Source of the DNA: Gammaproteobacteria bacterium
GTDB lineage: Bacteria > Pseudomonadota > Gammaproteobacteria > RBG-16-57-12
Assembly (NCBI GenBank): GCA_021647245.1
Contig: JAKIVC010000029.1
Span: forward strand, 1 to 39,977
Direction of reading: 5' to 3'
DNA: 39,977 nt
In this document: one piece after another, positions 1-39,977 of the stretch
Numbering within the stretch: position 1 is the first letter of the stretch
Layout of the letters: every line of letters starts with the position of its first letter
Made by a program: the position numbers and the translations under genes
The notes under the pieces: generated by a model
The model's input: only the letters and a program-made list of their open reading frames with translations
Database searches by the model: none
Told to the model about the DNA's origin: nothing

Positions 1-81
1 TCTGCATTGAGCGAACAAAAAAACACTCGACTCGTTCAGCAGAAAGAACAACGAGGGCGTTATTCTGCTTCTTTAGCTTGA
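1..81 (+). CDS. 3' end of an unidentified gene (partial)
   Basis: Frame 1 is open from the window edge for 26 codons and ends at TGA 79-81. The peptide is polar and rich in Gln, Arg and Ser and ends in RGRYSASLA. The stop lies at the foot of an inverted repeat (80-106), as expected for a gene end. Too little is visible to name a family. Frame 3 is also open here but runs through the hairpin, so frame 1 is preferred. Confidence 0.4.
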   Translation, partial: SALSEQKNTRLVQQKEQRGRYSASLA

Positions 82-106
82 GGGTGGGTGATAATCCACC
101 ACCCTC
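80..106 (+). terminator. Hairpin after the partial gene
   Basis: GAGGGTGG (80-87) is perfectly complementary to CCACCCTC (99-106), with an 11-nt loop. It begins inside the stop codon of the upstream partial gene. No T-tract follows, so it may be a weak or Rho-assisted terminator, or simply mRNA 3'-end protection. Confidence 0.45.
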
Positions 107-236
107 AGGCCAATAAGTGATCACTTTGGGGGGGGTGATTTGCGGTGTGCTTACTTGCAGGATTTAGGTTTCAGGAAGTTAAAAATATCATTTAAGTGAG
201 GTCAATAGGCACACATTTATGCTATGGCCTTTAAAT

Positions 237-518
237 ATGAAACCTATCAATTGGAATCCAAGAGATAAAAACCAAGCTCTTATTGAAAGAAGAGGCATCT
301 CATTTGAAGATGTTGTTTTTTACTTGCAGTCTGGTGGATTATTGGATGATGTTTTGCATCCAAACAAAGAAAAACATCCACATCAGCGAGTGTTTGTAGT
401 TTCGATTGATCAATATGTGCACTTGGTTCCCTATGTCGAAAATGATGAAGAAATATTCTTGAAAACGGTTATTCCAAGCAGGAAAGTAACCCGGCAATAC
501 CTTGGAGGTAAAAAATGA
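237..518 (+). CDS. BrnT-like toxin of a type II toxin-antitoxin pair
   Basis: About 93 residues. The segment RRGISFEDVV followed by a short beta-rich core and a C-terminal SRKVTRQY resembles the BrnT/DUF497-like RNase fold, in which a compact toxin cleaves RNA until bound by its antitoxin. The next gene overlaps it by four bases (ATGA, 515-518) and looks like a ribbon-helix-helix antitoxin, which supports the assignment. An in-frame ATG at 219 would add six residues (MLWPLN). I chose 237 because MKPINWNPRDKNQ is the more family-like N terminus, but neither ATG has a strong Shine-Dalgarno. Toxin-first order matches brnTA-type operons, where the antitoxin usually represses the pair. Exact subfamily is uncertain. 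Confidence 0.68.
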   Translation: MKPINWNPRDKNQALIERRGISFEDVVFYLQSGGLLDDVLHPNKEKHPHQRVFVVSIDQYVHLVPYVENDEEIFLKTVIPSRKVTRQYLGGKK

Positions 519-814
519 AAAAACTTCAATTGGATGCAGAAGAGCAAGAAATATTAGAAGCTTTTGAAGCGGGTGAGTTTCAATCAGACATGCCGCACTC
601 TCGTAAAGAATTTATTGAGCAATCAGCAGCCCAAACATTCAAGAAAGATAAACGAATAAATATAAGAATATCAGGGAGAGATCTTGCTGCTATTCAAAGG
701 CGAGCATTAGAAGAAGGTATGCCGTATCAAACATTGGTAGCCAGCATTCTACATAAATATGTTTCTGGCAGTCTGTATGATGTCACGGCAAATAGATCAA
801 CGGACAGAGCTTAG
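515..814 (+). CDS. CopG/ribbon-helix-helix antitoxin
   Basis: 99 residues. The N-terminal half (MKKLQLDAEEQEILEAFEAG) is the acidic region usual in CopG-type antitoxins paired with BrnT-like toxins and probably binds the toxin. Residues about 48-90 carry KRINIRISGRDLAAIQRRA and then GMPYQTLVASILHKY, the beta strand and two helices of a ribbon-helix-helix DNA-binding fold. The start is well supported: GGAGG at 504-508 lies 6 bases before the ATG and the gene overlaps the toxin stop by four bases, implying translational coupling. It probably neutralises the toxin and autorepresses the promoter upstream of 219. Confidence 0.78.
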   Translation: MKKLQLDAEEQEILEAFEAGEFQSDMPHSRKEFIEQSAAQTFKKDKRINIRISGRDLAAIQRRALEEGMPYQTLVASILHKYVSGSLYDVTANRSTDRA

Positions 815-1186
815 GAGGTGATAATTTAACCCTAATATGTTGGATTATTATTCAGTTAAAAATTTAAGCTTGTTTTATGAGGCTTCAAGTAGGCTGCGCT
901 GTAATGAGCTTTGAAAGTGAAATAAAGCATCTAATCGGGTAGCCAAGGGTTTCTACCCTCAGTCCCCACACCATCCCGCATGCGGCTCCGCACGGGGCGG
1001 TTCCCCACGATGTTTTAAAGTCACAACATGCAGTGACCAAGTGGACTGCCAAATAGTTTTGCAAGAGGCATATATGATGCAGTATTACAATGTTGATCGA
1101 CCCCATCAGTATAATCTAAGGGTTATTCCCCGTGATAGCGGAAGAAAAACTTAACTTATTGTTCGGTAGTCGTTGACCACTACACG
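815..1186. other. Gene-free stretch between the toxin-antitoxin pair and the ABC permease
   Basis: Apart from the group II intron fragment at 931-1005 I see no coding sequence here. The open frame at 885-1106 on the minus strand runs straight through the intron domains and has no family-like content. The A/T-rich 815-900 segment follows the antitoxin stop and shows no clear terminator. Confidence 0.6.
931..1005 (-). mobile_element. Group II intron 3' remnant (domains V and VI)
   Basis: Read on the minus strand, this stretch contains AACCGCCCCGTGCGG, then CCGCATGCGGGATGGT, then a second stem closing with CTACCCGATT. This matches domain V (CGC-containing stem, internal bulge and terminal loop) followed by the domain VI stem and the typical 3' end of bacterial class C introns. 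No reverse transcriptase or 5' intron boundary is found in the 180 bases between it and the permease gene, so this is a fragment. Class C introns insert next to terminators, which fits a location downstream of the leftward ABC operon. Confidence 0.72.
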
Positions 1187-1972
1187 TTAGCTGCGGGTGC
1201 CTTTGCCCGTATTGAGAAGCCAGAGTGCAAAAAGGGAGAGTCCGGCAATGAAGAGTAGAATGAGGCCAAATGAGGCGAAGGGGGTAATGTCGGAGCTGCC
1301 CAATATGCCGTAACGAAAGCCGTTGACCATGTAGAGGATCGGGTTGGCAAGTGAGACGCTCTGCCAGAATTCGGGCAACATGCTAATGGAGTAAAAGATT
1401 CCACCCAGATAGGTGAGGGGAGTCAGAATGAAGGTGGGGACGATGGAGATGTCATCAAATGAGTTGGCGTAGATGCCGTTAACCAGGCCTGCCAGTGAAA
1501 AGAGAATGGCGGTGAGCAGCGCAATGGCGATGGTGATGCCGTAGTGAGCAATGTTGAGGTCACTAAAAAAGAGCGACACTAAGGTCACCGCGATACCAAC
1601 CACTAGGCCACGGGCAACACCACCGGCAACAAAGCCGCAGAGGATGATGTAACTCGGTAGGGGGGCTACCAGCATCTCCTGAATATGGTTTTGGTATTTT
1701 GCGCTGTAAAATGAGGAGACTACGTTGCTGTATGAGTTGGTGATAATCGCCATCAATATTAGGCCGGGCACAATATAATCCATATATTTGTAACCCTCCA
1801 TGTCACCAATCTGTGAGCCGATCAGACTACCAAAAATGACAAAGTAGAGTGAAGTGGTGATGACCGGTGGCAGAATGGTCTGCATCCAGATACGCATGAA
1901 GCGCATGACCTCTTTAATGAGTATGGTCTGGAAGGCGATATATTTTTCTGATGCCGTCATTTTATTGGCCAC
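1187..1972 (-). CDS. yadH: ABC-2 type transporter permease, YadH-like
   Basis: 261 residues, close to E. coli YadH (256). It has six predicted hydrophobic segments of the ABC-2 fold. Landmarks shared with YadH are FMRIWMQTILPPVITTSLYF near the N terminus, IVPGLILMAIITN, FSLAGLVNGIYANSFDDIS and the FILTPLTYLGGIFYS loop. It forms the membrane channel of an exporter whose ATPase is the adjacent upstream gene; the two overlap by 11 bases, so they are co-translated. The natural substrate of YadGH is not established and nothing here narrows it. The gene order ATPase then permease is the same as in E. coli yadGH. Confidence 0.9.
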   Translation of the reverse strand: MANKMTASEKYIAFQTILIKEVMRFMRIWMQTILPPVITTSLYFVIFGSLIGSQIGDMEGYKYMDYIVPGLILMAIITNSYSNVVSSFYSAKYQNHIQEMLVAPLPSYIILCGFVAGGVARGLVVGIAVTLVSLFFSDLNIAHYGITIAIALLTAILFSLAGLVNGIYANSFDDISIVPTFILTPLTYLGGIFYSISMLPEFWQSVSLANPILYMVNGFRYGILGSSDITPFASFGLILLFIAGLSLFALWLLNTGKGTRS

Positions 1973-2888
1973 CGTTGTGTTGATTTACCAGGCTCAAAAA
2001 AAGCTGCTCCAGTCGGTTACTTTTATTGCGCATGCTTAATACTTTAATGTTGTGTTGGCTGAGTGCTTCGAAGAGTTTGTTGATGCCCGCCTCTTTAGGG
2101 ATATGTACCTCAAGGGTGGTTTGGTCAATGAGGCTGATAGCATGGTCGGCAATGGTGGGAAGCACCTCAATGGGTTCGGCAAGATCCAGTACAAACGCTT
2201 CATTGTTGAGTTGGTTTAGCAGTTTTTTCATGCTGGTATTTTCAATAATTCGACCTTGATCAATAATCGCAATATTCCGGCACAGGCTCTCTGCCTCCTC
2301 TAGGTAGTGAGTGGTGAGAATAATCGTGGTGCCTTGTGCATTGATCTCCTTTAGAAACTTCCACATGCTGTGACGTATTTCGATGTCGACCCCTGCGGTG
2401 GGTTCATCCAGAATAAGTAGCTTCGGCTCATGTACCAGTGCTCGAGCAATCATCAAACGTCGTTTCATCCCTCCCGAAAGATTGCGCGACATGGTGCGGC
2501 GCTTTTCCCACAATCCAAGCTGTTTGAGATACTTTTCTGCGCGTTGGGTCGCCGTGGTGCGGTCGATGCCGTAATAACCGGCCTGATTAACAATCACCTC
2601 TTGCACTGGCTCCCACGCATTGAAATTGAACTCTTGCGGCACCAAACCAATGCATGACTTGGCTGCTTCCAGCTCATGGTCGATATTGTGACCAAATATC
2701 GATACCTCTCCGGCACTTTTATTGATCAATGAACTGAGGATGCCGATGGTGGTGGATTTTCCTGCGCCATTGGGCCCAAGCAGGGCGAAAAAATCACCTT
2801 GCTCGACTGTCAGGTCGATGCCATTAAGTGCGGTCAAGCCGCTCTTATAGGTTTTTTGAAGTGCGTGAATAGAGAGTGCGGCGGTCAT
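1962..2888 (-). CDS. yadG: ABC transporter ATP-binding protein, YadG-like
   Basis: 308 residues, the length of E. coli YadG. The Walker A motif GPNGAGKST is at residues 38-46. The signature NLSGGMKRRL follows in the middle of the protein, then Walker B LLILDEPTAGVD and the H-loop TTHYLEEAE. The C-terminal part after about residue 220 is the accessory domain usual in ABC-2 drug/lipid-type exporters. It powers the permease encoded just downstream. It is divergent from the HPt/HD-GYP gene at 3055, and the roughly 100-160 bases between them (2889-3054) must hold both promoters. Confidence 0.93.
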   Translation of the reverse strand: MTAALSIHALQKTYKSGLTALNGIDLTVEQGDFFALLGPNGAGKSTTIGILSSLINKSAGEVSIFGHNIDHELEAAKSCIGLVPQEFNFNAWEPVQEVIVNQAGYYGIDRTTATQRAEKYLKQLGLWEKRRTMSRNLSGGMKRRLMIARALVHEPKLLILDEPTAGVDIEIRHSMWKFLKEINAQGTTIILTTHYLEEAESLCRNIAIIDQGRIIENTSMKKLLNQLNNEAFVLDLAEPIEVLPTIADHAISLIDQTTLEVHIPKEAGINKLFEALSQHNIKVLSMRNKSNRLEQLFLSLVNQHNGGQ

Positions 2889-3054
2889 GGTTGTCTGGGT
2901 TCAATAGTCAAATAAGGAGTGAGATATTCTAGCATAGCTATCTCTTCTGGGTGTTTCGTATGGGTAATAAAAATATAGAATTTAATGTTAATTAATGGCG
3001 GGTTTTGTCGATGGTCATGGCGATACATTTTTATCTTTATGGGATATTGATTTT

Positions 3055-4161
3055 ATGGCGTTAGAGTATGACTCAGAGGTTGATGGCGATCTGCTAAAAG
3101 ATTTCCTCGAAGATTTTGTTGAAAAACAGCGGGAGCTTGAGGGGGATTTGATGCGCCTGGAGGCGGGTCCGGATGATCAGGAGCTGTTGGCCAATATATT
3201 TCGTGCTGTCCATACCATTAAAGGTAACGCCTGTTTTTGCAAAATGGAGCCGGTCTCACAGTTTGCACACTCGCTTGAGGAGCTATTGCAAGTATTACGC
3301 GTGGGTACGATGAGTTTTTCTCCCCAGCTGGGTGAGGTCGTGTTGCTCTCAATGGATCGCCTTAACACCATTGTGCAATGTTTTGTTGCGGGGGAGTCTC
3401 AAGAGGTTGAGCAAAACAAAAAAATTGAAGAGAGCCTGACCGACATCAGTAGTGTTCAGGGGGGTGAACAGTACGCCGCCATTCAGTATAGCCTCTGCCT
3501 GCTGAGTGAAAGTTTTGACGATCTAGGAAGTGACTTTGACCTCTCTGCAGAGAGTGGCGAAGCCGATTCGGCCGCCTCTTGTGGATTAGAGGGTGATCTG
3601 GATTACTTCTATCTTTTGATGAAGCAGTGCGAGCAACGCTCCATTTTCTGGCAGGGGCGGGGAGAGCGGATATTGGCCCTGGCCATGGAGATGAATGCAC
3701 TGGCCGGAACACCGGTTGAACCCTACAAACTTACCGCCGCCATCTATCTGCACGACTTTGCCATGGGCTTGCTGCCGGAATTTATTATCTCAAAAAATGA
3801 ACGATTGAATGAGAGCGAGCTGGCACAGTTACGAAACCACCCACTGGTTGCTGCACAATTGGTGGAGCGCCTCTCCGGATGGGAGGGGGTGAGCGAGATG
3901 ATCCTGCAACACCATGAGCGCGTCGATGGCAACGGTTATCCGAAACAACTTAAAGGTGATGCTATCTGCGAGGGTGCTCAGCTCATCAGTGTGGTAGATG
4001 CCTATATCTCACTGACGCGACCAAGGGCTGATCGCCTGCATAAACGCTCAGTGATGCGCGCCATACTGGAGCTGAACAATAATAAATCCACACAGTTTTC
4101 AGAACGCTGGGTAAGGGTGTTGAATACGGTGGTTAAGCAGCACTATTTAAATCCAGCCTAG
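3055..4161 (+). CDS. HPt domain fused to an HD-GYP-type domain
   Basis: About 368 residues. The N-terminal four-helix HPt domain carries FRAVHTIKGNACF, with phosphoacceptor His53 and the following Lys-Gly. After a roughly 100-residue acidic linker comes an HD-GYP-like domain: His233-Asp234, NHPLVAAQLVERL, HHE at 286-288, DGNGYP ending at 296, and VVDAYISLTRPR. HD-GYP domains hydrolyse cyclic di-GMP, and HPt domains relay phosphoryl groups, so this may couple a phosphorelay to c-di-GMP. The usual HDIGK lysine is replaced (HDFAM), so activity is uncertain. The reading frame is also open from ATG 2995 (adding 20 residues), but MALEYDSEVDGDLL at 3055 is the more HPt-like start. Confidence 0.78.
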   Translation: MALEYDSEVDGDLLKDFLEDFVEKQRELEGDLMRLEAGPDDQELLANIFRAVHTIKGNACFCKMEPVSQFAHSLEELLQVLRVGTMSFSPQLGEVVLLSMDRLNTIVQCFVAGESQEVEQNKKIEESLTDISSVQGGEQYAAIQYSLCLLSESFDDLGSDFDLSAESGEADSAASCGLEGDLDYFYLLMKQCEQRSIFWQGRGERILALAMEMNALAGTPVEPYKLTAAIYLHDFAMGLLPEFIISKNERLNESELAQLRNHPLVAAQLVERLSGWEGVSEMILQHHERVDGNGYPKQLKGDAICEGAQLISVVDAYISLTRPRADRLHKRSVMRAILELNNNKSTQFSERWVRVLNTVVKQHYLNPA

Positions 4162-4165
4162 GAGA

Positions 4166-4318
4166 GCCTCGGACTGAGGGTGAATCGACTGCGGAAAAGC
4201 CATTCCGGTCCCTTTCTCCGATCTTTTTCGTTGAATATGCCTAATATCAACCTCAAACGATCAAAAAAATGGACTCAAAATGGCTTTCCCTCGCTGCGAT
4301 CATCTCAGTCCGACAGGC
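4166..4318. repeat. Long imperfect inverted repeat
   Basis: The left arm (4166-4206) starts GCCTCGGACTGAG and includes GGAAAAGCCATT. The right arm (4277-4318), read in reverse complement, starts GCCTGTCGGACTGAG and includes GGAAAGCCATT. About 40 bases per arm pair with a few small insertions, around a 70-base centre. It sits between two convergent genes (stops at 4161 and 4372). It could be a MITE-like element or a large bidirectional 3'-end hairpin. The reading frame across it (from 4180) has no recognisable protein. Confidence 0.6.
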
Positions 4319-4371
4319 CTCCTAGCGGTTTTATGCTCACTGCTTGGGCTGGATTCGATTTATGAAATATT

Positions 4372-4818
4372 TTACTGTTTGCCGTAAAAATGCGCTTGAA
4401 ATTTTTCACGGTAAGTTTCATGACAGCTCAGGCAGTTGTTCTGAAGTACCGAAAAGGCAGAGATGACCGCTTGGCCATTTTTTTGCTTTGCGATTTCAGC
4501 AAGCTTGCGGGCCGATTGATGTGTCGCCATATCCCCCTCTTTGAAGGCCGCCATTTCGGTTCCCAGAAGGCTCATAATGCGCATTCGCTCACTCACCGGG
4601 GGTTTGGGATGGTCTGCGATTTTCAGTGCCGCCTCTTCTACTCGCGGCCAATCTTCGCTTGAAATACCGGCCGTTATATTTTGCATCTCCTGCCCCATAT
4701 CAAACATGATTTTTTGCAACACCAACGGCTCGCTCTGTTCGGCGATTGTTGGGCTGGAAAACAACAGGGTGATCATGGCGGTGCTAAATACACCCTTTCT
4801 AATGCGGCAAGTTTTCAA
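4372..4818 (-). CDS. Cytochrome c'-like (class II) monoheme c-type cytochrome
   Basis: 148 residues. The N terminus is a Sec signal peptide (basic MKTCRIRKG, hydrophobic core, probable cleavage after TIA near residue 26), so the protein is periplasmic. The rest is helical. The single heme-binding motif CLSCH is at residues 129-133, near the C terminus and followed by ETYREKF. This is the layout of the four-helix-bundle cytochromes c'/c-556 rather than class I cytochromes. Family members carry electrons or bind NO/CO; which applies is not visible. It lies 60 bases downstream of the pentaheme cytochrome on the same strand, so the two may be partners. Confidence 0.8.
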   Translation of the reverse strand: MKTCRIRKGVFSTAMITLLFSSPTIAEQSEPLVLQKIMFDMGQEMQNITAGISSEDWPRVEEAALKIADHPKPPVSERMRIMSLLGTEMAAFKEGDMATHQSARKLAEIAKQKNGQAVISAFSVLQNNCLSCHETYREKFQAHFYGKQ

Positions 4819-4880
4819 TTTTTGTCTCCTCTGGTTTTTGTTGGGTAATCGTCGCTAAGTTAGCCCCGTGGTCGGTTCGA

Positions 4881-6578
4881 CTACGGTATCTGAAACTGTA
4901 GTTTTGTCATGGGTACAAACTTGAAAGTAGAGGCGCTATACATCGCTTCAAAGTCTGCAACTTCAAGGCTTGAGTCCTGAAATAGGTCCTGACCAAATGC
5001 GTAGGATAAGGTTTGGTAGAGCAGCTCAGCCGTGATGGTGTAGCTACCCGTGGGTAGCCCATCGATTCGATAGCTGATTTGATCACTGCCGCCGATGAAG
5101 TTGGGGTCAGTGCGTGCATGACCTTTTACCGCAACGTCATTGGGCACTGTCTCTTTATTAAACCCCGTGGGGAGTATGCGGTTATCTTTTAGGTATTTCA
5201 TGCTACGCAGCAGGGTATAGTTCACCTCTTCGTCACTGTTGCCCATAATCGCTTCATACACCTGTACTTGGTCTGCGGAGGTGATGAGATCATGGTGCAG
5301 CTCGTAGCGGGATAGGTCACTATCCGCATCCAGACCCTCTACGCTGCCATTCTCATTGGGCCGGCCAGATTCAAAAACAATATCTCCGCCACTGTCACGC
5401 ACTGTTACATGTAGTACCACGCGGCGTGAAGGGTATCCGCTGGGTAGTTTATGCCCGGTCTGGCTCTCTATTTTCAAGGTGAAACCCAACTGGCCATTAA
5501 CCAAGGAGGATTGTAGTCGCTGAATGCTGGCCGCGTTGGATAGCATTGTTTCCGTTTTGGCGATGGTCTCGGCAAAGTTATTTGAAAGAATGCCGAGCTG
5601 GTCGCGATTCTTATCAAAAATATCCAGCATCATCTTGTTGGCACCAATAAAGTCATGAAGCGCAAAATTGTCTCGTTGAGTGGTTAACCAGCGAGGACGC
5701 GTCGCCATAATGACACCGTCTGTGCGCGACATATGACAATCCTGGCAACTCTTTAGTTCGGCATAATCACTATGGAGCCACTCGCTATAGGGTGTTTGCT
5801 CAGGAAACTCATCTGCGTAAGTTTGACTCAAGATGGCTCCCGACCCATCCACATACGGTGTCTTTAGTTCATGGCAGGTTGCACAGAGTTCAGATTTTTG
5901 CACATGGGTGCTATAGGTTGGCGTATACCCGGTGTGATTAATCATTGGCTGGGTATATACATTATCGTAGGGGCCGTAGATGGTTTTAGCCTCATTGATC
6001 TCAAAGTGGCCGGAGAAACCGTCGGCGGTGCCCAGCTGAGGGTTGTCTGTAATTTGATGACATAAAGTACAGCTGACGGCATCCATTGCCGCATCGTGGC
6101 GCGGATGGCTCTCACTCAAGAAACCGTCGTCAAAAATAGAGAGGGTGTTACCGCTGCGACGAATCTCTTCATTCGCCATGGGCGCGTGGCAACGTGTGCA
6201 TTTATCGTTAATCAGCTCGGCCAGTTGAGGGTTGCGATTGAGTTCACTGCGTACCTTGGCCAGCCAAAATGGATCACGGGTCGCATTGGCCATCATGGTG
6301 GATGACCAGTCCGTTACAATGGAGACATCATTGCCCGCCTCATCACTCAATCCATCGTGACACATGACGCAGTTTGTCGAGCCGGAAAAATGCTCAGAGG
6401 TGAAGGTGGGGTCACCTGAAGAGAGCGGGGATAACTCAAATTCAAGCTGTTCAGTGACGCTGACACTGCTGTCAACGGGTTCACTCTTATCCGGGCTGCT
6501 ATTGCAGGCCGTCATCAACAAGAGATAGAGGCATCCTAAAGCGATTAACATTGATTGTTTGAATTGAAGCATCTTCAC
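4881..6578 (-). CDS. Pentaheme c-type cytochrome, probable lipoprotein
   Basis: 565 residues. A hydrophobic leader ends LLMTAC at Cys25, suggesting a lipobox and membrane anchoring. Five CXXCH motifs lie in the N-terminal half: CVMCH (70), CTRCH (127), CTLCH (170), CATCH (232) and CQDCH (278). Spacing resembles the cytochrome c554/c' multiheme superfamily. The C-terminal half has no heme motifs and contains GHKLPSGYPSRR and a beta-rich stretch of the kind often found in this group. AAGGAGTG precedes the start, giving good start support. A role in periplasmic electron transfer or nitrogen/sulfur compound redox chemistry is inferred; the substrate cannot be read from sequence. Confidence 0.82.
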   Translation of the reverse strand: MKMLQFKQSMLIALGCLYLLLMTACNSSPDKSEPVDSSVSVTEQLEFELSPLSSGDPTFTSEHFSGSTNCVMCHDGLSDEAGNDVSIVTDWSSTMMANATRDPFWLAKVRSELNRNPQLAELINDKCTRCHAPMANEEIRRSGNTLSIFDDGFLSESHPRHDAAMDAVSCTLCHQITDNPQLGTADGFSGHFEINEAKTIYGPYDNVYTQPMINHTGYTPTYSTHVQKSELCATCHELKTPYVDGSGAILSQTYADEFPEQTPYSEWLHSDYAELKSCQDCHMSRTDGVIMATRPRWLTTQRDNFALHDFIGANKMMLDIFDKNRDQLGILSNNFAETIAKTETMLSNAASIQRLQSSLVNGQLGFTLKIESQTGHKLPSGYPSRRVVLHVTVRDSGGDIVFESGRPNENGSVEGLDADSDLSRYELHHDLITSADQVQVYEAIMGNSDEEVNYTLLRSMKYLKDNRILPTGFNKETVPNDVAVKGHARTDPNFIGGSDQISYRIDGLPTGSYTITAELLYQTLSYAFGQDLFQDSSLEVADFEAMYSASTFKFVPMTKLQFQIP

Positions 6579-6830
6579 TCCTTAATTATTTATTTTTCCG
6601 GCGTGCATTAGATAATGCTAATAAGGAGTGGGTCATGCAATGTGGCAAATTGCCGCACCTTGGGGATGGCTGCTTTTTAGTGTCGGATAAATAACCATAA
6701 AATTATTATAGTATCTATCCGGCCTGTCGATATTGGAATCAGGAAATGGGCGGGTGGGCAATGTGCGATATGCCTCTGTCTTGATGAAGTGGAAAATACC
6801 AACGCTGTAATATGTTATTGAGGATGAGAG

Positions 6831-7208
6831 ATGAAAAAGCAGATAATCTCCGGGTTTGTGATGGCTATACTGTTTTCAACCGCACAGGCTGTGAATGATG
6901 AGTATGAAGAAGCGATAACCCAGCTGAAAAATCAACAGTACCAACAGGCACTGCCGACGTTGCAATCACTGGCAGAGCAGGGCGATTCTCGTTCTATTTT
7001 CAACCTGGCTATCATGTATCACAGTGGTGTTGAGGTGGCGTTTGACGAGCAAAAAGCAGTTGAACTTTACAAAATAGCGGCACAAAACAATGTGATCGAA
7101 GCGCAGCAATATCTGGCAGCGGGTTACCGCGAAGGGTGGTGGGGTCTGCCGATGGATTATCAGAAATACCGCTACTGGATGGATAAGGCAGAAAACCCGG
7201 ATAACTGA
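6831..7208 (+). CDS. Small secreted Sel1-repeat protein
   Basis: 125 residues. The N terminus (MKKQIISGFVMAILFSTAQA) is a Sec signal peptide, cleaved after about residue 20. The mature part has helical repeats of Sel1/TPR type, for example LPTLQSLAEQGDSRSIFNLAIMY and AVELYKIAAQNNVIEAQQYLA, each with the small residues and Leu/Ala spacing of Sel1 repeats. Such proteins are adaptors for protein-protein contacts in the periplasm. GAGG upstream of the ATG supports the start. It converges with the potassium channel gene, leaving only six bases between the two stop codons. Confidence 0.72.
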   Translation: MKKQIISGFVMAILFSTAQAVNDEYEEAITQLKNQQYQQALPTLQSLAEQGDSRSIFNLAIMYHSGVEVAFDEQKAVELYKIAAQNNVIEAQQYLAAGYREGWWGLPMDYQKYRYWMDKAENPDN

Positions 7209-7214
7209 GCGGTT

Positions 7215-8357
7215 TTAGCGGCCTGTCGAGTGGTCACTGCTTAGCTGTATCGCCTCGATTGCGGATTGTAGACAATGCTTAATATCTTGATCGTTCGGCA
7301 GGGTATCCGCGTTGACCATGATGATCAGGGCGCGGGTAGTGACCTGTGAATTTGGACTGGGGTTGGTGATGGCCTCCCCTTCTTGATTGATATATGACAT
7401 GGCAGTGCCCAACCCCGCTTGCATAATACGAACCACAATATCTGCCCATGAGGTGTTGTTAATCTCTACTGGATAACGCCGTGGGTGCGCGCCGCTATGG
7501 GTAAACAGATCTTCCAACAGCTGCTCAGACCCAGGGGCAACCAACGTGCGCACCAGCACCTCAGGATAAGCTCGTATCGGCCTGATAACGGTATTGAAGC
7601 CGAGCCGGTGAAAACGGGCACGGTTACCATCTTCCACACACTCGACAATCACCTTGTTCTTATCCAAATCCAGGTCAGCCAATCGCGCAATAATATCGTA
7701 GCTCAGGGCATCTGAAATACTTTCATGTTCATTTTTGGATAACACAATAATGTGTTTGGCGTGGGTGATGTTGACCATTTTGAAGCTCTCATCAACATCG
7801 GGCGCGCCGTGGTAATGGATTACGCCAAGATCCCTCAGCTCACGGGGCAGTGCGTTGGGGTATTGGCGGGTCATGATTTGAATTGGAATATCTGCATAGT
7901 TGCTATCATTGCGAATCTGCGTGATCAGCATTTTGAAAAAACGGTCACCGCCGTGTGCAGGGGTGTTAATAATGACGATGTGATTTTTCATGTTCCAGCT
8001 CCACTGACCTTTGATTTTTCGTGATTTACGTTCATTGCGTGCCTCCAAATATTCGCCTGCAAAATTTGCGAGCACAAAAATCCCCCCGCAATAGAGCAGC
8101 AGCGCTGTTGTCCAGCGCCCCGCTGTTGTGGTTGCAGAGATGTCACCATAACCCACCGTGGTCGCTGTGGTCAGGGTTAGCCAGGCAGCATCACCCCATG
8201 ATAACCCCTCGAACAGTGTCATTAAAAAAGCGTGGGCGATTAAAATAATCAGCAGGAACGTAAAGGACTTAAAGATGCTGAAACCCACCGCGTGGTCGCG
8301 CAGATAGACGGCCTTTTGGCGCTGTTTACTTAATATTGCATTTAAACGCGGTATCAT
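7215..8357 (-). CDS. Two-TM potassium channel with RCK/TrkA-N-like domain
   Basis: 380 residues. Two membrane segments (about 30-50 and 83-102) flank a pore loop with the K+ selectivity filter TTVGYGD at residues 66-72. From about residue 124 a cytoplasmic RCK/TrkA-N-like domain begins (NHIVIINTPAHGGDRFF), with IHYHGAPDVDESFKMVNITHAKHIIVLS in the middle. This is the Kch/MthK architecture: tetrameric channel gated by ligand binding to the RCK ring. The expected GxGxxG dinucleotide loop is replaced by NTPAHGG, so the ligand may not be NAD(H). It is transcribed away from the small secreted protein gene at 8499. Confidence 0.88.
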   Translation of the reverse strand: MIPRLNAILSKQRQKAVYLRDHAVGFSIFKSFTFLLIILIAHAFLMTLFEGLSWGDAAWLTLTTATTVGYGDISATTTAGRWTTALLLYCGGIFVLANFAGEYLEARNERKSRKIKGQWSWNMKNHIVIINTPAHGGDRFFKMLITQIRNDSNYADIPIQIMTRQYPNALPRELRDLGVIHYHGAPDVDESFKMVNITHAKHIIVLSKNEHESISDALSYDIIARLADLDLDKNKVIVECVEDGNRARFHRLGFNTVIRPIRAYPEVLVRTLVAPGSEQLLEDLFTHSGAHPRRYPVEINNTSWADIVVRIMQAGLGTAMSYINQEGEAITNPSPNSQVTTRALIIMVNADTLPNDQDIKHCLQSAIEAIQLSSDHSTGR

Positions 8358-8498
8358 GCGGGTACTCTGATTCAGATATTTGCTGGCGCAATGGTAGCGA
8401 ATTAGCAGGAAGAGTGGAACTCTACGGTTGGTTTTTATCCGCCGGGTGTTAAGATTTATCTCGGGCTGAATATTTTAAAGTTTTTTTCTAAGGTTAAC

Positions 8499-8750
8499 AT
8501 GATGAAATGGTTCTGTTTTTTACTCTTATCACTGCTGCTGATGCCGGCTTATGCGGCCACCTATCAATGCACACTACCGGAGGGTGAGGTGGTGAGTAGT
8601 GCTCAACCCTGTGCCGAAAAAGTCGTGCGGGTTGATGAAAAAGTTTACCCTAATAACATCTCATCACGGGCGCAGGCAGTGGCCCGCGCCGAGGCCATAA
8701 GGGCGAAGCGCGCAGCGGCTTTAGCAAAGCCACAGGGCAACGGACTATGA
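8499..8750 (+). CDS. Small secreted protein, DUF4124-like
   Basis: 83 residues. A signal peptide (MMKWFCFLLLSLLLMPAYA) precedes a short mature part containing TYQCTLPEGEVVSSAQPC, which resembles the beginning of DUF4124 proteins (a Tyr, a short beta hairpin and a Pro-Cys). The C-terminal third is an Ala/Arg-rich helix (ARAEAIRAKRAAALAK). It overlaps the following pseudouridine synthase-like gene by ATGA (8747-8750), so the two are translationally coupled. Its function is unknown. The start could be either of two adjacent ATG codons (8499 or 8502); AAGG lies just upstream. Confidence 0.65.
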   Translation: MMKWFCFLLLSLLLMPAYAATYQCTLPEGEVVSSAQPCAEKVVRVDEKVYPNNISSRAQAVARAEAIRAKRAAALAKPQGNGL

Positions 8751-9466
8751 GCGAACCGATACGACTTGATAAACGGCTGGTGGCACTGATTCAGTGCTCC
8801 CGTGGTGAAGCACAAAAATATATTGAGGGGGGCTGGGTGCGGGTGGATGGTGAAATGGTCGACCAGCCGCAATTTAAGGTCACATCGGAGAAAATCGAGC
8901 TGCATACGAATGCTACACTGACCCCCGTCATACCCGCCACAATACTGTTTCACCAGCAGGATGGCTATGACCTGGCAGCCCCCGCAGCGGCGTTGCCACT
9001 GATTACCCCACAAACACGCTCGATGGATGATGGCTCAGGCATCACCTTGCTTAAGCGTCATCTGGCCCGCCAGCGGCCAACCGTACCACTGGAATCGGGG
9101 GCAACCGGGCTGCTGGTTTTCTCTCAGGATGGCCGTATCCTGCGCCGCTTGATTGATGATGCCAGCAAAAATGAGCAAGAGTATGTAGTGGAGGTGGCGG
9201 GTGAAATAGCCGCTGATGGCATCGACCTGCTCAATCAGCCCATGATGCAAGAGGGTTGGCAACTGCCCAGCGCCAAAGTGAGCTGGCAGAGTGACCACTG
9301 CTTACGCTTCGCACTAAAAAATGTCCGCCCAGGGCAAATTGAATACATGTGCCAGCAGGTTGGTTTGAACGTAGTTTCAATGTTGCGGATCCGGATTGGC
9401 CGTGTCTCGATGGGGAAGCTAAAACCAGGCGAGTGGCGTTACCTCCCTTCAGGAAGCCTATTCTAA
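8747..9466 (+). CDS. S4-domain pseudouridine synthase homologue (RsuA/RluF-like), atypical active site
   Basis: 239 residues. The N-terminal S4 RNA-binding domain is seen in IRLDKRLVAL, CSRGEAQKYIEGGWVRVDG. The central part matches the RsuA/RluB/E/F catalytic domain: ATGLLVFSQDG (119-129) and QEYVVEV, and near the end RIRIGRVSMGKLKPGEWRYL. Family members isomerise uridine in rRNA. At the place of the catalytic motif GRLD the sequence reads VPLE, with Glu116 in place of the catalytic Asp. I recall a subfamily of this kind in other Gammaproteobacteria, so this is probably a stable variant rather than decay. Whether it modifies RNA or only binds it is open. Confidence 0.8.
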   Translation: MSEPIRLDKRLVALIQCSRGEAQKYIEGGWVRVDGEMVDQPQFKVTSEKIELHTNATLTPVIPATILFHQQDGYDLAAPAAALPLITPQTRSMDDGSGITLLKRHLARQRPTVPLESGATGLLVFSQDGRILRRLIDDASKNEQEYVVEVAGEIAADGIDLLNQPMMQEGWQLPSAKVSWQSDHCLRFALKNVRPGQIEYMCQQVGLNVVSMLRIRIGRVSMGKLKPGEWRYLPSGSLF

Positions 9467-9949
9467 ATGTTGGATATAAAACGACCTATCGCACTTTTTA
9501 TATTGCTCGGTATGGCGGGTTGCAGCCCGGCCATTGACTCCTGCCTAGATGATGGAATATCCATGGCACAGGTACAAAGCTACCTTGAACAGGGGCGGCG
9601 AGATGAATTGTTGAACCAGCTACAGATCCGCGCTAATAGCGGCGAGGCGGCATCACAATATTTTCTGGGTTTTATCTACTGGTCTGACGAGCCTGAAAAG
9701 TCACTTGAGTGGTTTGAAGCATCTGCTGAAAACGGTTGCCTTGAGGGCGTGAATTACCTCGCACAAACCTATCTTGACGGCAAGGTGGTTCATAAGAATG
9801 AACCACAGGCTTTTTACTGGTATTTGCGCCTAGCAGAAACAGGGGATCACAATGCCATGAAAATGGTCTCTCACATGTATGAAATTGGCCAGGGTGTTGA
9901 AAAAAATCTGGAGCAATCCCGTGAATGGGCGACTAAGAGCTGGCAGTAA
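9467..9949 (+). CDS. Sel1-repeat lipoprotein
   Basis: 160 residues. The leader ends LLGMAGC, a good lipobox with the modified Cys at residue 19, so the mature protein is lipid-anchored. The rest consists of Sel1 repeats: AASQYFLGFIYW, SLEWFEASAENGCLEGVNYLAQTY, AFYWYLRLAETGDHNAMKMVSHMYEIGQGV. The ATG follows the previous stop directly (TAA 9464-9466), and AGGAAG at 9451-9456 is a plausible ribosome binding site. It is the third gene of a tight group starting at 8499. Sel1 proteins act as scaffolds; no partner can be named. Confidence 0.78.
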   Translation: MLDIKRPIALFILLGMAGCSPAIDSCLDDGISMAQVQSYLEQGRRDELLNQLQIRANSGEAASQYFLGFIYWSDEPEKSLEWFEASAENGCLEGVNYLAQTYLDGKVVHKNEPQAFYWYLRLAETGDHNAMKMVSHMYEIGQGVEKNLEQSREWATKSWQ

Positions 9950-10118
9950 CTCTTCAGCGTATTCATGAATCACTAGAAGAGCCCACATGCTGAGTAGAGA
10001 CTGTGAACAATCGTTTTGCCAGCTCAGATAATTCGGTGTGAATTTTTCAGGTTGTGATAGGTTTATAGGGCAGTACGGTTTTTGTCGATGTATTGAGTGA
10101 TCAAATAAAGGAAGGCAT

Positions 10119-10598
10119 ATGACGGATGTTGTCATAGTGGGCGAGATAATTTGTGATATCTGCGAAAAATTAGAGCAGCCGCTCATGGCCGCAGGTGTTC
10201 ACATCATTGGCTCCTCTGAGCACTTGCACGACGCACTGCCGCTGCTTGAAAAGCAGCCACGGGTTTTGATCATGGACTTTGCCGAACAGGCAGAAGTTTC
10301 ACTGGGCTTGATTCGCATGATTAATATTAAAAATGCAGCAGGAAAAATACTCCTGATCTCTAATTTCACTGATGAAGAGCTGATTCTTGATGGGGTTACA
10401 GTCGGAGCAAAGGGGTATTTGGAGCAAGAGGCTTGTGGTGTATTTCTGGTAAAGGCGATTGAAGCGATAGCGCTGGGTGAAGCTTGGCTTTCGCGCAAAA
10501 CAGTGGCCGCCTTACTCGAGCGCCTCGCTGAGTTCTCTGAGCACACACAGGCAGAAGAAGAGCGGGTGATCTATGGTGCAAACAACCAACTCCATTAA
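10119..10598 (+). CDS. Response-regulator receiver protein without output domain (NarL-type)
   Basis: 159 residues. Residues 1-120 form a receiver domain: VLIMDFAEQ with putative phospho-acceptor Asp53, LLISNFTD (Ser/Thr switch region) and GAKGYLEQEA with the conserved Lys. The following AIEAIALGEAWLSRKTVAALLERL is the linker seen in NarL/FixJ regulators just before the LuxR-type HTH. The HTH is absent; the protein ends EEERVIYGANNQLH. It may be a single-domain regulator or a truncated NarL protein. The N-terminal acidic pair is reduced to one Glu (VGEII). A CheX-like gene lies 490 bases downstream, but no kinase is adjacent. Confidence 0.72.
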   Translation: MTDVVIVGEIICDICEKLEQPLMAAGVHIIGSSEHLHDALPLLEKQPRVLIMDFAEQAEVSLGLIRMINIKNAAGKILLISNFTDEELILDGVTVGAKGYLEQEACGVFLVKAIEAIALGEAWLSRKTVAALLERLAEFSEHTQAEEERVIYGANNQLH

Positions 10599-11088
10599 GC
10601 CCATACGGATACTTATTAAATTCCGCAGTAACGACTCAGTGTGTTCATCTTTTGCCCCAATGCTGGGTTGCTTTCGTACGTAAACGGTCACATATGTCCT
10701 ATATGCTCCCTCTTTCGGTGCGAAATCATTGATGCCGAATTTTCTCGGAAACTTCCCCGTAAAACCAATCCTCTGCATGGTATTCGCGCAAATTCATAAA
10801 ATATTCGGGCCAAGGTAAAATCGCACAGAATACTCCCAGCACACCCTCTATTGAGCAAGCTTAACTCACCTTGTGGCGAGCGACTGCGAAGAGATACAAC
10901 GCAGAAGCGGCAGGTCTTGGAATCAAGATATGCAATTATGAATGATTAGAGGTCTCCTTGTGGTGAAAAAAGTCAATATTGCATTTGACCCCTTTTTTCG
11001 CACCCTTTTTTTCACGTTAAAGCCTACCTGAGGCAAGCCGCCATAGAGAGCAATTGATCCACAAACACATTCTCACCAAGGAGCACGT
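10599..11088. other. Gene-free stretch between the receiver and CheX-like genes
   Basis: No convincing gene in 490 bases. The minus-strand frame covering 10512-10778 carries peptides such as FAPKEGAYRTYVTVYVRKQPS and overlaps the 3' end of the receiver gene. It reads like a fragment of a dispersed element rather than a complete protein. That would explain why the receiver gene stops just where an HTH domain would begin. The last 100 bases hold the CheX-like gene leader; AAGGAG is at 11079-11084. Confidence 0.5.
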
Positions 11089-11562
11089 GTGAATCTTAGC
11101 TTTCTCAATACAGTGATTCGATCTGTCGATATCGTATTGTCAACCATGGCACGTTTAAATGTGCAGTCAGGCAAGGCGTCAATACGCCCACCCATGCAGG
11201 ATTCACCCGGTATTGTTACCGGCTTAATTTCCATGTCAGGTCGACAAGCGCAAGCCTCGGTCGCCCTCTCATTCGATAAAGAGGCTATCCTCTTCATTGC
11301 TAACAAAATGCTACCCGATGAGCATACCACCATTGACCATATGACCATTGACCTCGCCGGTGAACTAGCCAATATGGTTATCGGGGATGCCAAGCGCCAA
11401 TTGGAAGATAAGGGGCTGCGCTTCGAAGTTTCACTCCCGGTCATGATTGTGGGCGAAAAACATCTGATTGCCCATAAATCTACTGAGCCGGTGATTACCG
11501 TGCCTTTCACCATGGATAAAGGCACCTTTATTGTTGAAGCGGTTTACGAAGAGCGAACATAA
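11089..11562 (+). CDS. cheX: CheX-like chemotaxis phosphatase
   Basis: 157 residues with a GTG start preceded by AAGGAG at 11079-11084. The helix DLAGELANMVIGDAKRQL contains the Glu-x-x-Asn (ELAN) pair that CheX/CheC/FliY phosphatases use to dephosphorylate CheY-P. The flanking beta strands (GIVTGLISMSG, FEVSLPVMIVGEKHL, PVITVPFTM) fit the CheX fold. It probably dephosphorylates a receiver protein. The stand-alone receiver encoded at 10119 is a tempting partner but this is inference. No other chemotaxis genes are nearby. Confidence 0.83.
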   Translation: MNLSFLNTVIRSVDIVLSTMARLNVQSGKASIRPPMQDSPGIVTGLISMSGRQAQASVALSFDKEAILFIANKMLPDEHTTIDHMTIDLAGELANMVIGDAKRQLEDKGLRFEVSLPVMIVGEKHLIAHKSTEPVITVPFTMDKGTFIVEAVYEERT

Positions 11563-11624
11563 CCCCTAAGCTATACGTTAAATATAAGAAATAAATAAGT
11601 AAAAAAGGGGGTTCACTTTCTGAT

Positions 11625-12020
11625 TTTTGGTAAGCAGGCCCTATATCCATCGCTACCGCCATTCGGCCTGTTCCCACTCAGATCAAATGACCGCCAACCA
11701 TGTCGTAGACGACCGTGATGTAGTCGTGCCCCTTCGCCCAGGCCACTTCATTAACACCACTATATTTCAGGCCTGTAAGCTGTGTAGGGTCAAGTGCCGG
11801 AAGCGTTTTTTCCAGGTAAGCTCTATCGATATTTTTTACGGTTTCCCAGTGTAATCCCAAATGCCTAGCAATGGCCTGAATGCCCATGTGGCGACACAGG
11901 CCGCTGACCATATGGCAAGCGCTGAGTGAAGCGGTATCCCTTGTCGACGAACTCACAAGACTCCAGGCATCGCTCATTTTTGCTGATAAACACCTGTGCC
12001 AGCTCAATGTCGATACTCAT
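11625..12020 (-). pseudogene. ISL3-family transposase remnant
   Basis: On the minus strand HMGIQAIARHLGLHWETV, AYLEKTLPALDPTQLTGLKY and the DDE-region peptide GVNEVAWAKGHDYITVVYDM match ISL3-family transposases. It is broken in at least three ways. The N-terminal part (from ATG 12020, ending DKGYRFTQRL) lies in another frame from the rest. A TGA at 11678-11680 interrupts GGHLI-VGTGR where intact copies have Trp. A deletion then joins this to MAVAMDIGPAYQ, after which homology ends. Two thirds of the transposase is missing and no terminal repeats are evident, so the element is dead. Confidence 0.85.
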
Positions 12021-12213
12021 ATCCTGTTCTATATGAAGTTGTAAAAAACCTTATATATCAACAGATTGCATGATAGTTTGCATCTTTTTTTCACTCACAA
12101 GACCGGAGAAGAGCCATAGTCGCTGAGTTTGGGGGTGCGGGTTGCTCTTTCTTATGCCACCGTGAAACCAAACCCTTACACATTATATCGCTTTTCTATC
12201 TGGAGATTAGGGT

Positions 12214-12219
12214 TATAAT
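12214..12219 (+). promoter_or_regulatory. Possible -10 box for the 12240 gene
   Basis: A perfect TATAAT lies 20 bases before the ATG at 12240. The -35 region about 17 bases upstream (around 12191-12196) is only weakly similar to consensus. A short leader is implied. Confidence 0.35.
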
Positions 12220-12239
12220 GGCTGTTTTGCCCTGACTGG

Positions 12240-12524
12240 ATGTGCGTGATGTGTTCTGACCCCAATAAATTGTTAAAGAAGCATGATCAGTTGATTGATT
12301 CTGAGATGTTAAATGTCGTCTCCCATGTGCAGCGCCGCAGTGGTGAATGGATGATCAATACGGTGATGGTTGAGGGTGTCGATGTGCCGTTTAAATATAA
12401 ACGTAAAAGTAAATATAAATCCCTTGCTGGGGCGCAGATTAATATGACCTATTACTGTGACAGTGAAGAGGTTGCCGGTTTTGAGATGGAGATTATGACG
12501 GTGGTTCGTATTAGGCGTGCTTGA
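12240..12524 (+). CDS. Conserved protein of unknown function
   Basis: 94 residues, or 91 from the second ATG at 12249. I do not recognise a named domain. The sequence looks like a real small soluble protein: an amphipathic N-terminal helix (KLLKKHDQLIDSEMLNVVSHV), then alternating beta strands (GEWMINTVMVEGVDVPFKYKR, AQINMTYYC, EMEIMTVVRI) and a basic middle (YKRKSKYKSL). Codon usage is like its neighbours, and a TATAAT sits just upstream. No signal peptide or membrane segment. It stands alone between an IS remnant and the UbiA-like gene, so context says nothing about its role. Confidence 0.6.
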   Translation: MCVMCSDPNKLLKKHDQLIDSEMLNVVSHVQRRSGEWMINTVMVEGVDVPFKYKRKSKYKSLAGAQINMTYYCDSEEVAGFEMEIMTVVRIRRA

Positions 12525-12803
12525 GATGCGGCTGTTTTGAATCTGCTGGGTGTTTTATCTGGAGTGGCGGCCATTGTTCCAATGGCTCATCTGAATGGGC
12601 ACCGCTTGTTTTGATCGTGATGTGAAACCATCTTAGTGCTCCATCTCTCCTGAATTCGTATAATATTTTATCTCTCCTGAAGTATCTCCCCAATTCTCGC
12701 GCCTTTCTCGTGCCAAGATCTCAGGGTATCTGCGGTTGATGCTGGCTTGCGTTGTGGCTTTTCGGTAGCATGGCGAGCTTGTTGATTGATCGAGGCACTA
12801 TTT

Positions 12804-13688
12804 ATGACTTCTAACCTGCTTGCGTTGTGGCGGGGTTCACGGCCTATGATGGTACTGGTGGGCATTTTTTCGGTGCTGCTGGCACTTGCTGTTGTCCATC
12901 ACGATGGGGTTGCAGTGGTACCGCTGGAGGTCTTTCTGCTGCTGCTAGGGGTTGCGTTGGCCCATGCGGGCTTTAACCTTTTATGTGGTTATTACGACCT
13001 GACCAGTGGCTTCTCCTCCCGCGCTGCGGCGATGCCATTTAATAATACCAGTTGTTTGGTTGAGGCGCAGAGCGGGTTGCTGAAGAGAGCAGCCATCACC
13101 GCGATCACCTTGGCTCTGCTGCTGGGCGGCTACTTTGTCTGGATGAAGGGGGTTGAACTACTCTTTCCAATAATTTTTTCGCTGTTGATGATGCTGCTCT
13201 ACCACCGTTGGTCGATGCGTAAGCCACATATCAGCTTGATTCTTCCCGGAACCATATTGGGCCCGGTGCTGACGGTGAGCGCATATTATGCGCTGACGGG
13301 CCAGTATGATTTTGATGCACTTTATATATCGCTGGCCACTTTCTTTTTGATTTGTAATCTGTTCTTGTTGAATCAATATCCTAATTATCACCTGAATCGC
13401 GAATTGGGGCGTTTCTATTTTCCGGTGGTTTTCGGCACCAAGCGCAGTAGTGTGGTGCATGTGGTTTTTTCACTGGGTGTTCTGTATGTCATCGGCATGG
13501 GGGATATTATTGGCCAGCTGCCAGAGTCGGCGCCTTGGGCGATGGTGCCGATGTTGTTGGCACTTTATGCTGTGGTGGGTGGCTTTAAATATGGAACCAA
13601 TGGTGAGCGGCTGACACCCCATTTGTGGGCCAATATGGCGGCGCTGCTGTTGGTCGAGTTGATTCTGGTGCTGCTGCTTGTTTGCTAG
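12804..13688 (+). CDS. UbiA-superfamily prenyltransferase-like membrane protein
   Basis: About 294 residues with eight or nine membrane segments. Two loops correspond to the Asp-rich motifs of UbiA/MenA prenyltransferases: NLLCGYYDLTSG (58-69) and NQYPNYHLNRELGR (190-203). Family members transfer polyprenyl chains onto aromatic acceptors in quinone or heme synthesis. Here the expected NDxxD and (P)DYEaD acidic residues are partly replaced (CG for ND; N194 and N198 for Asp), so Mg-diphosphate binding may be altered. I chose ATG 12804 because GAGG (12792-12795) lies eight bases before it. A TTG at 12786 would add six residues. Confidence 0.75.
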   Translation: MTSNLLALWRGSRPMMVLVGIFSVLLALAVVHHDGVAVVPLEVFLLLLGVALAHAGFNLLCGYYDLTSGFSSRAAAMPFNNTSCLVEAQSGLLKRAAITAITLALLLGGYFVWMKGVELLFPIIFSLLMMLLYHRWSMRKPHISLILPGTILGPVLTVSAYYALTGQYDFDALYISLATFFLICNLFLLNQYPNYHLNRELGRFYFPVVFGTKRSSVVHVVFSLGVLYVIGMGDIIGQLPESAPWAMVPMLLALYAVVGGFKYGTNGERLTPHLWANMAALLLVELILVLLLVC

Positions 13689-14146
13689 GGGTTATCGATT
13701 TGCGCATCCATTGCCTGTTTACGCTGCTCCAGTAGTGGCTCGATAGCGCGGGCATTGTCAAGAAGCTGCTTTACCTTGTCTGGGCGGGTGAAGGGGGTGA
13801 TGGGTGAGGTGCTTTGTGGAGTCTCCGTTTCAGCGGGTTGTTGTTTGATCTCTTCTGGTATGTGCATTTCAACACTTTGAACGCGGCTGATATTGGTTGT
13901 TTCATAAGTGCTATTGGGTGGTGGGGTATCACCAAATTGCCAGTTGCCATCGGCATCTTGCCATTTGTAGGCGGTGGTGGTGCTCTCGGTTATTTTATCT
14001 GCTGGTTTATTTAACAGCGCTTGTAGTGCTTCGGGTAGTGCGGGTATTTTTTCCTTGAGCTGTTGCCAGTGGTCACCAGCCACTTGTGAGCCAAAAATAG
14101 CGGCAGCGGCAATAATAATGCCGATAATAAAAAAATTTGAGCGCAT
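13685..14146 (-). CDS. Membrane-anchored DUF4124 protein
   Basis: 153 residues. An N-terminal hydrophobic segment (FFIIGIIIAAAAIFG) is probably an uncleaved anchor. Residues about 58-85 contain YKWQDADGNWQFGDTPP, the DUF4124 signature (Tyr-x-Trp-x-Asp-x-x-Gly plus a Pro-rich end). The C-terminal half is Pro/Thr-rich and ends in a helix (LLDNARAIEPLLEQRKQAMDA). Its stop overlaps the end of the convergent UbiA-like gene by four bases, and its start overlaps the tautomerase stop (TAATG), so it is translated with that gene. Function unknown; DUF4124 proteins are envelope proteins. Confidence 0.78.
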   Translation of the reverse strand: MRSNFFIIGIIIAAAAIFGSQVAGDHWQQLKEKIPALPEALQALLNKPADKITESTTTAYKWQDADGNWQFGDTPPPNSTYETTNISRVQSVEMHIPEEIKQQPAETETPQSTSPITPFTRPDKVKQLLDNARAIEPLLEQRKQAMDAQIDNP

Positions 14147-14490
14147 TAAAATGTCCTGCTATCCCAGCCCCACAGGTGGCGTGCTGGGTTGCTGAATTCG
14201 ATGTAGACCCGGTTGCTGGGAATCTGTAATTGCTGCTTGACCATTTCACACAGTGACTTGGAAAATTCAGCTGTTTTCTCTTCAGGCAGGCCAAGGCTTT
14301 TTAACTCAAGCAGGGCGCAGGGCTGCGGGTTGCCTGCAAGCATAAGTGACTGTTCTGTTTGCAGTAACACCATGACGTAGCTTTCAGGCTTTTCTAAAAG
14401 TGTTGCCACAAGGGCTGATGCGTGGCTAAGTACACTTTTTTGCTCTTCTGTCGTGAGCGATCGATTGGTTTTGATGGTGAGTAGTGGCAT
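14146..14490 (-). CDS. MIF/tautomerase-superfamily protein
   Basis: 114 residues, the usual length of macrophage-migration-inhibitory-factor-like proteins. Pro2 follows the initiator Met (MPLLTIKTN) and becomes the catalytic N-terminal proline after Met removal. Further landmarks are ESYVMVLLQTEQSLMLAGNPQPCALLELKSLG and NRVYIEFSNPARHLWGWDSRTF at the C terminus, which match the MIF trimer fold. Members catalyse keto-enol tautomerisation of phenylpyruvate-like compounds; the physiological substrate in bacteria is usually unknown. It forms a two-gene unit with the DUF4124 gene and is divergent from ilvB. Confidence 0.85.
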   Translation of the reverse strand: MPLLTIKTNRSLTTEEQKSVLSHASALVATLLEKPESYVMVLLQTEQSLMLAGNPQPCALLELKSLGLPEEKTAEFSKSLCEMVKQQLQIPSNRVYIEFSNPARHLWGWDSRTF

Positions 14491-14651
14491 TTTGTTGTCT
14501 GCATTTATAGGGGCAATAGCCCCATTGTAGAGTAATGGATGTGCATATTATAGGGTGATTGAATCTGGGTATGTGCGTTTTGTGGTGAATTAGGTATAAT
14601 CGACGGCTTGGGTTTTTTAGCTCGAAGAAGTTGAATTACGGGAGATTGAGT

Positions 14652-16349
14652 GTGGAATTGAGTGGTGCCGATATTCTTTGTCGCAGCCTCGCCGATGAGG
14701 GTGTCAAATACCTGTTTGGTTATCCGGGTGGTGCAGTGCTGCACATTTACGATGCTATTTATAGGCAGGATAAGGTTGAGCATATTTTGGTGCGTCATGA
14801 GCAGGCGGCGACCCATGCTGCCGATGGCTATGCGCGCTCTACCGGCAAGCCGGGTGTGGTTTTGGTCACCTCCGGGCCGGGCGCTACCAACGCGGTAACG
14901 GGTATCGCCACCGCTTATATGGACTCGATTCCCATGGTGGTGATCACCGGCCAGGTGCCCACTAATATGATCGGTAATGATGCTTTTCAAGAGGTTGATT
15001 CAGTAGGCATTACCCGTCCCTGTGTGAAACATAATTTTTTGGTTAAAGATGTTAAGGATCTGGCGGAGACCATAAAAAAAGCTTTCCATATCGCTTTGAC
15101 GGGTCGCCCTGGGCCGGTGTTGATCGACCTTCCCAAAGATGTCACAGCAGATAAATGCGAGTACGCTTATCCTGAGAGTGTGGATATCCGCTCTTACCAT
15201 CCCGTTACTAAAGGGCACCCACGGCAGATTAAACATGCTGTCGAGATGATGCTGGAGGCGAAGCGCCCGGTTCTTTATACCGGTGGTGGTGTGGTGCTGG
15301 ATGATGCCTCTCAATATCTGGTTGAGTTGGCGCAAAAGCTGAACTTCCCGGTGACCAATACTTTGATGGGGCTGGGAGCTTATCCTGCTACAGAGCGTCA
15401 ATTTCTGGGTATGCTGGGTATGCACGGCACTTATGAGGCGAATATGTCGATGCACCATACGGATGTATTGATCGCAATTGGTGCACGTTTTGATGACCGG
15501 GTAACCGGTAATATTGAAAAGTTTTGCCCCGATGCGCGCATTATTCATGTGGACGTTGATCCGGCCTCTATCTCAAAAAATGTCACGGTTGATGTGCCTA
15601 TTGTAGGTACGGTCGGCAGTGTATTGAAAGATATGTTGGTGCTGTTGGCCGAGGTTGAGCAGCCTGCCGAGCAGAAAGAGGCGCTGGCTGAGTGGTGGAA
15701 GCAAATTGATGAGTGGCGAGCAATGGATTGCCTTAAGTTTACTCAGGGCGACGAGATCATTAAGCCACAATATGTGGTGCAGAAGCTGTGGGAGATTACC
15801 CAGGGTGATGCCTTTGTAACCTCTGATGTGGGGCAACACCAGATGTTTGCTGCACAGTACTACAAATTTGATAAGCCACGCCGCTGGATTAATTCGGGCG
15901 GCCTTGGCACTATGGGCTTTGGTTTGCCTGCGGCGATGGGCGTGCAGTTAGCGCACCCGGGTGAAACGGTTGCCTGTATCACCGGGGAGGGGAGTATTCA
16001 GATGAATATTCAGGAACTCTCCACCTGTTTACAATATTCACTGCCGATTAAAATTATAAGCCTTAATAATCGTTACTTGGGTATGGTGCGTCAGTGGCAG
16101 GAGTTTTTCTACCAGAGCCGCTACTCCATGTCTTATATGGATGCTCTGCCTGATTTTTCTGCTTTGGCTGAAAGCTACGGCCATGTGGGGATGCGTATTG
16201 AAAAGCCCGGCGATGTTGAGGGTGCCTTGATCGAAGCGATGAAGCTGAAAGATCGCCTAGTGTTTATGGACTTTGTAACGGATCAAACAGAAAATGTTTA
16301 CCCGATGATTCCAGCGGGTGCCGGTCTTAATGAAATGATTTTGGTATAA
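14652..16349 (+). CDS. ilvB: Acetolactate synthase large subunit
   Basis: About 565 residues. ThDP-dependent enzyme that condenses pyruvate with pyruvate or 2-ketobutyrate in valine, leucine and isoleucine synthesis. The N-terminal domain has [13 protein letters not shown] with [14 protein letters not shown] (catalytic Glu) and [16 protein letters not shown]. The C-terminal ThDP site reads [36 protein letters not shown] and [10 protein letters not shown] are also typical. I chose GTG 14652 because GGGAG (14640-14644) lies seven bases upstream and [13 protein letters not shown] is the family N terminus. A TTG at 14631 is also in frame. ilvH follows after two bases. Could equally be called ilvI by subunit type. 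Confidence 0.96.
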
Positions 16350-16351
16350 TT

Positions 16352-16846
16352 ATGCGACATATCATATCGATTCTCCTTGAAAATGAAGCGGGTGCTCTTT
16401 CTCGTGTTGCCGGGCTTTTTTCGGCGCGTGGTTATAATATTGAGTCACTGACAGTAGCACCCACAGAAGATCCTTCTTTGTCACGAATGACACTGGTTAC
16501 CCGTGGTTCTGATCAGATTATTGAGCAGATCACCAAGCAGCTAAACAAGCTGATCGAGGTGGTTAAGCTGATTGACCTAGTGGAAGGTGAGCACGTGGAA
16601 CGTGAGTTAATGCTCATTAAAGTGGTGGCAGCAACAGCAGATGCCCGTGACGAAGTTAAGCGCCTGGTCGATATTTTTCGTGGCAACATTGTTGATGTGA
16701 CCACTACGACCTATACGATTGAGCTGACCGGAACCGGCGATAAGCTGGAGGCTTTTATGGCGGCGCTGGCCGATGTGAAAATATTAGAGACAGTGCGCTC
16801 AGGTGTCTCTGGGATTTTACGTGGTGAGAAGTCACTGCATATTTAG
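16352..16846 (+). CDS. ilvH: Acetolactate synthase regulatory (small) subunit
   Basis: 164 residues. The N-terminal ACT domain reads MRHIISILLENEAGALSRVAGLFSARGYNIESLTV, the valine-binding site that gives feedback control. The C-terminal domain (ELMLIKVVAATADARDEVKRL and later GVSGILRGEKSLHI) completes the IlvH/IlvN family layout at full length. It binds and activates the catalytic subunit encoded immediately upstream. The genes are separated by two bases, so translation is coupled. Confidence 0.96.
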   Translation: MRHIISILLENEAGALSRVAGLFSARGYNIESLTVAPTEDPSLSRMTLVTRGSDQIIEQITKQLNKLIEVVKLIDLVEGEHVERELMLIKVVAATADARDEVKRLVDIFRGNIVDVTTTTYTIELTGTGDKLEAFMAALADVKILETVRSGVSGILRGEKSLHI

Positions 16847-16930
16847 TGAGAGGCTCTTTGTAAGAGTGGATATACAAACAAAGATCTCAGTGTACAATTA
16901 ACACACATTGGGCCACTGCTCGATGGGTAA

Positions 16931-17971
<1,041 letters not shown>

Positions 17972-17997
17972 TTTTTCTGGAATAATCTGAAACAGCG

Positions 17998-18035
17998 AAG
18001 GGGAGGTTGTGCTTAGGCATATCCCCCCTTTTTTG
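17998..18035 (+). terminator. Rho-independent terminator after ilvC
   Basis: AAGGGGAGG (17998-18006) pairs with CCCCCCTT (18023-18030) around one bulged A, and a TTTT tract follows. It lies 27 bases past the ilvC stop and before the psd-like gene, separating the ilv genes from the phospholipid genes. Confidence 0.7.
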
Positions 18036-18042
18036 GTATTAT

Positions 18043-18082
18043 GAGACCTTTGCGCGACTCATATTGTTCGTGCAAAGGTTTC
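18043..18082 (+). promoter_or_regulatory. Hairpin covering the psd-like ribosome binding site
   Basis: GAGACCTTTGCGC (18043-18055) pairs over all 13 positions with GTGCAAAGGTTTC (18070-18082), using two G-U wobbles, around a 14-base loop. The right arm contains AAAGG, the only Shine-Dalgarno before ATG 18086. If the mRNA folds this way, translation initiation would be blocked until the hairpin opens. Alternatively the arms are relic terminal repeats, since GAGACCTTTGC recurs at 23952 and, with one change, near 30647. Confidence 0.55.
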
Positions 18083-18085
18083 ACT

Positions 18086-18691
18086 ATGGCTTTATATGTA
18101 ACACCCATCTCTGAGTCGACGCGACTGCCGGTTGCTGCGTTATTGCTGTTATCACTCTTCTGTCTGTTGTTTTGGTCGGTAGTGGTGGCGGTAGCGTTGC
18201 TATTGCTGGTGCTGTTGGTGATATTTATCTACCGGGAACCCATACGAAAGATACCCTCTTCTCCGCTAGGGGTTCTCTCCCCTGTTGATGGGGAAGTGTT
18301 GTCGATTGAGACGGTGACAGAGAGTCAATTGGAGCGTCAGGCTATTGCGCTAACCATCAAAATGCAACGCTTTGGGCCCTATGTTGTGCGTAGCCCGGTA
18401 GAGGGAAAGGTTATGCGGCAATCGTATAATGCATCGGCCAGAACCTACTCGCAATGGATTCAGACGGATGAGCAGGATGATGTGTTACTCAATATGATTG
18501 CAACACCTCTGAGTGGTACGCTTCATTATCGGGTCTCTGCAGGCGAACGCACTGGTCAGGGTGCCCACTGTACGGTATTACGTTTCGGCCGCGAGGTTCG
18601 GCTATATCTGCCTGTCACTTCGCAGCTCAAAGTGAAAAAAGGTGACAGCGTGCTGGCCGGTGAGGATATACTAGCTCTCTTAGTGCATTGA
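18086..18691 (+). CDS. Phosphatidylserine decarboxylase-like protein lacking the pyruvoyl serine
   Basis: About 201 residues, similar in size to short Psd proteins. A long hydrophobic segment (about 15-48) anchors it, followed by YREPIRKIPSSP and LSPVDGEV (64-71), both typical of Psd. In active Psd the protein cleaves itself at a Gly-Ser (FGSRV) and the Ser becomes the pyruvoyl cofactor. Here the site reads FGREVRLYLP, with Arg169 in place of Ser. The DVH-x-NR-x-P motif is also replaced (FGPYVVRSP). It therefore probably does not decarboxylate. Position directly before pssA keeps a link to phosphatidylserine metabolism likely. I chose ATG 18086 over 18041 because AAAGG precedes it. Confidence 0.78.
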   Translation: MALYVTPISESTRLPVAALLLLSLFCLLFWSVVVAVALLLLVLLVIFIYREPIRKIPSSPLGVLSPVDGEVLSIETVTESQLERQAIALTIKMQRFGPYVVRSPVEGKVMRQSYNASARTYSQWIQTDEQDDVLLNMIATPLSGTLHYRVSAGERTGQGAHCTVLRFGREVRLYLPVTSQLKVKKGDSVLAGEDILALLVH

Positions 18692-18775
18692 GTGTCTGTC
18701 CTCCTGTTAAATTTGACCTGATGGGTTCGGTTCGCATTGCATGGTCAGGTAAAAATTTTTAAGGAAAAGAGAAGT

Positions 18776-19570
18776 ATGGGGCTATCAACTGAAGGCGATA
18801 CTAAACGTCGTCGCGGTATTTACCTGTTACCAAATCTATTTACCACCGCTTGCCTGTTTTCGGGTTTTTTTGCAATCATATCGGCGATTAATGGCCAGTT
18901 TGAAAGCGCCGCTATGGCTATTTTTGTGGCCATGGTGCTGGATGGGCTGGATGGGCGTGTTGCACGAATGACCAATACCCAGAGTGATTTTGGTGCCCAA
19001 TATGACAGCCTGGCCGATATGGTCTCATTTGGCTTAGCTCCAGCGTTAGTGGTCTACCTGTGGGCATTTGCCGATATGGGTAAATTGGGTTGGTTAGTTG
19101 CTTTTATTTTTGTTGCCTGCGCAGCACTCCGTTTAGCGCGCTTTAATACCCAGGCGGGTGTGGCGGATAAACGCTATTTTCAGGGGCTGGCAAGCCCAGC
19201 CGCTGCAGCGGTTATTGCGGGCCTGGTTTGGGTTGCCGTCGATTTTGAGTTATCGGCCTCTGCGCTGGTGATCCCCGCCTTTGTATTGACCCTCGCCTCA
19301 GGATTGTTGATGGTGAGTAATATCCGTTTTCGTAGCTTTAAGGATATTGACCTCAAGGGTAAAGTGCCCTTTTTTACCATTTTGGTGGTGGTGTTGATAT
19401 TTGTCTCTATTGCTGTTGATCCGCCACTGGTACTGTTTGCTATATTTTTGCTCTATGCCATGTCGGGTGTGGTTTCGACTATTTTGGGTCGCAATAAGTT
19501 ACAGGCCAAGTCCAATGAATCAAAGAGCGGTGCGGCCAGCAAAACAGATGCTAAGGAGAAAGATGATTAG
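18776..19570 (+). CDS. pssA: CDP-diacylglycerol-serine O-phosphatidyltransferase
   Basis: About 264 residues. The CDP-alcohol phosphatidyltransferase motif D-G-(x)2-A-R-(x)8-G-(x)3-D-(x)3-D is present in DGLDGRVARMTNTQSDFGAQYDS and LADMVSFG. Multiple membrane segments follow. The enzyme makes phosphatidylserine from CDP-diacylglycerol and serine at the inner membrane, and the family type is the integral-membrane PssA of Bacillus-like and many proteobacterial species rather than the E. coli type. I chose ATG 18776, with AAGGAAAAG upstream; an upstream TTG at 18737 is in frame but lacks support. A partly paired stretch (about 18708-18765) precedes the start. The C terminus is a Lys/Ser-rich tail. 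Confidence 0.93.
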   Translation: MGLSTEGDTKRRRGIYLLPNLFTTACLFSGFFAIISAINGQFESAAMAIFVAMVLDGLDGRVARMTNTQSDFGAQYDSLADMVSFGLAPALVVYLWAFADMGKLGWLVAFIFVACAALRLARFNTQAGVADKRYFQGLASPAAAAVIAGLVWVAVDFELSASALVIPAFVLTLASGLLMVSNIRFRSFKDIDLKGKVPFFTILVVVLIFVSIAVDPPLVLFAIFLLYAMSGVVSTILGRNKLQAKSNESKSGAASKTDAKEKDD

Positions 19571-19631
19571 CGCCTTGGCAAGCTCAGGTTAAAGCGTTAT
19601 AGTTTTTTAAAAGCATTCTGTATTAAAATTA

Positions 19632-19748
19632 ATGAAAAAATTTATACAAATCATGATTCGCTCGGATGTGTCATCGGCACAGACCTCATCACGCCCCCAC
19701 TCTTTGTGCGCTTCTCCGCTTCGACTGCTGCCGCTGTGCGGTAAATAA
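19632..19748 (+). CDS. Possible leader peptide upstream of leuA
   Basis: A 38-codon frame begins ATGAAAAAATTT and ends TAA at 19746-19748, 92 bases before leuA. The second half has five leucines among the last 14 residues (LCASPLRLLPLCGK), which fits a leucine-sensing attenuation peptide. Shine-Dalgarno is not clear and no strong T-tailed terminator follows, although CCGCTGTGCGG and GCCACTTTACGTGGC can form short hairpins just after the Leu codons. It could also be chance; the leader is otherwise gene-free (19571-19840). Confidence 0.35.
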   Translation: MKKFIQIMIRSDVSSAQTSSRPHSLCASPLRLLPLCGK

Positions 19749-19840
19749 TCTTACAATAGCCACTTTACGTGGCGCGAATCCTTAATATAAATGACAGCAT
19801 TTAATGTTGTACTGTAAAAATTCGATGGTGGAGTCACCCC

Positions 19841-21376
19841 ATGACTGACAAATTAATTATTTTTGATACAACACTGCGTGATGGCGAGCAGAGCCCTGGC
19901 GCGTCGATGACTAAAGATGAAAAAGTCCGTATTGCCAAGTCTCTGGAACGGATGCGTGTTGACATAATAGAGGCGGGTTTTCCCCGCGCCAGCAAAGGTG
20001 ATTTTGATGCAGTACAGGCGGTCGCACGTGAGATAAAAGAGAGCACAGTGTGTGCACTTGCGCGGGCACTGGATGCTGATATTGACACAGCAGGTGAGGC
20101 TTTGAAAGAGGCAAGCTCTTCGCGTATTCACACCTTTATTGCAACCTCACCCATTCATATGGAAAAAAAGCTACGTATGACACCGGATCAGGTGGTTGAG
20201 CAGGCGGTAAAGGCGGTAAAGCGTGCACGTAACTGGACCAGTGATGTTGAGTTTTCCCCTGAAGATGCCGGGCGCTCCGAGTTGGACTTTCTCTGTCGGG
20301 TGATTGAGCAGGTGATTGACGCAGGTGCCACCACAATCAATATTCCGGATACTGTGGGCTACAATGTTCCGCAGCAGTTTGGTGAGTTGATCAGAAATTT
20401 GATGGCGCGTATTCCAAATGCTGATAAAGCGGTGTTTTCCGTGCACTGTCATAACGATCTTGGTTTGGCGGTGGCAAACTCGCTGTCGGCAGTAATGGAG
20501 GGTGCACGTCAGGTGGAGTGCACCATCAATGGGTTGGGGGAGCGTGCTGGGAATGCTGCTCTCGAAGAGGTGGTCATGGGGGTGCGTACACGCCAGGATA
20601 TCTTTACCTGTGATACCGGTATTGATGCCACCCGCATTGTCTCAACCTCTCGCTTGGTCTCAAGTATTACCGGTTTTGCGGTGCAGCCGAATAAAGCCAT
20701 CGTCGGTGCCAATGCCTTTGCTCATGAGTCGGGCATTCATCAGGATGGTGTATTAAAAAATCGTGAAACCTATGAAATTATGCGTGCCGAAGATGTTGGC
20801 TGGTCAGCGAATCGTATGGTGATGGGTAAACACTCCGGGCGAAATGCTTTTCGGACTCGTATGCAAGAGCTGAGTATTTCGTTTGAATCAGAAGAGCAGT
20901 TGAATGTGACATTTGCCCGCTTTAAAGATTTGGCAGACAAAAAGCATGAGATCTATGATGAAGATTTACAATCACTGGTGTCAGAGTCTAAATCAGAGGC
21001 GGTTAATGAGCCGTTTAAACTGATCTCCATGAAGGTCTGCTCTGAAACGGGAGAGGTGCCGGTTGCCGCACTGACTATCACGGTAAAGGGTATTGAGCAA
21101 CAGGGGCAGGCTGAGGGGAGTGGCCCGGTTGATGCGGCTTTTAAAGCGATTGAATCGGTGGTCAATAGCCAGACCGAACTTCAGCTCTACTCGGTCAATA
21201 GTATTACCAGCGGTACGGATGCGCAGGGTGAGGTGACGGTTCGACTCGAGAAAGGTGGGCGTATCGTTAACGGGCAAGGTGCGGATGTGGATATTGTGAC
21301 GGCCTCTGTTAAAGCTTATTTGAATGCATTGAATAAGATTGCTGCGCCGGAAGAGCGCGCACACCCTCAGGTGTAA
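19841..21376 (+). CDS. leuA: 2-isopropylmalate synthase
   Basis: 511 residues, the usual length of proteobacterial LeuA. Acetyl-CoA plus 2-ketoisovalerate gives 2-isopropylmalate, the first committed step to leucine. The N-terminal TIM barrel has the [15 protein letters not shown] metal-site motif, [13 protein letters not shown], and [29 protein letters not shown] follows, then the C-terminal regulatory LeuA dimer domain with leucine binding (from about residue 385). The preceding GGTGGAG provides a ribosome binding site. Its position after ilvBHC and pssA is common in some proteobacteria, and a 270-base leader with a possible leucine peptide precedes it. Confidence 0.97.
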
Positions 21377-21379
21377 CTG

Positions 21380-22084
21380 ATGTCTCAGCAGCAATACCTG
21401 GATGCGATGGGTATTACGCTCTGGCAACGGCGTGATATGGCGTTGCCAGAGCACATTAAAAGTGGTCAGGCACTTGATGCGGCACCCGTTGCTGTAGCGA
21501 AGCTAGCACCAACCTCTGTGGATGCTACACAACTAAATTGGGCTCAGATGGATGCGGCGGTGCTGCATTGCCAGCACTGTTTGCACGCTGAAGGTAAGCA
21601 GAAGCGGTTGGGTTGTGGTCACTCAAGTGCTGAGGTGATGTTTATTGTCGCCGCTGACGATCAAGCGAGCTTGTCAGCTGATGGTTACTTTTCCGGCGGC
21701 GCACAACACCTGTTCAATAATATGTTGCGCGCCATTGGCCTGTCATCACAGCAGGTATATCTCACGGCCATTGTAAAGTGCTCTCCCCAGGGTAATTCGC
21801 CACTGGATGAAGAGGCGGCAGCGCACTGCGTGGGCTATTTGGCACGTCAAATTGCGCTATTGAGACCAAAGGTTATCGCTGTTTTGGGGGCTTCTGCCGC
21901 TCAGTTACTTAAAAATACGCAACAAATGACCGACCCAGTGGGTGATGAGCCACTGAGCTATGGCAAAGAAGAGATACCGCTGTTAATGATTCACTCGCCG
22001 GAGCAGCTGTTGCAAAATCCACTTAACAAGCGCCAGGTATGGAAAGATCTCGGCACACTTCAGAAACTGCTGAGCTCAGCATGA
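21380..22084 (+). CDS. Uracil-DNA glycosylase-like protein with altered active-site motif
   Basis: 234 residues. Four cysteines at 64, 67, 134 and 150 (CQHC; KCSPQGN ... HC) match the iron-sulfur ligands of family 4 uracil-DNA glycosylases. The fold features are also present: YFSGGAQHLFNNMLRAIGL, VYLTAIVKCSPQGN, LLRPKVIAVLGASAAQLL and a C-terminal IHSPEQLLQNP. However, the family's GEAPG loop, which holds the catalytic acidic residue, is replaced by FIVAADDQ, and GxPFxG by DGYFSG. The 50-residue N-terminal extension is Ala-rich. It may bind DNA without excising uracil, or use a different base. ATG 21380 follows the leuA stop by three bases, so it is probably translated with leuA. Confidence 0.75.
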   Translation: MSQQQYLDAMGITLWQRRDMALPEHIKSGQALDAAPVAVAKLAPTSVDATQLNWAQMDAAVLHCQHCLHAEGKQKRLGCGHSSAEVMFIVAADDQASLSADGYFSGGAQHLFNNMLRAIGLSSQQVYLTAIVKCSPQGNSPLDEEAAAHCVGYLARQIALLRPKVIAVLGASAAQLLKNTQQMTDPVGDEPLSYGKEEIPLLMIHSPEQLLQNPLNKRQVWKDLGTLQKLLSSA

Positions 22085-22094
22085 GTGGCACCCT

Positions 22095-22553
22095 ATGAAT
22101 ATTCGATTGAACAGCGGATCGATACGCTTAATGCGTGAGTCGGAGCTTGCTGAAATTGCCGAAATTGATGCGCAAGTCTCTCCGCATCCTTGGAGTGAGC
22201 AGATATTTAAAGACTGTTTAAAAGCAAAATATCACTGCTTTATTTTTGAAAAGGGTGATGCTCTGCTGGGTTATGGTGTGCTCTCGGTGGTAATGAAGGA
22301 GGCACACATCCTCAATATCTGTATTTTGCCAAAAAAACAGGGCCGGGGTTTGGGCCGAGAGTTGATTGACTACATGATTGATCTATCAACAGAAAAGCAG
22401 GTTGAAATGATGTTCTTAGAGGTGCGGGTTTCGAATGAGGCCGCACGTTACCTTTATGAGCGCGTGGGTTTCAATGAAGTCGGCATTCGCAGTGATTACT
22501 ACCCCACTGCGAAAGGCCGGGAAGATGCGATGGTATTGGCGATGTGTCTGTAA
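22095..22553 (+). CDS. rimI: Ribosomal-protein-alanine N-acetyltransferase
   Basis: 152 residues, GNAT fold. The acetyl-CoA-binding motif A is [16 protein letters not shown], followed by [19 protein letters not shown] and the C-terminal Tyr-rich [16 protein letters not shown], all RimI signatures. It acetylates the N-terminal Ala of ribosomal protein S18. It lies between the UDG-like gene and miaA; its stop TAA overlaps the miaA ATG (TAATG). Confidence 0.93.
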
Positions 22554-23503
22554 TGGAAAAAGAGCAGCAGCCACTACCCCACGCGATTTTTCTGATGGGG
22601 CCAACGGCTTCTGGGAAAACAGATGTGGCGATGCGATTGCGTTCATCACTTCCCTGCGAAATTATCAGTGTTGATTCCGCCATGATCTATCGTGGTATGG
22701 ATATTGGTACTGCCAAACCTACCGCTGATGAGTTGCGGGAGATGCCCCACCGTTTAATCAACTTGCTTGATCCAATAGCACGTTACTCAGCCGCTGACTT
22801 TCGTCAAGATGCACTGCGTGAGATGGCCGAAATTACCGCTGCGGGGCGAATACCGTTGCTGGTGGGCGGAACGATGCTCTACTATCGCGCATTACAGTAC
22901 GGCTTGTCGGAATTACCAGCCGCTAACCCTGAGGTGCGCCAACGCCTTGAGGCGCAGGCAGGGGCGTTTGGTTGGCAATGGATGCATGACCGCCTGGCTG
23001 ATATTGACCCTATTGCAGCAGCGCGCATTCACCCCAATGACCCACAACGCCTGCAGCGGGCACTCGAGGTGTATGAGATCAGTGGGCAAAGTATGACCGC
23101 GTTAATTGCAAAACAGCAGCAGCAACATGAGCTGCCTTACCAAGTCACAAAGCTGGGGCTGATGCCCGGTGACCGGCAGTGGCATCGTGAGCATATGGCA
23201 CTTCGTTTGGAGCAAATGCTAGCACAGGGTTTTGTGGAAGAGGTGGAGGCATTGCGTGAAAATGGTGCACTGAATCCCTCCCTGCCATCCATGCGCTGTG
23301 TTGGCTATCGCCAAATTTGGGAGTACCTGGAGGGTTTGTACGACTATGACACCATGCGAGATAAAGCCATTACCGCTACCCGCCAGCTGGCCAAGCGGCA
23401 GAGGACATGGCTTCGCTCGGAAAAAAACCTGCACATTTATGATCCGCTTGATGCCGGTATGTATGAACAGCTCTTGAATTTTTTGAAGAAGATCACTATA
23501 TAG
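22553..23503 (+). CDS. miaA: tRNA dimethylallyltransferase
   Basis: About 316 residues. The P-loop GPTASGKT at the N terminus and [16 protein letters not shown] (catalytic Asp region) are typical. [27 protein letters not shown] and [11 protein letters not shown] complete the family. It transfers a dimethylallyl group to A37 of tRNAs that read codons starting with U. The frame is open from GTG 22544, three codons upstream; ATG 22553 is chosen because it overlaps the rimI stop, the common arrangement. miaA then hfq is the usual gammaproteobacterial order. Confidence 0.96.
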
Positions 23504-23599
23504 TGATAGGGCGGGTGGAGCCTCTGCTTGTTTGATGCCCGTTTTCATAGAGAGTAAAAAGTCACGTCCACGATAACTATAAGTATAAGGAGAAAGCAC

Positions 23600-23851
23600 A
23601 TGAGTAAAGGGCAATCATTACAAGACCCTTTTTTGAATGCGTTGCGTAAAGAGCGTATCCCGGTATCTGTTTATCTGGTCAATGGAATTAAATTGCAGGG
23701 ACAGATCGACTCGTTTGATCAATTTGTTGTGCTGCTAAAAAATAGTGTAAATCAGATGATTTACAAACATGCGATATCAACAGTAGTCCCTTCGCGAGCT
23801 GTGAAAATGCCGATGGCAAACCCTTCTCAGGAAGATAGCACTACGCAGTAA
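23600..23851 (+). CDS. hfq: RNA chaperone Hfq
   Basis: 83 residues. The Sm1 motif ([41 protein letters not shown]) and the Sm2 motif with KHAISTV are intact. The distal and rim residues (YKHAIS) are as in E. coli. The hexamer pairs small RNAs with mRNAs. The C-terminal tail is short and acidic-polar. AAGGAG lies just upstream. It is the usual neighbour between miaA and hflX. Confidence 0.97.
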
Positions 23852-23909
23852 TGTGGATGTTGAGTTTTTTGATATGCTCTCGCTCGACTTATAAATACTA
23901 CTGAAAACG

Positions 23910-23992
23910 AGCCTAAAAAATAAGCGCTGCATGTTGCAAATCTTATTTTTAGAGACCTTTGCGGCCATTTGTGCAGCGCCCTCTTTTAGGCT
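23910..23992 (+). other. Bistable inverted-repeat structure between hfq and hflX
   Basis: The left segment (23910-23931) reads AGCCTAAAA, AATAA, GCGCTGCA. It can pair with the distal segment TGCAGCGC-CCTC-TTTTAGGCT (23971-23992; 17 paired bases in two blocks), followed by GTTTTTAT. It can instead pair with the nearer CTTATTTTTAG (23942-23952; about 11 pairs with one bulged A). The two folds share the same left arm, so they exclude each other. This is the layout of an attenuator-like switch, but it may also be a mobile-repeat relic, since GAGACCTTTGC occurs inside it at 23952. Confidence 0.5.
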
Positions 23993-24085
23993 GTTTTTAT
24001 CCGTTGGTAAAAACTCGTTGACGAGGTGGCGATAATCATGAATGAATTATTAGCGCTGCCCTTATAGATGATCTGGAGGTAATGC

Positions 24086-25378
24086 TTGTTTGAACGCCCC
24101 AAAGCGGGTGAGCGTGCTGTGCTGGTTCATGTTGATGTCGCCGCAAGTATGGGTGAAGAAGATTTGAATGAGTTTCACGAGCTTGTTGTCTCCGCAGGTG
24201 CGGAGCCGGTTGCAATTGTCACCGGTGCTCGACGCACACCCGATGCAAAATATTATATTGGCAGTGGCAAGGCTGAAGAGATCGCACAAGTGGTTCTCGC
24301 GGAGGGCGCTGATGTCGTTTTATTTAATCATGCACTGGCACCCAGTCAGGAGCGTAACCTTGAAGCGATATTAAAGTGCCGCGTGTTGGATCGGACAGGG
24401 CTTATTTTGGATATTTTTGCCCAGCGCGCTGACTCACATGAAGGGCGTTTACAAGTTGAGCTTGCCCAGCTAAAGCATCTCTCTACCCGACTGATTCGCG
24501 GCTGGACCCACTTGGAGCGCCAGAAAGGAGGGATCGGCTTACGAGGTCCCGGCGAAACTCAGCTAGAGACAGACCGTCGCTTGTTGAATGAGCGCATTAA
24601 ACAGTTACGCAAGCGACTCGAAAAAGTGCAGCGCCGTCGCGAGCAGAGTCGTAAAGCACGCAAAAAAGCGGAGTTGCCAACGATCTCGCTGGTTGGCTAT
24701 ACCAACGCGGGTAAATCGACACTCTTCAATAGTCTGACCGACTCTGGGGTTTATGCTGCTGATCAGCTGTTTGCAACACTGGACCCAACCTTTCGTCGCC
24801 TTGAACTGCCACAGGCAGGCGCGGCTATTATAGCGGATACGGTGGGCTTTATTCGCCACCTTCCTCATGATTTAGTGGCCGCCTTTCAATCGACACTGGA
24901 GGAGAGCCGCAATGCGGCGTTACTGCTGCATGTAATCGATAGCCATAGTGTGGAGCGTCACGCTATGATTGAGCAGGTTAACCTGGTGTTGAAAGAGATT
25001 GGGGCCTCAGAGGTTCCTCAGATTGAAATTTTCAATAAAATTGATCTGCTGGAGGGGGAGAAGCCGAGGATTGATCGGGATGAACATGGTAATGTGCGCC
25101 GAATATGGGTCTCTGCTCAGGCCGATTTAGGGATGGAATTGATCTTGGAGGCGGTCGCTGAGCAGTTTCGTGATCAGCGGATTCATCACTGGCTAAACCT
25201 TCCTGCAGACGCTGGGCGGTTAAGGGCGCGGCTGTTTGAGCTGGAAGCAGTACGCAGTGAGAGGTTTGGTGAGCAAGGCGAATGGCATCTTGAAATTGAG
25301 CTGGAAGTGCGGGAGTTTGAGCTGTTAAAACGTCAAAAGTTGCTGGATGATGAGATGGTGTTAGCGGATCATCCGTAA
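24086..25378 (+). CDS. hflX: GTPase HflX
   Basis: 430 residues, start TTG. The N-terminal HflX domain (MFERPKAGERAVLVHVD ... ALAPSQERNLE ... RQKGGIGLRGPGETQLETDRR) is followed by a GTPase with G1 GYTNAGKST, G3 DTVGFIRHLPH and G4 NKIDLL. HflX splits stalled or heat-damaged ribosomes. The start matches E. coli HflX (MFDRYDAGEQAVLVH). GGAGGT at 24075-24080 lies five bases before the TTG. An out-of-frame ATG at 24082 would give only ATG-CTT-GTT-TGA, overlapping the true start, and might compete for initiation. Confidence 0.95.
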   Translation: MFERPKAGERAVLVHVDVAASMGEEDLNEFHELVVSAGAEPVAIVTGARRTPDAKYYIGSGKAEEIAQVVLAEGADVVLFNHALAPSQERNLEAILKCRVLDRTGLILDIFAQRADSHEGRLQVELAQLKHLSTRLIRGWTHLERQKGGIGLRGPGETQLETDRRLLNERIKQLRKRLEKVQRRREQSRKARKKAELPTISLVGYTNAGKSTLFNSLTDSGVYAADQLFATLDPTFRRLELPQAGAAIIADTVGFIRHLPHDLVAAFQSTLEESRNAALLLHVIDSHSVERHAMIEQVNLVLKEIGASEVPQIEIFNKIDLLEGEKPRIDRDEHGNVRRIWVSAQADLGMELILEAVAEQFRDQRIHHWLNLPADAGRLRARLFELEAVRSERFGEQGEWHLEIELEVREFELLKRQKLLDDEMVLADHP

Positions 25379-25703
25379 CCCTAACCCCCCAGATAGAAAC
25401 GCGCATGCTGCACAAACTTTTGATTTCACAGTGAAGCAAAAAATAGCCGCAGAGCCTGCGGGTGTGGCTAATATTTTTAGTCTCACGGTGAAGTTAATGT
25501 GATGTGCAGAGATGCACTCATACAGTGGTGACAGGGTGTCATTAAGCTGTCATATACGCCATCTCGCGTCTCTATCTAGGGATTAGGGCGTAATGACTTG
25601 CTATCATAGGGCAAGACTTTTAGACTCCTGCCTCAGAATCAGTATATTGAGGCCTTCAAAGGCCTCATATTGTATAACTTACTTAGTAATAGTGGAGAGA
25701 CTT
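25379..25703 (+). other. hflX-hflK intergenic region
   Basis: No coding sequence is convincing. AGCC-GCAG-AGC-CTGC ... GGCT (25444-25469) forms a small hairpin followed by an A/T-rich tract with TTTTT, perhaps an hflX terminator. GAGGCCTT and AAGGCCTC (25653-25671) form a nearly loop-less perfect inverted repeat just before the hflK leader. A sequence at about 25571 (CTATCTAGGGATTAGGG) closely resembles one at about 12196. An hflK promoter is likely here but I cannot fix its boxes. Confidence 0.4.
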
Positions 25704-26918
25704 ATGGCCTGGAATGAACCGGGTGGTGGCAATAAGCAAGACCCATGGGGTAACAATAACCGTGGTGGAAATAACAACCAAGGGCCGCCTGATCTTGATG
25801 AGGTATTGCGTAAGTTTCAAGAGAAGCTGAGCAGTATGTTTGGTGGTAAAAGCAGTAGTGGCAACAGCAGTAGCGGTGGCAACAACAACGCAGCAGCAGG
25901 TAATGGGCTGGTTATTTTGCTGCTGGTCGCTGTGATTGGTTGGAGTGCTTATGACTCTGTACATGTCATTCAGCCCGCGGAACGCGGTGTTGTCATGGTG
26001 TTCGGTAAATACAGTGAAACCCTCAAGCCAGGCCTTCAGTTTGTGCCACCACGCCCGATTGGTCGTGTCATTCGTGTTGATGTGGAGCAGACGCGTATTG
26101 CCGAAATCGGTTATCGCTCAGAAGGTCGTGGTGATAACGCACGTAACCGTGAATCACTGATGCTGACTCAGGATGAGAATATTATTGATATTCAGTTAGC
26201 GGTTCAATATCAAGTGAAAAGTGCAAGCGATTACGTCTTTAATACCGTCAACCCAGATCTCACTCTACATGAAATAACCGAGAGTGTTCTGCGTGAGTCC
26301 GTGGGTAATAGCAAGATGGACTTTGTGTTGACGGAAGGTCGTCGTGAGGTTGCCGAGCAGGTTCACGAGCAGATGCAACAGGTATTGGACTTTTATGGCA
26401 CCGGTTTAATTGTCACCAGTATTAATCTTCAGGATGCACAGCCACCAGAACAGGTGCAGCATGCGTTTGCCGATGCGGTAAAGGCGCGAGAAGATGAGCA
26501 GCGCTATAAGAATGAGGCCGAGGCTTACGCTAACGACATCATTCCTAAAGCACGTGGTGCAGCAGCGCGCCAATTAGAAGAGGCGAGTGGATATAAGGCT
26601 CGTATTATTGCAGAGGCCGAGGGTGCCGCCAGTCGTTTTACTCAAGTGCTTAAAGAGTATGAGCGTGCGCCTGAGGTGACCCGTGAGCGTCTCTATATTG
26701 ACGCGGTACAGGCTGTCTTGAGTAATACCAGCAAGATAATGATCAGTGTTGAGCAAAGCAACAGCCTGATGTACTTGCCGCTTGATCGAATGATGCAGCA
26801 AGGGGCTATCAGTAATTTCCCAATACCGCAGAATATCTCTAGCAGCATCAACCAACCGACGCTGAATAGTGTAGAGAGCCGCATTCGTGATGTTGTGCGT
26901 GGCCGAGGAGAGCGATAA
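25704..26918 (+). CDS. hflK: HflK, subunit of the HflKC membrane complex
   Basis: About 404 residues. Gly/Asn-rich N terminus (MAWNEPGGGNKQDPWGNN), one membrane segment (about residues 70-88, NGLVILLLVAVIGWSAY), then SPFH/band 7 domain (VVMVFGKYSETLKPGLQF ... ITESVLRESVG ... VTSINLQDAQPPEQV). The C-terminal helical region is rich in Ala/Glu/Arg. HflKC forms the cage around FtsH and modulates membrane proteolysis. I chose ATG 25704 over 25593: GTGGAGAGA precedes it and the N terminus is characteristic, whereas the extra 37 residues are not family-like. Its stop overlaps the hflC start (TAATG). Confidence 0.94.
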   Translation: MAWNEPGGGNKQDPWGNNNRGGNNNQGPPDLDEVLRKFQEKLSSMFGGKSSSGNSSSGGNNNAAAGNGLVILLLVAVIGWSAYDSVHVIQPAERGVVMVFGKYSETLKPGLQFVPPRPIGRVIRVDVEQTRIAEIGYRSEGRGDNARNRESLMLTQDENIIDIQLAVQYQVKSASDYVFNTVNPDLTLHEITESVLRESVGNSKMDFVLTEGRREVAEQVHEQMQQVLDFYGTGLIVTSINLQDAQPPEQVQHAFADAVKAREDEQRYKNEAEAYANDIIPKARGAAARQLEEASGYKARIIAEAEGAASRFTQVLKEYERAPEVTRERLYIDAVQAVLSNTSKIMISVEQSNSLMYLPLDRMMQQGAISNFPIPQNISSSINQPTLNSVESRIRDVVRGRGER

Positions 26919-27787
26919 TGCAGAAGAGTTCAATTTTTTTAACCGGCGTGGCAGCTATCGTAGTGATAGTGGTCTCCTGTACTTATACCGTTGCTGAATA
27001 CCAGCGTGCCATCATGTTACAACTGGGTGAAATAAAAGAGACCAGCATTGATCCTGGTTTGCACTTTAAGATTCCATTTATTAATACGATACGCTACTTT
27101 GATGCGCGCATTCAGACGCTGGATGCGCCACCTGAGCGCTATCTTACCAGTGAAAAGAAAAACGTTGAGGTGGATGCTTTTATCAAATGGCGGATTGCTG
27201 ACGTTGCACGCTTTTATACGGCAACCGGTGGTGGTGATGTGCGCCGTGCCAATTTGTTATTGTCGCAGATCATCAAAGATGGCCTGCGTGACGAGTTTGG
27301 TAAGCGCACCATGCAGGAGGTTATCTCCGGTGAACGTAGTCAGGTGATGAATGTTATCAGCGCTAAAGCCTCTAAACAGGCGGATGAAATTGGTATCGAT
27401 GTGGTACAGGTTCGTATCAAACGTATTGACTTGTCGGCTGATATCTCTGATTCTGTTTATCGACGTATGGAAGCTGAGAGGCAGCGGGTGGCCAATGAAC
27501 TGCGATCGCAAGGTGCTGAGGCAGGTGAGCGTATTCGGGCTGAAGCAGAGCGTAAGCGTACTATTCTGCTGGCTGAGGCATTTCGTGACTCTGAGCAGTT
27601 GCGTGGTGAAGGCGATGCAAAAGCCTCTGAGATTTATGCCAAGGCATACAGTAAAAATCCTGAGTTTTATGCGCTCTATCGCAGCTTGGATGCCTACACC
27701 AAAACCTTTGCAGATAAAGGTGACATTATGATTATTGATCCCCAGAGTGAATTCTTCCGCTATATGATGAATCCAGCGGGTAAATAA
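26918..27787 (+). CDS. hflC: HflC, subunit of the HflKC membrane complex
   Basis: 289 residues. N-terminal membrane segment (IFLTGVAAIVVIVVSCTYTV) followed by the SPFH domain (QRAIMLQLGEIKETSIDPGLHFKIPFI, ERYLTSEKKNVEVDAFIKWRI) and the Ala/Glu/Arg helices AERKRTILLAEAFRDSEQLRGEGDAKASEIYAKAY. It pairs with HflK in the periplasmic-facing assembly that controls FtsH. Translation is coupled to hflK by a TAATG overlap. Confidence 0.95.
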   Translation: MQKSSIFLTGVAAIVVIVVSCTYTVAEYQRAIMLQLGEIKETSIDPGLHFKIPFINTIRYFDARIQTLDAPPERYLTSEKKNVEVDAFIKWRIADVARFYTATGGGDVRRANLLLSQIIKDGLRDEFGKRTMQEVISGERSQVMNVISAKASKQADEIGIDVVQVRIKRIDLSADISDSVYRRMEAERQRVANELRSQGAEAGERIRAEAERKRTILLAEAFRDSEQLRGEGDAKASEIYAKAYSKNPEFYALYRSLDAYTKTFADKGDIMIIDPQSEFFRYMMNPAGK

Positions 27788-27802
27788 CAGATTGTCACAA
27801 AG

Positions 27803-27836
27803 CCGGGGCACCCAAAAGGTGTCCCGGTTTTGTTGT
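27803..27836 (+). terminator. Rho-independent terminator after hflC
   Basis: CCGGGGCACC (27803-27812) and GGTGTCCCGG (27818-27827) form a 10-pair stem with one G-U and a CAAAA loop, followed by TTTTGTTGTTTT. It lies 15 bases after the hflC stop. The yjeT-like gene begins 24 bases past the stem, so readthrough or a promoter further along must serve the downstream genes. Confidence 0.8.
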
Positions 27837-27851
27837 TTTAAGGAGCTGTAA

Positions 27852-28037
27852 ATGTGGAATGAACTACTGGTTGCCATTGCGTTGGTGCTTGTTATTGAGG
27901 GCATTCTGCCATTTGTAAATCCAAAAGGAATGCGCCGTGCCTGGGCTACTCTGGCAGAGATGGATGACAAATCGCTGCGCAGTACCGGCCTTATCAGCAT
28001 GGGGATTGGCGTATTATTGCTCTATCTGGTGAGATAA
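27852..28037 (+). CDS. yjeT: DUF2065 membrane protein, YjeT-like
   Basis: 61 residues with two hydrophobic segments (LLVAIALVLVIEGILPFV and LISMGIGVLLLYLV) separated by NPKGMRRAWATLAEMDDKSLR. This is the DUF2065 pattern of E. coli YjeT, which also lies between hflC and purA. AAGGAG precedes the ATG (TTTTAAGGAGCTGTAA). Function unknown; its conservation next to hflC suggests a role with the HflKC complex, by inference only. Confidence 0.88.
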   Translation: MWNELLVAIALVLVIEGILPFVNPKGMRRAWATLAEMDDKSLRSTGLISMGIGVLLLYLVR

Positions 28038-28097
28038 CCCTGTAAGTGGAAGGCTGTTCGGGCTATCATATGCGCCTCAAGAAATGTTAGATGAATC

Positions 28098-30591
<2,494 letters not shown>

Positions 30592-30925
30592 ACAGTAGCT
30601 CAGTTATGCCGATAAAAAATGATCTGCAGTATAATAGAGACCTCTGCACAAGTGGATGCACTGATAAAAAAGGCTAAATTTTAGCTGTTTTTCATTGGCA
30701 AACTTGTGAATAGCACACTATTTCCTTCATTTACCGCCTCAGCCAGCTAAATTTATCTCTTTGTTATCCAGCCCCTGCTGGTGCAGATGCCTCATATAGT
30801 GAGTGCTACAGCTCTTTTTTTGGCGTACCATTTGGTGGTTGATGGGTGAAAAATACTCATATTTCGCGCTGGATTTACACTGATGGCTTGAATAGAGGCC
30901 GTACAAAAAGGAATTAACGACTTTA
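30592..30925. other. Gene-free stretch after purA with a small inverted-repeat element
   Basis: GAGACCTCTGCACAAG (from 30647) and the reverse complement of CTGGTGCAGATGCCTC (to 30793) agree at 13 of 16 positions and are flanked by ATA on both sides, which could be a target duplication. Total length is about 147 bases. The inner part has a short hairpin (GCTAAATTTTAGC) followed by T-rich sequence, which may act as a purA terminator. The minus-strand frame over 30739-31014 has no recognisable family. The final 60 bases precede the kinase start, with AAAAAGGAA about 13 bases before its ATG. Confidence 0.45.
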
Positions 30926-33900
30926 ATGAGTATTAGACACCGTTTACTGCTGATTATTTTTCTGGTTGCACTACTTCCCACGCTGGTGGTGGGGTATGTC
31001 AATTTTACACACACCCGCGATCTTCTAGAGCAGCAGGCGCTCAGTAGCCTAGAGCGGCAGGCGCTATTAAAAGAGGGTGAGATGTTTATTCACCTCAAAG
31101 AGCTCTATACGCGTACTATTGATTTTAGCTCGGATGGGTTTATTCGCGATGAAGTTGAGAAACATGATAATGATGGCCTTTCTGTTGCGCTCAGCGAACA
31201 CCTCAAACTAAACAAGCAATCCCTTGATTCTCGTATTGTCCTTATCAATGCTTACCGGCTTGATGGTCCCCTAGTTGCATCAACATCTAGCAACCAACCA
31301 CCGATTATTCCTCACCTCAAAAAGTTTGCTACCGTAACGGAGTGGCCCTATCTTTCGATCACTCTTGTAGAGAGTGGGGAGAAATTATTTGATTTTTTCC
31401 AGCCGATCCCTTCCCGCCTTTCCAGTGGTGAGCGTGCGGGCTATTTACAAATACGTTTTAATGTTGAACTTTTTGATGAGTTGATGTTTCCCCAATCTCT
31501 TCATGACCGGCATGCTTATGATGCCTATGATCTCTCACACATGCGGGGTAACAGTGTCACTTATCTGGTCAGCCAGCAGGGGTATTTGATTAATGAGGTT
31601 GAGGGTATTGAGGGGAGTAACTCTGTCATTAGCACAGTGCCAACGACTCGCTGTATTGAGCAAGGTGAGTCGATGTCGGGTCGTTGGCAAAACTATGCAG
31701 GCAAGGATGTGCTGGGTTCATCTCACTGTGTTGATATTGGTGAAGATCGCTGGACTCTGGTGACAGAAATTGATCAGGATAAGGCGTATGGTGCGATTGC
31801 ATCATCAGGTTATTTTCTGTTTATTTCGCTCATATTCAGTATCGTATTGATCATTATTGCAGCTGTCTATCTAAGTAATATTATCTTTCGCCCCATAAAA
31901 TCACTGCATCAAAGTGCTGTGAGGATCTCTGAAGGAGAGTGGGGGCATCGAACAGCACTCAAGGGTGTTGGTGAGTTGTCAGAGCTCTCTCACACCTTTG
32001 ATCACATGCTTGATACACTGCGTAATGCGCAAAACAACCTTCAAGAGGCCAACCAGCAGCTGCTCAGGAATAATAGCGAGCTTGTTTTTAAGCAGCGCGC
32101 ATTGGATGAGCACACTTTGGTGCTTGAGCTTGACAGAGCAGGGGTGATTGTCTCGGTTAATGAGGCACTCTGCGATTGTAGCCAGTATGCCGAGCAGGAG
32201 CTGGTGGGTCAGCCAATCTCTATTTTAAGGCCACATAACTACAGTAAAGATCTTTTCACCGAATTACAGCGGCAGGTTCAGGAGGGGCATGTTTGGCATG
32301 GTGATCTGCCGGGTCGTCGCAAGGATGACTCCCTCTATTGGGTGGCGACCACGGTGGTGCCTTTTCTGGATGGTGATGGCATACCAGAGCGTTTTCTGAT
32401 CATTCAGACGGACATCACACACCAGAAAGTGAATGAAGAAAAGTTGAGTCGCTCTAATCGGGCGCTAACCGCATTGGCAGAGATGCAGGGCATTAGCGGA
32501 AGTTATCACGATGAAACTCTTTGGGCGCAGGCGATCGCGGATGGCTTGGATCACTGTTACGACGCGACTTGGGTTGATATCTATCATCACTCAGAGGATG
32601 AGATGGTTACGGTGGCAACTACCCTCACCGCAGCGGAAGATGTGACAGTTAATGACCCTTTTCCGCTCTTTATTGAACAGGGAGCCTTATGTGGCGTGGC
32701 GGCTATTCACCAACATCTGGAGCGTTTTCCAAAGGCATCCGCCTGGGCTCATTATGCTGAGGCAGGCTATTACGCCGTTATCACCTTGCCGATAAAAAAC
32801 CACCAAAATCTACTCGGACACTTGCAACTGCTCTCAACTGACCCTGAGGCCTTCTGCGATGATGAGGTTGATATTTTGCATAAACTGGTGGGTGAGCTGG
32901 CCACCGGCCTCTCTTTGATGCGTACTCAGAGTGATAAGGAGAGGGTGGAATATCAACTCTCCGCAAGCACACAAAATCTTGAACAAGCCCAGGAAATCGC
33001 TCAATTAGGGAGTTGCGAGTGGTTTATTGAGGGGGATTACCAAGTCTGGTCTGCCCAGCTCTACCGTATGCTAGGTTATCAGCCAGGCGAGGTGGAGCCA
33101 TCACGCGAGCGCCTCTATCAAACCATTCATGAGGATGACCGCCAAATGGTCAGTAGCGCGATTGATCAACTGAAAAAAATTGGTGGGGTCTGTAATCTAG
33201 AGTACCGCTTTGTTTTAGAGAGTGGAGAGGTAAGGCACATCTCCACTAAGGCAAAGCTTGATGTCGAGTCGGGTGCTCACAAAATCATTGCGACCATGCA
33301 AGATATTACAGATCGTATCTGCATGGAAAGTGAGCGAAAGGCCCTTGAAATGCAGTTGAAGCAGTCGCAGCGTTTGCAGGCGATTGGCCAGCTAACGGGG
33401 GGGATTGCCCACGACTTTAATAATATGCTGGCGGCAATATTGGGCTATACCGACTTGGCTAAAACCATGATATTGCCAGATCAGGCGAACATTTTAGGCT
33501 ATTTGGGTGAAATCGAAAAGGCGGGGTTCCGGGCTAGAGACTTGGTTCAGCAGATGCTCATATATAGCCGCCGTGAAAAGAGTCACGATACGGAAGTTTT
33601 AGATCTTAGTAATCTGCTGCGTGACAGCTTAAAAATGATGAAGTCGACGATTCCTCCCTCAATCGCTATCAACTGTGAGTTTGATGGTGATGAAAAGCTG
33701 TTGATTAAAGGGTTGTCGGTTGAGTTGCACCAGATCGTGACTAATCTTGTGATCAATGCACGGGATGCGATTGGAGAAAAAGGGGTTATTGATATCACCT
33801 TGCGGCACACGGGTGTGGATGGGCGGTTGTGTTCATCCTGTCAGCGTTACTTTAGTGGCGAATATGTGGTGCTGCAAGTTAACGATAGTGGGCAGGGTAT

Positions 33901-34522
33901 TCCCGAGCAGCAACTCTTCTCAATATTTGAGCCATTTTTCACCACTAAAGAGGTGGGTAAAGGGACTGGAATGGGACTCTCAATGGTGCATGGCTTGGTA
34001 CACAACCATGACGGACACCTTTGTGTTGAGTCACGTTTGGGGGAGGGGACACGCTTTGAACTCTATTTCCCGGTGCCGACAACCCTTCAGCCTGTCGGTG
34101 CCGAAATACCTGAAGAGGAGCCACCGCTGGCTAATGAAATACCCACTGCGACACGGGTAATGGTGGTGGATGATGAGATGTCAGTGGCGATTATGATCCA
34201 GCGTCAGCTGGAGTCCATTGGACTGCAATCCAAGGTGTTTTTTGACAGCCACCAGGCGCTGGCCTATTTTGAGTCACACCATGAGGAGATTGATCTGCTT
34301 ATTTCTGACCAGGCGATGCCTGGTTTGATGGGGCATGAGATGATCGCAAAGATGAGGGCACTCAACCCTCATCTACCGGTTGTGGTCTGCACAGGGTTCA
34401 GCGCCAGAGAGGTGTTGGCACTATTTAAACAGGTTGATGGTATTGAAGTGGTTTGCAAACCTGTGGATTTGGATGCTTTTACCACGGCACTGCAGCGGGT
34501 GCTCGGTAGAGTTGTGGGGTGA
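30926..34522 (+). CDS. Hybrid sensor histidine kinase with extracellular sensor, HAMP, PAS, GAF, PAS, kinase and receiver
   Basis: 1198 residues. TM1 (about 7-24) and TM2 (about 295-320) bound a roughly 270-residue periplasmic region, probably a double Cache sensor. A HAMP segment (FRPIKSLHQSAVRISEGEW) follows, then PAS (about 395-510), GAF (about 530-680) and a second PAS (about 690-800). The H-box GGIAHDFNNMLAAILGYTD has His829. The ATPase domain has LVINARDAI, DSGQGIP and GKGTGMGLSMVHG. A C-terminal receiver (LLISDQAMPG, Asp1128) makes it a hybrid. No target regulator is adjacent, so the receiver may act in a phosphorelay through an HPt protein such as the one at 3055, by inference. Confidence 0.9.
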   Translation: MSIRHRLLLIIFLVALLPTLVVGYVNFTHTRDLLEQQALSSLERQALLKEGEMFIHLKELYTRTIDFSSDGFIRDEVEKHDNDGLSVALSEHLKLNKQSLDSRIVLINAYRLDGPLVASTSSNQPPIIPHLKKFATVTEWPYLSITLVESGEKLFDFFQPIPSRLSSGERAGYLQIRFNVELFDELMFPQSLHDRHAYDAYDLSHMRGNSVTYLVSQQGYLINEVEGIEGSNSVISTVPTTRCIEQGESMSGRWQNYAGKDVLGSSHCVDIGEDRWTLVTEIDQDKAYGAIASSGYFLFISLIFSIVLIIIAAVYLSNIIFRPIKSLHQSAVRISEGEWGHRTALKGVGELSELSHTFDHMLDTLRNAQNNLQEANQQLLRNNSELVFKQRALDEHTLVLELDRAGVIVSVNEALCDCSQYAEQELVGQPISILRPHNYSKDLFTELQRQVQEGHVWHGDLPGRRKDDSLYWVATTVVPFLDGDGIPERFLIIQTDITHQKVNEEKLSRSNRALTALAEMQGISGSYHDETLWAQAIADGLDHCYDATWVDIYHHSEDEMVTVATTLTAAEDVTVNDPFPLFIEQGALCGVAAIHQHLERFPKASAWAHYAEAGYYAVITLPIKNHQNLLGHLQLLSTDPEAFCDDEVDILHKLVGELATGLSLMRTQSDKERVEYQLSASTQNLEQAQEIAQLGSCEWFIEGDYQVWSAQLYRMLGYQPGEVEPSRERLYQTIHEDDRQMVSSAIDQLKKIGGVCNLEYRFVLESGEVRHISTKAKLDVESGAHKIIATMQDITDRICMESERKALEMQLKQSQRLQAIGQLTGGIAHDFNNMLAAILGYTDLAKTMILPDQANILGYLGEIEKAGFRARDLVQQMLIYSRREKSHDTEVLDLSNLLRDSLKMMKSTIPPSIAINCEFDGDEKLLIKGLSVELHQIVTNLVINARDAIGEKGVIDITLRHTGVDGRLCSSCQRYFSGEYVVLQVNDSGQGIPEQQLFSIFEPFFTTKEVGKGTGMGLSMVHGLVHNHDGHLCVESRLGEGTRFELYFPVPTTLQPVGAEIPEEEPPLANEIPTATRVMVVDDEMSVAIMIQRQLESIGLQSKVFFDSHQALAYFESHHEEIDLLISDQAMPGLMGHEMIAKMRALNPHLPVVVCTGFSAREVLALFKQVDGIEVVCKPVDLDAFTTALQRVLGRVVG

Positions 34523-34906
34523 TTAAAAGCTCACGACACGGTTGCCACTCTCATCCGTTGAGAGTGTCGCCTGTTCGGGTGGGCATTCGCTGCGGCCACC
34601 ATAGTCAGGGAATTGGTAGTGAGTTTTATTGCCTTCGATGATTGACTTAAAGCCTGAATGTTGTAATTCATGAAGCAGAATGTCAGTAAGGTAGAGTGAG
34701 TCTTCGCGCTGCTGAGTATTCATTATTTTTTGTAGCAGCGAGATCTCTTCGATACCAAAGGCATCCATTTCTTTGCCCATTTCATATTGCAGTACATACA
34801 ATATCCTGCGGTAAAGTGCCATCCCTTCTCGATTCTGTGCAAATATCAGCTTTGCACAGCATTTGAAAATAAGCTGATCCAGTGTGTAGGTGACGCTCTT
34901 TTCCAT
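34523..34906 (-). CDS. Small protein of unknown function next to the DUF115 gene
   Basis: About 127 residues. I do not recognise a family. It is helical and polar, with TYTLDQLIFKCCAKLIFAQN, REGMALYRRILYVLQYEMGKE and a short acidic C terminus (TLSTDESGNRVVSF). It has no signal peptide. The frame is open from 35002, but that start would lie deep inside the DUF115 gene. ATG 34906 follows that gene's stop (34911) by four bases and is preferred; the Shine-Dalgarno is weak. It is the last gene of a leftward series map-glnD-DUF115 and probably works with the DUF115 protein. Confidence 0.6.
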   Translation of the reverse strand: MEKSVTYTLDQLIFKCCAKLIFAQNREGMALYRRILYVLQYEMGKEMDAFGIEEISLLQKIMNTQQREDSLYLTDILLHELQHSGFKSIIEGNKTHYQFPDYGGRSECPPEQATLSTDESGNRVVSF

Positions 34907-34910
34907 TGTT

Positions 34911-36206
34911 TTAATCCAGATAGTCGCAACCTGCGATATAAGCACCATCACGGGAGGCGTTGTAGAATTTAATGGTGTTGTGCTCTTCAATATAGGTGAC
35001 AAGATATCTTAGATATTGAATGAGCTGTAAATTGGTGGCTTGCTTCTGTCCATGGCCATTGGTTACACGGTATTTTGAGTTCATAAGTTCACCACTGAAA
35101 TGCTCTTGCAGTGACCCTTTTACATGGTATTTATTATTAGGGAAAGAGAAATCAGCGCCGCAAATGACCACCTCTTTTGCCCCCATCTTTACGGCTAGAT
35201 CGATTGCAGGGTGAATCACACTGCCACCAGAGAAGAGTACTCCCTTGGGAATGGATCGCATCAGTTGTTGGTGGTAAGGGTTGTAAATAGTATAGGCAAC
35301 ATAGCGGGGGCCTTGCCACTGTTCAATCGTCTCTTTGGCGATGTCAGGAAAATAGATGAGTGGGGTGTGGTTTCTGAAATTATCATCCATGGGGAAATCG
35401 AGCCACTTTGCAATGTGGGGGTGCATATCAATTGAGACCACAAAATCTGCTTTGACTCCGTGTTCGTAGAGTGATTTCACAGCGGTATCGGCTGCGATGA
35501 GGATGTTGTTACCACGCTCCCTAAGGAGTGAAAAGCTCTGCTCCAGGGTGGGGCCTGTACCGGCGACGTAGATGGTTCGGTCGCCGGCAGTATCAAAATA
35601 TGCGCTGACATCTTTATCGGTGGTGATGTGAGGGAGGTTGTGTTGGATCTGCTGCTCGCGTTTGCCATCGTTGCTCAATAGCGTGTTGGAAAATGAGCTG
35701 GACAGGTCAATAAGCAGGCAGTCAGCAAGCCAGCGGGTTTGTTCATCTGCCAAGGTGAGGCAGGCGGGTTCAATACAGCAGATCTCACTGCTATCGATGC
35801 CCGCTAGGTTTTTTCCGAATACCAGTGTTATTTTTTGGTCTCTTAACCATTGGCTATGATTAATGAACTCCAGTGTGGCTGAAAAAACCGCAACATTCAG
35901 AATGACGACTTTTATATTTTGAATGTTTTTTCGCCGCAACAATGACTTGATCAGTTCACCGTGGGCGGTGCCGTAGACGGTGACGCTACGGCATGTCGGG
36001 GTGAGGTGGCAGGTTTGAATCTCAGTGACCTGCTGGCGATTGTAGATGCTGGCCAGGTGGATCTCATTGACACAGAGTGTCGGATAACTTCCCGAGCTAT
36101 CGAGGGTAATGTTTTCACCGGCAACATTGGCACAAAGCTCATCCGCCAGTTGTGGCCAGCGCTTTGCAATGATATTTAACTGCTGTTTTTTATTCGCTAC
36201 CAGCAT
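34911..36206 (-). CDS. DUF115/MptE-like (motility accessory factor) protein
   Basis: About 431 residues. TIYVAGTGPTLEQSFSLL begins the Rossmann-like DUF115 core, followed by ILIAADTAVKSLYEHGVKADFVVSIDMHP, GVLFSGGSVIHPAIDLAVKMGAKEVVICGADFSFPNNKYHV. This fold is shared by flagellin-glycosylating Maf proteins and archaeal 6-hydroxymethylpterin diphosphokinase MptE. Maf members transfer nonulosonic acid sugars to flagellin. Here the neighbours are glnD and a small unknown gene, not flagellar genes. I chose ATG 36206: AGGATCC precedes it and it lies 22 bases after the glnD stop. The frame is open to 36404 but would overlap glnD. Confidence 0.8.
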   Translation of the reverse strand: MLVANKKQQLNIIAKRWPQLADELCANVAGENITLDSSGSYPTLCVNEIHLASIYNRQQVTEIQTCHLTPTCRSVTVYGTAHGELIKSLLRRKNIQNIKVVILNVAVFSATLEFINHSQWLRDQKITLVFGKNLAGIDSSEICCIEPACLTLADEQTRWLADCLLIDLSSSFSNTLLSNDGKREQQIQHNLPHITTDKDVSAYFDTAGDRTIYVAGTGPTLEQSFSLLRERGNNILIAADTAVKSLYEHGVKADFVVSIDMHPHIAKWLDFPMDDNFRNHTPLIYFPDIAKETIEQWQGPRYVAYTIYNPYHQQLMRSIPKGVLFSGGSVIHPAIDLAVKMGAKEVVICGADFSFPNNKYHVKGSLQEHFSGELMNSKYRVTNGHGQKQATNLQLIQYLRYLVTYIEEHNTIKFYNASRDGAYIAGCDYLD

Positions 36207-36228
36207 GTGCAGGATCCTGTTGGTGGTG

Positions 36229-38886
36229 TCATGATTGGGTGAGGAGCTGGATAATGGTATGGCGTAGTGAGTGGCACTCGTGCTGATCCCAAAGGGGTTG
36301 GTGTTGCTCGTTGGTAATAAAAAAGAGATCTTCGGCACGTTCGCCAAAAGTGGCAATTTTGGCGTTGTGAAGCTCAATTTTATGCTGCCATAGTGCGGCA
36401 CCAATACGAGCCAATACGCCAGGGCGGTCAGCGGTTACCACCTTCATGATCGTGCGTTTGTTCTGCTTATCATGCTGAAATGTGACTTTTGTCGGGATAG
36501 GAAAGTGTTTCAGTTGTGTTGCAGCCCGTTTATTGATGATGGCGGGCTTCTCTCCTTTGGTTTCAAGGTAGTGTTTAATGGTTGCCACTACCTCGTCGAG
36601 TGACTCCCGTTCTGAAATGGCCTCACCCCGTTGATCGAGGATAATAAAGGTGTCCAGTGTGTAGCCATCGTTAGAGGTGACAATGCGCGCATCCACAATG
36701 TTTAAATTTAACTGCTCCAGGGCAGCGGTGATACTGGCAAACAGGTGAGCTTTGTCGGTTGTATAAAGGAAAATTTCGGTACCACCACGGCGCGTCATCT
36801 GCCGGAGTACGATCAGCGGTAATGACGCTGATCCGGCATTGATAATATGCCGGGTCTGCCAGGCAATCTCATCGGCACTGTGAACCTGGAAATAGGCTTG
36901 ATCAAGCCTCTGCCACTGTTGGTTAGCCATTTCAGGGCTGATGCGGTGCAGTGCCAGTGTCTCTAGTGCCATCTGCTTGCTGTAAGCGAGTCGTTCAAGC
37001 TGTTCCAGAGGTTTATCAAGGCCGCGATTGAGTGCCCGGCTGGTTGCGTAGAATAGCTCTTTGAGTAGCGAGTCTTTCCATGTATTCCATACTGCTGGGC
37101 TGGTGCTGCGAATGTCGGCAACGGTGAGCAGGTAGAGCGCATCAAGGTGTTGTAGCGAGCCAACCTCAAGGGCAAATTGATTGATCACAGCGATGTCACT
37201 GAGATCTTTCCCCTGTGCTGTGCTGGACATTAACAGATGGTTTTTTACCAGCCATGAGACTCTTTCAGCATCCTTTTCATCAAGGCGGTGCTGTATGCAA
37301 AATGCCCAGGCATCTACCGCACCCAGTTGTGCGTGGTTGCCACCTCGTCCCTTGGCAATGTCATGAAACAGCGCGGCAATGTAGAGCAGCTCTGGCTTGG
37401 CAAGCTGGTGGAATCGTTGGCTGCAGAGGGAGTGTTCATGGGAGAATTCGGGTACTGAAAAACGCCGTACATTCCGCAATACACCTAGCGTGTGCTCGTC
37501 TACGGTATAGACATGAAACAGATCGTGCTGCATCTGGCCGATTATTTTATCAAAAACGGGTAGGTAGGCCCCTAAAACACCGTAACGATGCATGCGGCGA
37601 AGTTCGTGAGTGACACCTTCAGGCTGACTCAATATATCGATAAATAGCTGGTTACAGAGCGGGTTGTGCCTATATTCGTCGTCAATGCGGTGCAGGTTTT
37701 GATGTATCAACCGAATCGTGCCAGCACGTATTCCCTTAAGATGGTGGTGTTGCTCCAGTAGCAGGAATATCTCCAGCAGTGCCGGGGGGTGTTTTTGGAA
37801 CAGGTCAGGCTGGATCGCTTCAATAAACCCTTTACGTACCTGGAAATGCGGGTTGAGTGGCTTTGCTCTATCCGGCTCATTGGCATAGAGAATCTCCTCT
37901 TTGAATAGCTGTAACAGCATTTCATTGAGGCAACTCAGTTCGCGAACGGTACGGTAGTAATCTTTCATGAACAGCTCAACCGCCAAATGGTGTTTGCTCT
38001 CACGATAACCAAAGAGATCAGCCAGTTTTCGTTGGTCGTCAATCAGCAGGCGATCTTCACGGCGGCGGTTACTGTGGTGTAGTGCGGTGCGTATGCGCCA
38101 GAGAAATGCCTGCCCCTGGATAAGCTGTTGATACTCCTGCTCAATTAAAAAGCCTCGCTCCACAAGCCCGCTCAGGGTATCTACATTAAAATGGCGCTTG
38201 GATACCCAGCCGATAATTTGAATATCCCGCAGGCCGCCGGGTCCCTCTTTTAGGTTTGGCTCAAGGTTGTAGGCGGTATCATTGTATTTGTTGTGGCGCA
38301 GTGCCTGCTCTTGTAATTTTGCGGCAAAAAACTCATCTCCAGGCCAGATGTGGCTTGGGCCAACACGCTCACGCATCTGTTCAAAGAGTGCTTCGTTTCC
38401 CGTAATACGGCGTGCTTCCATTAAATTTGTGGCAATAGTGATCTCTTCACTGCCATGGTGGATGCATTCGTTTACGGTGCGAACGCTGCTCCCCACTTCC
38501 ATGCCAATATCCCATAACATGGTGAGAAGGCGTTCAATATACTGGCAAATCACTTCGTTATTTTGCTCGTGCAACAGAACCATAATGTCGATATCAGAGC
38601 ATGGATGAAGCTCACTGCGTCCATAACCACCTACCGCTACCAGTGTGGCTTGTTGTTGAGTTTCCGGTGGCAGGTGAAGTTGCCAGCACTGAGTGAGTAG
38701 CTGATCAACCAGCCATGCCCGCTGTTGCACCAGCGTGGTAACCGGTGTCCCTTGTTCAAAACGAGCGGCTAATTCGGCTTCAGCTGTTTTGAGGGTCTCT
38801 TTGAATGCTTTGAATAGCGGGGTGCTACTGCTGAGTTTTTTCCTGAACGTAGTCAGCTCAAAAAGTGCGCTGTTATCAGTCTGCAT
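36229..38886 (-). CDS. glnD: Bifunctional PII uridylyltransferase/uridylyl-removing enzyme
   Basis: About 885 residues. The nucleotidyltransferase domain has GGYGRSELHPCSDIDIMVLL (the DxD metal residues). The HD domain has ALFHDIAKGRGGNHAQLG for uridylyl removal. Two C-terminal ACT domains begin at EIFLYTTDKAHLFASITAAL and IMKVVTADRPGVLARIGAAL and sense glutamine. It uridylylates PII proteins under nitrogen limitation. I chose ATG 38886, which starts one base after the map stop (TAA-C-ATG); the frame is open to 38919 but would overlap map. The glnD-map adjacency is common in Gammaproteobacteria. Confidence 0.95.
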   Translation of the reverse strand: MQTDNSALFELTTFRKKLSSSTPLFKAFKETLKTAEAELAARFEQGTPVTTLVQQRAWLVDQLLTQCWQLHLPPETQQQATLVAVGGYGRSELHPCSDIDIMVLLHEQNNEVICQYIERLLTMLWDIGMEVGSSVRTVNECIHHGSEEITIATNLMEARRITGNEALFEQMRERVGPSHIWPGDEFFAAKLQEQALRHNKYNDTAYNLEPNLKEGPGGLRDIQIIGWVSKRHFNVDTLSGLVERGFLIEQEYQQLIQGQAFLWRIRTALHHSNRRREDRLLIDDQRKLADLFGYRESKHHLAVELFMKDYYRTVRELSCLNEMLLQLFKEEILYANEPDRAKPLNPHFQVRKGFIEAIQPDLFQKHPPALLEIFLLLEQHHHLKGIRAGTIRLIHQNLHRIDDEYRHNPLCNQLFIDILSQPEGVTHELRRMHRYGVLGAYLPVFDKIIGQMQHDLFHVYTVDEHTLGVLRNVRRFSVPEFSHEHSLCSQRFHQLAKPELLYIAALFHDIAKGRGGNHAQLGAVDAWAFCIQHRLDEKDAERVSWLVKNHLLMSSTAQGKDLSDIAVINQFALEVGSLQHLDALYLLTVADIRSTSPAVWNTWKDSLLKELFYATSRALNRGLDKPLEQLERLAYSKQMALETLALHRISPEMANQQWQRLDQAYFQVHSADEIAWQTRHIINAGSASLPLIVLRQMTRRGGTEIFLYTTDKAHLFASITAALEQLNLNIVDARIVTSNDGYTLDTFIILDQRGEAISERESLDEVVATIKHYLETKGEKPAIINKRAATQLKHFPIPTKVTFQHDKQNKRTIMKVVTADRPGVLARIGAALWQHKIELHNAKIATFGERAEDLFFITNEQHQPLWDQHECHSLRHTIIQLLTQS

Positions 38887-38887
38887 G

Positions 38888-39643
38888 TTAATCCGCTTGG
38901 GTAAGAATGTCGTAGCCATCGTCGGTGACCAGTAGCGTGTGTTCCCACTGTGCCGAGAGGCTGCGATCTTTTGTCACCACGGTCCACTCGTCAGGCAGCA
39001 GCCTTATGGCGGCTTTGCCGGTGTTAACCATGGGTTCTATAGTGAAAATCATGCCCGCCTCAAGAACAACACCGGTATTTGGCTTTCCATAATGTAGAAC
39101 CTGTGGCTCCTCGTGGAAGTTGCGCCCGATACCGTGTCCACAATACTCTCTAACAATAGAAAAACCATTTTTTTCAGCGTGTCGCTGAATCGCACAGCCG
39201 ATGTCTCCTAGGTGGTTACCCGCTTTAACCCGCTCAATGCCTTGCCACAGACACTCCTCACTGATGCGCACAATGCGCTCTGCAAGAATGGAAGGCTTGC
39301 CAATAGTGAACATGCGACTGGTATCGCCGTGAAAACCATCCTTTATAACGGTGATGTCTACATTGATGATGTCGCCGTTTTTGAGTTTCTTGTCACTGGG
39401 AATGCCGTGACACACCACATGGTTAATGGAGGTGCAAATGGATTTTGGGAAGCCGTGATAATTGAGTGGGGCAGGGGTGGCATCCTGCACATCAACGATG
39501 TAGTTGTGGCAAAGTGTATTGAGCTGATTTGTGGTAATACCCGCCTCTACATGGGGCGTGATCATATCCAGTGCCTGCGCCGCCAGCCGACCCGCGATGC
39601 GCATTTTTTCAATCTCTTGTGTGCTTTTGATGTGTATGGACAC
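38888..39643 (-). CDS. map: Methionine aminopeptidase, type I
   Basis: 251 residues, start GTG with AAGGG upstream. The metal-binding residues sit in VDITVIKDGFHGDTSRMF (two Asp), EYCGHGIGRNFHEEP (His), FTIEPM (Glu) and SAQWEHTLLV (Glu). It removes the initiator Met from nascent proteins with small second residues, such as the tautomerase encoded at 14490, whose Pro2 needs exposure. In many Gammaproteobacteria map is divergent from rpsB; rpsB is not within the window. Confidence 0.96.
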   Translation of the reverse strand: MSIHIKSTQEIEKMRIAGRLAAQALDMITPHVEAGITTNQLNTLCHNYIVDVQDATPAPLNYHGFPKSICTSINHVVCHGIPSDKKLKNGDIINVDITVIKDGFHGDTSRMFTIGKPSILAERIVRISEECLWQGIERVKAGNHLGDIGCAIQRHAEKNGFSIVREYCGHGIGRNFHEEPQVLHYGKPNTGVVLEAGMIFTIEPMVNTGKAAIRLLPDEWTVVTKDRSLSAQWEHTLLVTDDGYDILTQAD

Positions 39644-39855
39644 AATACAACCCTTTAAATTTCATACGTAACGGAGCCATTATATCGTAACAGCGTAATC
39701 GTGTTGATGAAAAAGATTTCCAACAATGGGGTGGCCGGAAGGGTAGGTGGGGTGTACTGAAGTGGCTAAATTTCAAGAGATGATTACGGTATGGAGTTGT
39801 CGGGTGATATGTTGGAGTCGTATGAGGGGAGTGATCGAAAGCCACTCATTTGCTA

Positions 39856-39928
39856 GACTTTATGTATTAACTCGCCACCAGCTTAATTATCCATAATATG
39901 GATTGTTGACGAGTAAATACATAAAGTC
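39856..39928. repeat. Inverted repeat with nested palindrome
   Basis: GACTTTATGTATTAACTCG (39856-39874) and CGAGTAAATACATAAAGTC (39910-39928) are reverse complements with one mismatch in 19 positions. Between them ATCCATAATATGGAT (about 39889-39903) is itself a palindrome. The unit could form a cruciform or large hairpin. It lies in the 334-base stretch upstream of map (39644-39977), which otherwise shows no gene. Confidence 0.65.
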
Positions 39929-39947
39929 CGATGGTATTAGACAATCA

Positions 39948-39977
39948 TTATTCCATAAAAAAAGACTTCTGGAATAA
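39948..39977. repeat. Inverted repeat at the window edge
   Basis: TTATTCCA (39948-39955) and TGGAATAA (39970-39977) are perfect reverse complements around a 14-base loop. The repeat may be the foot of a longer structure cut by the window edge, or a small element boundary. Confidence 0.45.

Follow-up and report, generated by a model that had tools for sequence, protein, structure and literature searches.

PsdL, a putative pseudoenzyme of the phosphatidylserine decarboxylase family encoded beside pssA in Gammaproteobacteria

Does a gene of the phosphatidylserine decarboxylase (Psd) family still encode an enzyme when its product carries FGR at the site of self-cleavage, and if not, what could the protein be doing next to pssA? 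The question arises at positions 18086 to 18691 of the window, by which we mean the whole stretch of 39,977 nucleotides analysed here, where a sequence-only reading had proposed a catalytically dead Psd relative acting as a regulator or lipid-binding protein. We refer to the protein as PsdL (gene psdL), a name coined in the present analysis. The features of the gene are as follows.

18086..18691, plus strand: psdL, putative Psd-family pseudoenzyme of 201 aa; PF02666 match, catalytic residues lost
18113..18229, plus strand: two-helix N-terminal membrane anchor, residues 10-48 (AlphaFold2 helices 10-29 and 32-48, hydrophobic sequence)
18380..18382, plus strand: Tyr99 codon, at the catalytic His position in the alignment of 110 family members
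18467..18478, plus strand: Asp128-Glu129-Gln-Asp131 (DExD), clade-specific near-invariant hairpin (D128 and E129 100%, D131 96%; variable in intact Psds)
18548..18550, plus strand: Arg155, invariant in the degenerate clade (93/93 degenerate vs 7/17 intact gammaproteobacterial Psds)
18590..18592, plus strand: Arg169 codon, at the position of the pyruvoyl-forming Ser, aligned exactly with the FGS of intact small Psds

A Psd-family protein and its catalytic positions

The translation of 18086-18691, which contains GAHCTVLRFGREVRLYLPVTS, matches PF02666 in Pfam with E=2.4e-10 and 40.9 bits against a gathering score of 22, and together with the shared fold this identifies PsdL as a homologue within the PS decarboxylase superfamily. 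The features expected of the enzyme itself are missing, namely the Gly-Ser site, the catalytic His, the GxFxN...NER segment and an equivalog-level NCBIfam score, all NCBIfam Psd models falling far under their cut-offs (best 95 bits vs 225). FGREVRLYLP occupies the FGS cleavage-site position, with Arg169 in place of the Ser, and Tyr99 aligns with the His of NVFNVHSNR in intact relatives, so that both the loss of the cleavage Ser and the replacement of the DVH motif were read correctly from the sequence. A Gly-Ser at another position was sought by reading through the translation, and the whole 201-aa PsdL has none. SPVDG with Asp68 and the membrane anchor are retained as described, whereas the length is kept only roughly: RSPxEGK and the WxxTDE strand are joined by a shorter stretch, from which the GxFxN...NER region is gone.

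The PS headgroup is contacted by Tyr137, His144 and Ser166 of E. coli Psd; mutating H144 abolishes activity, and the S254A protein remains uncleaved (PMC7952604). Reading the sequences by eye, we find that Ser166 appears to lie in the segment matching GxFxN, which is LFSVN in the second Psd of the window's own genome. A PDB sequence search with PsdL returned no relative. Cys162 was considered as a new nucleophile and rejected, being Cys in only 71/93 degenerate proteins and Ser in a congener.

The PsdL proteins of two congeners are 90% and 64% identical to this one and have FGR as well, in open frames, and none of the gammaproteobacterial matches listed has an in-frame stop; a sequencing or assembly error behind FGR is therefore ruled out. 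The same Arg, which the sequence-only reading advised looking for in related genomes, is present in both congeners; across the clade, 21 of 93 degenerate proteins have it. The position varies (A24, R21, G21, S15), which led us to discard Arg as a functional innovation.

Ancestry and conservation of the degenerate clade

A PsdL homologue was found in 122 of 369 sampled Gammaproteobacteria, nearly always in the order ilvC-psd-pssA-leuA. In an alignment of 109 extracted homologues and the query (110 proteins), 17 have both His and Ser and 93 have lost at least one of the pair; we call the latter degenerate. The His position holds Tyr in 56 and Phe in 24 of the 93, against His in 17/17 intact proteins. 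All 15 degenerate proteins that keep the Ser lack the His, and two have the His without the Ser. The segment that follows the catalytic His in intact small Psds separates the two sets almost completely, GxFxN and NER being present in 45/45 and 42/45 intact but only 1/93 and 0/93 degenerate proteins, in which the length of this region is variable. PF02666 still matches 85 of 86 clade members at E <= 0.01. Apparent fusions in long open frames (568-577 aa) were dismissed, the extra residues being unassigned sequence that lies upstream of the Psd-like part and over ilvC in another frame.

A phylum-wide search with the clade profile added 28 readable loci, 3 of them gammaproteobacterial and 25 from other classes; His and Ser are both present in 28/28, and ilvC, pssA or both adjoin nearly all of them. 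Other classes of Pseudomonadota thus have an intact small Psd here, as do 17 gammaproteobacterial loci, and the older form of the ilvC-psd-pssA-leuA arrangement is therefore the one whose small Psd is active. When the tree is rooted with sequences from the other classes, the degenerate proteins fall into a single clade (SH-aLRT 99), which persists with the trait columns masked (SH-aLRT 100); both rooted trees left out three long-branched degenerate rows, and an unrooted bootstrap tree that includes them has one branch, with support 100/100, splitting intact from degenerate proteins. On these alignments a single catalytic loss would be enough to account for the tree pattern. In outline the history is clear: other classes have an intact enzyme at this locus, and one loss followed.

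The degenerate set has acquired constraints of its own. D128, E129, G153 and R155 are invariant in it, and E106, D131, G157 and Q158 are conserved at 91-99% (D131 at 96%). D128, E129, D131, R155, E106, G157 and Q158 are variable in intact gammaproteobacterial Psds, whereas G153 and G159 are common to both sets; the DE.D motif occurs in 89/93 degenerate vs 3/45 intact proteins. For psdL, comparing the window with each congener gives dN/dS of 0.14 and 0.19, and comparing the congeners with each other gives 0.23; pssA has about 0.05 and ilvC 0.02-0.04, and psdL is thus under purifying selection, weaker than that on its neighbours. The marks of a pseudoenzyme under selection are all found, namely open frames, dN/dS of 0.14-0.23, a single clade and new invariant residues, and we consider it very probable, judging from sequence, that PsdL is a non-decarboxylating protein of this kind.

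A second Psd in the genomes

If PsdL does not decarboxylate, another protein could. In the window's genome (64 contigs, 99.5% complete), an intact psd of the E. coli type lies elsewhere, at G000:C16:8550-9206 (E=7.9e-64), with the motifs CPVDG, YHRIHMP and MGST; this answers the search for a second psd that the sequence-only reading had called for. Genomes with an intact locus copy have no other PF02666 match (19/19, including G029 and G196, whose intact status was judged by high Pfam score). By our own tally, genomes of the degenerate-locus type, those with psdL, number about 102 of 369, and about 97 of them have a strong Psd match (E <= 1e-20); the degenerate copies, where listed, score only about 1e-8 to 1e-10 against PF02666, so the strong match must be a second gene. 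The two states exclude each other: where the locus copy is intact, a second Psd is absent.

Five draft genomes with PsdL and pssA (G089, G193, G218, G242, G316) had no detected intact Psd: either the drafts missed the gene, or phosphatidylethanolamine (PE) is made otherwise or not at all. G218 and G316 belong to the same genus and are 95-96% complete (locus L067:1932-2594, plus strand). One of the second copies in the degenerate-locus genomes, the E. coli-type psd at G180:C8:71872-72451, is split over two frames, by a frameshift or an assembly error.

The idea of a catalytically dead Psd relative beside pssA is thus strongly supported: the predicted inactivity rests on the loss of Ser, His and substrate segment, an intact Psd is encoded elsewhere, the state is clade-wide, and the gene is under purifying selection. 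Inactive members are known from other enzyme families, and PsdL is a new case; a search of the open-access literature, with subscription journals mostly uncovered, gave no description of a Psd pseudoenzyme, of a PS decarboxylase-related protein or of the ilvC-psd-pssA locus. Pfam-based annotation would label psdL a phosphatidylserine decarboxylase in about 102 of the 369 gammaproteobacterial genomes sampled, over a quarter. At the least, this means a systematic annotation error affecting metabolic models of PE synthesis, and PsdL, mislabelled in databases as an enzyme, probably acts as a conserved partner protein without enzymatic function.

Fold, neighbourhood and possible roles

The AlphaFold2 model of PsdL, based on 86 clade members, has a mean pLDDT of 94.9 and consists of helices 10-29 and 32-48 and a beta domain. 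Foldseek alone gave no match to it below E=0.001. Structural comparison gave Z 14.5 for IIA-Glc of the sugar phosphotransferase system, whose fold the beta domain resembles (127 residues at 2.6-2.7 A), Z 10.2 for E. coli Psd and Z 8-9 for M23 domains. IIA-Glc is not an enzyme but a regulator acting by binding to other proteins, and we rejected a similar role for PsdL based on fold likeness, because an intact small Psd examined as a control gave the same picture (IIA-Glc 14.0, E. coli Psd 12.5, M23 8-9.6); the likeness is a superfamily trait and no evidence for a new function.

Among known systems, PsdL is homologous over its whole length to the small Psds of the PRK05305 type (NF003680, NF003678) and to archaetidylserine decarboxylase (TIGR00164), with which it shares the two-helix anchor, beta domain, SPVDG and ilvC-psd-pssA-leuA locus, but it scores far below their NCBIfam cut-offs, lacks the cleavage Ser, catalytic His and GxFxN...NER, and has gained DExD and Arg155. 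With E. coli-type Psd (7cnx, 7cnz, 6l06; PMC7952604) it shares the Asp of SPVDG and the fold (Z 10.2, 136 residues at 3.8 A, a comparison that covers only residues 5-167 of the PsdL model since the E. coli chain ends at the cleavage site). Unlike that enzyme it lacks LGST and the His, and it has an integral two-helix anchor rather than E. coli-type amphipathic helices.

The genes and signals around psdL are as follows.

16955..17971, plus strand: ilvC, upstream neighbour (upstream in 88/92 degenerate loci)
17993..18035, plus strand: terminator-like hairpin and T-run between ilvC and psdL (-23 kcal/mol, z -4.06)
18776..19570, plus strand: pssA, type II CDP-diacylglycerol-serine O-phosphatidyltransferase, likely co-transcribed with psdL (TIGR00473, 127 bits vs cut-off 107)
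19841..21376, plus strand: leuA, conserved downstream neighbour by gene order

pssA directly follows psdL in 88/92 degenerate loci. The hairpin after ilvC, which is absent from the list of a simple terminator scan, suggests that psdL-pssA is a transcription unit of its own, and PssA is therefore slightly favoured as the partner of PsdL. Since the gene order predates the catalytic loss and was inherited, the position next to pssA says little about a role specific to PssA. The joint presence of psdL and a type II PssA in a genome is uninformative on linkage, because type II PssA is present in 345/369 genomes. The pssA model TIGR00473 has two matches in the window's genome. In two genomes of family f76 (G205, locus L051; G078, locus L113), psdL stands with ilvC while the pssA match is on another contig; the psdL-pssA linkage is therefore breakable without loss of psdL.

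We tentatively favour PssA as the partner, within the following scheme. PsdL would be the inherited copy of psd, a gene of the ancestral Pseudomonadota operon ilvC-psd-pssA-leuA, and in one gammaproteobacterial lineage, in genomes that have an E. coli-type Psd for the reaction, self-cleavage and decarboxylation would have been lost once. The fold and the two-helix anchor would have been kept while the signature of DExD hairpin, Arg155 and Glu106 was acquired. Origin, single loss, anchor retention and new signature are supported by the alignments and trees, which make these the firmer steps. Uncleaved PsdL would then dock via its new surface, on the cytoplasmic side, to a partner in the membrane; the likeliest candidate is the adjoining PssA, and PsdL might set the stability or activity of PssA or its coupling to the downstream Psd. 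It is conceivable rather than likely that in a large gammaproteobacterial lineage the type II phosphatidylserine synthase has PsdL as a dedicated non-catalytic subunit, and the earlier suggestion of a regulator moderating phosphatidylserine synthesis is carried forward as a hypothesis. For a pseudoenzyme acting on PssA speak the catalytic losses, the single clade, the second Psd, the invariant residues, the dN/dS values, the adjacency to pssA, the hairpin and the confident model (pLDDT 94.9); against the PssA partnership stand the inherited adjacency, the G205 and G078 arrangement, the five genomes without a detected Psd and a dN/dS above that of the neighbours. Were PssA the partner, PsdL would be a new regulator of the committing step to the major membrane lipid. 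As a subunit it would be a pathway enzyme turned regulator of the preceding step after a Psd encoded elsewhere took over, and a previously unrecognised control point of PE synthesis.

Another partner, such as the E. coli-type Psd (in its assembly or membrane placement) or a different membrane protein, is rather unlikely. The ancestral gene order would make the pssA synteny a mere inheritance, the degenerate form almost always occurs alongside an E. coli-type Psd, and in a few genomes psdL lies near ilvC and not pssA; yet five genomes hold PsdL without a detected Psd, and PssA is the product of the nearest gene, co-transcribed by the hairpin evidence. Still less probable is a new catalytic or ligand-binding activity, for which the invariant D128, E129 and R155 and the nearly invariant E106 and D131, all variable in intact Psds, could provide the acidic and Arg residues, the related M23 fold being a host of metal sites. 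These residues could equally form an interaction surface or be structural, and no conserved His or Cys offers itself for a metal or nucleophile site (Cys162 is found in 71/93 and is Ser in a congener).

That psdL is a slowly decaying relic, kept by operon structure or translational coupling, is improbable to much the same degree. Its dN/dS exceeds that of pssA and ilvC, its branches are long, and about two thirds of the sampled genomes have no locus Psd of any kind, but the frames are open in all matches listed, dN/dS is well below 1, and the newly invariant residues extend across the whole class. A role in binding phosphatidylserine, or in using the old lipid pocket to pass it on from PssA to Psd, would fit the Psd-like fold, membrane anchor and SPVDG; this is very doubtful, because the substrate segment GxFxN...NER of that pocket has been lost along with the His and Ser, and the idea of a lipid-binding relative is weakened accordingly. 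A Psd active through an alternative cleavage site is highly implausible: Ser is kept at the site in 15/93 clade members, but these lack the His, PsdL has no Gly-Ser and no substrate segment, and E. coli Psd S254A stays uncleaved (PMC7952604).

Promoter-like matches in the psdL region are no more numerous than expected by chance. The best of the region, at 19575-19603 (TTGGCA-17-TATAGT, 10/12), lies between pssA and leuA, and leuA may have a promoter of its own.
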